In this document: positions 1 to 57,261 of the stretch, in pieces | Numbering within the stretch: the first letter of the stretch is position 1 | Layout of the letters: the number at the start of each line of letters is the position of its first letter | Notes under the pieces: model-generated | Told to the model about the DNA's origin: nothing | Seen by the model: the letters and a program-made list of their open reading frames with translations, nothing else | Database searches by the model: none | Program-made: the position numbers and the translations under genes | From: Dehalococcoidia bacterium | GTDB taxonomy: Bacteria > Chloroflexota > Dehalococcoidia > SHYB01 > SHYL01 | DNA: 57,261 bases | Reading direction: 5' to 3' | Assembly: GCA_009692825.1 (NCBI GenBank) | Contig: SHYL01000003.1 | Span: forward strand, 1-57,261

Positions 1-839
1 CGATGTATTTCGCCGGCGTGTTATCAAATTTGATCGCTCCTTATGGTTACAACGAGTTCGATACTTCTCATGTAAGGCAAGGGCCGAGCATGAGCCATTG
101 GTTCGGCACCGATTTCGGAGGAAGGGACCTTCTATCGCGCATCATTTACGGACTGCGGTCTACCGTGATAGTAACAATAATAACTATAGCGTTCGGCAGC
201 TTGTTACTTGGGATCGTCCTGGGTGCCATAGCTGGTTATAAAGGCGGGATTTTCGAAGCGGTCATAATGAGAATTGGAGATATTTTCCTTGCATTCCCAG
301 GCTTACTATTTGTCATTATTATTGCCGCTACAGTTAAGCCAAGGGTACTGGAGCTTAACCGTTGGATCGAAGACCATACCTTCATCAAAGGATTGGTCTC
401 GACCGGTGTCACTGATTACATAGTAATATTTGGAGCCTTATCGCTCATAAGCTGGGTCAGCATGGCGCGCCTTGTGAGAGGACAGATCCTATCCATAAAG
501 AGAGAAGAATATGTAATGGCAGCCATTGCATTGGGTGCTACTGACGCTCATATAATTCGCAAGCATATTGTGCCGAACGTTCTCAGTCAGATTATTGTTG
601 TTCTCTCGGGTGCTCTTGGGGCCATCGCTCTGTCAGAGGCTTCGCTTAGCTTCCTGGGAATCGGTGTGCAACCGCCTACGCCAAGTCTTGGTAACCTGCT
701 TACCGGCGGAAGCGTAAGCCTTCTACAGGCTAACTCTCACCTAGTATTTTTCCCTGCAGCCGTAGTGGCAGTGCTATTGTTCTGCTTCAATATGGTTGGA
801 GATGCCGTAAATGATGCGGTAAACCCGCGGACACGCTGA
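1..839 (+). CDS. ABC transporter permease, DppC/OppC type (5' part outside window)
   Basis: Inner-membrane permease half of a peptide/nickel-type ABC importer. The first visible residues look like the second half of the usual N-terminal membrane segment, so the true start is probably upstream of the window. Seen: the family signature GTDFGGRD just after the first loop (about residues 35-42), several hydrophobic segments, and the cytoplasmic EAA-type loop (EEYVMAAIALGA, about residues 168-179, followed by IVPN) that docks onto the ATPase. The C-terminus VNDAVNPR is typical of DppC. The stop codon directly abuts the stop of convergent dapF, leaving no room for a terminator. The ATPase and the substrate-binding partner are not visible, so the substrate cannot be told. 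Confidence 0.9.
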   Translation, partial: MYFAGVLSNLIAPYGYNEFDTSHVRQGPSMSHWFGTDFGGRDLLSRIIYGLRSTVIVTIITIAFGSLLLGIVLGAIAGYKGGIFEAVIMRIGDIFLAFPGLLFVIIIAATVKPRVLELNRWIEDHTFIKGLVSTGVTDYIVIFGALSLISWVSMARLVRGQILSIKREEYVMAAIALGATDAHIIRKHIVPNVLSQIIVVLSGALGAIALSEASLSFLGIGVQPPTPSLGNLLTGGSVSLLQANSHLVFFPAAVVAVLLFCFNMVGDAVNDAVNPRTR

Positions 840-1682
840 TTATTCAGGCCACTCGCCGGTAAATACTTCTTCCGCAGGTCCCGTAAGCCACACTTCACCT
901 TTGCCGTCCCAATCAAGCTTCAGGGAGCCGCCAGGAAGCTGCACGTTAAGAGTATCGCCGGTGAAGCCGTGCATCCGCCCGGCAACCGCGATGGCGGCAG
1001 CGCCGGAGCCGCAAGCCATGGTCAGCCCTGCGCCGCGCTCCCATACGCGCGCTTTCACGTTGCTCTTATCTATGACGTTTACGATCTCGAAGTTAACGCG
1101 CCTCGGGAAAAGCTTCATATGCTCAATAGTTGGGCCTACGCCAGCCAGGTCTAACGAATCCACTGGCTCTTTTATAAATGCAACGGCATGCGGGTTGCCC
1201 ATCGAGATGCCAGTAACGTTAAAACTGGTCCCATTAGCCTTAATAGGATAATCGACTATTCTATCGAGCTTTTCGGTGACGCTTACAGGTATTTCTTCCG
1301 GCTTGAATCTTGGAGCGCCCATGCCTACTTTTACAGTCGCGACTTTATCGCTGCGCCACGTCACGGTTATGGGGTGGATGCCGGCAAGCGTCTCAACTGT
1401 AAGCGGGGCGTTCTTGCCAATGATGCTGTGGTCAAGGATATATTTGACGAAACAGCGGACGCCGTTGCCGCACATTTCGGCTTCTGAGCCGTCGGCGTTT
1501 ATTATCCGCATCCTGGCATTCGCTTTTGTGGAGGGTAGTATCAGCAGAATGCCGTCCGCGCCCACGCCGAAATGCCTGTCGCACATCTTCAGGGCAAGCG
1601 ATTCCCAGTCGCGCTGGATAGACCGCGCATCGATAAGAACGAAATCGTTGCCTGTGCCATGCAGCTTGGTGAACTTAATCAA
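840..1682 (-). CDS. dapF: diaminopimelate epimerase DapF
   Basis: Converts LL- to meso-diaminopimelate in the lysine (and, where present, peptidoglycan) pathway, in the cytoplasm and without a cofactor. Both catalytic cysteines are visible: C71 in AEMCGNG and C224 in TMACGSG. The 280-residue length is normal. The start is TTG at 1682, which gives MIKFTKLHGTGNDF as expected for the family and has GGAG 8 nt upstream. It overlaps the folK stop by 4 nt (TTGA), so it is probably translationally coupled. This is the last gene of the long minus-strand run that begins with the pyrimidine genes. Another gene of the same pathway, dapA, starts at the far end of the window but is not linked. Confidence 0.96.
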   Translation of the reverse strand: MIKFTKLHGTGNDFVLIDARSIQRDWESLALKMCDRHFGVGADGILLILPSTKANARMRIINADGSEAEMCGNGVRCFVKYILDHSIIGKNAPLTVETLAGIHPITVTWRSDKVATVKVGMGAPRFKPEEIPVSVTEKLDRIVDYPIKANGTSFNVTGISMGNPHAVAFIKEPVDSLDLAGVGPTIEHMKLFPRRVNFEIVNVIDKSNVKARVWERGAGLTMACGSGAAAIAVAGRMHGFTGDTLNVQLPGGSLKLDWDGKGEVWLTGPAEEVFTGEWPE

Positions 1683-2218
1683 GGAGCTTTCTCCATGCGC
1701 TTTTGCTTAATACCGATTATATCCTTAATGGGCGGAGCCTTAGTAAAATAACGGACCCCCTGAGGCTCCAGCGACTTCAGGAGTGACGCTACGGTTTTAT
1801 TCAAAATGGGATGGACGAATGACGGGGCGATGCGGGCCAGCGGTCGCAGTACGAATTCACGTTGTGCTGCCTTGGGGTGCGGGACGGTAAGAGCTTTGGT
1901 GTTAATCACGTCGTTATCCCAGAAGATGATGTCTATGTCTATCAGACGCGGGCCATTCCTGAAACTCTTTTGCCGGCCTATCGATTTTTCAATGTCTTTC
2001 AGCTTTTTCAGGAAGTCGTGAGGCTCATACGATGTGAATACGAGACAGGTCATGTTTAGAAATTTGGCCTGCTTTTCGAATCCAATGGGATCAGTCTGGT
2101 AAATCGGCGAGACTTTCAGGACTTCCGATGCTCCTGATATCAGCGACAGGGTTTTCAGTAAGTTGGTTTTTCTGCTGCCCACATTAGAGCCGAGACTCAG
2201 ATAGATGTTTTTATGCAT
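1679..2218 (-). CDS. folK: HPPK, 6-hydroxymethyl-7,8-dihydropterin pyrophosphokinase FolK
   Basis: Transfers pyrophosphate from ATP to 6-hydroxymethyl-dihydropterin in folate synthesis. Seen: the N-terminal YLSLGSNVG motif, the NGPRLIDIDI segment with the two metal-binding aspartates, and VPHPKAAQREFVLRPL. The start is placed at ATG 2218 (MHKNIYLSLGSN), not at an in-frame upstream codon near 2260, because this ATG lies in the 8-nt overlap ATGCATAA with the miaA stop and matches where family members start. The protein has 179 residues. It sits between miaA and dapF; folP, folE and folB are not in the window. Confidence 0.94.
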   Translation of the reverse strand: MHKNIYLSLGSNVGSRKTNLLKTLSLISGASEVLKVSPIYQTDPIGFEKQAKFLNMTCLVFTSYEPHDFLKKLKDIEKSIGRQKSFRNGPRLIDIDIIFWDNDVINTKALTVPHPKAAQREFVLRPLARIAPSFVHPILNKTVASLLKSLEPQGVRYFTKAPPIKDIIGIKQKRMEKAP

Positions 2219-3149
2219 GGTTTTCAATGAATTTCTCGATGAGATTTGAGGCTTCTTCATGCCATTTATTTCCTGTAATATCCAGCCAGGTTATATCGGG
2301 GTCCTTGAGCCTGAACCATGCGTATTGATGACGCGCAAAATTATGCGTGTCGAATTTGATTTTCTTGACGGCGTCTGCTAGGGTAAGCTTACCTTCCAAA
2401 AACGCCGTGATTTGAGAGTAACCAATGCCGGACATGGACGGTAGATCCGATGGGTAGCCTTTTTTCAGAAGCGCCTTCACTTCATCCGCAAGGCCATCTT
2501 TAATCATTTGGTCTACTCGCATATCGATCCTGTGGTATAGCTCATCACGCGGACACGTCAGGCCGATAATGAGGAAACTGTATTTCGGCTCAGAGCTACC
2601 TGTTTCAGAGAATTTGTGTCCGGTTGTTTCGTAGACTTCCAGCGCGCGGATAATGCGCCTCACGTTTTGAGGTTCTATTTTTGCCGCCGCTTCGGGATCA
2701 ATCGATTGTAGCTGGCGGTACAGGTGGCCGCTGCCTTTTTCCGCCGTCGCTTGCTCGAGTTCAGCGCGCCTATCGAAAGAAGGCTCCACACGGGGGATAT
2801 TCATTCCCTTAACGATCGCTTTTACGTACAGGCCTGAACCGCCAACGAGGAAGGGCTGCTTACCGTCCCTCAGGGTATCGTCGAAGGCTGAATACGCCTG
2901 CTCCTGGTACAAGGCGAGGCTGTATTTTTCGTCAGGTTCAAGGATATCGATAAGGTGATGGCGGACGCGAGCCAGCATTTGCGCCGGCGGCTTGGCTGTG
3001 CCAATGTCCATACGTTTGTAAAACTGACGGCTGTCAGCGTTGACGATTTCACCGTTGACGCGGGACGCTAAGTCGACTGCGAGGCCGCTTTTGCCGACAC
3101 CCGTAGGGCCGACTATTGCGACGATGGGGCCTTTTAGTTCCTTAGCCAT
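2211..3149 (-). CDS. miaA: tRNA dimethylallyltransferase MiaA
   Basis: Adds a dimethylallyl group from DMAPP to N6 of A37 in tRNAs reading UNN codons. Seen: P-loop GPTGVGKS (residues 14-21), DSRQFYKRMDIGTAKP (from residue 39) with the conserved aspartate, GGSGLYVKAI, and the C-terminal basic region with FARHQYAWFR. The 312-residue length is normal. The start ATG lies 2 nt after the stop of the large DUF2298 protein and the end overlaps folK by 8 nt, so it is embedded in the operon. Confidence 0.96.
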   Translation of the reverse strand: MAKELKGPIVAIVGPTGVGKSGLAVDLASRVNGEIVNADSRQFYKRMDIGTAKPPAQMLARVRHHLIDILEPDEKYSLALYQEQAYSAFDDTLRDGKQPFLVGGSGLYVKAIVKGMNIPRVEPSFDRRAELEQATAEKGSGHLYRQLQSIDPEAAAKIEPQNVRRIIRALEVYETTGHKFSETGSSEPKYSFLIIGLTCPRDELYHRIDMRVDQMIKDGLADEVKALLKKGYPSDLPSMSGIGYSQITAFLEGKLTLADAVKKIKFDTHNFARHQYAWFRLKDPDITWLDITGNKWHEEASNLIEKFIENHA

Positions 3150-3151
3150 GC

Positions 3152-6100
3152 TCAGCGCGAGGAATCAACGACCTGGTAGATTTTTAAACCGGGGTTCGAG
3201 TAGACCAGCCGAAGGGAGGTCATTTCATCAAATTTGGCAAGGCCGCCGTTAGAGTACTGGCTGATCTCCAGCTGGCCGATGTAAACGTACTTGATACGGT
3301 ACTTTTGGATGAGGCGCATAGAAAGCTGTTTGTCGTCAGTCTGGTATATCTGCGCACCTTCGCGCTGGCGGGTCCGCATCTCATCAACCGTTCGAGCGAT
3401 TTCGGGCCTGCCGCTGACGTCGCCTGACGCGGCACGCTGCTGTGTCTGGTGCCAGTTCCAGCCTATAAGTCCGGGCAGTCCTGTGTAAATACTTACGCGC
3501 GAATACCACTTGTATTCCGAGCGCTCCTGGGGAACAGCTTCAAGAACGACAGGTGAGCCTTTTACATTGTCCTGCAGCCATATGATGCCGAGCTTATCGC
3601 TTATGAGAGTCATCCTGCCGCTTTGGCCGTCGTCATATGTTGCGGTGTCCATATAGGCCATACCGTCGCGGTTTAATCCAACGGTAGTGTCGAACCTGTT
3701 GGCTAGCCTCATCCTGCCGCCCATGACCGTATAGACGCCCGCAGAAAGTATGAGAAGCGTTAGCGGAACAGCGAATGCTGCTTTCGCCCAGGGTTGTTTA
3801 AGCAGGGATACGCCGGGAGCAAAGAGGAGACTCCATACTGCGAACGCTGAAACTATTCCAAACAGGACCCATGCCTGCAAATAGACTTTGAAGACAGTAT
3901 TGAGGCGGTTGATATCTCCATCCAGTACTACAACCTCTACGCCTACGCCAAGCGCGAGAGCTACGGCGAGCATCACGTATACAAAAAGGCGCACGCCCTT
4001 GTCTTCGTCGTTGGTGTGGGCTTCCGCAAGAAACGCTATGCAGATGACGAATATGATTGCCGAAAGCAGGATCGCGGTGGAATAGCCTTTGTATCCGAAG
4101 TAGGCGATCGAGCCTAAGGATAAAAGCAGAACAAAACCTACAGTCGCTTTAGCGAGAGTTTTCGGCTTAAGGTCGTCCAATAAGGAGTGTGCCGTATTTC
4201 TTAGTCCCCACGACCTCAACCTCGTCCGTATGGGAGCTATATACCGAAGCGCAATCATGGACACTATGAAAATAACGAAAGTAAATATGAACAGGCCGTG
4301 GATCACGAAATAATCCTTGACGGGAGTGCGCCACTCGCTGTGATGAATGCTCGCGTAGAAGTTTTCAAACTTCTGGTTGAACGGCAGAAAGAGCATATAT
4401 GAGATGAGGAAGACCAGGATGGATATCAAGAGTGAACGTCCGAGCACTCTCCATATTTGTTGCGGTGTGCGGAGAAACTCGGCGATCCCTATTGAAAGCA
4501 CAACGACGAGCAAATAAGTCACTGAGTCCCAGCTGTTCGTGGCCCTTAATGCACCCATGGCCAGACCGATAAAGAAAATCGTGACCATACGCGAACGCAT
4601 CGATGCCGCGCGCGCGCTTGCTATCAAGTTGAGGCACAGGCCTAGAGTCAGGGCAGTTATCGGAAGCGAAATCATGTGCGCATGGAGGTCGCCGAACAGG
4701 AATGTGAAGTAAGGGAACTCTGTTATCTCGTACCCGGGCGGGTCTGAGTGGATAGCCCGTGTGCTGCCCCAGAAGTCGAAATGGCTTAAAGGAAGGTCGT
4801 CTATGCGGTTACGGATGACCTGTATGACACCGTCCAGGTTGCCAAGCACGAGCACAAATAGGACGGCCATGAAGCCAGCGAGTGATACCAGCAGGAAGCC
4901 CTTCCAGTTTCTTTGCGCCGGTTGGTTTCCTCCCAACGTAAGGGATGCCAGGTTATAGCCAACCGAGAAGACGCCGCCTGCCATAAGCGCGAACCATGTG
5001 GCGACGGCGAGGTTGTACGAGACGCTGGGCAGTATGCCGAGCCATTTGATTACCGTGGCGACGTGGAACTGGCCGAAGTAGTAGTAGTTCAGGAAGCCGC
5101 CTGCAAACCATGGGTCGTATGCGGGCATGTAGGTAGATTTTATGACGGCGTTCAGATATGCGAAATCCATCGGTTTTTCGCCTCCTAGATATGGGTCCCA
5201 CAGGTCGGGATCTGCGAGACGCACCATGTAGAAGGTGAACATTGCCACAAGAAATATCGCTTCGAAGAACAGGAAGCGCTGCCAGTTTTCTTTGAGCAAC
5301 TTACGGAAATGACTCTGGTTTTTCCATGCGATAGCTGCGGATACGGCCGCAAGGAACGCAAGCGTAAGCCATATCGTGCCCCTAGTGAAGGGCAGTAGAT
5401 GGATGCTGGATACCGTAAACACGATAAACGAGAGGAGCAACAAGGCGAGCATCTTGGTCAGCAGATAGCCCTTATCAGGCAGCCGGCTAAAGACGGTGAG
5501 GCCTATGGGCAGGCAGACCAGGCAGGCGAACTCGACCCCAAGCAGCCAGAAGAACTCAGGGAACTTGTTTACAATGCTGTCCCTGTTGAAAATTTCTGAG
5601 AACGTCCCACCCTCTTCCTGGGCTTTCAAATCATCCGTATTCAGCATTAACTGCAGCGGTCTTTGCTCGATGGACGAGGAAGGCAGGACGGTTTCTAATT
5701 GCTCACGAGTTAGAGCAGACGTTTTCTTAAAAATCAGGACCAATGGACGGTCGTAAACTGTGAACGACTCATCGGCGAAACCTAGATTAACCGTGGGGCG
5801 ATCGTAGCCTTTGGGTGCTGTAAGGCCCGGCTTTTTAAAGGTGTCGCTACCGATGGTTATGCCGAATAATCCCGGGTTATTTTGCCGCTGATAGACCAGC
5901 TCAAATCCCAGGGGGCCATCGAACAGGCGGGCATAGTACTGAGAAGTGAACGGATAACGCTCAGGCAGAAGAGGGATCACGCCGTACAGACGGTTGCTGT
6001 ACATGGTGATGTAATCAGCCCGCATGATTTCGCCGATCACTCTGTCGCGCTTGGCTTCATTGTCATCGCCGTAGTTATCCATGGGCAGGACCTGGTAGCG

Positions 6101-7546
6101 GGAACCGCCTGCCATGCCAGGTATGTTTTCATCCCATATTTCATGTGTCGCTACGGAATTTGCGGGTACGTTCTCGCGGAACCATTGCGCGGCCGCCACA
6201 GCTGAATGGGGTTCAGTGTAGATTTTCATAAACGGAACAGCGTAAAGAGCGGTGGCTATCAATGTGATCACTCCCACCGCGGTCGCTATATGCGGGTTTG
6301 CGAGCTTCCAGCCCACCCATTGCCGTGCTTTAAGCCAGTCATATGCTGAGAAAATCAGACGAGACGCCAGCAGAATCAGGAAAGGCGTGATCGGGAGGAG
6401 ATAGCGCAGGAACTTAACGTCGAACTGGCCTATGACCAGGAAGTAGGGCAGGGCCCACGCTAGTATGAGGATGTCTGCTTTGTTCTTTCGCAGAGCCCCG
6501 GCAGCCGCAGAAAATATCAAACCCAGCCATGATAGGATGCCCAGAAACGGGCCGACGCTCCAGATCGCGAATTGCGAGATGTGATACCAGTACGGGGTGG
6601 TGCCTTCGTACTGACGCGTGTAAGGGTAATCCCGTATGCGGCGAACCATCTCGCTTTGCTCACGGAAGTCGCCAAGGAACGTATGCCAGTCGATGATGGC
6701 GTACGGCTGAGCTACAACGAACGCTGTTCCTGACATAACGAGCGTAATAAACAGGAAAAATAGCGTATGCATTAGATGTGAGGTATCGACGGAAGTTTTT
6801 CCTTTTTCAAACGATATAGCCGAAAGGAAATAAGCGGCAAAGACCGCGACAAATATGGGCGCAAAGCTAACTTTGGTCGCCAACCCCAGGCCTAATGCTG
6901 AGCCCGTAAATGCGGCCGCTATCCACCCGGGCTTGCGCATTATTCCGGCCAGCAAATATATGGTGAGCAAGGCGAAAAAGGTCAGCAGGACATCAGGCGT
7001 GTAGAAGTGGCTGTACTGGATGTGAAGCACGGCAAAGGTGATAAATGCCGTTGCGAGCAGTCCCACGCGCCGGCTGTAAAGACGCGAGCCGATCAGGAAG
7101 ACGAGCAGAATAGAAGCAGTGTCCACGAATGCGTTTAGTCCCCTGCCCAGCACTGCATAGTCGTCAAGAGAGTAGTCGTCAAAAAATGGGTTGGGTATAA
7201 GGGATACGCCTTTTAGGAGATATATGGGGAAGCTTCCATAAGGGAACCAGTGAGTGTTCAGGGGGCTTTTCACGCTGAAGAACTCGGCAAGGCTATTAGG
7301 CATACCGATTTCCGAAACGCCGCGCTTGCCGCTGCCGCTTTCCATGTTTTCCCATAGGATCGCGCGCTCATCTGGGTGGATCAGGTTGCCGTTGTCCCAG
7401 TGGAGGCCGTAGAGCCGCATACCAAGGGACGCGCCAAGCAACAGTATGAGGACAAGGATTGTCACATGCGCTCTCAAAAATGAGTACACATTGGCTGATG
7501 CACGACGGGAACTGCTTTTTAAAGGGTCGGAAGTCTCTTCAATCAT
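3152..7546 (-). CDS. giant membrane protein: PMT/ArnT-like glycosyltransferase fused to DUF2298
   Basis: 1464 residues, mostly transmembrane. The N-terminal half resembles PMT/GT39-type, polyprenyl-phosphate-sugar-dependent glycosyltransferases: membrane helix about 27-47, then the loop HPDE (57-60) carrying the likely catalytic acidic pair, and HFYTPDVLLTFFALL. The C-terminal half (from about 730) carries the tyrosine motif NYYYFG near 818-823, the hallmark of DUF2298/TIGR03662 (Chlor_Arch_YYY), a family known from Chloroflexi and archaea, partly as fusions with exactly this kind of N-terminal domain. Donor and acceptor are unknown; protein or lipid glycosylation is an inference. No Shine-Dalgarno sequence precedes the ATG; TATATT ends 7 nt before it, so a leaderless internal promoter is possible. 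It lies between yjbQ and miaA. Confidence 0.85.
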   Translation of the reverse strand: MIEETSDPLKSSSRRASANVYSFLRAHVTILVLILLLGASLGMRLYGLHWDNGNLIHPDERAILWENMESGSGKRGVSEIGMPNSLAEFFSVKSPLNTHWFPYGSFPIYLLKGVSLIPNPFFDDYSLDDYAVLGRGLNAFVDTASILLVFLIGSRLYSRRVGLLATAFITFAVLHIQYSHFYTPDVLLTFFALLTIYLLAGIMRKPGWIAAAFTGSALGLGLATKVSFAPIFVAVFAAYFLSAISFEKGKTSVDTSHLMHTLFFLFITLVMSGTAFVVAQPYAIIDWHTFLGDFREQSEMVRRIRDYPYTRQYEGTTPYWYHISQFAIWSVGPFLGILSWLGLIFSAAAGALRKNKADILILAWALPYFLVIGQFDVKFLRYLLPITPFLILLASRLIFSAYDWLKARQWVGWKLANPHIATAVGVITLIATALYAVPFMKIYTEPHSAVAAAQWFRENVPANSVATHEIWDENIPGMAGGSRYQVLPMDNYGDDNEAKRDRVIGEIMRADYITMYSNRLYGVIPLLPERYPFTSQYYARLFDGPLGFELVYQRQNNPGLFGITIGSDTFKKPGLTAPKGYDRPTVNLGFADESFTVYDRPLVLIFKKTSALTREQLETVLPSSSIEQRPLQLMLNTDDLKAQEEGGTFSEIFNRDSIVNKFPEFFWLLGVEFACLVCLPIGLTVFSRLPDKGYLLTKMLALLLLSFIVFTVSSIHLLPFTRGTIWLTLAFLAAVSAAIAWKNQSHFRKLLKENWQRFLFFEAIFLVAMFTFYMVRLADPDLWDPYLGGEKPMDFAYLNAVIKSTYMPAYDPWFAGGFLNYYYFGQFHVATVIKWLGILPSVSYNLAVATWFALMAGGVFSVGYNLASLTLGGNQPAQRNWKGFLLVSLAGFMAVLFVLVLGNLDGVIQVIRNRIDDLPLSHFDFWGSTRAIHSDPPGYEITEFPYFTFLFGDLHAHMISLPITALTLGLCLNLIASARAASMRSRMVTIFFIGLAMGALRATNSWDSVTYLLVVVLSIGIAEFLRTPQQIWRVLGRSLLISILVFLISYMLFLPFNQKFENFYASIHHSEWRTPVKDYFVIHGLFIFTFVIFIVSMIALRYIAPIRTRLRSWGLRNTAHSLLDDLKPKTLAKATVGFVLLLSLGSIAYFGYKGYSTAILLSAIIFVICIAFLAEAHTNDEDKGVRLFVYVMLAVALALGVGVEVVVLDGDINRLNTVFKVYLQAWVLFGIVSAFAVWSLLFAPGVSLLKQPWAKAAFAVPLTLLILSAGVYTVMGGRMRLANRFDTTVGLNRDGMAYMDTATYDDGQSGRMTLISDKLGIIWLQDNVKGSPVVLEAVPQERSEYKWYSRVSIYTGLPGLIGWNWHQTQQRAASGDVSGRPEIARTVDEMRTRQREGAQIYQTDDKQLSMRLIQKYRIKYVYIGQLEISQYSNGGLAKFDEMTSLRLVYSNPGLKIYQVVDSSR

Positions 7547-7592
7547 TTGTTTAAATATACGGAAGTTTTAGGGAAGAAGGGTAGAAAGTGGA

Positions 7593-8012
7593 TCACTCGC
7601 CTATGATCTGAAGCACAAGGTCTCTTGTGCGAGGCTTGCTGTCGAAATCGATCATGACGATCTTCTGCCACTGGCCGAGCATCAGCTTACCAGCCTCGAA
7701 AGGCACCACCAGTGACGGGCCTATGATCGAGGCGCTTACGTGCGAATGGCCGTTGGTATCGTTGTTCAGAACGTTGTGCTGATAGGTGGCGGTTGCCGGC
7801 AGCAGCTTTGCCCAGAGCGCCTGCAGGTCCATGATCATGCCCTTTTCAAGCTCAATGATGGTGATGGCGGCAGTAGTGTGCTTTGTAAATACAGTTGCGA
7901 TGCCATTCTTGAGGCCGCTTTCAGCCAGCTTCTTGCCGACAGTATCCGTGATGTCTATTACTTCAGAAGCCCCTTTGGAATCTATCTGGAATTTCTTTGA
8001 AACGACTGACAT
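7593..8012 (-). CDS. YjbQ/UPF0047 family protein
   Basis: 139 residues, the full length of the YjbQ (UPF0047) family, a small beta-rich trimeric protein with a metal-binding histidine pocket. Seen: FTKHTTAAITIIE, HNVLNNDTNGHSHVSASIIGP and LGQWQKIVMIDFD near the end, all typical. Some members rescue thiamin-phosphate synthase mutants in E. coli, but the physiological function is not settled, so I assign none. It follows carB by 8 nt; the carB stop TAA runs into the ribosome-binding site AAGGAG, so the two are co-translated. Confidence 0.88.
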   Translation of the reverse strand: MSVVSKKFQIDSKGASEVIDITDTVGKKLAESGLKNGIATVFTKHTTAAITIIELEKGMIMDLQALWAKLLPATATYQHNVLNNDTNGHSHVSASIIGPSLVVPFEAGKLMLGQWQKIVMIDFDSKPRTRDLVLQIIGE

Positions 8013-8020
8013 AGGGCTCC

Positions 8021-11000
8021 TTACTTCGCGCTGCCGTTCAGGTATTCAGTGCGGCGCAGGACATTGTACTCAGTCCTGCCAGCTGATAACGATTCTATCG
8101 CTACACGAGCGGTGTCCAGGCTGGTGTAGCATGGTATGCGCATCTCGGCAGCCGCGCGCCTGATCTCGAAGCCATCTTTTAGTGTTGTCCTGCCGCCGGA
8201 TACGGTGTTTATGACTGCGTGGACCATCACGTTGCGTATAACGTCCACGACGTTTGGGTGGCCTTCGTGCAGTTTTTTGGTAACCATCGTTGGAGTCAGG
8301 CCGTTCTGCTGGAGCATATTGGCTGTACCTTCAGTAGCGTACAGCTTGTACCCATGCTCGGCGATCTTCTTAATTATTGGTATTGATTCGTCTTTATCCC
8401 TGTCCGCTATGCTGATCAGGATACCCCCTTTTTCCGGAAGCATTAGACCTGCTGCTATGAGAGCTTTTGTGAGGGCGCCCTGGTATGTGTAATCGATACC
8501 CATGACCTCGCCAGTCGACTTCATTTCGGGGCCCAGGTATGTATCGACTCCGCCGAGCTTTGACATGCTGAATACGGGAGCTTTTATGCCAATGAGGCCC
8601 TGTCTCTTTAACAGGCCGCTCTTGTAGCCCTGCTCTTTCAGTGTTTTGCCGAGCATAACTTTGCTCGCTATGCGCACCATGGGAGCATCGGTAAGTTTTG
8701 ATATGAAAGGGATAGTCCTGCTGGCACGAGGATTAACTTCAATGATGAACACCTGAGACGACTGGCCTGGGTTTCTCACGACGATAGCCTGCACGTTCAT
8801 CAGGCCCTTAATCTTCAATTCCCTTCCAATGCGTTCCGTGTAGTCAACGATAATGTTTACTTCCTCATTTGTAAGACCAATGCCGGGGTAAATGGTCATA
8901 GCATCGCCACTGTGGACACCCGCGCGCTCTATATGCTCCATGATGCCCGGGATGAGCACGGATTCTCCGTCTGATACGGCGTCGACGTCTATTTCTTTGC
9001 CCAGTAGGTACTTATCGACCAGGATGGCACGGTCGAGGCCAGCGCTGATGGCGGCGTTAACGTACTGGCTAAGCTCCGCATCATTGTTTACGACCTCCAT
9101 GGCCCTTCCCCCCAGAACGTAGCTGGGCCGGACCAGGACTGGATAGCCGATGGCTGCAGCGACCTTAATAGCGTCTGGGGCTGTTCTTATAGCGGCGCCC
9201 GGTGGCATTGGAATACCAAGCCTTGTAAGAAATCCTTCGAATTTTCCTCGGTCGGAGGCTGTGTCTATGGCCTCAGCTGAAGAGCCGAGGATGGTCAGGT
9301 TGTTTTTTGCCAGCACCTGCGACAGGTTTATTGCGGTCTGTCCCCCGAACTGTACCGCGCTACCGATTTCGGAAAGGTCCGCGGGATTTGACGATTCGTT
9401 ATCGATGATGTCGCGGATGCTTTCTTCATCGAGAGGCTCAAAATAGAGACGTGTGCTCGTGTCAAAATCAGTGGAGACTGTTTCAGGGTTTGAATTCACG
9501 AGGATGCTCTGGGTGTTCTCTTCCTGGAAAGCCCACGCGGCGTGCACACTGCAGTAGTCGAACTCGATGCCCTGGCCGATCCTGATGGGACCGCTGCCTA
9601 TAACGATAGCTTTTCGGCCGGGAAGCGGAGGCGCTTCGTTTTCCTGCTCGTAGGTGCTGTAGAAATATGGCGTCTCGGCCACAAACTCGGCGGCGCAAGT
9701 GTCCACCATTTTGTAAACAGGCTTGATGCCCCATTCCTTGCGCTGAGTACGGACAGCCTCTGGCAGCCTATCAGCAAGCACGCCGATCTGCTCGTCGGAG
9801 AAGCCGAACCGCTTGGCCTGCCACATCAGATCATGTGTAAGGGGCTCTTGTAGGAGACGCTCCTGCATCTTCAAGATGTTATTCAGCCGGTTGATGAACC
9901 AGGGGTCGATCTTTGTATAAAGAGATATCGACATAGGTGTGGCGCCTTTTCGCAAGGCGGCCATGATTGCCCAGATGCGGAGGTCGTTCGCATGCAAAGG
10001 CAGGTTGTACAGGATGTTCTCCTGGATGTTTTTCCATTCAGGCGCTTCCCACAGCAGCGACTTTTCGCCGATGTCCAGCGAGCGTACTGCTTTCTGGAAC
10101 GCGGCCTCGAAGCTGCGGTCAATGGCCATGACCTCGCCAGTCGATTTCATCTGAGTGCCGAGCGTGCGGTCACCGCTGGCGAATTTGTCGAACGGCCAGC
10201 GTGGAATTTTGACTACGCAGTAGTCCAGTGCGGGCTCGAATGCAGCCACGGTGCGCTTGGTGACGGCGTTAGGTATCTCGTCAAGGCGCTTGCCTACGGC
10301 AATCTTTGCCGAGACGCGCGCGATCGGGTAGCCGGTCGCTTTGCTGGCCAGCGCCGAACTTCTGCTGACGCGAGGGTTTACCTCGATAACGTAATACTGA
10401 CTGACGGGATTCCCTACGTAGTCAATGTTCGTTTCGATGCCAGAGATAACGTTTTTGTTCGGGGCCAGCGCGTACTGTACGTTGCATCCGCCTTCAACGC
10501 CGAGCTCACGGATGATGTGAATGCTGGCCGTGCGCAGCATCTGGTATTCCTTGTCGGTAAGCGTTTGGCTGGGCGCTACGACGATGCTGTCGCCGGTGTG
10601 GACACCCATGGGGTCCAGGTTTTCCATGTTGCAAATGATGATGCAGTTGTCTGCGCCATCGCGCATGACTTCATATTCGATCTCTTTCCAGCCCTCGAGC
10701 GATTTTTCAAGAAGTACCTGATGGATGGGGCTGGACGACAAGCCGTAGCTGACCATGCGCTCTAGCTCGTCGGCGTGGCGTATGAAGCCGCCGCCCGTAC
10801 CGCCTAGGGTGAAAGCGGGGCGCACTACTAACGGAAGTCCTAGCTCCTTCGCAACCTCCTTAGCCTTTTCGATAGTTCCGACCGTCCTGCTGGGCGGTAC
10901 CGGCTCGCCAATCTCTATGAGCAGGCGCTTGAATAAATCGCGGTCTTCCGCTTTCTGTATCGTCGAAAGAGGCGTGCCTAGAAGGCGAACGCCGTACTTG

Positions 11001-11326
11001 TCGAGGATGCCATGCTCGGCAAGCTGTACGGCGAGGTTGAGGCCTGTCTGGCCACCCATGGTTGGCAGGAGGCCGTCAGGCTTCTCGCGAGCGATGATGC
11101 GCTCGATGACCTCAATGGTCAGTGGCTCAATGTAGACGATGTCGGCGATGCCCTCGTCGGTCATGATAGTGGCGGGGTTTGAGTTCACCAGAACTGTGAT
11201 GACGCCCTCTTCTCGAAGGGACTTGCACGCCTGTGCGCCTGCATAGTCAAATTCGGCGGCCTGGCCAATGATGATGGGGCCTGAGCCGATGACGAGGACT
11301 TTCTTAGGTTTCGGAGTGTTAGCCAT
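8021..11326 (-). CDS. carB: carbamoyl-phosphate synthase large subunit CarB
   Basis: Makes carbamoyl phosphate from bicarbonate, 2 ATP and ammonia delivered by CarA, for pyrimidines and arginine. It has two tandem ATP-grasp halves, each opened by a glycine-rich [10 protein letters not shown] / [10 protein letters not shown] segment, and a C-terminal MGS-like regulatory domain (from about residue 960). The start is ATG 11326 ([12 protein letters not shown]), not an in-frame ATG six codons earlier. It lies 2 nt behind the stop of the glycerophosphodiesterase gene, matches the family N-terminus and has GGAAG 11 nt upstream. This gives 1101 residues. carA is separated from it by two unrelated genes, which is unusual. 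Confidence 0.97.
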
Positions 11327-11328
11327 TC

Positions 11329-12093
11329 TTATTTTTTCTTCCATAACGCATCACTTGACGCTTTTTCAGATTCACGCGCGAGGTATTCCATGTAGAAAAT
11401 TGCTTTGTCTGGACTGTCTGCGAAGACGCCGTCTGCGCCTGTTAAAAAACCTTTGCGCCAGAAGCGAGGGGAGTCGCCACCCCAGCACATAAGCTTCATT
11501 TTGCCCATGTGGGCCTGTTTCACTAGATCTGCTGTGAGCAGGGAGTAGTTGAGGTTGATCCCTGCCAGCGTGATGCTCGATGCATCCGTTATAGATGTAG
11601 GCGTAAGTTCATTGAGGTTCAGCGCGACGCTCATATTGGGCTGACGTCTACGGACGTACCTAGCAACGTCAATCCAGAACGTGTTGATGACGCTGCTGCG
11701 CTCAGCGCCGCCTTTGTGTATGAGGCTGGCGACTTCGGCAGTGACAGCTGTATCAGCAGACTTGACCTCGATATGCATTCGGCACCTGTCCGCATATTTA
11801 TTTATCGTCTCGTGAAGGAGGGGTATACGCTCGTTTTTGAAGGCTCCGCCGTACCATGAGCCGGCATCCAGGTCCTTGATGTCTTCATACCTGAGGTCTT
11901 CTATCATTCCATGACTATTAGTGACCCATTCCACATTGTCGTCGTGCAGGACGATTGGATAGCCGTCCTTCGTAGTCCGCACGTCAAATTCGATATCGGT
12001 GGCGTGCATGGCGATGGCGCGGTCGAACGCAGCGAACGTGTTCTCAGGGGTGTATGCGCTTGCGCCGCGGTGGGCAATGACTGTTATGTGCAT
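11329..12093 (-). CDS. glycerophosphodiester phosphodiesterase (GDPD family)
   Basis: Predicted to cleave glycerophosphodiesters to glycerol-3-phosphate and an alcohol. Seen: HRGAS with H8/R9, PENT, metal ligands E35 and D37 (IEFDV), H50 in LHDDN and a further acid in IEVKS, which together are the GDPD TIM-barrel active site. At 254 residues without a signal peptide it should be cytosolic. Its start overlaps the upstream uracil-DNA glycosylase stop by one base (TGATG) and its stop lies 2 nt before carB. It is therefore locked into the pyrimidine operon, with no obvious metabolic link. Confidence 0.92.
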
Positions 12094-12713
12094 CAGGCGC
12101 TCCTCTTTAACAGGGGTTTAAGCATTTTGCCCATATTGGTGTAATCATCTTTTTGTTTATCGAAGGGGCGTGAGATCATTGCCTGCTGTCCGCAGTGGTA
12201 GAGCGGTACGAGTGCGGCTTTGTTCCATCGCGAAAGTTTGGCGACATCACGGCGGAGGTCTACTTCATGAGAGGAGACTTCGTTTAAGGACTGCAGCGCT
12301 TTTCTGCCAAGCGTGACGACTACTTTTGGTTTGATTATGTTGATGAGGCCTTTCATGTGCCTGGAGCAATTTTTAATTTCGCGCGTGGTTGGAGGCGAGT
12401 TATTCCCGTCTTTATTTTGCGGGTTGCAGAGCACGGCGTTCGATATGAATATTTCCCTGCGCTTAAGGCCGCTCAGCTTTAGGAGACTTCTGAAATTCTT
12501 TCCGGCACGGTCGCCCCACAGTGGCTTGCCGTCACGCTCAGCACCGAGCCTGCCGGGCGCCTCTGCCACGAACAGCACTTGCGTATCAGGGCTGCCATTG
12601 GCGTAGCCAAGCACGCGACGGCGGCCTTCCATGCGCGGGCACATGCGGCACGCTTGGACACGAGCGACGAGTGCGTCAAAAGACTTCGCTTTTTCGAAAC
12701 TACTTAACGCCAT
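12093..12713 (-). CDS. uracil-DNA glycosylase superfamily protein with Fe-S cysteines
   Basis: 206 residues of the UDG superfamily (COG1573-like, family 4/5). Four cysteines placed as in Fe-S UDGs are present: C22, C25, C96 and C116. Motif A is EAPGRLGAERDG: the EAPG part resembles family 4, the GAERDG part resembles the family 5 segment. The C-terminal motif is YHCGQQA, where families 4/5 usually have HPS or HVS. Function is probably excision of uracil or related bases from DNA, but subfamily and substrate are uncertain. The start overlaps the end of carA by 14 nt, so it is co-translated with pyrimidine synthesis genes. Confidence 0.85.
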   Translation of the reverse strand: MALSSFEKAKSFDALVARVQACRMCPRMEGRRRVLGYANGSPDTQVLFVAEAPGRLGAERDGKPLWGDRAGKNFRSLLKLSGLKRREIFISNAVLCNPQNKDGNNSPPTTREIKNCSRHMKGLINIIKPKVVVTLGRKALQSLNEVSSHEVDLRRDVAKLSRWNKAALVPLYHCGQQAMISRPFDKQKDDYTNMGKMLKPLLKRSA

Positions 12714-13786
12714 TACCGCTCTTCACCATCTCGAGAAACTTGTCGAAGATGTACATGTTGTCGCGCGGGCCGGGGCTGGCTTCGGCGTGATATTGGATAG
12801 TCATCAAAGGAAGAGTCTTGTGCACCATGCCCTCGACCGTGTTGTCGTTGAGATTGATGTGGCTTACCGCTAATGATGACGGTAGGCCGTCTGCGTCCAC
12901 CGCATAGCCGTGGTTCTGGGCCGTGATGTGTACGAGGCCGCTTGTCATATCCTTCACAGGGTGGTTGCCGCCGCGGTGGCCGAACTTGAGCTTGTAGGTC
13001 TTCCCGCCGAATGCCCACGCGATAAGCTGATGTCCGAGGCATATCCCGAGCGTAGGTTTGGCTCGCGCAACGGTTAGCACATTTTGGCGTATGTTTTCTA
13101 GCAGCGCAGGGTCGCCGGGGCCCGGGGACAGCAGTACGCCGTCAGGCTTTAGCGCTAGTACATCTGCTGATGATGTGGTGGCTGGCACTACTCTGACTGC
13201 GCAGCCTTTGCTCTTGAGGATACGCAGGATGTTGTACTTGGTGCCGAAGTCCATCACGACCACCTTTGTTTTGCCGTCGGAGTTGTCCCAGTCGAAAGGC
13301 TTGTCGGTGGTGACGAGTTTTACAAAATCGATATCGTCATAGCGAGGCTGGCTCTTAAGAAACTTGAGCGCTTCCGGAGCGGACATCTGGCTCGTGAGCA
13401 CACCCATCATCACGCCTGAAACGCGGAGGCGGCGGGTTATCGCGCGGGTATCCACGCCACAGAGACCCGGGACCTTCTGGGACTTCAGAAAGGTGTCGAC
13501 GGTGCCTTCGCTGTCGCTGTGGCTAGGCATTGCGCACTCGTCGCGGATAACGAACCCTTTCACCTGTATGCTGCGGGACTCGGTGCCGTAGGCGTTGATG
13601 CCGTAGTTGCCGATGATTGGATATGTGGGTACTACGATCTGCCCGCTGTATGAGGGGTCTGTAAGCATCTCCTGGTAACCGGTCATCGACGTGTTGAAAA
13701 CGACCTCGCCATATGTTGTGGTTTCAGCACCGAATGAGAAGCCCTCAAACGAAGAGCCGTCCTCAAGCACAAGTCTGGCTTTATGT

Positions 13787-13794
<8 letters not shown>
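12700..13794 (-). CDS. carA: carbamoyl-phosphate synthase small subunit CarA
   Basis: Glutamine amidotransferase subunit that hydrolyses glutamine and channels ammonia to CarB. Seen: N-terminal CPSase_sm domain with FNTSMTGYQEMLTDPSY, then a class I amidotransferase domain with the nucleophile C252 in LGICLGHQ and the C-terminal QYHAEASPGP that carries the catalytic His and Glu. The start is ATG 13794 (MPEHKARLVLEDG), ten codons inside the longest frame, because it sits in an 8-nt overlap (ATGCCTGA) with the pyrC stop and fits the family N-terminus. The protein has 364 residues. Confidence 0.96.
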
Positions 13795-15148
<1,354 letters not shown>

Positions 15149-15159
15149 TTATTTAGCCT

Positions 15160-16149
15160 TCAACTGTGAGCTAACGATGTTTCATTTGGCTTTGAGCCAG
15201 CCAGCAGCATATAAAGCAGCGCCATTCTTACAGCGACCCCGTTTTTGACCTGCTCTTCGATCACGGAGCTTTCATGCTCCACAAGTTCTGAGGAGACCTC
15301 AACGCCGCGGTTAACGGGACCAGGGTGCATGAGCATGACGCCGGGCTTCGCCAGTTCCAGGCGTTTGGGTGTGATTTGCCATCTTTCTGAATATTCGCCA
15401 AGGCTTGGCAATAGTCCTGATTGCTGTCTTTCTGTTTGGAGACGCAAGGCCATGATGACGTCCGCATCTTTTACCGCTTTGTTAACGTCATATTCGATTG
15501 TCAGAGAACCTTTGCCATTGTGCGGATACGCCTCAATAAATATTTTGGGCAGGAGCGTCGGCGGCGCGCACAGGACGATTTCAGCGCCTACGTTAAGCAG
15601 GCCCCAGATGTTGGAGCGTGCGACTCTGCTGTGGAGCACGTCCCCTACAAGCGTTACTTTCAGATTGTCGAGCCGCTTTAGCTTCTCGCGAATCGTGTAC
15701 AGATCAAGCAAAGCCTGTGATGGGTGGGCATGCCATCCGTCGCCTGCGTTGATGACGTTGCAGTTGACGTTTTGTGCCAGCAGATATGCAGCGCCTGAGC
15801 TTGGGTGACGTATGACGATGATGTCAGCGCCGGTTGCCTGGAGGGTCTTGCCTGTGTCTATAAGCGATTCGCCTTTTGAAATGCTGCTGCTTTGCGCGGT
15901 GACATTGATTACGTCCGCACTCAAAATCTTGCCGGCCTGCTCAAAGGAGACGCGGGTGCGAGTGCTGGCTTCGTAAAACAGTGTGATTATCGTCTTGCCG
16001 CGTAGCGCTGGGACCTTGCGTATGTCCCGCTGCATGATTTCTTTCATGGCGTCGGTTGTTTGCATAACCGAGTCGATATCGGCCCTGGTGAAATTATCGA
16101 GGTCAAGGATATTTTTATGCCATTTGCTTGTAGGTGTAATGGTAGTCAT
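15160..16149 (-). CDS. pyrB: aspartate carbamoyltransferase catalytic subunit PyrB
   Basis: Condenses carbamoyl phosphate and aspartate, the first committed pyrimidine step. Seen: carbamoyl-phosphate-binding STRTR in [24 protein letters not shown], the conserved [13 protein letters not shown] and the C-terminal [11 protein letters not shown]. 329 residues. Its ATG immediately follows the pyrR stop (TAGATG). No pyrI regulatory-subunit gene is visible, consistent with transcriptional control by PyrR. Confidence 0.97.
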
Positions 16150-16698
16150 CTAGTCCTCACGCCTGGTTACTACGACTTCGTCCAGGCCGTCCGTCTCGAT
16201 CAGCCTCACGATTACGTCCTCGTTTACAGATGTGGGTATGTTCCTGCCCACGTAGTCGGCCCGAATCGGAATCTCTCTGTGGCCCCTGTCTATAAGCACG
16301 GCCAGCTGGATAGAGCGCGGCCTGCCAAAATCAGTGATTGCATCGAGCGCCGCTCTTATGCTCCTGCCTGTAAAGAGCACATCGTCAAAGAGAACCACAC
16401 GCTTGTCGCTGAGACCTTCGGGGATATCGGTCTTCTTTACTAAAAGGCGCCCTCTTGAGGAGAGGTCGTCCCGATACAGTGATATGTCCAGCGAACCTAC
16501 CGGAACGTCTTTGTCCTCAGCCTGCTTGACGCTCTGCGCGACACGCTTCGCAAACGGAACGCCACGCGTCTGCATGCCCAAGAAAAGGAGGTCGTCAGTG
16601 CCGCGGTTTCGCTCCGTGATTTCATGCGCTATGCGGACCGAGGCCCTGCGCATGTCCTCGGCCGTCATCATTATTTTTTCAGAGCTTGCTTGTGGCAA
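16150..16698 (-). CDS. pyrR: PyrR, pyrimidine operon RNA-binding attenuator / uracil phosphoribosyltransferase
   Basis: Binds pyr mRNA when UMP is plentiful and promotes attenuation; many homologues also have weak uracil phosphoribosyltransferase activity. Seen: PRPP-binding loop [18 protein letters not shown], the preceding [13 protein letters not shown], and [19 protein letters not shown], all PyrR-specific. The start is TTG at 16698. Alignment with known PyrR N-termini needs residues upstream of the next ATG (16671), and AAGGGG lies 7 nt upstream. That ribosome-binding site is the 3' arm of the leader terminator, so hairpin formation would also block translation. This is the first gene of the operon. 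Confidence 0.95.
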
Positions 16699-16729
16699 AA
16701 TAAAACCCCTTTTTACGGCAAGGGGTTTG
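16697..16729 (-). terminator. pyr leader terminator / ribosome-binding-site hairpin
   Basis: On the transcribed strand AAACCCCUU and AAGGGGUUU form a 9-bp stem followed by UUUUAUUUU, an intrinsic terminator ending at the pyrR start codon. The 5' arm also contains CCCUUGCC, the exact complement of GGCAAGGG in the upstream PyrR-binding element, so the two elements can form a competing antiterminator. The 3' arm contains the pyrR Shine-Dalgarno sequence. Confidence 0.85.
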
Positions 16730-16755
16730 ATAGATACAGATATACATTCTGAATT

Positions 16756-16790
16756 CCCTTGCCAGCCTCACAGGACCGAATTAAAGGTCT
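16756..16790 (-). promoter_or_regulatory. PyrR-binding anti-antiterminator element
   Basis: The RNA contains ACCUUUAAUUCGGUCCUG followed by UGAGGCUGGCAAGGG. This matches the known PyrR site layout: a lower stem CCUU/AAGG, an upper stem CGGUC/GGCUG and the loop CUGUGA, fitting the CNGNGA consensus of Bacillus-type PyrR loops. Its 3' part (GGCAAGGG) can instead pair with CCCUUGCC of the terminator. Bound PyrR would hold the hairpin, free the terminator and switch off the operon. Confidence 0.88.
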
Positions 16791-16818
16791 TTGCAGATCA
16801 CTTATTCAATTGCAAGCG

Positions 16819-16847
16819 ATTGTAGCAACGGCCAAATAAGGATTCAA
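16819..16847 (-). promoter_or_regulatory. promoter of the pyrimidine operon
   Basis: On the minus strand -35 TTGAAT and -10 TACAAT are separated by 17 nt, with TGC just before the -10 (extended -10, TGCTACAAT). It lies between the hisS stop and the PyrR-binding element, so transcription would start about 20-25 nt upstream of that element. Its position implies that the pyr operon is transcribed independently of hisS. Confidence 0.75.
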
Positions 16848-16877
16848 GGGCTTAGCGTAATGAGGAAGTGGAAGGCG

Positions 16878-18137
16878 CTATAAGTTTTTTATGAAACTGA
16901 CGATGTCAGCCATAGGTATCGTCTGTTGAGTCGCCTTCGTCATATCCCTCACGACAACGCTTTTCTGCGCAAGCTCGTTATCGCCAATGATAATTGCCGT
17001 GGGCGTTTCGAGCGCGCTCATCTGGCGCATCTGCGCCTTGAGGCTCTTGCCGCCCGACGCCACAGCCGCGCTTACGCCGGCTTTGCGAAGCTCGCTGGCA
17101 AGCGCAACAGCTTCCAAGTCAGCTGCTTTCCCGAGGTGGGCAATCATAACCTTGTAAGTTCGAGGCGATTCGACGCTGATATTCTGGCGCTTGAGGTTCA
17201 GGATGATACGTTCGATGCCTGTCGCGAAGCCCACACCCGGCGTTGGTTTGCCGCCAAGCTCTTCGATGAGGCCATCGTAGCGGCCGCCGGCAAGGATGGT
17301 GCTCTGTGCGCCCTCTTCCTGCGGCTGGATCTCAAATACGGAACGCGTGTAATAGTCCAGGCCGCGCACCAGGTTGTGGTTTATGACCATAGGAATACCC
17401 AGTGCGTTTATGTAGCTGTTTAGCTGTTCCCAGTGCTCTTTGCACGGCGCGCATAGATGTTCAGTGGCTTTCGGCGCATCGTTAATCACTTCCTGGCATG
17501 CGAAGTCGGTCCGCTTGCAGTCAAGCACGCGCAACAGGTTTTTCTCGAAGCGCATCTTGCAGTCGGGGCAGACGCGGCCCAGGTTGGCGGCGTAGTGCCC
17601 ACGCAGCGCCTTCAGATATACGGGGCGGCACTCCTTGTCACCGATGCTGTTCAGTACCAGCGTCATGTTCCCGAGGCCTAAGTCCTGGATGAAACGCCAG
17701 CCGAGATCGATGACCTCTGCATCAATCGAGGCGTCAGCGTCTCCAATTGCCTCAACGCCGAACTGGTGGAACTGGCGAAAGCGCCCCGCTTGCGGACGCT
17801 CGTAGCGGAAGAAAGATTCCATGTAAGCGAGGCGAACGGGCTGTGGAAGAGACACCATGCCGTGCTCAACGTAAGCTCGGCATACTCCCGCGGTGCCCTC
17901 AGGACGGAGGGAAATCATGTCCCCTCCCTTATCCTTAAATGTGTAGGTTTCCTTCTCTACGATATCCGTGCCTTCGCCTACGCTTCTCACGTAAAGGTTG
18001 GCATCCTCAAACACAGGTGTGTCTATGCGGGAATAGCCAAACCGCTGCGATATTTTTGCGGCCTTCGTCTGCACATAACGCCAGTAAGGCTGATCGGCTG
18101 GGAGTATGTCAGTGGTTCCGCGCGGGGCTTTATACAA
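16878..18137 (-). CDS. hisS: histidyl-tRNA synthetase HisS
   Basis: Charges tRNA-His; class II synthetase. Seen: N-terminal APRGTTDILP, motif 2 region with FRYERPQAGRFRQFHQFG, histidine-binding LVRGLDYYTRSVFEI, motif 3 with GGRYDGLIEELGG and GVGFATGIER, then the anticodon-binding domain (from about residue 325). 419 residues. The start is TTG at 18137 (MYKAPRG), which matches where the family begins; a weak GGA lies 9 nt upstream. The gap to metF is only 12 nt, so no T-box leader fits here and the two are probably co-transcribed. Confidence 0.96.
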   Translation of the reverse strand: MYKAPRGTTDILPADQPYWRYVQTKAAKISQRFGYSRIDTPVFEDANLYVRSVGEGTDIVEKETYTFKDKGGDMISLRPEGTAGVCRAYVEHGMVSLPQPVRLAYMESFFRYERPQAGRFRQFHQFGVEAIGDADASIDAEVIDLGWRFIQDLGLGNMTLVLNSIGDKECRPVYLKALRGHYAANLGRVCPDCKMRFEKNLLRVLDCKRTDFACQEVINDAPKATEHLCAPCKEHWEQLNSYINALGIPMVINHNLVRGLDYYTRSVFEIQPQEEGAQSTILAGGRYDGLIEELGGKPTPGVGFATGIERIILNLKRQNISVESPRTYKVMIAHLGKAADLEAVALASELRKAGVSAAVASGGKSLKAQMRQMSALETPTAIIIGDNELAQKSVVVRDMTKATQQTIPMADIVSFIKNL

Positions 18138-18149
18138 GTGATTTATCCG

Positions 18150-19040
18150 TCAGACCGGTCTTTTGATTTTTACTGGCCTTGAGCGTGAGGCCAAAAGTAG
18201 CTTTTGCGCAGATTCATAGTTCCTGGCTCCGCCTTTGAGTATGGGCGGCACGAGGTAGATGTTATTGAACCCTGCTTCGCCAAAGCTTTGCAGAAGATCG
18301 AGCCCGATGTCTATTCCGCTCCTGCCTTTTTCCATGCTGTCGAGCATCCACTGGGGCGGATTGCCGAACAAAACGGTGTCCTTTTCGAGTATCTGCAGGC
18401 CGCAGAAGACCGGCTTTTCAAGTCTTTCGCCGTTCACCTGCCTGTAAGTTTCCATGAATGAAACAAGGTTCTTTATTTCAAATAAGGACTGCGTCAGGAA
18501 GAAGTCCACCCCCGCAGTCACTTTCTTATATGCAAGCAACGCTTCACGCTCCATGCCGTGCGCTAGATCAATAGTGGAGCCTATGCACAGGTTAGCAGGC
18601 TGGCGCAGCTGCGAGCCTTTATAGTCGATGCCATGGTTCAGGTTCTTGATATCGGCTATGAGGTCCGTCGTCTTATAGTCGCTGACGTCCTTCACTTTTT
18701 CGAGCTGTTCTGCTGTAAAGGCATCGCCCATCACCACAACGATATTCTCAAGTCCCAGCATCGAGGCGCCAAGCAGGTGGCTCTGTATTGCAAGCTTATT
18801 CATATCTCTACATGCGATGTTGAAGATAACGTCCCTGTGGGCCTGTTGTTTGATCAGATATGAAAGAGCGACTGTGTCCACGCGCACAGCCTTGCCGGGG
18901 TTATAGGCCACGCATATGAAATCGACGTCTAAGCCTTTGGCGCGCTCGATCGTAGTGAAGTCCGGCCCGCGAGGAGGTGAGAAATCACATATAAAGTTGA
19001 ACCCGCCGTTATTTTGGATGCACCTATCGGTAACCTTCAT
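18150..19040 (-). CDS. methylenetetrahydrofolate reductase family protein (MetF-like)
   Basis: 296 residues of the MetF flavoprotein TIM-barrel family, which reduces 5,10-methylene-THF to 5-methyl-THF. Seen: the N-terminal FNFICDFSPPRGPD in place of the usual FEFxPPK, NIACRDMNKLAIQSHLLGA in the CRDRN position, and DFFLTQSLFEIKNLV in the FxxTQxxFD position. The deviations suggest a divergent MetF, as is common in Chloroflexi and acetogens; the electron donor is unknown. It is divergent from coaE and first in the minus-strand run. The start ATG has AGGA upstream. Confidence 0.85.
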   Translation of the reverse strand: MKVTDRCIQNNGGFNFICDFSPPRGPDFTTIERAKGLDVDFICVAYNPGKAVRVDTVALSYLIKQQAHRDVIFNIACRDMNKLAIQSHLLGASMLGLENIVVVMGDAFTAEQLEKVKDVSDYKTTDLIADIKNLNHGIDYKGSQLRQPANLCIGSTIDLAHGMEREALLAYKKVTAGVDFFLTQSLFEIKNLVSFMETYRQVNGERLEKPVFCGLQILEKDTVLFGNPPQWMLDSMEKGRSGIDIGLDLLQSFGEAGFNNIYLVPPILKGGARNYESAQKLLLASRSRPVKIKRPV

Positions 19041-19068
19041 ATCGTCCTGCTCGAAAAATATTCACTGG

Positions 19069-19077
19069 ATTTTAGCA
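19069..19077 (-). promoter_or_regulatory. extended -10 promoter element upstream of metF-like gene
   Basis: TGCTAAAAT on the minus strand (TG-n plus TAAAAT) with no convincing -35. It would start transcription about 20 nt before the metF-like ATG. The short leader excludes a SAM riboswitch. Confidence 0.5.
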
Positions 19078-19098
19078 TGTGAGGCCTGTTTCTTTTTC

Positions 19099-19128
19099 TT
19101 GACCGTGTCTGTTCAGGATTGATACAAT
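19099..19128 (+). promoter_or_regulatory. promoter upstream of coaE
   Basis: TTGACC, an 18-nt spacer, and TACAAT preceded by TGA (extended -10). The predicted start is about 28 nt before the coaE ATG. It drives the coaE-moxR-nudix-VWA-queF group and is divergent from the metF promoter. Confidence 0.7.
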
Positions 19129-19162
19129 CTTACACATTAGCTGAGACTCACAAAGGTGGTTG

Positions 19163-19789
19163 ATGTTTACCATTGGCCTGAACGGCGGCATAGGAAGCGG
19201 CAAGTCTTCAGTCAGGGACTTCCTTAAGGCTAAAGGCGCGCAGGTCATCGATGCGGATATCATCGGCCAGGAGATGTACACGACAGGTTCCACGGCATGG
19301 CAAAAAATAATCCACCAATTCGGAGAAGGTATCCTTCAGCCAGACAGAAGGATTGACAGGAAGAAGCTCGGAGAATTAGTATTTGCAGACCCTGAAGCAC
19401 TAGAAAAGCTCAACAGCATTCTTCATCCACTCATGTACCTGGAGATTAAGAATAATCTAAAGAAGATGAGAACCAAAGGCACACCGGTCGCTGTACTGGA
19501 AGCGGCGATCCTAATAGAAGCAGGGTGGGGGTCTCTTGTGGATGAAGTCTGGTTAGTCGTTGCTCCCGCAAGCGAAGTCGAAAAGCGACTCGCTGCCAGG
19601 AGCGGCCTTACACCGCAACAGGTTAAGGCAAGGTTGTCCAGCCAGATGAGCGATGTTGAGCGAAAGCAATATGCAAACGCGATCATTGAAAACGACGGCA
19701 CCATTGAAAATCTACGCGCAAAGCTAGAATTACTTTGGAAAGAAAAAATTGAAAAGAGAGGGCCTTTAATAAGAGATGCCCGAAATTAA
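19163..19789 (+). CDS. coaE: dephospho-CoA kinase CoaE
   Basis: Phosphorylates the 3'-OH of dephospho-CoA, the last CoA step. Seen: P-loop GGIGSGKSS near the N-terminus, [28 protein letters not shown] and [11 protein letters not shown], as in P-loop CoaE. The ATG at 19163 is preferred over the TTG just before it because AGG lies 6 nt upstream. This gives 208 residues. The end overlaps moxR by 14 nt. Confidence 0.95.
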
Positions 19790-20663
19790 GAACTCGTATA
19801 AAGAGCGCGCAATTGAAGAGTACGTCCTCAAGGAAGATCCTTTCTATATACCTATTAAGGACGAGATAGAGCTTTTTGAGGCAGCCTATGAGCAGAAGCT
19901 GCCAGTCCTGCTAAAAGGACCCACCGGATGCGGCAAGACCAGATTTGTTGAGTACATGTCCTGGAGACTTGGCAGACCCGCGGCATCGGTCAAGAGGAAG
20001 AGCAAGAAAGAGAACGAAGGCGAGCGGCAGATCCCGCTCGTCACTATTGCGTGCCACGAAGACCTGACCGCCAGCGACTTAGTCGGACGCTACCTGCTTG
20101 AGGGCGAAGAGACCAAGTGGATAGACGGTCCTTTGACGAGAGCTGTAAGAGTCGGAGCGATATGCTATCTGGACGAAGTCGTGGAAGCGAGAAAAGATAC
20201 GACTGTTCTTATCCACCCTCTCACTGACCACAGACGCATCCTGCCCATAGAGAAGCGCGGCATTGTGCTGGAAGCCCACGAAGGTTTCCTGCTGGTTATT
20301 TCTTACAACCCCGGTTACCAGAGTGCATTGAAGGACCTGAAGCAGAGCACACGCCAGCGCTTCATCGCCATCGAGTTCAACTATCCTCCCAAGGAGATAG
20401 AGAAAGAAATCATCAAGCATGAGAGCGGCGTGGATGCTCAGACCGCCCTTGACCTTGCGAGGCTTGGCGAGAAGGTTCGTAACCTCAAAGACCACGGGCT
20501 TCAGGAAGTCGTCAGCACGCGTCTCCTGATTTACGCGGGCCGGCTGATAGCGATGGGAATATCTCCAAGACGCGCCTGCGATGCGGCGGTCGTGTACGGC
20601 ATCATCGACGATCCAGAAGTGCAAAAGAGCCTTCAAGAGGTTGTTTCGACGATATTCGAATAG
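19776..20663 (+). CDS. MoxR/CbbQ-type AAA+ ATPase
   Basis: 295 residues. Seen: Walker A GPTGCGKT (residues 48-55), [12 protein letters not shown], Walker [10 protein letters not shown] (about 128-136), sensor SYNPGYQ and the arginine region STRQRF, followed by a C-terminal helical lid. It is closest in layout to CbbQ/NirQ/NorQ MoxR ATPases, which with a VWA partner (CbbO/NorD) remodel or insert metal into a client enzyme. Here the VWA partner is two genes downstream. The client is unknown; neither Rubisco nor nitric oxide reductase genes are in view. The start overlaps coaE by 14 nt. Confidence 0.92.
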
Positions 20664-20679
20664 CCTCCGGGGCGAGATA

Positions 20680-21255
20680 ATGGTTCATTCCGCGCGAGAC
20701 AGAATCAAACAGGTATTGAATCAGAGGAGCACATCTACTGCGGCCCCAAAGATGGAATACATTCTTTCGGGCGTAATCGTCCCTATATTTCAGAGGGATG
20801 GCGCCGACCATATCCTCTTCATAAAACGCTCCGATAGCCTATCCAGACACGCGGGACAGATGGCTTTCCCGGGCGGCGTAAAAGAAGATGGCGATGCGTC
20901 AATTTTGCACACTGCTTTGCGCGAAGCCCACGAAGAAGTTGGATTAGCCGAGTCTGACATCGAGATTCTCGGTGAGCTCGATCCTGTTATGACCTCTCTG
21001 AATTTCATGATAACCCCATTTGTTGCGGCTATCCCACACGATTACGATTATTGCGCCAGCGTCGATGAAGTATCGGAAATAGTGGAAGTGCCGGTAGCAA
21101 ACCTGTTGAACAGCGCCAACTTTCACATTGAAAAACGGGAATACAATTCCAAATTGATAGATTCATACGTTTATGATTACAATGGACGAACTATATGGGG
21201 AGCGACCGCTCGCATCGTAAAGCAACTGCTGATCCTTGCCTACGAAGGGAACTGA
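20680..21255 (+). CDS. NUDIX hydrolase, CoA pyrophosphatase (NudL/YeaB) type
   Basis: 191 residues. Seen: the UPF0035-like lead FIKRSDSLSRHAGQMAFPGG followed by a Nudix box ending REAHEEVGL; an aspartate stands where the classical box has its first glutamate, as in NudL/PCD1-type CoA diphosphatases. It probably cleaves CoA or acyl-CoA (or another nucleoside diphosphate derivative) to phosphopantetheine and a 3',5'-ADP product. The start ATG 20680 has GGGGCGA upstream. Lying in one operon with coaE, it would pair CoA synthesis with CoA turnover (inference). Confidence 0.88.
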   Translation: MVHSARDRIKQVLNQRSTSTAAPKMEYILSGVIVPIFQRDGADHILFIKRSDSLSRHAGQMAFPGGVKEDGDASILHTALREAHEEVGLAESDIEILGELDPVMTSLNFMITPFVAAIPHDYDYCASVDEVSEIVEVPVANLLNSANFHIEKREYNSKLIDSYVYDYNGRTIWGATARIVKQLLILAYEGN

Positions 21256-21266
21256 AAAGGTAAAAC

Positions 21267-24200
21267 ATGAGAGCATGGAATGAGAAGCTAAGGACTATAG
21301 AAGTAGACTTGGAGAAGATTTCTCCGATGCTGTCCGACGAGTTTCGCAGGGCTGGCCAACAGATGGATGCGCTGGACGATGCCACATTTTTCAAATGGGC
21401 TCAGGACGGCCTCGATATCGCAAAGCACTCACTGCGCTCATGGGAAGCCGCCAGCGACTACTTCCGTTCCACGCCAAACGTCATGAAGAAGCTTCCGCCC
21501 ACTGACATACGCCTGTGGGTTGCGCCAGGCAAAGACCTCGCCGAGGAATCTGCTGTACTGGCTGGAGCGTATTTCAGAGCATCCGCGCAGACACTGGAGT
21601 TCCTTGCGTCAAAAGACCTTAGCGAATGGGCGACGATAGGGAAGAGCCTATACAAGGGCACATGGAAATCAACATCTCTGGCCGCGGCATTTTACGATAC
21701 GACACCTAAGCTCGCGAAGTACCTGAACCTCGACGAAATCGCAAGGTTTGCGCTGCTTCTGGATGCGCTTTCCGTTCACTCTTACGACCAAGGTTCAGAA
21801 TGCCTGAAGATGGTGGACCAGGTATTCAGCAGCCTTGAGAAGCCAGACAGACAGCCTTTCCTCCAGCTGGCGGCAGTGATGATAGATAACAACTGGCGTG
21901 ACGTCCGCACCTATTTAGACTTAGGGCCGAAGATAATCAACCGCATACGCAAGGAGCACAGGAAGGTGTTCCTCGCGCTCGCCGAAGCAACAGCGGGTGC
22001 GGATAATTGCTCGCCTCTGACCTTCATAGTCGATGCGTCAAAGGCGCTGGACGAAATAGCCCCTCACGACCATTTTAACTTCATAACCATCACAGAATCG
22101 GTCCTCAAAAAATCGCCGATGGCGGCGCTTGAGTTTCTTCACTCAGCCCCAAAGGTGCTGGTGAAGATAAAGATGGACCAGATGCAGACATGGGTGAATG
22201 GAGGGTTGCAGATACTGGCCGAAAATCCTGATGGAGGGATGGCTTACTTTAAGCTGGAATCCAAGCATGCCATAGATATCATGGAAGACATTTCAAGCAC
22301 ACTGGAGCTGGATAAGATACGCGAAGTGCTCAGTATGTATTGCCAGGCGCTCGCCGGCTCACATATGCAGATCAAGAATTCGGAGACGCTTACCGAAAAG
22401 GGCATAGGCTGGACCTCCATAGAAAGCGCATCGACCGAAGGTACCGCTATATTCCTACCGCCTTCCGCCAAGAAATACCCATCTAAGCTTGAAAACTTCG
22501 GTTGGTATAAAATCCTGTCCACTCACCAGGTTGCACACCTGGAATACGGAAGCTTCCAATTTTCGTTCGGCAAACAGCCGTTCCTGTTCAAGGAATATCT
22601 ATGGCAGGATTTGACACGCGTAACAGCAGGACGAAAAACTCAAGCTTTGAGCGACATACAACGCTTCTTCAGCATATTTCCGAATAAGAGGCTGGTATCG
22701 GATATCTTCATGCTGGTGGAAGACGGACGCATCGATGCGCAGTTCAAGCGCGAGTACGCTGGTATAAGGCAGACGTACAGCAAGATACAGAAGACGGCGC
22801 TGGCAGAGCGCCCGCCATTCGAATCGCTGCCCGGACAGGAAGCGCTAGTTGAAGTACTTGTCAGGGTCAGTCTGCAGCAGGGAGGCATTGTCCGCGTGCC
22901 GAGTCAGAAGCAAACGCTGGTGAGGAGCATCGTGGATATCGCCAGGTCTGTACAGGTAGAGGGGGCGAATGTTGAAGATACGGCCCAGGCGACCGTGCTC
23001 ATATACGAAATAATCGCCAAGGTCAAAAATACCCCGCAGGAAGGCAACCAGGACCAGTCCGATACCGAGGTCAGCGACTCGGAAGGCATGCCGTCGGCAG
23101 AAGAGTTGAAGGCGCTGATGGAGAAGCTGGACCAGGAAGGCGCTAACCCCAAAGAGACCGAATACAAGAGTCCTCAGAAGGTAGAGTACCGCGGCGAGTT
23201 CAAGCCCGAGCTCGTGCAGGCGCTGAATGAGATGCGTAAGCAGAACGAAGAGGATAGCGAAGAAGAGGACGGCAAGCCTGAGTTCGATGAAGAGGCACTG
23301 AAAGAGATGCTCAAGGACAGCACCGAGATCGAACAGATGGAAGGCTCCGAGCAGGACATGATGGAGCTGACTGAAGAGATGATCGAGAAGCTCATGCAGG
23401 AGGCGGCAAGCCAGGATGACCAGGACCCGCAGGCCGGTTCGGGGCAGTCCGATAAGGACCCCAACAGTGACAAGCCGCTGACCGTGTCTAAGCCCAAGCA
23501 ATATCTATACGACGAATGGGATTTTCGGGCGGTCGATTACAAGCCCAGGTGGTGCATCGTTAAGGAGCGCCCGCTGGAGGAAGGCTCGCCTGATTTCTAC
23601 GATAAGACGCTGACCGGCTACTCAACGCTTGTAGCGCAGATCAAGCACCAGTTTGAGATGAGCCAGCCCGAGCAGTTCAAGAAGGTCAAGCGGCTACCCG
23701 ACGGAGATGAGTACGATTTCGATGCCGTTATCGAAGCAATCGTAGAACGCAGGGCTGGAAGCACTCCAGATGATAAGGTCTACTGGCGCCGCAACAAGAT
23801 CGAGCGTGACGTGGCCGTAGCGCTGCTGCTCGATATGAGCGCGTCTACTGCGGAGGCGATCGAAGACGGTCGGCAGGCCGAGAAGTGGGACTACCGCAAC
23901 GACCCGCATGACTACATGCAGTGGCTGCGCCAGCACAAGGAAGAGGGTGCGAGGCGCGCCAACAAGCGCATCATCGATGTTGAAAAAGAGAGCATCGTCC
24001 TGCTGATGAAGGCGCTGGAAATCCTAGGCGATAGGTATGCGATCTACGGCTTTTCCGGCTACGGCCGCGAAAACGTGGAGTTCTACCTGATAAAGGAATT
24101 TAAAGAATCTCTGACCAACCACGTCAAAGCGCGTCTGGATAAAGTGACGCCTATGCACGCTACCCGCATGGGGCCGGCCATAAGGCACACCACGTCTAAG

Positions 24201-24491
24201 CTGGAGGCAGTGGACGCCAAGAGCAAGTTCATGTTCCTGCTCTCTGACGGCAGACCGCAGGACAGGGGATACAGCAGGGAAGGCGTGGAGAAAGAGTATG
24301 CCGTTCACGATACGAAGATGGCGTTCACTGAGGCGCGCAGAAAGCACATAACACCGTTCGCGCTGACAGTGGACCGCACAGGCCACGACTATTTGAAGAC
24401 CATGTGCCAGGACATGGGGTATGAAGTGCTTGCGGACGTGGCGTCACTGCCAAAGCGGCTGCCTCAGCTATACCGCACGCTGACACTGTGA
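21267..24491 (+). CDS. large solenoid-VWA protein, NorD/CbbO-like partner of the MoxR ATPase
   Basis: 1074 residues, no signal peptide or membrane segment. Residues about 30-370 are a helical array of ~38-40-residue units with the pattern W-x3-G-x2-L ... YF-x-(S/T)-x-P: for example WAQDGLDIAKHSL, WVAPGKDLAEESA, WATIGKSLYKG, WVNGGLQILAENP. About 590-745 is a highly acidic, Glu/Gln-rich low-complexity stretch. The C-terminal third is a VWA domain of NorD type with a complete MIDAS: DMSAS near 856-860, the threonine in MHATRMG near 963, and LSDGRPQD near 992. Known NorD/CbbO proteins bind MoxR ATPases and a client protein; the solenoid may be the client-binding arm (inference). The next gene starts on its stop codon. 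Confidence 0.85.
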   Translation: MRAWNEKLRTIEVDLEKISPMLSDEFRRAGQQMDALDDATFFKWAQDGLDIAKHSLRSWEAASDYFRSTPNVMKKLPPTDIRLWVAPGKDLAEESAVLAGAYFRASAQTLEFLASKDLSEWATIGKSLYKGTWKSTSLAAAFYDTTPKLAKYLNLDEIARFALLLDALSVHSYDQGSECLKMVDQVFSSLEKPDRQPFLQLAAVMIDNNWRDVRTYLDLGPKIINRIRKEHRKVFLALAEATAGADNCSPLTFIVDASKALDEIAPHDHFNFITITESVLKKSPMAALEFLHSAPKVLVKIKMDQMQTWVNGGLQILAENPDGGMAYFKLESKHAIDIMEDISSTLELDKIREVLSMYCQALAGSHMQIKNSETLTEKGIGWTSIESASTEGTAIFLPPSAKKYPSKLENFGWYKILSTHQVAHLEYGSFQFSFGKQPFLFKEYLWQDLTRVTAGRKTQALSDIQRFFSIFPNKRLVSDIFMLVEDGRIDAQFKREYAGIRQTYSKIQKTALAERPPFESLPGQEALVEVLVRVSLQQGGIVRVPSQKQTLVRSIVDIARSVQVEGANVEDTAQATVLIYEIIAKVKNTPQEGNQDQSDTEVSDSEGMPSAEELKALMEKLDQEGANPKETEYKSPQKVEYRGEFKPELVQALNEMRKQNEEDSEEEDGKPEFDEEALKEMLKDSTEIEQMEGSEQDMMELTEEMIEKLMQEAASQDDQDPQAGSGQSDKDPNSDKPLTVSKPKQYLYDEWDFRAVDYKPRWCIVKERPLEEGSPDFYDKTLTGYSTLVAQIKHQFEMSQPEQFKKVKRLPDGDEYDFDAVIEAIVERRAGSTPDDKVYWRRNKIERDVAVALLLDMSASTAEAIEDGRQAEKWDYRNDPHDYMQWLRQHKEEGARRANKRIIDVEKESIVLLMKALEILGDRYAIYGFSGYGRENVEFYLIKEFKESLTNHVKARLDKVTPMHATRMGPAIRHTTSKLEAVDAKSKFMFLLSDGRPQDRGYSREGVEKEYAVHDTKMAFTEARRKHITPFALTVDRTGHDYLKTMCQDMGYEVLADVASLPKRLPQLYRTLTL

Positions 24492-24814
24492 TGAAAGTTG
24501 TGCCGACTACGACCGCTAAAGTCTTCGATGCGGTAAAAGTTTTCGCAATGGCGCACGAGACGCCTACTTACGGATACATAGAGAAGCGAGTAGGCCTACC
24601 GCCGCGAGTCGTGCAGCAAAGGCTGTACGCAATCTGGAAATGGTGCGCGAGCATGGGATACCCACATCTCAACGCCATAGTTGTTAAGGCTAACACGATG
24701 CGTCCGGGGCAGGGTTATACGCCGAACGGTCATGAGATCAGCGAATCAGAATTTCAATCCATGAAAGATAAAGTATATGCGTTCCAGTGGGAAAGCATTA
24801 CATTCCCAAATTGA
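24491..24814 (+). CDS. uncharacterised 107-residue protein
   Basis: Not recognised. The ATG overlaps the VWA-protein stop (TGATG), so it is very likely translated with it; the alternative GTG just upstream is less likely. Seen: an N-terminal helical, winged-helix-like half (AKVFDAVKVFAMAHETPTYGY, then IEKRVGLPPRVVQQRLYAIW), WCASMGYPHLNAIVV, and then NTMRPGQGY. The P-x-LN-x-IVV ... PG-x-GY arrangement is reminiscent of small uncharacterised bacterial and phage proteins I have seen, but this is from memory and unverified. No cysteine pairs, signal or membrane segment. Confidence 0.75.
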   Translation: MKVVPTTTAKVFDAVKVFAMAHETPTYGYIEKRVGLPPRVVQQRLYAIWKWCASMGYPHLNAIVVKANTMRPGQGYTPNGHEISESEFQSMKDKVYAFQWESITFPN

Positions 24815-24831
24815 GGACAGGCTAAAACGAC

Positions 24832-25239
24832 ATGATTGAGCAATCAAAAGATAAGTACGCAGGCAAGCGCTTCGATGTCGATGGCGTTGAGACGATAGAT
24901 GTCGAGATACTGGAGCGCATACCGTTCGACTACGTAGGCTCGGACACAAGCATAGCGTACGAGACGGAAGAGTTTACGGCCGTCTGCCCGTGGACAGGCC
25001 TGCCGGATTTTGCGAGGCTCAAAATTACGTATGCGCCGGGGCAGTGGCTGGTTGAGCTGAAATCGCTGAAGTACTACCTCACGTCATTCCGTAACGTTGG
25101 CATCCTGCAGGAGCATGCCGTCAACCGCATCCTGAACGACATGAACAAACTTCTGGCTCCGTCTTCCATGACGATAGAGGCGTGGTATAAGGACAGGGGC
25201 GGGTTAAGCACGTACGCTGTGGCCAGCACGAAGCGCTAG
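24832..25239 (+). CDS. queF: NADPH-dependent 7-cyano-7-deazaguanine reductase QueF (unimodular)
   Basis: Reduces the nitrile of preQ0 to preQ1 in queuosine synthesis. Seen: C52 in AVCPWTGLPDF (forms the thioimide with preQ0), D59, and the QueF signature ELKSLKYYLTSFRN (from E75), followed by H95 in ILQEHAVNRI. The E-x-K-S-x-K motif separates it from the related T-fold enzyme FolE. 135 residues corresponds to the short Bacillus type. queC and queE lie 23 kb away on the other strand. No preQ1 riboswitch fits in the 17-nt gap upstream. Its end overlaps the convergent PPOX gene by 4 nt. Confidence 0.95.
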   Translation: MIEQSKDKYAGKRFDVDGVETIDVEILERIPFDYVGSDTSIAYETEEFTAVCPWTGLPDFARLKITYAPGQWLVELKSLKYYLTSFRNVGILQEHAVNRILNDMNKLLAPSSMTIEAWYKDRGGLSTYAVASTKR

Positions 25240-25631
25240 TGTTTCGTTTTCTGAAACCCTTGGCTTCCGGGAACCATCGCCTTCTCTATGCCCCAGCTCC
25301 ATGACACTTCAGGCGTAACTTTAATGAATATCTTCTCGCGTCTTGGATCGTCCCGCTCAACGATTTCGCCTCTGCCGTAGACCTTCAGGCCGCGTGGGCC
25401 TCCGCCCTCAGCGATGTCGTCAATCTCAAGCGAAACCTTCGCGTTCTTACCGGCCGCCATCACGTTTTTGTACTTGCGGGTTGTATGCATGCTCTGGCCG
25501 CCGCAGTAAAAATAGGTCCCGTCAAATATGAGTGTAAGCGGCACAACATCGGGCTGGCCTTCAGGGCTTACGGTCGCGAGCCTGAGATTACGCTGAGATT
25601 TGATGTATTCGAGCTCTTTTGGTGAAAACAT
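25236..25631 (-). CDS. PPOX-class (pyridoxamine-5'-phosphate-oxidase fold) flavin/F420-binding protein
   Basis: 131 residues. Seen: N-terminal FSPKELEYIKSQRNLRLATV, SPEGQPDVVPL, a strand with YFYCGGQSMHTTRKYKNV that binds the cofactor phosphate, KVSLEIDD, and GLKVYGRGEIVE, as in PPOX-class F420-dependent or flavin-binding split-barrel proteins. The substrate is unknown. The start is ATG 25631 with AGGGGG about 5-6 nt upstream, preferred over a GTG two codons earlier. The end overlaps queF (convergent) by 4 nt. Confidence 0.85.
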   Translation of the reverse strand: MFSPKELEYIKSQRNLRLATVSPEGQPDVVPLTLIFDGTYFYCGGQSMHTTRKYKNVMAAGKNAKVSLEIDDIAEGGGPRGLKVYGRGEIVERDDPRREKIFIKVTPEVSWSWGIEKAMVPGSQGFQKTKH

Positions 25632-25656
25632 AGGCACCCCCTTCGCTAGAGTGGCG

Positions 25657-26586
25657 CTATTTTACCTGTTTTCGTTTGCCTTGAGAATACATCGAGTATG
25701 CCATCAGCTTGTAAGCCATCTTTGCGGCTATGAATGCGCATGATTCAGGCCCCTGCGGCGGGCACAACTCCATTAGGTCGAAGGCGACAATGCGTTTGCT
25801 CTCGGCAACCGCGCGGAACAGCGCCAGCGTTTCGTACCACTGCAGGCCACCGGGCTCAGGCGTGCCTACCGCCTGCATGTACGAAGGGTCGAGCGCATCA
25901 AGGTCAACGGTGATGTAGACATTAGGCGAGAGCAGTGAGACGATCTTCTTGATGGCGGCTGCGTCCAGGGTTACCGGTGAAACGCACCGGAACTGATTGA
26001 TCTTGTTTTTCTTGATAAATGAGTTTTCTTCCGCAGAGATAGCTCTCATGCCTACCTGGACTATCGGCACCATTTCCCAGACGCGTCTGCCAACGCAGGC
26101 GTGGCTCCACTTCGTGCCGGAGTACTTGTCGCGCAGGTCTGAATGCGCGTCGAGATGAAGCACGCTGAGGTCTGGGTATTTGGACTTGTACGCTTTCACC
26201 GCGCCGCTGGTGACCGAATGCTCGCCCCCAACCATGCACAGCGTCTTGCCATCATTGGCAAGCGTTTGGCAAACACTCTGGACGCGCCGCACCATCTTCT
26301 GAGGGCTGTCCGCGTGGGACAGCAGCTCAGGAAGTGTGTGTATGCCGTGCAGGTACGGCTCCATATCCAGTTCCTGGTCGTAAAGCTCCAAGTATTGGGA
26401 TGCGCTCAAAAGCGCAGATGGGCCGTAGCGCGCGCCATTCTTGAATTCGGTCGTGCTGTCATAAGGCACAGGGAGCACAACTATTTGAGAGCTTTTGAGG
26501 TTGGAGTCCTTTTCGTCTAGCTCTGCAAAGTTTCTCGGATTGGCAAACCAGTCTTTATTTAGAGGCTGTGACTTTTCTTTTGCCAT
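25657..26586 (-). CDS. speB: agmatinase/ureohydrolase SpeB
   Basis: Probably hydrolyses agmatine to putrescine and urea. Seen: all Mn-binding motifs of the ureohydrolase family, GGEHSVTSG, LHLDAHSDLRD and VDLDALDPSY, followed by TPEPGGLQW. About 309 residues. The start is ATG 26586; a TTG two codons earlier is possible. It overlaps the 3' end of speD by about 32 nt, so the two are translated together. The related activities arginase and guanidinobutyrase cannot be excluded by sequence; the speD neighbour favours the polyamine role. Confidence 0.9.
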   Translation of the reverse strand: MAKEKSQPLNKDWFANPRNFAELDEKDSNLKSSQIVVLPVPYDSTTEFKNGARYGPSALLSASQYLELYDQELDMEPYLHGIHTLPELLSHADSPQKMVRRVQSVCQTLANDGKTLCMVGGEHSVTSGAVKAYKSKYPDLSVLHLDAHSDLRDKYSGTKWSHACVGRRVWEMVPIVQVGMRAISAEENSFIKKNKINQFRCVSPVTLDAAAIKKIVSLLSPNVYITVDLDALDPSYMQAVGTPEPGGLQWYETLALFRAVAESKRIVAFDLMELCPPQGPESCAFIAAKMAYKLMAYSMYSQGKRKQVK

Positions 26587-27016
26587 TTCCAATACTTATG
26601 CTCGCGGGGCCAGCAAAATCCTGGCGCTCCAGCTTGACGATGTCAGTCATCTTCTCCTGGTGGTGCGGATATACGATGCCGCGCTCCACGAACCAGCTGT
26701 CTACCTGCTTCAGGTCAAAGAAAGTCCTGATTTCTTTCAGGATTTTCTCGGGAGCAAAGTCCATGCAGGAGAATACGTCTATGTTGACGTATGAGCGTTC
26801 AGGGAAGGTATGAACGGAAATATGGCTCTCTGCGATGATTACGAACCCTGATATTCCCCAGTCGTCAGGCTTTTCGCCGACATACCGGAGCACTTTTGGT
26901 TCCATTAGCTTATGCAGGTCTACTTTTGGGGGGAATTCGTTGAGGAAGTTGCGGACGAAATTTTCGCTTTCCATCTGAATACGGTTTGCGCCGTACCCGT
27001 CTATCATCAAATGCAT
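26555..27016 (-). CDS. speD: S-adenosylmethionine decarboxylase proenzyme SpeD
   Basis: Makes the aminopropyl donor for spermidine. It is a pyruvoyl enzyme: self-cleavage between E63 and S64 in AESHISVHTFPE turns S64 into the pyruvoyl group; H69 and C84 (DVFSCMDF) are the partner residues, one position off from the Thermotoga enzyme. 153 residues, class 1b (prokaryotic short type). GGTGAG precedes the ATG. Spermidine synthase (speE) and arginine decarboxylase are not in the window. Confidence 0.95.
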   Translation of the reverse strand: MHLMIDGYGANRIQMESENFVRNFLNEFPPKVDLHKLMEPKVLRYVGEKPDDWGISGFVIIAESHISVHTFPERSYVNIDVFSCMDFAPEKILKEIRTFFDLKQVDSWFVERGIVYPHHQEKMTDIVKLERQDFAGPASISIGNGKRKVTASK

Positions 27017-27041
27017 TTCTCACCTTCATTCTAATCATGTA

Positions 27042-27058
27042 GATGGGATTTCCCCATC
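27042..27058 (-). other. small hairpin in the speD leader
   Basis: In the speD transcript GATGGG and CCCATC form a 6-bp stem with a 5-nt loop (GAAAT), about 25 nt upstream of the start codon. It has no T-run, so it is not a terminator. It may affect translation initiation; no known riboswitch class is recognised. Confidence 0.4.
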
Positions 27059-27127
27059 CAATGCAGCCCGCTGTTAAGCCGAGCAAACCGAATACAAAAT
27101 GAAACGTAAATCAAACGACAGACAAAT

Positions 27128-27156
27128 ATATTAGCATGGGCTATTAATTGTCACAA
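27128..27156 (-). promoter_or_regulatory. speD-speB promoter
   Basis: Minus-strand TTGTGA, 17-nt spacer, TAATAT preceded by TGC (extended -10, TGCTAATAT). The predicted transcript has a leader of about 105 nt before speD. Confidence 0.65.
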
Positions 27157-27200
27157 TATATCTTCGTTTTAAACGCTATTTACTTGATACTCTTTAATAT

Positions 27201-27209
27201 TGCTATAAT
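27201..27209 (+). promoter_or_regulatory. extended -10 promoter upstream of the GldA-like ABC gene
   Basis: TGCTATAAT, a perfect extended -10; only weak -35 candidates (TACTTG at 17 nt). The predicted start is about 12 nt before the ATG at 27228 and there is no Shine-Dalgarno sequence, so the mRNA would have a very short leader. Confidence 0.65.
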
Positions 27210-27227
27210 CCCATCCTGTAAATTTAT

Positions 27228-28166
27228 ATGATTGAAGTACAGAACGTATCTAAATTCTTCGGGAACTATCCTGCCGTTGAGGATGTGAGCTTTAAGGTCG
27301 AAAAAGGCGAGATCTTAGGCCTCCTCGGCCCTAACGGTGCGGGTAAAACTACGATCATGCGCATAATCACGGGTTACACGCCTCCTACTTCAGGCACCGT
27401 GAAAGTGGCTGGCCACGATATTCTTCACGACTCCATGGCAGCCCGAGCGGCCATAGGTTACTTGCCGGAGACCGTGCCGCTGTACACGGACATGACCGTT
27501 CGGGAGTATCTTCTTTTCCAGGCAGCCATCCGAGGCGTGCCCAATAATAAGAAGGGGCAGCGCCTTGAGGACGTTGTCGAAACTGTGCGGTTGAACGATT
27601 ACGTAGACACGCACATCGGCAAGCTGTCCAAAGGATTCAGGCAGCGCGTGGGTATAGCCCAGGCGATCATTCACGAACCAAGCGTCCTGGTTCTCGATGA
27701 GCCAACGATAGGTATCGACCCGATACAGGTTGTGGAAACACGCTCGCTTATAAAGAGCCTTGGCGGAGGTGACAGGGCAGTCATTTTAAGCACGCATATC
27801 CTCCCGGAAGTAAGCATGGTCTGCGGACGCGTCGTGATTATCAATGAAGGCCGTGTCATAGCGGAAGACACGCCGGCAAACCTGGCCCTAAGGCTTCAGA
27901 ACTCGCGACAGGTAAGCGCCGACATCCGCGGTCCGACCAAGCTGGTGACCGCCGCGATCGAAAAGATACCTGGTGTTACATCTATTCACCGCGAGAGCTT
28001 CGAAGGCCACTCGCAATATATTGTTGAATGCGGAGTCGGCAACGACTGCCGTGAAGAGCTTGCGAAAGTAGTCGTAGCAAACGGTTGGGGGCTACTCTCT
28101 ATGCAGGCCAAGGGGATGACATTGGAAGAAGTATTCTTAGAGCTAACTACACAGGAGGAGGCGTAA
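27228..28166 (+). CDS. ABC transporter ATP-binding protein, GldA-like
   Basis: 312 residues. Seen: Walker A GPNGAGKTT (about 35-43), signature LSKGFRQRVGIAQA, Walker B VLVLDEPTIGIDP, H-switch in STHILPE, and a C-terminal extension of about 90 residues typical of ABC-2/gliding-type ATPases. It energises the membrane protein encoded next; the stop overlaps that start (TAATG). With the two genes after it, it forms the GldA-GldF-GldG set. In most non-gliding bacteria this set is an ABC exporter of unknown substrate. Confidence 0.92.
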   Translation: MIEVQNVSKFFGNYPAVEDVSFKVEKGEILGLLGPNGAGKTTIMRIITGYTPPTSGTVKVAGHDILHDSMAARAAIGYLPETVPLYTDMTVREYLLFQAAIRGVPNNKKGQRLEDVVETVRLNDYVDTHIGKLSKGFRQRVGIAQAIIHEPSVLVLDEPTIGIDPIQVVETRSLIKSLGGGDRAVILSTHILPEVSMVCGRVVIINEGRVIAEDTPANLALRLQNSRQVSADIRGPTKLVTAAIEKIPGVTSIHRESFEGHSQYIVECGVGNDCREELAKVVVANGWGLLSMQAKGMTLEEVFLELTTQEEA

Positions 28167-28945
28167 TGGCAGATATTTCTGCTGCGCCCGTAAAGCGTAT
28201 GCCGCGCGGCATGTTCCGCGAGATGACACGCAACACCTACGCAATAACCTGGAAAGAGCTCAAAGCCTATTTCACACAGCCAATGGCTTACGTTGTGGCA
28301 GTGGTATTCATAGCCATAACCGGGTTCTTTTTTGTAGATTCCCTTTCCGGTCCGCTCCCGCTGGCTAACCTGTACGGATATTTAAGAGAGATACGATGGG
28401 TATTGCTCGTGCTGGTCATGGGCGCCGTCCTTACTATGCGCTCCATAGCTGAAGAGCAGAAGATGGGAACTCTGGAATTGCTTTTGACTTCCCCGGTTAG
28501 AGACTGGGAGATAGTTCTGGGTAAATATATCGCCACTCTTATATTCTTCTATGCCCTGCTCTTGCTTACTATGTTCTACCCACTGCTCCTAAAGATTTTC
28601 GCTTCACCTGACATGGGGCCTATATGGACCGGATACCTGGGGATCGCGCTTGCGGGTGCGATGTTCCTCGCGATAGGGATACTGGCCTCGTCACTTACGA
28701 ATAACCAGATAGTCGCCGCCGTGCTGACACTCGGAATCCTGTTCGGCCTCTGGTTCTTATACTTGGCTGAGGGCTTTATCGGTGGACTGCCGGGCAGCGC
28801 ATTTGTATATATATCTCCCAGAAGTCATTACGACGCGCTGGTGCGAGGTATTCTGGACACTGGCTCAATAGTCTATTTCATTACGGTTACGATTTCGGCG
28901 CTCTTCGTTGCTACCAGGTCGCTTGAATCTAGGCGCTGGAGGTAA
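28166..28945 (+). CDS. ABC-2 type permease, GldF-like
   Basis: 259 residues with six predicted membrane helices (first about residues 38-58). Seen: YAITWKELKAYFTQPMAYV at the start, the conserved cytoplasmic segment RSIAEEQKMGTLELLLTSPV after the second helix, and SPRSHYDALVRGILD before the last helix, characteristic of ABC-2/GldF permeases. The start ATG overlaps the ATPase stop by one base and has GGAGG upstream. Confidence 0.9.
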   Translation: MADISAAPVKRMPRGMFREMTRNTYAITWKELKAYFTQPMAYVVAVVFIAITGFFFVDSLSGPLPLANLYGYLREIRWVLLVLVMGAVLTMRSIAEEQKMGTLELLLTSPVRDWEIVLGKYIATLIFFYALLLLTMFYPLLLKIFASPDMGPIWTGYLGIALAGAMFLAIGILASSLTNNQIVAAVLTLGILFGLWFLYLAEGFIGGLPGSAFVYISPRSHYDALVRGILDTGSIVYFITVTISALFVATRSLESRRWR

Positions 28946-28946
28946 G

Positions 28947-30671
28947 ATGAGCACGGATCAGGGCAAAGGACAAGAGCCGAAGACCAGACGCGCGAGGCAG
29001 GCCGCAGCAGAAGCCGCGCGCCAGGCTGAAGCAGACGCGAAGAAGCAGACCGCAAGCCAGCCCAATGTTGTCTACAGGGTGGCTTCTACATTCGGCCCAA
29101 CCAGCTTGCTGCTTGCATTTATCGGCATCGTAGCGCTTGCCGCTGCCGGCGTTACATATCTTATTTCTCCTGACGAGCTGCGAACGTCAGCGATAATCCT
29201 CGCGAGCATAGGCGGCTTCTTCATACTGCTGTTCATCTTTGCCGCTTACAGCCAGATACGAGCAACTGTTACCGGCAGGTCCGGACGCTACGGTGCTAAC
29301 ACGTTTGTGATGATCGGCGCTTTCCTGGGGATAATAACCTTCGTTAATTTTATTGCCGGACATAACAGTTTCAGGTACGATGCGACAGCCAATAAGCAAC
29401 TTTCCCTGGCGCCCCAGACTATCAAGGTTGTTGAGGAGCTTCCGGAAAATGTGGACGTGGTCGCGTTCTTCAACCCGGACGATGCGCTAACGGTAGCTCA
29501 GGCTGATTCGATACGCGACCTGCTCACCGAGTACAAGCGCCGCTCAGACAAATTTTCATTCCGCTTCGTTGACCCAGACGCCAGGCCTACCATAGCGCGC
29601 CAGCTTGGAGTCACGTCAGTTCCTACGATCGCGTTCGCCACAACAAGCAGGGCTGTGCATGTGCCGCTGCCGCCTCCAGGCACGACCATCAATCCGTCAG
29701 AGCGCGACTTCACTACTGCGCTACTTATCGTGACTGGACAGCAGCAGAAGAAGATATATTTCCTTACGGGTCACGGTGAACGTGACCCTGACGATACGAC
29801 GAAGCCTGACGGGTTCGGCATTGCCAAGTCGGGGTTGTTGAGTGACAACTACGCCGTAGAGACACTTAGCCTAGCAACGCAGGAAACTTCAGTAGTACCG
29901 AACGACACATCCGTAATTGTTATCGCAGGTCCCAAAAAAGACCTTAGCGAGGTTGAAACGGCCGCCTTATTCAGTTACCTTACTAAGGGCGGTAAGATTA
30001 TGTTCCTGCTTGAGCCCAACCCCCCAGCGGCGTTCAAGGACCTGTTATTTAAGTATGCCATCGGATTCGCGAGAGGCGCAGTTGTAGACCCGGCGAGCTC
30101 GCTTAAGGAAGATCGCAAGTCTATTCTTCTGGCGGCCGGACAGTTTGCGGATGATTCCATCACAAATCAACTTAACGGCATGCTTCTATCCGGCTCCACG
30201 GAAGTCCACCGCACGATTGAAAAGGACAAAGCGACTCTCTTGGTCAAGCCTTTACTTCAGTCAACCGGTAGTTCCTGGCAGGAGTCGGATGCGCTTGAGG
30301 AGAATTTCGACAGAGGTCTGGATAAGCCTGGCCCGCTTACAGTCGGAGTCGTTGTTAATTCGACTGCGCCTATCGGTCAGGAAGACAGTCCCATCGATCC
30401 CAACAATCCGACAAGAATGATTGTCATCGGTGATGCCGATTTTGCGGCCAACAGATTTTATGCTTACAGAAGCAATTCAGACATGTTCCTCAACTCTATA
30501 AACTGGCTTGCCCAGGATACACAGCTGATTTCGATCAGACCCAAACCGGTCGTGTTCCGTCAGCTTGTAGTGAACCGCCGCGAGTGGAACGTCATCAGGT
30601 TCTCCAGTTGGCTTCTTATGCCAATCGGCGTGGCGATAGTTGGCGGATACGTCTGGTGGCGCCGTCGTTAA
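28947..30671 (+). CDS. GldG-like ABC transporter auxiliary protein
   Basis: 574 residues. A charged, alanine-rich N-terminal helix (about 10-35) is followed by three hydrophobic segments (about residues 50-140), a long soluble region beginning LSLAPQTIKVVEELPENV, with a thioredoxin-like part (DLLTEYKRRSDKFSFRFVD) and YFLTGHGERDPDD, and a C-terminal helix WLLMPIGVAIVGGYVWW ending in arginines. This is the GldG / ABC_transp_aux arrangement: a membrane-anchored, mostly extracytoplasmic partner of the ABC-2 permease. GGAGG precedes the ATG, one base after the permease stop. Confidence 0.85.
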   Translation: MSTDQGKGQEPKTRRARQAAAEAARQAEADAKKQTASQPNVVYRVASTFGPTSLLLAFIGIVALAAAGVTYLISPDELRTSAIILASIGGFFILLFIFAAYSQIRATVTGRSGRYGANTFVMIGAFLGIITFVNFIAGHNSFRYDATANKQLSLAPQTIKVVEELPENVDVVAFFNPDDALTVAQADSIRDLLTEYKRRSDKFSFRFVDPDARPTIARQLGVTSVPTIAFATTSRAVHVPLPPPGTTINPSERDFTTALLIVTGQQQKKIYFLTGHGERDPDDTTKPDGFGIAKSGLLSDNYAVETLSLATQETSVVPNDTSVIVIAGPKKDLSEVETAALFSYLTKGGKIMFLLEPNPPAAFKDLLFKYAIGFARGAVVDPASSLKEDRKSILLAAGQFADDSITNQLNGMLLSGSTEVHRTIEKDKATLLVKPLLQSTGSSWQESDALEENFDRGLDKPGPLTVGVVVNSTAPIGQEDSPIDPNNPTRMIVIGDADFAANRFYAYRSNSDMFLNSINWLAQDTQLISIRPKPVVFRQLVVNRREWNVIRFSSWLLMPIGVAIVGGYVWWRRR

Positions 30672-30683
30672 CGTAAATCAAAT

Positions 30684-31775
30684 ATGAACGTTCGTTTAAC
30701 AATACTGCTCTTAATCGCTCTCATCATTGCCGCACCTGTTGGATGGGTGTATGGACGCGGGCCGAAAGCATTGAACGGCCCCAAGGGTATACAACCTTTC
30801 AAATTCTACTCGCTTGAAATTAAAGGCCCTGATTCTAGAGGCGCTGATAGGACTGTAAAAGAGGGTTCGGACAGAATAGAGAGCGTCCGAGTAAGCCATC
30901 TCGGCCAGACGGTTAAATTCGTCAAGGACGAAACGGGTGATTACCACTTCGATACTTCTGACGGGACGCTTGTGGATGCAGGCAGATGGGGAGGCATAAC
31001 ACTTCTCCTGGCAGCCACGCAGGCTAAGAGGGTATTCCAGGAGCCGGTGGAAAGCCTCGAAGCCTATGGGCTTGCTGAACCACTCACAATTCTGGATATT
31101 GAGACGTCGGGCATTGCAGTGAATGCATCAGATATAACAGGCAATCTTGTGGTACCTTCGGCTGGCAAGGGAATCACTGGGACTGGCGATGGCGGAACCA
31201 ATGTTTATATAAAAGTTGTAACCGTAATGAAAATTACGAATGAAGCGCCAAGCTCCGACCCTAAAAAGCCGCAAAGAACAGTTGAAACAAACACTGTATC
31301 GGGGACGGTAAGGAAAATAAATATTCCTCAGGGCGCTACAAATTCCATCAATCTGACTTTCGACGGTGTCGAAAGCGCAACTGAATACAAAGTGTATATC
31401 GCTAAAGCAGACGCAAACGGCGGATTATCCAGCGATACCAAGTTCTTTCTTTCAATAACCCTGGACCCTGCAAAGGTTACAAACATTGTCGGGAATGTGG
31501 AATACAAACTGGAAGCAGTGCCCACCACAGGTGAAGTCGCCCCATCTGACGCAAGGTCAGTGGTATTCGGTGTTCAGCTCGGTGATAAAACGCCAGACGG
31601 TGCCAACTACTACGTGCAATGGCGCAGGCACCCCGAACCCGGGACTGACGGCCCCATAACTATCGATCCACAGATATGGCTTGTGGACGCTACGTGGGGT
31701 GATGTGCTTGCGAGACTGGTTACAGAGCCTCCATATCCAGGTACAAGCGGCAGCGCCGAAGAATTTAGCGGATAG
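30684..31775 (+). CDS. DUF4340-type protein with N-terminal membrane anchor
   Basis: 363 residues. One N-terminal membrane helix (about 4-23, LTILLLIALIIAAPVGWVYG) acts as signal anchor. The segment VKEGSDRIESVRVSHLGQTV with FVKDETGDYHF and FQEPVESLEAYGL fits DUF4340, usually encoded beside GldG-like proteins. The following part (about 215-330) has a fibronectin-III-like pattern (INLTFDGVESATEYKVYIAK), which I infer to be an extracytoplasmic beta-sandwich. Last gene of the ABC operon, 12 nt after GldG. Function unknown. Confidence 0.75.
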   Translation: MNVRLTILLLIALIIAAPVGWVYGRGPKALNGPKGIQPFKFYSLEIKGPDSRGADRTVKEGSDRIESVRVSHLGQTVKFVKDETGDYHFDTSDGTLVDAGRWGGITLLLAATQAKRVFQEPVESLEAYGLAEPLTILDIETSGIAVNASDITGNLVVPSAGKGITGTGDGGTNVYIKVVTVMKITNEAPSSDPKKPQRTVETNTVSGTVRKINIPQGATNSINLTFDGVESATEYKVYIAKADANGGLSSDTKFFLSITLDPAKVTNIVGNVEYKLEAVPTTGEVAPSDARSVVFGVQLGDKTPDGANYYVQWRRHPEPGTDGPITIDPQIWLVDATWGDVLARLVTEPPYPGTSGSAEEFSG

Positions 31776-31782
31776 TAGCTTC

Positions 31783-31810
31783 TTGCTACCACATTCTGTA
31801 GGCATATAAT
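31783..31810 (+). promoter_or_regulatory. promoter for the glutaredoxin-like gene
   Basis: TTGCTA, a 16-nt spacer and TATAAT, with a predicted start about 22 nt before the TTG start codon at 31840. It lies directly after the DUF4340 stop. Confidence 0.6.
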
Positions 31811-31839
31811 GCATACGAATATTTTTTTGGAGAACAGTC

Positions 31840-32133
31840 TTGGCTAAAAAGGTTTATTTATATCTGGACCCGGGGAACTCGATGGGAAAGAAGATGAAAG
31901 AATTCCTGTGGAGTAAGGGTATAAATTTCATTGAGCTTGACCTTGCAAAGGATCCGGCCGCCAGAGAAGCGGTAAAGAAGTTTGGCTTTACATTTACGCC
32001 AGGCATCCCAATACCCCCGATAGCCCAGGTAGACGGTCAAACGATTATCGGTATGGACCTGTACGCGTTCGATAAGCTGCTCAGGAGCGAAGAAACTACG
32101 CCAAGGGACTCACGCTCTAAGCCAGGGATGTAA
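31840..32133 (+). CDS. glutaredoxin-fold protein lacking the CxxC motif
   Basis: 97 residues. The pattern YLDPGNSMGKKMKEFLWSKG, INFIELDLAKDPAAREAV, PPIAQVDGQTIIGMDLYAFD matches a glutaredoxin/NrdH-type thioredoxin fold (strand-helix-strand, cis-Pro loop, GF/GM-D helix), but the active-site cysteines are replaced by D-P-G-N-S. The whole protein has no cysteine, so it cannot do dithiol chemistry; binding or scaffold use is an inference. The start is TTG 31840 with GGAG 7 nt upstream. It converges on thiN with an 8-nt gap. Confidence 0.75.
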   Translation: MAKKVYLYLDPGNSMGKKMKEFLWSKGINFIELDLAKDPAAREAVKKFGFTFTPGIPIPPIAQVDGQTIIGMDLYAFDKLLRSEETTPRDSRSKPGM

Positions 32134-32141
32134 GGCTCAGC

Positions 32142-32780
32142 CTATCCATTGTGATGGCCTACCAGTAAGAGTCCTGATTTTATCTTTACGCTCGCCTTGC
32201 TTGATGTCATAACATTGCTGATACCTCTGGTAGCGCCGATATCCAGCGTTCCATTTGCCAGCGGATACTTAAGACCGTCCGTGTAGATGCCGGTTACTCT
32301 GCCGGCAACAGGGATCAACGAAATTATTTCTCCGCGCTTTCCCTCAATCGAGGTGTGCTTTCTAACCACCGTTATAGAGTTACGTTCGTCTACAGCGGTG
32401 ATAGGTATGCCATCGAATTTTTTGGCGCAGAGCATAAGTAGGTTCGCAACTGAGTGATCAAGGCGAGGCCCACCGAAAACACCCAGCAGAGATATTTCTG
32501 AAGCGCCCTGCATTGATGCCTCTTCCAGTGCGAAAAATCCGTCAGTGAAATCCTTCTCAACCGGCAGTTTTATGACTTCAATACATGCCAGCTTTATCTT
32601 CTCGAGTGCATTTTTGTCCAGCGAATCCATATCGCCAACGACCGTTGTAGGCTTGATTCCCATCGCGAGCAGTTTTCCTGCAGCCCCGTCCGCAGCGATG
32701 ATAAGCTTTACGCCTTTTGCAAGGTTCTTTATAAATTCTGCTCTTGGGAGGTCTCCGTGAAGGACTACGATTGCTTTCAT
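32142..32780 (-). CDS. thiamine diphosphokinase
   Basis: Transfers pyrophosphate from ATP to thiamine, giving the TPP cofactor needed, among others, by the E1 enzyme encoded in this window. Seen: ADGAAGKLLAMGIKPTTVVGDMDSL, then PVEKDFTDGFFALE and LLGVFGGPRLDHSVANLLML, the signature of the bacterial Thi80/ThiN family; the C-terminal B1-binding sandwich with GTLDIGATRGISNV follows. 212 residues. It is divergent from cinA; TACTAT ends 6 nt before the ATG and there is no usable ribosome-binding site, so a leaderless transcript is possible. No TPP riboswitch is seen. Confidence 0.9.
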   Translation of the reverse strand: MKAIVVLHGDLPRAEFIKNLAKGVKLIIAADGAAGKLLAMGIKPTTVVGDMDSLDKNALEKIKLACIEVIKLPVEKDFTDGFFALEEASMQGASEISLLGVFGGPRLDHSVANLLMLCAKKFDGIPITAVDERNSITVVRKHTSIEGKRGEIISLIPVAGRVTGIYTDGLKYPLANGTLDIGATRGISNVMTSSKASVKIKSGLLLVGHHNG

Positions 32781-32817
32781 ACCTGTATAGTAACACTCTC
32801 AGTCGAATAGAAGTTAA

Positions 32818-32846
32818 TTGTGCGTGAGCGTGCGAGATGATAAGAT
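32818..32846 (+). promoter_or_regulatory. cinA promoter, probably giving a leaderless mRNA
   Basis: TTGTGC, 17-nt spacer, TAAGAT preceded by TGA (extended -10). The cinA ATG begins 8 nt after the -10, so transcription would start at or next to the A of ATG. No Shine-Dalgarno sequence is present, in agreement. Confidence 0.65.
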
Positions 32847-32853
32847 TTGCCTC

Positions 32854-34095
32854 ATGAGAGCAGAGATTATTTCAATTGGTACTGAGCTGTTGATGGGTCA
32901 GATCACGGATACGAACGCCGCGTTCCTTTCGTCGCAACTGCCGTCGCTCGGCATAGGCCTGTACTGGGTGACTCAGGTAGGAGATAACCAGGGGCGCATC
33001 GTAGAAGCCTTAGAGCGCGGTCTTGGCCGCTCCGACATCATTCTTACCACCGGCGGTCTTGGTCCCACTGAGGATGACCTCACACGGGAATCCATAGCGA
33101 AGTTCATGGGCGAAGAGATGTACCGCGACCCTGAGCTGCTGATCTGGCTGCAAGGCGTGATGCAGAATAATTTCAGAAATACGAACCGCCAGATGACATC
33201 GAACAACTTTAAGCAGGCCAACCTTATCCCCTCCGCGAAAGCTATCCCGAATGACCGTGGGACGGCCCCGGGTTGGATGGTCGAGAAGAACGGCAAGATG
33301 ATAATATCGATGCCCGGGCCGCCGTCTGAAATGACTAACATGTGGCAGAGGCATGTGCGTCCCATGCTTGCGCAGAAATTCCCAGGTGACATTCTGGTCT
33401 CTCGATTTATTAAGGCGTACGGTCTTGGCGAGTCTGCGCTGGACGCGATGATCGAAGAGTACTTGCATTCGAATAACCCGAGCATAGGCGTTTACACGCG
33501 CCCAGACGGCATAATGATGCGCTTAACAGCTAAAGCGCCGGACGAGGCGGCAGGCAGGGAGATTCTTGCCCCGGTAGAAGCTGGGATCCAGCGCATCCTG
33601 CAAGATTACGTTTGGGGGTTTGATGACGATACGATCGTTTCAGTCGTCGGCAAAGAGCTTAAGGCAAAAGGCATGACGCTGGCCACGATGGAATCCTGCA
33701 CCGGCGGACTGCTTGCCAGCCATATCACCGATACAGCAGGCAGTTCAGATTTTTTTAAAGGCGGGCTGGTTACCTACACGAACGAGATCAAGACATCGTT
33801 TGGCGTTGACCCTTCTATCATCGAGACAAAGGGAGCTATTAGCCCCGAAACCGCAGAGGCGATGGCCAAAGCAGTCCGCCTGAGACTGCACAGCTCTATC
33901 GGCATCGGAATCACCGGCGTTGCGGGGCCTGACCCAATTGAAGGCAAGCCCGTGGGTGAAGTGCACCTCGCCATATCTGACGGCATACGCTCCGCTACAT
34001 TTATGGGCAAATACAGGCCGCCCAGGGCTGATCTTAAGTCTCGGGCCGCCTATGCTGCGCTGTTTAACTTACGGGCCTTTCTAAAGCAGAGTTAG
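32854..34095 (+). CDS. cinA: CinA family protein (ADP-ribose pyrophosphatase / NMN amidohydrolase)
   Basis: 413 residues with two domains: an N-terminal MoaB/MogA-like COG1058 domain (MRAEIISIGTELLMGQITDTN, TTGGLGPTEDD) and a C-terminal CinA/PncC domain (about 255-410) with ATMESCTGGLLASHITD, GLVTYTNEIK and GITGVAGPDPIEGKPVGEV. Characterised homologues deamidate nicotinamide mononucleotide and hydrolyse ADP-ribose, salvaging NAD by-products. The start ATG 32854 fits the family; the frame is open further upstream but without conserved residues. First gene of a four-gene plus-strand group. Confidence 0.92.
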   Translation: MRAEIISIGTELLMGQITDTNAAFLSSQLPSLGIGLYWVTQVGDNQGRIVEALERGLGRSDIILTTGGLGPTEDDLTRESIAKFMGEEMYRDPELLIWLQGVMQNNFRNTNRQMTSNNFKQANLIPSAKAIPNDRGTAPGWMVEKNGKMIISMPGPPSEMTNMWQRHVRPMLAQKFPGDILVSRFIKAYGLGESALDAMIEEYLHSNNPSIGVYTRPDGIMMRLTAKAPDEAAGREILAPVEAGIQRILQDYVWGFDDDTIVSVVGKELKAKGMTLATMESCTGGLLASHITDTAGSSDFFKGGLVTYTNEIKTSFGVDPSIIETKGAISPETAEAMAKAVRLRLHSSIGIGITGVAGPDPIEGKPVGEVHLAISDGIRSATFMGKYRPPRADLKSRAAYAALFNLRAFLKQS

Positions 34096-34105
34096 GCTGG
34101 CTGGC

Positions 34106-35071
34106 ATGCGAAGGATAGCGGTCACCGGCGCTTCCGGATATCTCGGTTCAGTGCTCATAAAGAGGCTTATTCAAGAGCCTTACGTTGAGCTTATCCTTGG
34201 TTTCGATGTCCGTCCCAGTACGCTTGCTCACTCGAAGCTAAGGCATGTCCAGCAAGAGATAAACGCCCCGATGAAGCAATCGCTTTCTGAATCAGGCGTC
34301 GACTCGATAGTGCACCTGGCTTTTTTGCTGAATACAACCAGGGACAGAGCAATCTCCAGGCGGGTAAATCTTGACGGAACGATTAACGTAATAAACGAGA
34401 GCGCTGCGGCAGGGTTATCCCACATCTTTTTTGCAAGCAGCTCTACTGTTTATGGAGCGTACTCGGATAATCCATCGCATCTGAGTGAAACGGATGCTAT
34501 ACGCCCTAACCAAGGTTTTACCTACTCTGAAGACAAAGCAGAACTGGAACGAATCATCGAGAAATTTTCAAAGGAGAACTCGCGCATAGCAGTGACTACA
34601 GCTAGAATCGCGCCGGTCCTAGGGCCAAACACCAACAACTTCGTAGTTAGGGCATTTTTTCGCAGCGTGATGATAAAATCCAGCAGCTGCAATCCGCCCC
34701 TGCAATACACGCATGAGAATGATTTCAGTGACATAGTTACATCACTGGTGTTGAACCGCACCGGTGGAATATTTAATATCGCAAGTGAAGGCGAGATTAG
34801 TTACACGGATGTGGCGATGGTTGCGGGTAAGAAGCTGATTACAATACCTTCGGGCATACTTGGGCCGATGACAGGGTTAGCATGGCATCTGCGTTTGCAG
34901 AGTGACGGCACTCCAGCAGGGCTCGCATTTATAAAATACCCGTGGCTGGTCTCAATCGCAAAGCTAAAAGCTTACCTTGGCATCGCTCCGCATTATACTT
35001 CTGTACAGGCAGTTTCTGATTATGCGGCTCGTAACATGGCGGTGTCTAGAAACGCCGAGAAGGTTTACTAG
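34106..35071 (+). CDS. NAD-dependent epimerase/dehydratase family protein (extended SDR)
   Basis: 321 residues. Seen: Rossmann motif VTGASGYLGS near the N-terminus, aspartate in GFDVRPS, HLAFLLN, ASSSTVYGAYS with the catalytic serine region and YSEDK (Y-x3-K). Sugar-nucleotide or other NAD(P)-dependent substrate; the specificity cannot be told from sequence. It lies 10 nt after cinA and 15 nt before trxB. Confidence 0.88.
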   Translation: MRRIAVTGASGYLGSVLIKRLIQEPYVELILGFDVRPSTLAHSKLRHVQQEINAPMKQSLSESGVDSIVHLAFLLNTTRDRAISRRVNLDGTINVINESAAAGLSHIFFASSSTVYGAYSDNPSHLSETDAIRPNQGFTYSEDKAELERIIEKFSKENSRIAVTTARIAPVLGPNTNNFVVRAFFRSVMIKSSSCNPPLQYTHENDFSDIVTSLVLNRTGGIFNIASEGEISYTDVAMVAGKKLITIPSGILGPMTGLAWHLRLQSDGTPAGLAFIKYPWLVSIAKLKAYLGIAPHYTSVQAVSDYAARNMAVSRNAEKVY

Positions 35072-35086
35072 AACCCAGGGGGAACG

Positions 35087-36016
35087 ATGGCTGAAAAGGT
35101 CTTAATAATTGGTTCCGGCCCGGCGGGCTTGACCGCCGCATTGTATGCGGCCCGCTCAAACCTCGAGCCCATTGTGTTAGAAGGCTTTCAACCCGGTGGC
35201 CAGCTTACTATTACAACCGAAGTCGAGAATTTCCCGGGTTTTCCAAAGGGGATTATGGGTCCTGAGATGATGGACCTTTTCCGCGAGCAGGCCAAAAGAT
35301 TTGGCGCAAGGTGCCTGAATGAAGAAGTCATTGATGTGGACTTCTCTAAGCGTCCCTTTAGAGTGAAGACTGACGATAAGACTTACGAGAGCATGACCGT
35401 TATCGTCTCGACAGGCGCTTCCGCCAGGTGGCTGGGCCTCGAGTCCGAGCAGAAGCTCAGAGGACACGGGGTTTCGGCATGCGCTACCTGCGACGGATTC
35501 TTTTTTAAGGATCAGGAGTTGGCAGTCGTAGGTGGCGGGGATACCGCTATGGAAGAGGCCACATATCTAACAAAGTTTGCCAGCAAAGTTAACGTCATCC
35601 ACAGGCGGGAAGAGCTTCGCGCCTCAAAGATCATGCAGGAGCGGGCGAGGAAAAATCCAAAGATTGGCTTTATTTTTGACACAGTCGTCACTGACGTCCT
35701 GGATCCGTCCAAGAATACTGTTACGGGCATCCAGCTTCAGAATGTGAAAACAGGCAAGAGCAGCACTTTTAAGGTTGGAGGGTTGTTTGTGGCTATAGGC
35801 CATGACCCGAACAGCGAAGTCTTCAAAGGCAAGCTGGATATGGACGGCGAAGGGTACATAAAAGTCCACAACGGTACGAACACTAACATCCCTGGCGTTT
35901 TTGCCGCGGGTGACGTTGTTGACCACGTCTACCGCCAAGCCGTCACGGCCGCCGGCATGGGATGCATGGCGGCTATAGATGCCGAGCGATTTCTCGCGGC
36001 ACATGGCGAGGAATAG
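35087..36016 (+). CDS. trxB: thioredoxin-disulfide reductase TrxB
   Basis: FAD/NADPH enzyme that reduces thioredoxin. Seen: FAD-binding [15 protein letters not shown] (from residue 7), redox pair C132-A-T-C135, NADPH-binding [12 protein letters not shown] with [12 protein letters not shown], and the C-terminal [21 protein letters not shown]. 309 residues, the low-molecular-weight type. A strong GGGGG ribosome-binding site precedes the ATG. Confidence 0.95.
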
Positions 36017-36025
36017 CGCTACAGC

Positions 36026-37180
36026 ATGACCTTACTGAAACACACAGTGGAATTCGTAACTGAGCGGTCGCGTCTCGTAGAGGTCGCGCACGAGCTTTGC
36101 TCCGAGCCGACCATAGCGATGGATGTCGAAACGGACGGCCTTCACCATTATCCAGAGCGCGTATGTCTTGTTCAAATCGCTTCTGCTGACAAAATATTTC
36201 TCATCGATGCGATAAGCGCGGTTGACCTGTCATCCCTGCATAAGGTTCTCGCCACGCAAAGCATCGTGAAGGTTTTCCACGGCTGCGACAATGATATTCG
36301 GAACCTTTACAAGCACTGGCGACTCACTATTTCAGGCCTATTCGATACAAGAGTCGCGGCTCAGTACATGGGCGTAACCCAGTTTGGTCTTGACTCGCTC
36401 ATCACGCAGTTTGTAGGAAAAACGATAGAGAAGAGCAAGAGTGTTCAGCGCTCTAACTGGGGCTACAGGCCTCTCCCTGAAAGGTCGTTAGAGTATGCAG
36501 CAGATGACGTCCGCTACCTTTTCGACCTTTACTTCGCTCTCAAAGAGAAGCTGGAGGTGTCTGGACGGTCTTTCTGGGTTAAAGAGGAATGCATCCGACT
36601 TCAGGATGTCCGATACAAACAAGTTGAGACTGACACCCTGTTTCTGGGAGTGAAGGCAAGCCACCACCTGGATTCAAGAGGACTCGCCGTACTGAAGTGC
36701 CTTTATGATTTGAGAGAGGCTGAAGCGCTACGCCGCACCAAGCCTCCGTTCCAGGTGCTTGCTGATGAGACCCTCTCCGCGCTTGCTGTCGCATCCGATA
36801 CGGATGTTTTTGCGGCTCTTGAATTTAAGAATTTATCTTACACATTTAAAATAGAGCTTGCAAAGGCGCTTGATGCCGGCAAACGTGCCGAACCCATAGT
36901 GCGGCCTCCCGCCAAACGCATCCATCTCGACCCGGGTTACGCCGAGCGTCTGCACCAGCTTAAGCAGTGGAGACGCACTACTGGAGAAGGGCTGAGCATG
37001 GACCCGGCAATCATATGGCCCATGAGCAGCCTTGAGAGAATAGCTAAGAATCCTGAGACTTTAGGTGACGAGATACGGGCGCCCGAGGTAAGGGCCTGGC
37101 AGCGCGAACAGTTCGGCGCTTCACTTGAGAAACACGTTACGCAATCTAAGGCGACCGAGAGCCAGAGCGCTCCGCTATAA
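36026..37180 (+). CDS. rnd: ribonuclease D
   Basis: 3'-5' exoribonuclease acting in tRNA 3' maturation. Seen: DEDDy motifs Exo I MDVETDG, Exo II HGCDNDIRNL, Exo III YAADDVRYLFDLY with tyrosine, then an HRDC domain (about 210-285, DSRGLAVLKCLYDLREAEA with LADETLSALAVA) and a second, weaker HRDC-like region. 384 residues. The stop region overlaps the convergent tldD end by 6 nt. Confidence 0.93.
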   Translation: MTLLKHTVEFVTERSRLVEVAHELCSEPTIAMDVETDGLHHYPERVCLVQIASADKIFLIDAISAVDLSSLHKVLATQSIVKVFHGCDNDIRNLYKHWRLTISGLFDTRVAAQYMGVTQFGLDSLITQFVGKTIEKSKSVQRSNWGYRPLPERSLEYAADDVRYLFDLYFALKEKLEVSGRSFWVKEECIRLQDVRYKQVETDTLFLGVKASHHLDSRGLAVLKCLYDLREAEALRRTKPPFQVLADETLSALAVASDTDVFAALEFKNLSYTFKIELAKALDAGKRAEPIVRPPAKRIHLDPGYAERLHQLKQWRRTTGEGLSMDPAIIWPMSSLERIAKNPETLGDEIRAPEVRAWQREQFGASLEKHVTQSKATESQSAPL

Positions 37181-38626
37181 GATACCGACCCTTACATTTC
37201 TGAAGCGAGCCGGCGACGAACCATGCCCCACATGCGCTACCTGCTCAGGCTGTCCTTTGCCGCAGTTCGCAGTGCCCCACATCTGCCAGTGGTCCTTGTT
37301 CCCTATCGCATCGCAGCTCTTCCAGAAGTCTGGCGTTATCCCTGTATAGGTGCAGTTTTTCAGAAGAGAGCCCAGTTTCCCATTTTTAATCTCCCAGCCA
37401 ACTTCCGTTCCAAACTGAAAATTGAGCCGCCTGTCGTCTATGCTCCAGCTCTTGTTGGTGGACATCAGGATACCGTGGTCAGTGGAAGATATCATATCGT
37501 CCAGCTTCCACGTTCCGGGCTCCAGGTTGATATTCGTCATGCGTATCAGCGGTATGCGTGACCAGCCGTCAGCCCTTGCCGTTCCGTTCGACTGTTGTCC
37601 GAATAGCGATGCTGTTTCGCGCGAAGTCAGGTAACCGACAAACATGCCGTCCCGCACAAGATGTGACCTCTGTGCCGGCACGCCCTCATCGTCATAGCCG
37701 AATGTTCCAAGGCCGCCTACGACTGTGCCGTCAGCGGTTAGATTCACTATCTCCGACCCATATCTGAAATTACCTAGTTTGTCGGTTGTGAGGAAGCTTG
37801 TTCCTGCAAACCCTGCTTCCATGCCGAGCACTCTGTCCAGCTCTACGGCATGGCCGCAAGACTCATGTATCTGCAATGCCATCTGCTGGCTGTCCAGGAT
37901 TATCGTCGTCACTTCTGATGGGCACGGCTTGGAAGTGAGAAGCTCCACTGCCTCTTCGGCTATCCTGCGCGCGTTGCCAGCCAGGTCATACCTCTCGACC
38001 AGCTCCCAGCCCTCGGTTCCCTGCTGGCGAGCATTGCTGTCGGGGTAGCTGCGCCGCTGGAGGTCATCATTGCCGGCGGACGTGCATTCCATGCTGCACC
38101 CTGTTTCGTACAGCTCCTGCTCGATAAATGACCCTTCAGTAGATGCGAATATCTTTGTTTCCCTCTGACATTCCACGCTTGCTTCGGCCGTCACGATGCC
38201 GTCCACGCTTTTCATATCTTCAGTGCACTTGACCAGGAGTGATATCTTCTCGTTCGCGGGCACGAGAAACGGGTCTTTTTTGATGGGCGTCCTGTACTTT
38301 GCGACGACGGGTTTCAGGGGGCTGAGGCGCACAGGATCGCGTCTCCTGGATGATGAGGCTTTGGCTATGCGCACGGCCTGTACCGCGATCTTTTCCATCT
38401 CTCTGGCGTCGACGATCGAGCTGGCTGCGGAACCCCACGCGCCCTGGGCGATGACCTGTATTCCGAATCCTACGTCCTCTGTCATGCGGAACGACTCCAC
38501 TTTGCCGTTTTTGACTACGATTGTCTCCGTGTCTCTTCTGATAACTCGAATATCAGCGTAAGTTGCGCCTCTGGCCTGTGCTGCGTTAAGCGCACGTGCG
38601 AGCATATTCCTCGAAGCGTCTGACAT
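37175..38626 (-). CDS. tldD: TldD/PmbA family metalloprotease, TldD-like
   Basis: 483 residues. The zinc-binding motif is H254-E255-S-C-G-H259, the HExxxH form of TldD; it is absent in the partner PmbA/TldE. Other family segments: EDVGFGIQVIAQGAWGSAAS, VYEFGYDDEG-like GTFGYDDEGVPA, and RADGWSRIPLIRMTNINLEPG. Known TldD works as a TldD/TldE heterodimer, trimming peptides such as microcin B17 and CcdA. No tldE/pmbA gene is next to it here, which may lie elsewhere. It directly follows the DUF309 gene. Confidence 0.92.
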   Translation of the reverse strand: MSDASRNMLARALNAAQARGATYADIRVIRRDTETIVVKNGKVESFRMTEDVGFGIQVIAQGAWGSAASSIVDAREMEKIAVQAVRIAKASSSRRRDPVRLSPLKPVVAKYRTPIKKDPFLVPANEKISLLVKCTEDMKSVDGIVTAEASVECQRETKIFASTEGSFIEQELYETGCSMECTSAGNDDLQRRSYPDSNARQQGTEGWELVERYDLAGNARRIAEEAVELLTSKPCPSEVTTIILDSQQMALQIHESCGHAVELDRVLGMEAGFAGTSFLTTDKLGNFRYGSEIVNLTADGTVVGGLGTFGYDDEGVPAQRSHLVRDGMFVGYLTSRETASLFGQQSNGTARADGWSRIPLIRMTNINLEPGTWKLDDMISSTDHGILMSTNKSWSIDDRRLNFQFGTEVGWEIKNGKLGSLLKNCTYTGITPDFWKSCDAIGNKDHWQMWGTANCGKGQPEQVAHVGHGSSPARFRNVRVGIL

Positions 38627-39046
38627 CTACTTGCTCCTGGACTCTATCTGCGGAATGACGTGTATATCGTAATAGTTCACCATCTCTTCACCAAGCTCAG
38701 CGATATATAGACGGCTTATTTCAGCCTTTTCGATCAAGAGGGTTACGTTTATGCCAAGCGTCTCTGGTTCAAAGCCGTGGAGCTTTTGCATGGCGGCTTC
38801 GATAAGGTTGACGGCGCCTGTGAAGTTCTGCCTGGTCAGATGGTAGTAAGCGGTTGCTAGCTGGATGATGCTTTGATAGAAGACCCGGATAGGTCGGGGT
38901 TCGTGCATCCATAGTTCTTCAAGCTTTTCATGGCATAGAAAGAACTGCTTTGAATTGAACAGGCGGATCCCTTCGAGAAACATGGCTGATTTTTCAGCGT
39001 CTGTAAGTGAATTGTGTCCTGCAGGAGTTTTAGGATCAGAGGTCAT
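38627..39046 (-). CDS. DUF309 domain protein
   Basis: 139 residues from ATG 39046; an in-frame codon further upstream would run into the preceding gene and adds nothing conserved. Seen: GIRLFNSKQFFLCHEKLEELW, the HExxExxW hallmark of DUF309, followed by YQSIIQLATAYYHLTRQNFTGA and a short helical tail. All-helical small protein of unknown function. It lies between the HemQ-family gene and tldD in the same orientation, gap 20 nt and 0 nt. Confidence 0.85.
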   Translation of the reverse strand: MTSDPKTPAGHNSLTDAEKSAMFLEGIRLFNSKQFFLCHEKLEELWMHEPRPIRVFYQSIIQLATAYYHLTRQNFTGAVNLIEAAMQKLHGFEPETLGINVTLLIEKAEISRLYIAELGEEMVNYYDIHVIPQIESRSK

Positions 39047-39066
39047 GTAGTGGAGCGCCTGGTAGC

Positions 39067-39753
39067 TTACCCAACCATGTTCAAGGCTTGGCCTATGTCC
39101 ATTGAGACGCATGTGAAGCTGGGCGTGTCCTGGACCGTGTACATACTGGCCTTCGTTTCACGCAAGACCATCACTAAATCCAGAAATTCGGCAAGGTCGT
39201 TTGTCTCGAACGCCAGCACAAATTCCTGGTCGTCCAGCCCGTATGAGTACGACGTGTTTATCTTCACGCCCGGGAACTTGTGGCCTATCCCTATGTGCTC
39301 GTTCATCATCTCCTGACGCTTCTCTTTGGGCAGCTCATACCACGGACGGCTCTTTACAAACGGGTAAACGATTAGATATTTTGAACCGACTGGCCGAACG
39401 CTCAACCGTTCCTGCCCCTCATGTGAATGAGAATCGATGTACATGGAGCGCCTGGTCATCGCCAGATACGAATAAGGGATAGTGAGGAATGATCCGATCT
39501 TTGTGACATTTATTCTCGCCGCCAGCTGTTGGAGCATATCCACTTCTGGAGTGGCAAGCCATAAGGCAAAATCAGTGTCGCCGCGTATACCTGTGAGGCT
39601 GTAACTTCTCACGAGCATCTTGTCTGAGAACTCGTCTAATATTGCTGCAAGCTCTTTCTTACCGACATCCTTCTCAGAAGATGCAAGCCTCTTCCACTTC
39701 GGTGCCAACTTAAAGAAGCTATATTTGACGAACTGCCAGCCTTCTCGTGCCAT
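39067..39753 (-). CDS. chlorite-dismutase/HemQ family protein
   Basis: 228 residues. The N-terminal half has GWQFVKYSFFKLAPKWKRL and SYSLTGIRGDTDFALWLATP; the C-terminal half has YLIVYPFVKSRPWYELPKEK, MMNEHIGIGHKFPGVKINT, YGLDDQEFVLAFET and FLDLVMVLRETKAS, the Cld/HemQ core with the candidate heme-ligand histidine in NEHIGIGH. Family members are coproheme decarboxylases (last step of heme b synthesis in Gram-positives), peroxidases or chlorite dismutases. Without other heme genes nearby the role is open; HemQ-like is most likely. Confidence 0.85.
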   Translation of the reverse strand: MAREGWQFVKYSFFKLAPKWKRLASSEKDVGKKELAAILDEFSDKMLVRSYSLTGIRGDTDFALWLATPEVDMLQQLAARINVTKIGSFLTIPYSYLAMTRRSMYIDSHSHEGQERLSVRPVGSKYLIVYPFVKSRPWYELPKEKRQEMMNEHIGIGHKFPGVKINTSYSYGLDDQEFVLAFETNDLAEFLDLVMVLRETKASMYTVQDTPSFTCVSMDIGQALNMVG

Positions 39754-39774
39754 GTAAACTCCAGCTTAGTGTAA

Positions 39775-39797
39775 TAGGTGCTAATCATTAGGTGCTA
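39775..39797. repeat. direct repeat pair TAGGTGCTA
   Basis: Two identical 9-mers (39775-39783 and 39789-39797), 14 bp from start to start, in the leader of the HemQ-family gene and about 120 bp upstream of the HTH gene. The spacing is compatible with a tandem operator. No matching regulator is known to me. Confidence 0.55.
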
Positions 39798-39817
39798 GGC
39801 GACACTTTTCCAATTCT

Positions 39818-39823
39818 ATTATA
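39818..39823 (-). promoter_or_regulatory. -10 element for the HemQ-family gene
   Basis: A perfect TATAAT on the minus strand with a poor -35 (GTCAAT). It would start transcription about 57 nt before the gene, just ahead of the direct repeats. On the plus strand TTGACT at 39842 with TGTAAT/TAATAA near 39863-39870 could serve the HTH gene. Confidence 0.45.
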
Positions 39824-39913
39824 GCTGTAAAAATACTTCTATTGACTCTGCTCTAGGTACGTTGTAATAATGTTTGATAGTAGTAGTTATTTATCAAAGA
39901 GGGAGGTGAGTAA

Positions 39914-40117
39914 TTGACAACAGCAAATGCATCTCAACAGGACAGACGCTTCAGAGTTATGACTCTTGAAGAAGTCTCTAAATACCTCCGACTTGCAAAA
40001 TCTACAGTGTATCGCATGGCTAATAAGGGCAGAATTCCCGTTAGCAAGATTGGACGCCGCTGGCGCTTCCGTAAAGATGTAATCGACGCGTGGTTATCCG
40101 AGCAGGAGAAGATGTAG
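39914..40117 (+). CDS. excisionase-family (HTH_17) DNA-binding protein
   Basis: 67 residues. MTLEEVSKYLRLAKSTVYRM with GRIPVSKIGRRWRFRKDVIDAWL is the classical MerR-like winged HTH of the excisionase (helix_turn_helix type 17) family. The start is TTG 39914, supported by a perfect GGAGG 7 nt upstream. No integrase, attachment repeat or phage gene is nearby, so it is more likely a small chromosomal regulator than a mobile-element remnant. Its target is unknown; the repeats at 39775 are a candidate. Confidence 0.88.
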   Translation: MTTANASQQDRRFRVMTLEEVSKYLRLAKSTVYRMANKGRIPVSKIGRRWRFRKDVIDAWLSEQEKM

Positions 40118-40215
40118 TCTCTCGCACACGCTCCGCTTTTCAAATTTCCCCGTAAAGTTGCCTTCAGCGTCAATAACTGTTAGTTTTAATCGAGAATTTC
40201 CTTCGGAGACGGCTG

Positions 40216-41061
40216 GTGGAACACCCCAACATCAGAGATCTTTTTACAGACATGCTATCCAGGAGAGATGGCGACATCGAGCTCGATACCGCCTCGCTCC
40301 TGATAGCGAAGGAAGAATACCCAGAGCTTAACGTTGGGGATTATCTCGACAGGTTGGACAGCATGGCGGATGAGATTAAGTCACGTCTTTCTGCTGACTA
40401 CAACCCCACTGAAGTCGTTGAAACAATAAATGAATACCTCTTTATAAACCAGGGATTCTCAGGCAACCAGCAGAGCTATTACGACCCCAAAAACAGCTAC
40501 CTCAGCGACGTGCTCGACCGTAAAACTGGGATTCCAATAACGCTGTCCATTATTTACATGGAGATTGGGCGAAGACTAGGTTTCAAGCTGCAAGGCCTTG
40601 GCATGCCCGGACACTTTATCCTCGGATACCGCCTGGAGGACGAGTTGAAGCTGCTGGATCCATACAACGCGGGTGCGCCCGTTACGGTAGAGCAGTGCCA
40701 GGAGCGGGTTAAGACTATGACCAACGGCGGCCCATTCAGGTCTGAGTTTCTAAGGCCAATGGAGAAACGCCAGATTATCTGGCGCATGCTGAATAATCTC
40801 AAGGGTATCTATGTAAGGGCGTCCGATTTCAAGAAGGCTGTTTCAATAGTCGACAGGATGATGCTGATTACTCCTAAATCGCCGGTATTGATGCGCGACA
40901 GGGGAGTGATGAAGTACCGCATGGAAACGCTTACAGGCGCCACTGAGGACTTGGAGCATTACCTTAAGCTTTCGCCAAACGCTTGGGATACGACAGAGGT
41001 TAAGCAGCTTATAAGCGTGATCTGGGAACGGCGCATGGGGCTGGACTCTAGGGCATCCTAA
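40216..41061 (+). CDS. SirB1-family transglutaminase-fold protein
   Basis: 281 residues. Seen: YLDRLDSMADEIKSRL, INEYLFINQGFSGNQQSYYD, NSYLSDVLDRKTGIPITLSI, YMEIGRRLGF and GLGMPGHFILGYRL, which is the SirB1/transglutaminase-like-2 domain, then a C-terminal TPR-like helical part (about 190-275, VDRMMLITPKSPVLMRDRG). The usual catalytic cysteine is not seen in the core, so it is probably non-enzymatic. The start is GTG 40216 with GGAG 7 nt upstream. It converges on the E2 gene, gap 9 nt. Confidence 0.88.
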   Translation: MEHPNIRDLFTDMLSRRDGDIELDTASLLIAKEEYPELNVGDYLDRLDSMADEIKSRLSADYNPTEVVETINEYLFINQGFSGNQQSYYDPKNSYLSDVLDRKTGIPITLSIIYMEIGRRLGFKLQGLGMPGHFILGYRLEDELKLLDPYNAGAPVTVEQCQERVKTMTNGGPFRSEFLRPMEKRQIIWRMLNNLKGIYVRASDFKKAVSIVDRMMLITPKSPVLMRDRGVMKYRMETLTGATEDLEHYLKLSPNAWDTTEVKQLISVIWERRMGLDSRAS

Positions 41062-41070
41062 AGCCAGGAC

Positions 41071-42342
41071 TTAGAGCAGTAAGCGCATTGGGTTCTGGAG
41101 GAAGGCCTTCACATCCTGTAGGAACTGAGCTGCCGCTACGCCGTCTGTGGCCCTGTGGTCCGCAGATATCGTTGACGGCATCATCTGCCGAATGACGATC
41201 TGGTCATTGACCACCACAGGTTGCGGCTTGATGGACCCAAGCGCAAGCACGCCGCTCTGGCCAGGAGTGATGATCGCTGAGAACCAGTCAACATCGAACA
41301 TGCCCATGTTGCTTACATTGAACGTTGGAGCTGAGTACTCTTCCTGGCGGAGCTGATTCTTCTTCGCACGCTCTTGCAGGCCTTTGCTGGCGACAGCAAT
41401 CTCGGCTAGGCTCTTGCTCTCGCACTGCAGTATTGCAGGCGCTACCAGGCCGTCTTCCAGTGAAATAGCGATGCCTATGTTGATGTTCTTGTGGACCACA
41501 AGACCTTGCTCTGTATAGGTGGAGTTCAGCTTGGGGTGCTTCTGAAGGGACTTGGTTACAGCCTTAACGACGAGGTCGTTTACGCTTATTTTGACTTCCA
41601 GTCCGCTCGTTTCATTCAGCTCTTTGCGAAAGCGCATAGCCTCCGTCATATCGATCATGTTCTCAACGTAGAAATGTGGTATGCCGTTCTTCGACTGAAC
41701 CATTATCTTGGCGATGCCGGTGCGCATCCTGCTGAGCGGTATCGTTTCGTCAGCCTTTATGGCAGGCGTGGCCGCCGGCGCAGGAGCTGCTGACACCATT
41801 GCGGGGGCTGGCGCTGCGGTAGGTGCGGACGGGGCCGCTGCCGCCGGCTGTACTCTGCCTTCGGCAACCGCGAGCACGTCTTCTTTTTGGACGCGTCCGC
41901 CGGGGCCTGTGCCCTTGATGGTTCTTAAATCTATGCCCTTCTCTTCAGCGATCTTGCGCGCAATTGGAGACACCTTCATTTCGCCTGAAGGATCTGCCAT
42001 TGCTGGTGCAGGTGGCGCTACTGGAGCGGCTGCTGTTTTAGCAGGAGCAGGAGATGCGGCAGGCTTAGCGCCGCCTGACTTGGCTGGAGCGTCCACTGTT
42101 TCGCCGGGTGCACCTATGAAGCCTATGATTTCGCCGACCGGGACAGTGTCACCTTCACCAACTACGATACGTGAAAGTACGCCAGGTGAAAATGCTTCGA
42201 CCTCTACAACAGCTTTGTCTGTCTCAATCTCAAGGAGAGGCTCGCCTCTGATTATCCGGTCGCCTTCTTTCCTGAGCCACCTGACAATTTTGCCCTCTTT
42301 CATATCGAAGCCCATCTGGGGCATTTTTACTTCAATAGCCAA
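41071..42342 (-). CDS. dihydrolipoamide acyltransferase (E2) of a 2-oxoacid dehydrogenase complex
   Basis: 423 residues. Domains: lipoyl domain (1-80) with the lipoylated K43 in ETDKAVV; Ala/Pro-rich linker; peripheral-subunit-binding domain (about 120-160, SPIARKIAEEKGIDL); a second Ala/Pro linker; catalytic domain with HRATDG near the end (DHRxxDG motif; His and Asp for acyl transfer). The start is TTG 42342 with GGAGG 9 nt upstream. It is the last gene of the E3-E1alpha-E1beta-E2 group. Separate E1alpha/beta and this layout fit pyruvate, acetoin or branched-chain types; pyruvate is likely but not proved. Confidence 0.94.
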   Translation of the reverse strand: MAIEVKMPQMGFDMKEGKIVRWLRKEGDRIIRGEPLLEIETDKAVVEVEAFSPGVLSRIVVGEGDTVPVGEIIGFIGAPGETVDAPAKSGGAKPAASPAPAKTAAAPVAPPAPAMADPSGEMKVSPIARKIAEEKGIDLRTIKGTGPGGRVQKEDVLAVAEGRVQPAAAAPSAPTAAPAPAMVSAAPAPAATPAIKADETIPLSRMRTGIAKIMVQSKNGIPHFYVENMIDMTEAMRFRKELNETSGLEVKISVNDLVVKAVTKSLQKHPKLNSTYTEQGLVVHKNINIGIAISLEDGLVAPAILQCESKSLAEIAVASKGLQERAKKNQLRQEEYSAPTFNVSNMGMFDVDWFSAIITPGQSGVLALGSIKPQPVVVNDQIVIRQMMPSTISADHRATDGVAAAQFLQDVKAFLQNPMRLLL

Positions 42343-42380
42343 GTGGTGTAACCTCCGCGATCAAATATGTCAAAGCTAAG

Positions 42381-43358
42381 CTATCTGCCCATCAAATCAT
42401 GGACTGCTTGAAGCACTTCGGCTTCACTGGGCATAGCCGCGAGCTCAAGGTTGCGAGCGTATGGGAGCGGCACTTCTTTGCCGGCGATCCTCTTTACCGG
42501 GCCGTCCAGGTAATCAAACGCCTCTTCGTAAATACGTGATGCCACTTCAGCCATGAAGCCACCTGACTTCCAGGTTTCTTCTATGAGAACAGCCCTGTTG
42601 GTTTTCATGACGGACTTAACAACTGTGTTGCTGTCCAACGGACGCAGCGTTCGCAGGTCTACCACTTCACAGTCGATTCCTTCCTGCGCCAGCTTCTCGG
42701 CTGCGGAGAGGGCTACATGGACCATCCTGCTGTAGCTGACAAGCGTCACGTCCTTGCCCTGGCGCTTTACGTCAGACAGGCCGATTGGGACGGTGTAGTC
42801 GCCTTCAGGGACTTCACCGCGTGATCTGTACAGCAGTGAATGCTCGACGAATAAAATCGGATTCTCCTCTTTCATAGAGGCGCGGAACAACCCTTTGATA
42901 TCGTAAGGTGTTGAGGGGCAAACAACCTTCAGCCCAGGCACTGTTGCATACCAGTGCTCAAGGCTCTGTGAATGAGTAGCTGCTAGCTGGTTTCCGCCGC
43001 CGCTTACAGTTCTGACTATCAGGGGTATCTTCACCTGTCCGCCGGACATGGACCTGATCTTAGCTGCATTATTTACGATTTGGTCGAGAGCTAACAGGCT
43101 GAAATTTATCGTCATGATTTCAACAATAGGCCTCATGCCGTTTATAGCTGCGCCAACGCCTGCGCCTACAAACCCGGACTCTGCAATCGGCGTGTCTATG
43201 ATGCGCTGAGGGCCAAACTCATCTATGAAGCCTTTCGTGACGGCATACGAACCGCCGTAAGGGCCGATGTCTTCGCCCATTATGAATACTCGATCGTCTT
43301 TTATGAGCGCCTCTCGCAGGGCATCATGTATCGCATCTCTATAAGTGATTACTGGCAT
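42381..43358 (-). CDS. 2-oxoacid dehydrogenase E1 beta subunit
   Basis: 325 residues, transketolase-like pyrimidine-binding plus C-terminal domain. Seen: ITYRDAIHDALREAL at the start, VFIMGEDIGPYGG, DTPIAESGFVGAGVGAA, and C-terminal VEVVDLRTLRPLD-type CEVVDLRTLRPLD. Together with E1alpha it makes the TPP-dependent decarboxylase. It starts 12 nt after the E1alpha stop; the stop TAA lies in the AAGGA ribosome-binding site. Confidence 0.95.
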   Translation of the reverse strand: MPVITYRDAIHDALREALIKDDRVFIMGEDIGPYGGSYAVTKGFIDEFGPQRIIDTPIAESGFVGAGVGAAINGMRPIVEIMTINFSLLALDQIVNNAAKIRSMSGGQVKIPLIVRTVSGGGNQLAATHSQSLEHWYATVPGLKVVCPSTPYDIKGLFRASMKEENPILFVEHSLLYRSRGEVPEGDYTVPIGLSDVKRQGKDVTLVSYSRMVHVALSAAEKLAQEGIDCEVVDLRTLRPLDSNTVVKSVMKTNRAVLIEETWKSGGFMAEVASRIYEEAFDYLDGPVKRIAGKEVPLPYARNLELAAMPSEAEVLQAVHDLMGR

Positions 43359-43370
43359 TTAATTCAATCC

Positions 43371-44348
43371 TTATTCGACGTAGATGTCAGTGTAGAGGTC
43401 TTTAACATCAGGAGCGGGGCTTTCCTCTGCGAATTTAGCCGCATCCTGAACTTCTTTTTCTACCGCTGCTTCAATCTTCTGTATGTCTGCTTCTGTTGTA
43501 AGGTTGGCGGCGATAAGCCTGCGCTTGAAGCTTGCAATCGGGTCTTTCTTCTTCCAGAACTCCTCTTCGGCTCTGGTTCGGTAGCTCATCGGGTCAGCCA
43601 TAGAGTGGCCTTTGAATCGATAGCAGGTTGCTTCCAGCAAATATGGGCCCTTGCCGGAGCGGACATACTCTACAGCCTTCAGCATGCCCTGACGCATACC
43701 CTCTACGTCCATGCCGTCAACAGGCGCGGCCTCCACGTTGTATGCGGCGGCGGTCTTGTACAACTCTTTGAGAGGATATGAGTTCTCAAGCGATACGCCC
43801 ATGCCATAGCCGTTGTTCTCCAGCAGGAACAACACGGGAAGATTCCAGAGTGAGGCCAGCAGCATCGATTCGTGATATTCGCCTTCTTGCATAGCGCCGT
43901 CACCGAAGATGCAGACGACGATCGAGCCGTCTTTTTTGAACTTGGCGCCCATTGCTAAGCCTACTGCCATTGGCAGCATCGCAGCCACGATGGCGTAGCC
44001 GCCAAGGAATCCCTTGGAGGCGTCGAATATGTGCATGGAGCCGCCTTTGCCCTTGCTGGTACCGGTGCTCTTGCCGAGGAGCTCTGCCATCATCTTTTTC
44101 GTATCCACTCCACGGGCTATGGCGTGACCGTGGTCCCGGTAATGTGTCATTATCAAATCGCGAGGCTCAAGCGCTGAGAAGGCGCCGACGGCGACTGCTT
44201 CCTCACCTACGTACAGGTGAACGAATCCGCCTATCTTGCCTTCCGCATACTTCTCTGCACACATGTCCTCAAACCTGCGGATGAGAGCCATCTGCCGGTA
44301 AAACTCCATAAGCTGTTGTTTGTCTACAGCTATTTGTTTGGTCGCCAT
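43371..44348 (-). CDS. 2-oxoacid dehydrogenase E1 alpha subunit (TPP-binding)
   Basis: 325 residues. Seen: RRFEDMCAEKYAEGKIGGF, TPP-Mg motif GDGAMQEGEYHES continuing to LENNGYGMG, the phosphorylation-loop-like YRFKGHSMADPMSYR, and GSMHIFD. It decarboxylates the 2-oxoacid and loads the acyl group on lipoate. Pyruvate is favoured by similarity to PdhA/AcoA, but substrate cannot be fixed here. It lies 31 nt downstream of the E3 gene. Confidence 0.95.
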   Translation of the reverse strand: MATKQIAVDKQQLMEFYRQMALIRRFEDMCAEKYAEGKIGGFVHLYVGEEAVAVGAFSALEPRDLIMTHYRDHGHAIARGVDTKKMMAELLGKSTGTSKGKGGSMHIFDASKGFLGGYAIVAAMLPMAVGLAMGAKFKKDGSIVVCIFGDGAMQEGEYHESMLLASLWNLPVLFLLENNGYGMGVSLENSYPLKELYKTAAAYNVEAAPVDGMDVEGMRQGMLKAVEYVRSGKGPYLLEATCYRFKGHSMADPMSYRTRAEEEFWKKKDPIASFKRRLIAANLTTEADIQKIEAAVEKEVQDAAKFAEESPAPDVKDLYTDIYVE

Positions 44349-44379
44349 TCTTCCTCCTTAACGTGCGTGCAAAGATTCA

Positions 44380-45786
44380 CTAAGCGTCGATCGCTTCGCC
44401 GGTGGCTGCGAGGGCAGCCTGTTTCACTGCTTCAGATAGTGTAGGGTGTGCATGTGTCATCCATCCGAGGTCAGAGGCTGTTCCTTCGAGCATCTTCAGG
44501 ACACCGACCTCTGCAAGAAGCTCTGTTACATCAGGGCCTACCATATGCGCTCCGATAATGTCCCCGTACTTGGCATCCGTTATCAGCTTGACCATTCCTT
44601 CGGTTTCAGCGATACCACTGGCCTTGCCGTTGTTCCTGAACTGAAACTTACCGATCTTAATATTAAGGCCTTTTGCCCTTGCTTGCGCTTCTGTAAGGCC
44701 GATGCTTGCAATCTGAGGCTGGCAGTATGTAGCTCTGGGCATGTCGCTGTAATTTATCGACGGCGTCTCTTTGCCGGCGATTCGCTCAGCTGCCGCGATA
44801 CCCTGTGTTGATGCTACATGCGCCAGCAGGAGCTTGCCTGTGACGTCGCCAATAGCGTAGATGTTCGGGACGTTGGTCTGCATATTGCCGTTTATCTTGA
44901 TATACCCCCGGTCTACTTCGACACCTAGCTTTTCAAGGCCCAGGTTATCGCTATTAGCCTGAACGCCGATTCCTACAAGTACGTTCTCGCAGGACACCTC
45001 GCCCTTCTCGGTACCCTGGGAGTATTTCACCACGACGCCTTCGCCCTTTTTATCGACTGAGTCTACCTTTGCGCCGGTCACTATCTTGATGCCCTGCTTC
45101 TTGAAAGACTTCTCAAGCTCGAGCGATATCTCTTCATCTTCGTTCGGAACCAGGTGCGGCTGCATCTCGATTATCGTTACGTCGCTGCCGTACGCTTTGA
45201 GGTAGTAGGCGAACTCTACGCCGATCGCGCCGCCGCCAACAATGCTTATTGCTGAAGGCAGCTTGCGCATGTCGAGCGCTTCGCGGCTGGTGATGATATT
45301 TTTCTTATCTATCGTCAGACCAGGCAGGCTCCTTGAGCGCGCGCCTGTGGCAATGATGATATTCTTCGAGTTCAGCGTCTCGCCGGTGGGTTTGATTTCT
45401 ATCTTGTTCGCGCCGGATATAACCGCTTCGCCCTTCACGGATTCGATCTTGTTCTTCTTCATCAGGAACTGTACCCCGCTTACGTGGGTCTTGGAAACAG
45501 CCCTGCTTCTCTCCACGGCTTTGGCGATATCGTACTGAAAGTTATCAAATGTAAATCCGAAGTCTTTGCCGCGCTTAAACAGGTTGATAAGCTCAGCGTT
45601 TCTAAGCAGTGCCTTGCTTGGAACGCATCCCCAATTCAAGCAGACGCCGCCCCATCCGCCTATGCCGGTGCCATCGTCTCTTTCGACGATCGCGGTCTTT
45701 AGGCCCAGCTGTGCGCAGCGAATGGCAGTGATATAGCCGCCAGGTCCAGCGCCGATAACGACTACATCGAAGTTAAAATCTTTCAG
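44380..45786 (-). CDS. lpd: dihydrolipoamide dehydrogenase (E3), apparently CTG-started
   Basis: 468 residues if started at the CTG at 45786. The first ATG/GTG/TTG-type codon in frame (TTG 45639) would cut off the whole FAD-binding N-terminus. Translated from CTG the protein begins (M)KDFNFDVVVIGAGPGGY, with TAIRCAQLGLKTAIVERD, exactly where family members begin. GAGGG lies 9 nt upstream and a stop codon (TAA) precedes two codons before. The redox disulfide CLNWGC is intact, as are the second Rossmann motif IVGGGAIGVEFAYYL, YAIGDVTG and the C-terminal HAHPTLSE catalytic His-Glu. A short glycine-rich insertion (GTGIGGWGG) precedes the disulfide. First gene of the complex, after lipA. Confidence 0.88.
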   Translation of the reverse strand: MKDFNFDVVVIGAGPGGYITAIRCAQLGLKTAIVERDDGTGIGGWGGVCLNWGCVPSKALLRNAELINLFKRGKDFGFTFDNFQYDIAKAVERSRAVSKTHVSGVQFLMKKNKIESVKGEAVISGANKIEIKPTGETLNSKNIIIATGARSRSLPGLTIDKKNIITSREALDMRKLPSAISIVGGGAIGVEFAYYLKAYGSDVTIIEMQPHLVPNEDEEISLELEKSFKKQGIKIVTGAKVDSVDKKGEGVVVKYSQGTEKGEVSCENVLVGIGVQANSDNLGLEKLGVEVDRGYIKINGNMQTNVPNIYAIGDVTGKLLLAHVASTQGIAAAERIAGKETPSINYSDMPRATYCQPQIASIGLTEAQARAKGLNIKIGKFQFRNNGKASGIAETEGMVKLITDAKYGDIIGAHMVGPDVTELLAEVGVLKMLEGTASDLGWMTHAHPTLSEAVKQAALAATGEAIDA

Positions 45787-45837
45787 TTTTTATAACCCTC
45801 ACAAAAACGTAAATCCTGTTCAAAAATCATTCTATTT

Positions 45838-45843
45838 ATTATA
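45838..45843 (-). promoter_or_regulatory. -10 element for the E3-E1-E2 operon
   Basis: Perfect TATAAT on the minus strand, 52 nt before the proposed CTG start and downstream of the lipA stop; no clear -35. It would give a leader of about 45 nt. Confidence 0.5.
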
Positions 45844-45894
45844 AGAGAGGCAACAATATCTTCCAGCCCTGAAACATGATTGCAACAATCGTTG

Positions 45895-46842
45895 CTAAAT
45901 CGTCAGCTTCTCGACCTGCTTATTTGCATGGTATGAGCTTCTTACCAGGGGGCCTGATTCCACGTGACGTATACCCATTTTTGTGCCTTCTTCAGCGAGC
46001 TCGCGAAACTCCTGCGGAGTGTAGAACTTCATCACGGGCGCATGCTTTTCAGAAGGTCTCAGATACTGGCCTATGGTCAAAATATCTACTTCAGAATCGT
46101 GGATATCGGCCATCGTCTCTCGTATTTCGTCAGTCGTCTCACCCAGACCGACCATGATGCCGGTCTTTGTGAGTATCGTTCGGTCTATCTGCTTGGCCTT
46201 CAAGAGCAGCTCAAGGGACCGTTCATAGACTGCCTTGGGCCTGATCCTGCGATATAACCTCTGCACTGTCTCGGTATTGTGGTTCAGGACTTCCGGCCTG
46301 GCGTCCATCACTACTTTGAGAGCGTCCCAGTTGCCCATGAAGTCAGGTATAAGGACTTCTACTGCACACCCAGGTACCTTTGCGTGTATCTGGCGTATGC
46401 ATTCAGCGAATATCTCAGAGCCGCCGTCAGGAGCATCGTCGCGATTCACAGATGTGATGACGCAATGCTTCAGGTTTAATGCCTTAACCGCGTTTGACAA
46501 TCTCAAAGGCTCCAGCTTATCGATAGCGCCGGGCTTACCTTTCTGGACAGCGCAGAAGGCACAACTTCTTGTGCAGATATCGCCAAGTATTAGGAACGTT
46601 GCGGTGCCCGCGTCCCAGCACTCGCCTAGGTTGGGACAGTGCGCCTCTTCACAAATCGTATGAAGGTTCATGCCGCGCATGAGGTTGCGCAGTCTTACAT
46701 AGTTCTCGCCGCCTGGAAGTTTTGCCTTCAGCCACTCTGGTAGCCTTCGCTCTACAGGTGCATTCGGGGATGCGGAAACTGGAGCAGGCTGTGAGCCAGC
46801 CATTGGTAATAACGAATTGTTTTCCTGGGGGGAACTTAACAT
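45895..46842 (-). CDS. lipA: lipoyl synthase LipA
   Basis: Radical-SAM enzyme that inserts sulfur into octanoyl groups on E2 to make lipoate. Seen: auxiliary cluster cysteines C64, C69 and C75 (CEEAHCPNLGEC), radical-SAM cluster C90, C94 and C97 (CTRSCAFC), and the C-terminal RSSYHA with the conserved serine ligand. 315 residues. It sits directly upstream of the lipoate-dependent complex; lipB is 5 kb away. Confidence 0.96.
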   Translation of the reverse strand: MLSSPQENNSLLPMAGSQPAPVSASPNAPVERRLPEWLKAKLPGGENYVRLRNLMRGMNLHTICEEAHCPNLGECWDAGTATFLILGDICTRSCAFCAVQKGKPGAIDKLEPLRLSNAVKALNLKHCVITSVNRDDAPDGGSEIFAECIRQIHAKVPGCAVEVLIPDFMGNWDALKVVMDARPEVLNHNTETVQRLYRRIRPKAVYERSLELLLKAKQIDRTILTKTGIMVGLGETTDEIRETMADIHDSEVDILTIGQYLRPSEKHAPVMKFYTPQEFRELAEEGTKMGIRHVESGPLVRSSYHANKQVEKLTI

Positions 46843-46894
46843 TTCACATTATTGTATGGCGGAGCACGCAGTAACTCAAATTTTTGAAACGCTG

Positions 46895-48283
46895 TTAGCG
46901 TAGACGCAGGTGCTTGAACAAAAGCGGATGAACCTGCTTGGCCTGCCCCAGCGCCTGCATCATCACTTTACGTAATGTAAAGTGGGCATCTGGTCCGGTT
47001 CGAAGCTTGAACAGGTGGTAGCACTCTCTCAGGTTCATCTTGCAGATGACACGCCTCAGGTGAGCATGTGTTGTCACATACGGAGCAACCGCAGGCATCT
47101 CTTTGTATATCTTGTCGAACGCCTGCTGTGAGATATCCATAGACTTCTTGAACTCACCGAATAGGCCTCCCTGCTCAATGAGGTCTGGGATTAAATATCC
47201 GTGGGCCACGGTTGCAGGCTGAGCGATGTAGCTCATCATCCTGTGGCGTTTCAGCTCTCTGTACGCCCCATAGTCGAGCAAGAACTCGAACGTATAGTCG
47301 ATGCTTTCCAACTCCCGCACAGGCACGTCGTGGGCACCCAGTGTTTTCAGCGCGTCATCGATCATTGATTCAATCGTTTCCTGGGACGCCTCATCGATTC
47401 GCTTTCTTACGACTTCATAAGGTTCATTCGAAAATCTGTAGAGCAGTGCCGTTGCAATCCTTCGCTCTGCGTTGGCGTCGAACTGGACCAGTTTGGCGTA
47501 AGGGTTTAATGGTTTGGCTGGGAGAGAATTACTGATGTTCTTCTGTGATTGCCTCGTGCCTACGATATATTCATTTCTATCCGCGTACTTGACCAGGGTG
47601 GGCGTCATTTTGCGCCCCTGCTCTTTAAGCTCCTGGCCTATCTCACGAAGCTCTTCAAGTTCTGACGACAGCAGCTTGGTTATCGCATGCTCCAGCGCGC
47701 GTGAGTTTATTGTCATGCCAACGTTTGTAAGAGTGGACGCCGGGAGTATGAATCGGCAGTGGTCGGTGGCTATACGTCTGAGCCGCAGGTTATAAGCGCC
47801 ATCTTTTTCATCCGGCTTCTGTGGATTCTGGCTTTTTAAGAATTGGATTGTGTCCGATAGAGCCTTTTCGTACGCTGCGAATAAGGAGGCGCAAGCGTCT
47901 TTATACGTTGCTTCCAATCCGGGGTGCTGCGCCAGCTCTTTTGGCGTGTAATAGGTGCCATTTTCGAGCACTTGGTACCTGGAAGACTTCTCGGTGTAAG
48001 CGGCCAGCCTATTGTCTTCAACGTCGTCAGCGGCGAGGCGCGAGATATTCTCGACTGCCATGTGCAATACAGCATGTTCGGCAACTGATGAGTGGCCGTA
48101 GTTCAGGACCCAGCGTTCGTTGAAGTCTGCGGCTTTGGCGTCGGTCACCATGCGGCTTATCTCGTCGAACGCTTCAGGGCGACGAGACGTCATAGCGAAC
48201 GTAACCGCTATTTGCTCCTGCGATAGGCTGCGCGAGTCTAGGGCGTAGATTCGGCGCTCATTGATGTTGATTTTAGTTGCCAT
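46895..48283 (-). CDS. double-domain ThyX-like protein (flavin-dependent thymidylate synthase family)
   Basis: 462 residues, about twice a normal ThyX. Domain 1 (about 10-240) has GHSSVAEH (63-70), keeps the C-terminal half of the ThyX motif, E98-K-S-S-R-Y103, but has DNR (90-92) where RHR should be, and LPASTLTNVGMTINSRALEH. Domain 2 (about 265-460) keeps RHRMMS (346-351), followed by YIAQPATVAHGY instead of the E-x-S-x-R-Y part, and THAHLRRVICKMNLRECYHL. A complete motif (RHRx7S) is therefore split between the halves. Function is either dUMP methylation with an active site built from both halves, or a non-canonical member. I recognise the family, not the exact function. Confidence 0.8.
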   Translation of the reverse strand: MATKININERRIYALDSRSLSQEQIAVTFAMTSRRPEAFDEISRMVTDAKAADFNERWVLNYGHSSVAEHAVLHMAVENISRLAADDVEDNRLAAYTEKSSRYQVLENGTYYTPKELAQHPGLEATYKDACASLFAAYEKALSDTIQFLKSQNPQKPDEKDGAYNLRLRRIATDHCRFILPASTLTNVGMTINSRALEHAITKLLSSELEELREIGQELKEQGRKMTPTLVKYADRNEYIVGTRQSQKNISNSLPAKPLNPYAKLVQFDANAERRIATALLYRFSNEPYEVVRKRIDEASQETIESMIDDALKTLGAHDVPVRELESIDYTFEFLLDYGAYRELKRHRMMSYIAQPATVAHGYLIPDLIEQGGLFGEFKKSMDISQQAFDKIYKEMPAVAPYVTTHAHLRRVICKMNLRECYHLFKLRTGPDAHFTLRKVMMQALGQAKQVHPLLFKHLRLR

Positions 48284-48342
48284 ATCGGTTTAGTATCCTC
48301 GAACTGGATTGTAGATTAACTCACCCCGTCAGTAAACGCCTT

Positions 48343-49059
48343 TTATACGCCTCTTTTGTTCCCCCAGAGCATTATGTGCAGCCTGGACGAGAATCGATAA
48401 CCTTTTTCTTCACATAACTTTGTAAGCCAAGCGCTTCGCATGTTAAGCGCCGCCTTTGTCGCTGCCTGGGGCATTAAGATTATCTGCTCTTTGCTTATGC
48501 AGTATTTATCTGCAAGTACTTCCACTTCTTTGACGTCTGATTCTTCTGAAATAACAAACTTGAAGAAGCTGCGTTTGCTGCTTGCAAAGGTCTTTAGCGC
48601 TGGAGTGATTTCACGTTTCTGCGGTGAGTTCCCAGAATTGGCCAGCTTTGGCGAAACGTTCCACTGGTCTATGAGCGATAGCATTTCAGGGGATGGGGTT
48701 ATTGTTCCGTTCGTCTCGATTTCAAAAACGTAACCGCTGCTTTTCAGCCACTTGCAGAGAGGGAAGAGTTTGTCCTGATGGAGAAGTGGCTCCCCGCCGG
48801 TTATTATCAGGCGCTTCATTCCGAAAGCGGAGACCGCATTGCATATGTCTTCTACGCTCATTTTGGTTGTCTCTTTCGCCTGATCGAAGTGCGCCCAGTC
48901 CCACGTGTACTTTGTGTCGCACCAGGCACACCGCAGGTTGCACTGGGCAAGCCTCAGGAATACAGACGGTGTGCCGGCGGAAGCACCCTCTCCTTGTATA
49001 GATTGGAATATTTCAGGCTGGCCGTCTGATTTGCGGCTGACTTCCAGTAACTCGCTCAT
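48343..49059 (-). CDS. queE: 7-carboxy-7-deazaguanine synthase QueE
   Basis: Radical-SAM enzyme making 7-carboxy-7-deazaguanine from 6-carboxytetrahydropterin. Seen: the short-spacing radical-SAM motif CNLRCAWC (C-x3-C-x2-C), EIFQSIQGEGASAGTPSVFLR before it, and TGGEPLLH. 238 residues from ATG 49059, which overlaps the queC stop (ATGA). A longer in-frame start further upstream lies inside queC and has no family support. Confidence 0.93.
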   Translation of the reverse strand: MSELLEVSRKSDGQPEIFQSIQGEGASAGTPSVFLRLAQCNLRCAWCDTKYTWDWAHFDQAKETTKMSVEDICNAVSAFGMKRLIITGGEPLLHQDKLFPLCKWLKSSGYVFEIETNGTITPSPEMLSLIDQWNVSPKLANSGNSPQKREITPALKTFASSKRSFFKFVISEESDVKEVEVLADKYCISKEQIILMPQAATKAALNMRSAWLTKLCEEKGYRFSSRLHIMLWGNKRGV

Positions 49060-49814
49060 TTTGTTTTCTTTGAGGATGAAATGGCAGGGTCTTTTACGCC
49101 TGCTTCTTTGAAGCCTTTGGCACGCAATACACAGCTGTCGCACACGCCGCAGGGCTTGGCGCTGCCCTGATAACAGCTCCACGTAAGCTCTATCGGCGCT
49201 TTGTACTTAATCCCAGCCATTACAATCTCTGCTTTGCTCATCCTTATTAGCGGTGTTTCGATTCCTAACTTGACCTTGTATTGAGTAAATAGTTTGCTGC
49301 CCTGGTTTATCGCGGCAGAGATTTTCTCGTAGTATTCTGGCCTGCAGTCTGGGTAACCGCTGTAGTCGAGGGCGTTTGGACCAAGCCATAAGGTAGTTCT
49401 CAATCCTGATGGCTTTACCCCGTCCTTCTCGATCGCATCGAGCGCATGGCTCTCCAGAAATGCGGCGCCCATGGTAATGAAGAAGGTGTTTCTGAGCGGC
49501 ACGTAGGTTATGGGGATATCTGACTCCCGGTTTTTGAGGACGCCAGGCTTTGCGGCTTCCTCGGGGATGTTGAACTGTTCTGTGCTCGTCAGTGCGGAAT
49601 ACCATGCAAGTGTTTTAAAAAAATTCGCTTTCACAACCTGGTGTTGTATCCCAAGGAAACGCGCGACTTTTGCTGCGGCTACGGTTTCTTTCAGGTGGGT
49701 CTGCCCGTAGTTGATGGTAAGTGCAAAGAGGCTGTCCACTTTCCGTTTCGCCATCGCGGCCACGCTTGTGGAGTCCAGCCCTCCCGATAAAAGCACAACG
49801 CCGATGTTCTTCAT
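49056..49814 (-). CDS. queC: 7-cyano-7-deazaguanine synthase QueC
   Basis: ATP-dependent conversion of 7-carboxy-7-deazaguanine to preQ0. Seen: PP-loop VVLLSGGLDSTS (from residue 6) and the C-terminal zinc site C-x-Q-G-x6-C-G-x-C-x2-C (CYQGSAKPCGVCDSC). 252 residues. The minus-strand -10 candidate lies 8 nt before the ATG and there is no ribosome-binding site, so a leaderless mRNA is likely. queD and tgt are not in the window. Confidence 0.95.
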   Translation of the reverse strand: MKNIGVVLLSGGLDSTSVAAMAKRKVDSLFALTINYGQTHLKETVAAAKVARFLGIQHQVVKANFFKTLAWYSALTSTEQFNIPEEAAKPGVLKNRESDIPITYVPLRNTFFITMGAAFLESHALDAIEKDGVKPSGLRTTLWLGPNALDYSGYPDCRPEYYEKISAAINQGSKLFTQYKVKLGIETPLIRMSKAEIVMAGIKYKAPIELTWSCYQGSAKPCGVCDSCVLRAKGFKEAGVKDPAISSSKKTK

Positions 49815-49821
49815 AGCAAGT

Positions 49822-49853
49822 AATTTTAGCTCAGAGATTCACATGCTAAAATT
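49822..49853. promoter_or_regulatory. 9-bp inverted repeat carrying divergent -10 boxes (queC / aldo-keto reductase)
   Basis: AATTTTAGC at 49822-49830 and GCTAAAATT at 49845-49853 are perfect inverted arms separated by 14 nt. Each arm contains TAAAAT reading outward: leftward 8 nt before the queC ATG, rightward (TGCTAAAAT, extended -10) about 44 nt before the aldo-keto reductase ATG. Either a shared divergent promoter or an operator covering both. Confidence 0.55.
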
Positions 49854-49896
49854 TCCTAGGTCAAATTCGTATATATCGCGCACGTTAGGAGCCGCC

Positions 49897-50898
49897 ATGA
49901 AATATCGAGAGCTTGGAAAAACCGGAATCAAAGTTTCAGAGGTCGGGTTTGGCCTCTGGACTGTCAGCACTGGATGGTGGGGTAAGTTTACCGACGAACA
50001 GGCTGTAGCGATGATACGGAAAGCTTTCGATCTTGGCGTTACGCTGTTCGATTCGGCAGATGCTTATGGCGACGGTCGTGCAGATTTACAGCTCGCATCC
50101 GCCTTAAAGGACAAGCGCAATCGGATAGTCATATCCACCAAGTTCGGCTACGACTTTTACAATGCGCCTCCGCGTAACGGTCACCAGGAAGGCCCGCAGG
50201 ACTTCTCGCCCAAGTTCGTTAAGTTTGCCTGCGAGGAAGCGCTCAAACGTCTTGCCACTGACCATATCGATATCTACCAGATGCACAACCCTCGGCTCAC
50301 AACTATCCAGGGTGACGACCTGTTCGCGCTGCTGGAGCAGCTTAAAACCGAGGGGAAGATACGCTGCTACGGGGCAGCGCTCGGCCCCGCCATCGGTTGG
50401 AAAGTTGAGGGGCTGGCGTTCCTGGCACGAAGCTCTACCGGCATGATGCAGATAATCCACAACCTGTTTGAGCAGGACCCTGGTTGCGCATTTCTCGATG
50501 CCGCCAGGAAAAACGGCAACGGATTCATGGTGCGCGTCCCGCACTCTTCAGGCCTGCTTGAAGGCAAGTACAGCAAAGATACTACCTTTGAAGAGGACGA
50601 CCACCGCTCGCACAGGATGAAGGTAAACCGCGATTGGCTTACATACGGTCTGCAGAAGCTGGAGAAGGTCAAGTTCATATATGAGGGCCGCGATTTAACA
50701 GTTGGACAGGCGGCGCTGAAGTGGCTTTTGTCTGAACCTCTCATCGCAAGCACCCTGCCGAATATCTATAACGATGAGCAGCTTGTTGAGTTTACACAGG
50801 CGCCAGATAAGGCTGACCTGAGCGGCTCAGATATTGCAAAGCTGGCCGAACTGTATTCGCGCAACTTTTACGTTCAGCAGCCTGCCGCTACTGCCTAG
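49897..50898 (+). CDS. aldo/keto reductase family oxidoreductase
   Basis: 333 residues. Start ATG 49897 has AGGAG upstream; the frame extends further back but without family residues. Seen: MKYRELGKTGIKVSEVGFG, catalytic D-A-Y region LFDSADAYGDGRAD (Asp/Tyr), ISTKFGYD with the catalytic lysine, DIYQMHNPR with histidine, and SGLLEGKYS. NADPH-dependent, substrate unknown. Its end overlaps the convergent small membrane protein by 11 nt. Confidence 0.9.
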   Translation: MKYRELGKTGIKVSEVGFGLWTVSTGWWGKFTDEQAVAMIRKAFDLGVTLFDSADAYGDGRADLQLASALKDKRNRIVISTKFGYDFYNAPPRNGHQEGPQDFSPKFVKFACEEALKRLATDHIDIYQMHNPRLTTIQGDDLFALLEQLKTEGKIRCYGAALGPAIGWKVEGLAFLARSSTGMMQIIHNLFEQDPGCAFLDAARKNGNGFMVRVPHSSGLLEGKYSKDTTFEEDDHRSHRMKVNRDWLTYGLQKLEKVKFIYEGRDLTVGQAALKWLLSEPLIASTLPNIYNDEQLVEFTQAPDKADLSGSDIAKLAELYSRNFYVQQPAATA

Positions 50899-51253
50899 CG
50901 TTAATTTTCTGGCATGACGTGCGCACGTCTAATACTTCCCATACCCACGTCACAAGGATCCCTGCTAGCGCTGCGAATGCCATCGCTAAAAAGAAATAGC
51001 TGTAAGCATCACTTATTACGATAACTGAAAATAGCAGGAATAACGCCCAGAGCCCGCCTAAGCCCCAGATTACACCTGTAAAGATAAGCGCCAGACTTAC
51101 CTTCCCAAGGTATAAATGCCCGGCTCCCATAAAAGGCAGGATACCTGCAAGCAATACGGCTACCGTAAGGTTTCTTTTTCTGTAATCAGGTTTTGAACTC
51201 TCTAAAAGCACAGATCTTATCTTATTGCATTTCCTAACAATTTTCACAGTCAA
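50888..51253 (-). CDS. small membrane protein, TM2-like
   Basis: 121 residues. A charged N-terminal tail of about 25 residues is followed by three or four hydrophobic helices; LLAGILPFMGAGHLYLGKVS, followed by LALIFTGVIWGLGG, resembles the TM2-domain pattern G-x2-G-x-H-x-(F/Y)YLG. TM2-like proteins are membrane proteins of unclear function. The track of starts is weak: TTG 51253 has no clear ribosome-binding site, and a GTG at V3 or V15 is possible. TGCTAAATT on the minus strand at 51274-51282 may be its promoter. It overlaps the aldo-keto reductase end. Confidence 0.65.
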   Translation of the reverse strand: MTVKIVRKCNKIRSVLLESSKPDYRKRNLTVAVLLAGILPFMGAGHLYLGKVSLALIFTGVIWGLGGLWALFLLFSVIVISDAYSYFFLAMAFAALAGILVTWVWEVLDVRTSCQKINARQ

Positions 51254-51455
51254 TCAGCTACTAAAAGCTAACAAATTTAGCAAACTGGAATACAAAAATA
51301 GTTTTATTTCATTGTTACTAGTACGGAATCTGATGTTAACTTCCACTTATTGATTTTGCCAATAAGAATGGTCTAAGCTTCGCATATACGGATCGACAAG
51401 AACTGAATATCGCGGATATTTAATCTAAAAGATTGCGACAGAAAGGAGGTATGGC

Positions 51456-51803
51456 ATGCCTTCCAAATTAGAGCGAGAGCTGGATGAGATAGTTAAAAAA
51501 GTAGGCAGCTTGCGAACCAGGCCCAGTTCAGGCGCGATTATCAGGAATACACGGTGGACCTTTTACAGCTTCATAACCTTTTTCAAACGACTCCTTCCCT
51601 TCGCACTTCAACCTAGCGCCATTATGCCCGTAGGGTTCATGGTGTTGGTGGCAGGTCTGCTGGTAAGGTCCTTCAATTCGACGCTGGGAACAGCTTTGCT
51701 GCTTAGCGGTATTGCTTTCATAGTCGTGGCGCACCTTACTTATATCACGCGGCCTGCGCGAAAGCCCACTGGCTGGCGCGGACGTGATTTGAACAGGCGC
51801 TAG
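51456..51803 (+). CDS. small two-helix membrane protein, unknown
   Basis: 115 residues. A basic N-terminal half (KLERELDEIVKKVG) is followed by two membrane helices (about 57-72, MPVGFMVLVAGLLV, and 79-95, GTALLLSGIAFIVVAHL) and a basic tail RPARKPTGWRGRDLNRR. Not assigned to a family. A strong AGGAGG ribosome-binding site precedes the ATG. It lies in a region of single genes between the aldo-keto reductase and lipB. Confidence 0.75.
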   Translation: MPSKLERELDEIVKKVGSLRTRPSSGAIIRNTRWTFYSFITFFKRLLPFALQPSAIMPVGFMVLVAGLLVRSFNSTLGTALLLSGIAFIVVAHLTYITRPARKPTGWRGRDLNRR

Positions 51804-51849
51804 CTGTTGAATGCTGGCGGGTCCGCCGCATATCGAATAATATTTACTG

Positions 51850-52500
51850 ATGGCCTCCACAACCAGCAGCATTGAAGTTATTGACCTCGGGCTGATCAGC
51901 TACCCTGATGCCTTGCAGCTCCAGTACAAGCGCAGAGACGAGCGCTTGGCCGGCTTAGCACCTAACACTTTATTCCTGCTTGAACACCCGCCTACGGTTA
52001 CGGTCGCCCGCGCCAGCAGCTTTGACGGCGCACCCTTCACCGAAGACGAGTTAAAAACCAAGGGCTTAAGCGTATATAAGACTGAACGCGGCGGCATGAC
52101 TACGTACCATGGCCCCGGGCAAATCGTTGGGTATGTCATCCTCGATATAAGCCAGATGGCTATGAAAGTTCACGAGTTGATGAGGCGTCTTGAGCAGACT
52201 GTCATCGATACATTGCGCCCCCTTAATATCAACGCCGGAAGACTTGATGCATATCCGGGTGTGTGGGTGGACGGCGAACGTAAGATTGCGGCAGTGGGAG
52301 TCCATCTGCGGCGTTGGGTTACGATACACGGCTTCGCTCTGAACGTTTCGCCAGACATGAGTCACTTTGAAGCGATAGTTCCGTGCGGCATAACCGATAA
52401 AGGCGTTACTTCTATACAGAAAGAGCTTGGTAAAGCTCCAGGTATTGGAGAAATGAAAATATTGCTCGCGGAGAATTTCTCAAAGAATTTTCAACGTTAG
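51850..52500 (+). CDS. lipB: octanoyl-[ACP]:protein N-octanoyltransferase LipB
   Basis: Moves octanoate from acyl carrier protein to the E2 lipoyl lysine, the substrate of LipA. Seen: LLEHPPTVTVAR, RGGMTTYHGPGQIVGYVILD, KIAAVGVHLRRWVTIHGFALN with the catalytic lysine, and IVPCGITDKGVTS with the nucleophilic cysteine. 216 residues. TAATAT ends 6 nt before the ATG and there is no ribosome-binding site, so the message may be leaderless. With lipA and the E1-E2-E3 complex, de novo lipoylation is complete in this window. Confidence 0.95.
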   Translation: MASTTSSIEVIDLGLISYPDALQLQYKRRDERLAGLAPNTLFLLEHPPTVTVARASSFDGAPFTEDELKTKGLSVYKTERGGMTTYHGPGQIVGYVILDISQMAMKVHELMRRLEQTVIDTLRPLNINAGRLDAYPGVWVDGERKIAAVGVHLRRWVTIHGFALNVSPDMSHFEAIVPCGITDKGVTSIQKELGKAPGIGEMKILLAENFSKNFQR

Positions 52501-52512
52501 CTCTAGTTAAAG

Positions 52513-52541
52513 AAAAAGCCTCCCGATTTGGGAGGCTTTTT
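52513..52541. terminator. bidirectional intrinsic terminator between lipB and htpX
   Basis: A 12-bp perfect stem (AAAAAGCCTCCC / GGGAGGCTTTTT) with loop GATTT and T-runs on both sides, between two convergent stops (52500, 52562). It works in both directions. Confidence 0.92.
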
Positions 52542-52561
52542 AGTTTGAAAAGTTATTTGAT

Positions 52562-53425
52562 TTACCGTTTGCCCTGAGCCATTGCCCTCAGCCTTGCCAC
52601 GCGTTCCTTGATTGGAGGATGGGTGCTGAACAATGCTCCGATGTCGCCGCCCTTAAGGGGGTTCACTATGTACAGGTGAGACATGGCAGGGTTGACCTTC
52701 ATCGGTCTCTGCATCACGCCAGCCTCAAGTGTTTCCAGCGCTGACGCCAGCTCCAAAGGCATTTTGAATGTCTTTGCCGCGGACTCATCTGCGCCGTACT
52801 CGCGTGTCCTGGATATTGCCATCTGGATCAGCGCGGATATCAGCGGAGCCAGGATAATCGTTACTAGGAGCCCGATGATGCCAAGAGGGTTGCTGCCTTT
52901 GTCATCTCGGCCGCGCATGCCGCCGAAAATCATCGACCACTGCGCGATGGTCACCAGGAATCCTATAGCGCCTGCGAGCGTTGCAGCCATTGCGCTTGCA
53001 AGTGTGTCCCTGTTGCGCACATGGCTAAGCTCATGGGCGAATACAGCTTTGAGCTCCTGCCGCGGCATAAGCCGCATGATACCGCGTGTTGCCGCAACTG
53101 CTGCGTGGTTAGGGTTGCGCCCTGTAGCGAATGCATTCGGGGAATCGCTCTCGACCACATAGACCTTGGGCATGGGCATTTTGACCTGGTTAGCCAGTTC
53201 TCTGATGATTGAGTAAAGCTCAGGTTCCTGCTGCTCCGTCACTTTGTGAGCGCCGGTAGACATGAGGACCATGCTGTCTGAAAACCAGTATGAAAAGAAA
53301 TTCATTATGAATGCGAAAACCAGCGCTACGATTGCGCCGCCGTTACCGCCCAGCCGATAGCCCACTACCATAAGCAGGCCGGATAGGGCCGCCAGGAGCA
53401 TTGCGGTGCGAATATTAGTTGTCAT
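52562..53425 (-). CDS. htpX: membrane zinc metalloprotease HtpX
   Basis: M48-family protease that degrades damaged membrane proteins. Seen: N-terminal membrane helices, zinc-binding H131-E132-LSH135 in FAHELSHVRNRD, further membrane helices about 140-210, and the third ligand in REYGADESAA. 287 residues. The ribosome-binding site (GGAAGG) sits in a short hairpin, which may matter because htpX is commonly stress-induced. Confidence 0.95.
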   Translation of the reverse strand: MTTNIRTAMLLAALSGLLMVVGYRLGGNGGAIVALVFAFIMNFFSYWFSDSMVLMSTGAHKVTEQQEPELYSIIRELANQVKMPMPKVYVVESDSPNAFATGRNPNHAAVAATRGIMRLMPRQELKAVFAHELSHVRNRDTLASAMAATLAGAIGFLVTIAQWSMIFGGMRGRDDKGSNPLGIIGLLVTIILAPLISALIQMAISRTREYGADESAAKTFKMPLELASALETLEAGVMQRPMKVNPAMSHLYIVNPLKGGDIGALFSTHPPIKERVARLRAMAQGKR

Positions 53426-53435
53426 TTTTTGTGAA

Positions 53436-53448
53436 CCTTCCTCGAAGG
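53436..53448 (-). other. hairpin over the htpX ribosome-binding site
   Basis: CCTTC-GAG-GAAGG in the transcript is a 5-bp stem whose 3' arm holds the GGAAGG upstream of the htpX ATG. Short, but could act as a temperature-sensitive lid. The -10 candidate TATAAT for htpX lies at 53488-53493 on the minus strand, giving a leader of about 55 nt. Confidence 0.35.
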
Positions 53449-53560
53449 AGCCTCTCTATATTTACTACGGAGAGCGTTCGTAAATAGATTATATAGTGTT
53501 GACGGGTAAACATTACATTTTCACGCATAATTCGTTACCACCATTTGGCTTTTGTAAGTC

Positions 53561-53588
53561 TTGACTTTTAACTTGTCGCTTATATACT
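53561..53588 (+). promoter_or_regulatory. promoter of the zinc-ribbon gene
   Basis: TTGACT, 16-nt spacer, TATACT. Good match to a housekeeping promoter. Transcription would start near 53595 and leave a leader of about 100 nt before the ATG. Confidence 0.7.
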
Positions 53589-53696
53589 TTCTCCCCGTGG
53601 CACAGTATCGGTTCAACGAAAACGGATTTCTTTTTCCACAGATGTCCAAGGCATCGAAGACCGCACTAGCCAAATCTTTTGGAAAGGAGGTCCTCG

Positions 53697-54026
53697 ATGG
53701 CTTACGTAGATAAGCAGATTACCTGTCAGGATTGCGGAAAGGCTTTTGCCTTCACAGCTTCCGAGCAGGATTTATTTGCACAAAAAGGTTACCAGAACGA
53801 TCCCAAGCGTTGCCCTGAGTGCAGAAATGCACGTAAGGACACACGCGTGGCAACATCTCCCGCAGGTGCCACGAGTAGCACAGGCCCCAGGCAGTTTTTC
53901 GCAGCCGTTTGCTCTTCATGCGGCGGTGAGGCCAGAGTGCCATTCCAGCCCCGCAACGACAAACCTGTGTATTGCAGCACTTGTTTCAGCAAGATCAAAC
54001 CTGCAAAGACAACAGTAGCTCACTAA
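53697..54026 (+). CDS. zinc-ribbon protein with CxxC-x17-CxxC domain
   Basis: 109 residues. Two metal-binding units: the first C10-Q-D-C13 with RCPEC (about 36-40), a probable zinc ribbon; the second C-S-S-C followed after exactly 17 residues by C-S-T-C, the CxxC-x17-CxxC domain found in small proteins of many uncultured and anaerobic bacteria. The start ATG 53697 has AAGGAGG upstream. It has its own promoter and terminator. The function is unknown; nucleic-acid binding is plausible. Confidence 0.85.
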   Translation: MAYVDKQITCQDCGKAFAFTASEQDLFAQKGYQNDPKRCPECRNARKDTRVATSPAGATSSTGPRQFFAAVCSSCGGEARVPFQPRNDKPVYCSTCFSKIKPAKTTVAH

Positions 54027-54047
54027 TTAATTAGAGAGAACGACTAG

Positions 54048-54076
54048 GGCTCTGGGTTTACCCGGAGCCTTTTTAT
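54048..54076 (+). terminator. intrinsic terminator after the zinc-ribbon gene
   Basis: GGCTCTGGG and CCCGGAGCC form a 9-bp stem (one G-T pair) with loop TTTA, followed by TTTTTATT. Confidence 0.88.
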
Positions 54077-54138
54077 TGCTTTGAAATTTAGGTATTTTGT
54101 TCTACTAAAATTGGCCTAAAATACGTGCTAACACCCTA

Positions 54139-54167
54139 TTGACAGAATGCATTCCTATAAATAGACT
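54139..54167 (+). promoter_or_regulatory. promoter candidate for the MFS gene
   Basis: A consensus -35 TTGACA, 17-nt spacer, and TAGACT. It is about 190 nt upstream of the MFS start. Confidence 0.45.
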
Positions 54168-54294
54168 TCACACAAAACCAACTTCGAACTTTGTTTGAAA
54201 TATTTGGATTGTTAGACCGTAGGCCTGTTCTTACTCTCTCCTGATTTGCACTGCCCGTTATTCTTTCGCATTCAAACCCATTTCCATCATGCGG

Positions 54295-54308
54295 ATAGGC
54301 ACGCCTAT
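54295..54308. repeat. palindrome ATAGGC-AC-GCCTAT
   Basis: Perfect 6-bp arms around AC, about 50 nt upstream of the MFS start codon, inside the proposed leader. Operator or small RNA hairpin; no regulator gene adjoins. Confidence 0.45.
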
Positions 54309-54356
54309 TCTGTATTAGTCATTAGTTCTTAGTAGCAGTAGAGAGTGTATTTTTAT

Positions 54357-55883
54357 ATGGCACAGGCCACAGTCGTAAGATCGAAAGAGCTGTCCTTCTA
54401 CAAGAAATTCACGTCCGCGACAGCTACTGAGAAGGGCAAAGACAGTTGGTTTTATGCTTACGGCATATTCAACGCCTCTGCTATCAGTGTTGACACCCTT
54501 ATCGTTATCTTTACTACAGTCGTTATAGGCGCTGCGCCCGCACTCATAAGTGCCGTAGATGTACTGGACACCGTTGGCGCAGTGGCGTCGGCAGTGTTTT
54601 TCGGACGTCTTGTGGACCGCATGAAGAGCCTTCGTATATTCCTGACTTTTGCGTTTGGAATGATGGCCCTTTTTGCTGCCCTTCTGGCTATAAGCAACCA
54701 TGTCTTTGTCCTTATGGGTATAAGCCTTCTCTTCGGCTTTTTCATGGGTGCTCCCGCTCCCGCTACCGGAGTCCTGGTTACTAAATCAACTCCTCAGGCC
54801 GCATGGGCAGAGAAGTTTGGCCGGCTGAACAAGATATTCAGTCTTGGCGGAGGCCTGGGGCTGGCTTTCGGTATCGGCTGGCTGGCTGTTATGAGCGATA
54901 TCCTCGGCACCTCCATGGCAATGCGCTGGCTTTTCATCATATGCGGGCTATTTGCATTGATAGCATCATTCATGGCCTTCGCATTCATCAAAGATACAGG
55001 CAATCAGTCATTAGATATTATCGACCCTTTTGGCTTCTTGAGCAGGTTCAAGCCTACCGGGAAAGTGACCCCTCTCACTTTATTTCTTCTGCCGTTCAAG
55101 TTGATTTTCAGAACAATGATGTTCGTTCTGTCCATCCCTCAACGCATCGCAGCTTTCATCTTGAACATTCCGATATGGCTTTTGCAGACTCAGAGGTTCT
55201 TTAGAGAGATCCCTAACACGATAGAAAATGCGCTTTCTCAGTCTGAAGCCATGGTTCCGCAGCTTATCTACAGGCATAAGGCTAGGAACCTGGACCACCA
55301 CGTGAGAGGTGAAGCCAAGGAGTCCTTCAAAGAGAGCCTGATAATCTACTTCGCATCCACCCTCGCCTTGTATTTGAGCTTTGGCATGGCTAACACGATC
55401 ATGCCCATTTTCATCACACGCCACCTGGGAGCTCCCGGATTTGTAGCTGTTTTGGCTACTACTCTATTTGTCATCACCGCAACGTTCTCTTACGGATACA
55501 TATCCAGGGAGATTAACTACATAACCCCCATTCGAGTGCAGTCGCTTGCGATCGCGTTGCGGGCAATCGCTTTCGTTTGCATAGGGTTAGTTGGCGTAAT
55601 CATTCCGGGTGTTGGTGGCGTGGCTGTAGTCCTGGTACTTGTAGCGATCTCAGGTATATCAGCGGCTGCGTTAACGGTAGCTGGGACGATGCGGACCGCC
55701 CTGCTTGCGCCTGAGAGCAGACGTGGTGAGGCGATGGGGATACACACTTCGCTCACTCAGGCAGGCATCATCATCGGGTCGCTCTGCGGCGGCGCGCTTG
55801 CCCAGCAAATTGGCTTTGCACCAGTATTTGAAATAGCGGCGGTTTTATCCGTCGCAGCAATGGTAATGCTCTTAAAACTTTAG
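54357..55883 (+). CDS. major facilitator superfamily transporter with large central insert
   Basis: 508 residues. Twelve membrane helices can be traced in two halves. Family marks: GRLVDRMKS after the second helix and SPESRRGEAMG-type LAPESRRGEAMGIHTSL in the second half. About 213-326 is an unusually long cytoplasmic, partly hydrophobic insert between helices 6 and 7 (PFKLIFRTMMFVLSIPQR, then IAAFILNIPIWLLQTQRF) that may form amphipathic membrane-surface helices. Substrate unknown. Start ATG 54357 is chosen over a GTG four codons upstream; neither has a clear ribosome-binding site. The next gene follows after 18 nt. Confidence 0.82.
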   Translation: MAQATVVRSKELSFYKKFTSATATEKGKDSWFYAYGIFNASAISVDTLIVIFTTVVIGAAPALISAVDVLDTVGAVASAVFFGRLVDRMKSLRIFLTFAFGMMALFAALLAISNHVFVLMGISLLFGFFMGAPAPATGVLVTKSTPQAAWAEKFGRLNKIFSLGGGLGLAFGIGWLAVMSDILGTSMAMRWLFIICGLFALIASFMAFAFIKDTGNQSLDIIDPFGFLSRFKPTGKVTPLTLFLLPFKLIFRTMMFVLSIPQRIAAFILNIPIWLLQTQRFFREIPNTIENALSQSEAMVPQLIYRHKARNLDHHVRGEAKESFKESLIIYFASTLALYLSFGMANTIMPIFITRHLGAPGFVAVLATTLFVITATFSYGYISREINYITPIRVQSLAIALRAIAFVCIGLVGVIIPGVGGVAVVLVLVAISGISAAALTVAGTMRTALLAPESRRGEAMGIHTSLTQAGIIIGSLCGGALAQQIGFAPVFEIAAVLSVAAMVMLLKL

Positions 55884-55901
55884 GAATAAACGGAGACTGT
55901 T

Positions 55902-56669
55902 ATGATCAACACCGCCACGCTTTTTGGAAATATCACAATAGCAGACCAGCCAGTCAGGGCGGCCCGAAAGGGACTTGGATGGCATAAAGCCATTCATGAC
56001 TTTTCGACTCATGTAAAGGCGCCACTCTTACCGAGGCTGCATTCGAACGTAGTGAGCCTGGCGAGCAAGGCGAACACAACCTTTGGCGGCGCTATGACAG
56101 CTTCCTCGTCGTTCGGGAAAGAAACGGCATCGAAGGCCAGGCGTAAGCTTCTCACGAAGTTCCCTATACCGGCGGAAATCAAATGGCACGAATCTCTTAG
56201 AATTCAGGCCATGGTCATACAGAGCAATCTTGAGGAGCTTGAATTCCGAATCGGCGCTACCGCGGCAATGGAGGTCCAGCAAGGTTCGATGTACCTTACC
56301 GGCAAGCGCTGGGTCCGCCAGCAGACGTCTCAGATGACGAACGGCCGCGCGGGCATCGATACGATGGCAGAAGTGCTTACACTAGCATTCAAATCGCTGG
56401 ATATATCGTCACGTGTAGAAGTTACTGATGACGGCGTGAGCGTTACAAACACTGCATGCCCTCTGATGGAATATGCCAAGAAGCACAAGTTCGACAGCGC
56501 CAAAATCTGCAAGATTTTCTGCGGGGATGAGCAATCCTTTTTCAAGGGCGTCAGCTACAGCTATCCCCTGGTAACCAACTATCGTGCAACCCAGATGATG
56601 GGCAAGGGCGACTTGCGCTGCAAAAAGACTTTCAACGTGCGAGAAAGACAGCTTGCGCTTGGGATTTGA
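55902..56669 (+). CDS. uncharacterised 255-residue protein with cysteine-rich C-terminal domain
   Basis: Not recognised. The N-terminal 90 residues are basic with little structure (KLLTKFPIPAEIKWHESLRI follows), then a helical middle. The C-terminus has CPLMEYAKKHKFDSAKICKI, then FCGDEQSFFKGVSYSY and GKGDLRCKKTF: four conserved-looking cysteines (CP, C-x3-C, GD-x2-C) as in V4R-like small-molecule or metal-binding domains. That resemblance is from memory and weak. GGAG lies 8 nt before the ATG. It lies 18 nt behind the MFS gene, so a shared role is likely. Confidence 0.72.
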   Translation: MINTATLFGNITIADQPVRAARKGLGWHKAIHDFSTHVKAPLLPRLHSNVVSLASKANTTFGGAMTASSSFGKETASKARRKLLTKFPIPAEIKWHESLRIQAMVIQSNLEELEFRIGATAAMEVQQGSMYLTGKRWVRQQTSQMTNGRAGIDTMAEVLTLAFKSLDISSRVEVTDDGVSVTNTACPLMEYAKKHKFDSAKICKIFCGDEQSFFKGVSYSYPLVTNYRATQMMGKGDLRCKKTFNVRERQLALGI

Positions 56670-56690
56670 TCAAATGACGGTTGCGGCGCG

Positions 56691-56725
56691 GCACACTTGT
56701 GCTGAATTTTTGATAGGCTTATCCT
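56691..56725 (+). promoter_or_regulatory. dapA promoter region with short palindrome
   Basis: TTGTGC (56697-56702), 17 nt, TATCCT (56720-56725). GCACA-CT-TGTGC at 56691-56702 is an inverted repeat over the -35. The -10 is only a partial match. Confidence 0.4.
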
Positions 56726-56761
56726 GTTAGCAAATTCACGTGTTTTGCTGCTGGAGGCGAT

Positions 56762-57261
56762 ATGGCAAAAATTGGCCGCTTGATCACTGCAATGGTGACA
56801 CCGTTCGATGCGCAGGGGAAGGTAGACCTTCGCCAGGCTAAACGGCTTGCAATTGCCCTCGTAGATTCCGGCAGCGATGGCGTTGTAGTGTCGGGCTCGA
56901 CGGGGGAAGCTCCGACTCTGACCACGGAAGAGAAGCTGGCACTGTTTACCGAGATTAAGGCCGCCGTGGGCAAAAAAGGTTCAGTTATAGCAGGCACCGG
57001 CAATTACTCCACCGAAGAAAGCGTTGAGCTTACGAAGCGGGCAGAGAAGACAGGCGTCGACGCGGTTCTATTGACGACTCCCTACTATAACAAGCCTACT
57101 CAGGAAGGTCTGTATCAGCACTTCTCAAATATCGCTAACAGCACGAAATTGCCTTGCATCCTATATAACATCCCAGGCCGCTCCGGTGTAGCGATATCTG
57201 GTGAGACAAGCGTCAGGTTGAGCCAGGTGCCGAACATCATCGGCACCAAGGACGCCGGATC
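56762..57261 (+). CDS. dapA: 4-hydroxy-tetrahydrodipicolinate synthase DapA (3' end outside window)
   Basis: Condenses pyruvate and aspartate semialdehyde, first step of the DAP/lysine branch. Visible residues 1-166: AMVTPFDAQGKVDL, GSDGVVVSGSTGEAPTL, TPYYNKPTQEGLYQHF, YNIPGRSG with the catalytic tyrosine, and at the edge IIGTKDAG, whose lysine forms the Schiff base with pyruvate. The gene runs off the right end. GGAGG precedes the ATG by 4 nt. dapF is at the other end of the window. Confidence 0.95.
   Translation, partial: MAKIGRLITAMVTPFDAQGKVDLRQAKRLAIALVDSGSDGVVVSGSTGEAPTLTTEEKLALFTEIKAAVGKKGSVIAGTGNYSTEESVELTKRAEKTGVDAVLLTTPYYNKPTQEGLYQHFSNIANSTKLPCILYNIPGRSGVAISGETSVRLSQVPNIIGTKDAG

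Follow-up and report, generated by a model that had tools for sequence, protein, structure and literature searches.

How could a thymidylate synthase of the ThyX type form its active site if neither of the two ThyX domains in its chain carries the complete set of catalytic residues? This question is raised by a gene at positions 46895–48283 (minus strand) of the window, the whole stretch of 57,261 nucleotides that was analysed. Humans lack ThyX, which is under study as a drug target and has its active sites where subunits meet. According to a 2004 paper in PNAS, the sites are reportedly formed by three monomers. Canonical ThyX has a chain of about 220 residues, with four equivalent sites in each homotetramer (PMC11940539).

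The tandem gene and its divided active-site residues

The gene is a single open reading frame for 462 residues with an ATG start, and the plus strand across the same region contains many stop codons. Two stretches of the protein are matched by the Pfam profile Thy1 (PF02511), with a full-protein score of 171.2 bits (cut-off 24.8), and the NCBIfam thyX profile (TIGR02170) is matched with 92.6 bits (cut-off 87.9). In the Thy1 domain search of the genome, the E value is 8.8e-33 for residues ~22–229 and 2.5e-18 for the C-terminal half. Thy1 is the only domain found in the Pfam scan of the protein, with no Thymidylat_synt domain (PF00303). The first half (D1, residues 1–245) is encoded by positions 47549–48283 and the second half (D2, residues 262–462) by positions 46898–47500, both on the minus strand, as are all the features described below.

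The residues were mapped to ThyX of T. maritima, the reference sequence of which was checked against the PDB. D1 has D90-N91-R92 in the place of R78-H79-R80 of T. maritima, with E89 directly before it and E98-K-S100-S-R102-Y103 after it. This stretch (D90-N-R-L-A-A-Y-T-E98-K-S100-S-R102-Y103; 47975–48016) therefore retains the dUMP loop while the RHR motif is gone. D2 has R346-H347-R348-M-M-S351, in which R346-H347-R348 (47240–47248) is equivalent to R78-H79-R80, and ExSxRY is absent; the place of the lost loop is at residues 353–363 (47195–47227). The arginine equivalent to R147, on the dUMP phosphate side, is found only in D1 (R177; 47753–47755), and that equivalent to R174 only in D2 (R428; 47000–47002). 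The segment GHSSVAEH of D1 (residues 63–70; 48074–48097) is aligned with residues G52–H59 of T. maritima ThyX, including H53 and E58.

Neither domain alone has RHRxxS together with ExSxRY, the combination that marks canonical ThyX, and the two-domain chain differs from the single-domain subunits that give the canonical enzyme its four sites. The chain as a whole contains all the dUMP/FAD ligand residues, with E98, S100, R102 and R177 located in D1 and R346, H347, R348 and R428 in D2; the Q75 position is occupied by a glutamate. A sequence-only reading of this DNA had described a 462-residue chain with two ThyX-like domains, the first with DNR for RHR but with E98-x-S-x-R-Y103, and the second with R346-H-R-x-x-S351 but without E-x-S-x-R-Y. 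This description is borne out, residue numbers included, and the minus strand can be added to it.

Each half is predicted to have the ThyX fold. The AlphaFold2 model calculated with 19 homologues has a pLDDT of 89.6 and a pTM of 0.84; it superseded an earlier run with 5 sequences (pLDDT 65, and below 50 for the key loop). All 50 PDB matches listed for the model are ThyX or PolB entries; they align over about 215 columns, and their TM-scores are 0.62–0.78 depending on the target. In the solved structures of ThyX and PolB, one dUMP/FAD pocket is built by two subunits (PMC5003785, PMC3498832). In the PolB complexes, one monomer binds the nucleotide through Phe79, Arg82, His83, Arg86, Arg193 and Gln206, and the neighboring monomer adds Glu94′, Ser96′, Ala97′, Arg98′ and Arg166′ (PMC5003785). 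By alignment, D2 retains the first of these sets and D1 the second.

Conservation of the split and the thymidylate synthases of the hosts

The split was followed in a column table of 80 tandem proteins, which form 15 clusters below 50% identity. With T. maritima numbering, S88, R90 and R147 are present in D1 of all 80 proteins, position 86 is Glu in 75 and Gln in 5, and R78 is lost in 78 and retained in 2. In D2, R78, H79 and R174 are each found in 80/80 and R80 in 76/80 (RHNR in the remaining 4). E86, S88, R90 and R147 are not conserved there: the region of the lost loop has no conserved Glu, Ser or Arg in the 80 homologues, and the arginine of R147 is found in 0/80 at the aligned D2 column. 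In comparison, the 29 single-domain ThyX proteins from the same phylum all have S88, R90, R147, R174 and R78 in one chain (29/29 each). An alignment of 19 bacterial and phage sequences (23–59% identity to the window protein) has only 19 invariant columns, among them E98, S100, R102, R177, N193, R346, H347, R348 and R428.

Over a larger set, the loop [E/Q]xSxRY in half 1 and RHR or RHNR in half 2 are present in 122 of 122 tandem proteins, down to about 25% identity, with the loop pattern loosened slightly after one protein (L132) was inspected. A chance origin of the motif pattern is excluded by its conservation in relatives. An assembly artefact or a chance reading frame is likewise ruled out, as the same architecture is present in more than 120 independent loci. 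The sequence-only reading had held that each half kept a complementary part of the site, and had proposed a search for full-length homologues and co-conservation of the motifs in each half; both the outcome of that search and the use of the two residue sets in the solved ThyX and PolB structures support the claim. One apparent full motif in a second half (DFSSRY after RHR, in L099) was judged to have arisen by chance in a loop of variable sequence.

Profile searches of the host genome (76% complete) found no ThyA (PF00303) and no second ThyX; a check for thyA or a single-domain thyX had also been proposed earlier. There is no ThyA in two relatives from the same order (97–98% complete), where the tandem gene is the only A1 match, and no thyA or second thyX in the four genomes of L003–L006. 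Full-length ThyA is found in 0 of 134 tandem genomes, whereas 17 of 266 other Chloroflexota genomes have it (Fisher p = 0.001, with relatedness not corrected); five tandem genomes have a partial ThyA-like PF00303 match. As judged from the profiles, the tandem ThyX is the only recognisable thymidylate synthase of the host cell, and it would account for thymidine synthesis in about one third of the sampled Chloroflexota genomes. Copies in phages and plasmids adjoin genes for dCTP deaminase (dcd), for dUTPase and dCMP deaminase, or for DHFR.

In the window, the gene is part of a string of co-directional minus-strand genes (41071–49814), in the order queC, a queE-like radical SAM gene, tandem thyX, lipA, dihydrolipoamide dehydrogenase, E1 alpha, E1 beta and E2, with gaps of 53 and 60 bp flanking thyX. 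A separate group of Chloroflexota genomes, f33/g39 and related ones (G012, G024, G061, G246 and G295), has no ThyX match and only a partial ThyA-like match (PF00303 ~88–256) in a frame of about 500 residues.

Proposed assembly and alternative readings

It is highly probable that the tandem protein is a fused pseudo-heterodimer, which arose by duplication and fusion of ThyX and in which two chains form a four-domain core with about one site per chain. The basis for this is the sequence, the co-conservation, the tree (see below), the exclusion of ThyA and the predicted fold of each half, from which we infer the assembly, the number of sites and the catalysis on dUMP. Most likely, the two chains would assemble into the usual four-domain core of ThyX. 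D2 would provide the FAD/dUMP side of the pocket (R346-H347-R348 and R428), and D1 the dUMP-recognition loop (E98, S100, R102 and Y103) together with R177. The histidine of the third subunit would probably be H64 of D1. This domain may supply the third-subunit residues because H53 is found there in 62 of the 80 proteins (Asp in 17) and the T55 position is Ser or Thr in all of them. Every two-fold D1/D2 interface would then have one complete site. The reciprocal site, between the 'RHR' side of D1 and the 'ExSxR' side of D2, would lack both sets and have decayed, and there would therefore be about one site per chain, not two. Loss of both sets at the reciprocal site would be exactly the pattern expected if one of two equivalent sites had been dropped after the fusion.

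The decayed site may also have gained a function, either as an allosteric pocket (for dTTP, folate or NADPH, for example) or, in phages, for another nucleotide, with dTMP being made in the live site. Such a regulated two-site machine is rather unlikely.

We regard it as improbable that the same split pocket binds a substrate other than, or in addition to, dUMP, such as UMP as in PolB or a precursor for base modification in phages, with dTMP coming from salvage; the sequence-only reading had offered an altered substrate as its alternative. The UMP methylase PolB is already part of the ThyX fold (PMC5003785), several copies of the tandem gene are in large phages, the RHR side of D2 varies (RHNR in the Bacillus phage-plasmids), and H53 is replaced by Asp in some halves. 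However, every dUMP ligand residue is retained, the neighboring genes are dUMP-producing and folate genes, and in the sampled Chloroflexota hosts the tandem gene is the sole candidate thymidylate synthase and is never found beside a full-length ThyA.

The persistence of four sites, each half building a full site with substitute residues so that the motif loss is cosmetic, would be compatible with some of the columns. R80 is retained in D1 of 56 of the 80 proteins, and the place of R174 in D1 is ambiguous, with a conserved Lys or Arg one residue before the collinear position; D2 retains residues like N163 and R165 in most proteins. On the other hand, R78 and H79 in D1 and E86, S88, R90 and R147 in D2 have many replacements with no consensus substitute, and the solved enzymes use both sets at one site (PMC5003785), which makes this reading very improbable. 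That the protein is a decayed or regulatory homologue without thymidylate synthase activity, like the atypical ThyX of Corynebacterium glutamicum (not required for thymidylate synthesis according to the titles of PDB entries 3ge9 and 3fnn), is scarcely credible: either half, taken by itself, gives the impression of decay through its motif loss, and the ThyX-MsrB fusions of Thaumarchaeota show that there are ThyX domains without this activity (PMC6211008), but the complementary catalytic residues are strictly conserved in two phyla and in phages, and no other thymidylate synthase was found in the hosts.

The fused protein is similar to canonical ThyX (T. maritima TM0449 and M. tuberculosis ThyX; PF02511, TIGR02170) in the fold of each half, in the full ligand set over both halves and in gene context. 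The canonical enzymes have all the residues in one chain, whereas in the 462 residues of the window protein they are divided between two unlike domains. PolB, the UMP/dUMP C5-methylase of polyoxin biosynthesis, shares the ThyX fold, and its ligand shell is of the same kind and likewise built by two subunits, but it is a single-domain homotetramer that acts mainly on UMP (PMC5003785). In thaumarchaeal ThyX-MsrB, a ThyX-like domain that has lost the S88 loop is also part of a fused chain, but it is joined to a methionine sulfoxide reductase, and the chain therefore contains no second ThyX half to complement the first (PMC6211008).

A domain duplication in Chloroflexi ThyX was noted, uncharacterised, by Valas and Bourne in 2009 (PMC3224940). 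In the passages of that paper on the duplication, it serves only as an evolutionary marker, with no mention of complementary active-site loss, of phage or Armatimonadota members, or of a mechanism. A search of open-licence papers found only this report and that on ThyX-MsrB (PMC6211008) to be relevant to tandem, double or fused ThyX, and turned up no account of the complementary split or of how deep it goes, of members in phages and Armatimonadota, or of the intermediate described below. The duplication itself was therefore already known; as far as found, the split site is apparently undescribed. Motif-based annotation of one domain alone would call either half dead.

Distribution, origin and divergent forms

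Of 400 sampled Chloroflexota genomes, at least 134 encode tandem ThyX, as do at least 14 of the 101 from Armatimonadota; about 14 of the latter have the window-like form, and further genomes among the 101 have two more divergent tandem forms. A scan of a genome collection gave three full-length Chloroflexota relatives (56–58% identity) and one from Armatimonadota (33–35%, also full length); the same scan with the L115 protein as the query gave no matches. Other copies are found in Bacillus, Paenibacillus, Parabacteroides, Euzebya and Miltoncostaea megaplasmids, in Tunturiibacter phage Tunturi_5 and in large viral contigs. By sequence, tandem ThyX appears to be a type of thymidylate synthase common to Chloroflexota and large phages.

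In trees calculated with the motif columns removed, the D1 halves form one clade (100/99) and the D2 halves another (100/100), which is consistent with a single ancient fusion. Two independent fusions in different phyla are unsupported, as the first halves and the second halves each cluster with these columns excluded. The f61-like group, which is very long-branched, joins D1 at only 82/82 and may have a separate origin. One Chloroflexota lineage (f42, represented by L083) still has RHRLAAYTQHSGRY in D1, with a complete RHR...QxSxRY motif, and its D2 loop is already lost. L083 is the deepest D1 branch in the first tree, on a long branch, and is a plausible intermediate of the split. The family would then represent a natural experiment in subunit complementation, in which a single fused chain has kept one site and let its twin decay, with at least one lineage (L083) caught halfway. 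It would also be a natural, obligately asymmetric ThyX that, unlike the homotetramer, would allow what each subunit contributes to be mutated separately.

The same split is found in two very divergent subfamilies of Armatimonadota and Chloroflexota (Q-type and F-type). One divergent tandem subfamily in Armatimonadota (L144–L152) has GGQESSTRYIKL ... DLNRHRTGTK, and little in its second half still identifies it as ThyX. Another (L100–L103 and L153–L157) has HxHPxYNSEQVSQRY ... DQRHR, with two copies of this form in one Armatimonadota genome (G421). In the phage-plasmids of Bacillus and Paenibacillus (L107, L108, L110, L111 and L118–L128), RHNR replaces RHR in half 2, an insertion within an otherwise fixed motif.

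Inteins are usually located in functional motifs. Two phage tandem ThyX genes (L127, 525–3194; L128, 585–3275) have an in-frame insert of about 370 residues in D1, at GHS^SVAEH, with intein-like junctions, and the insert in L127, where this was tested, has a LAGLIDADG match.
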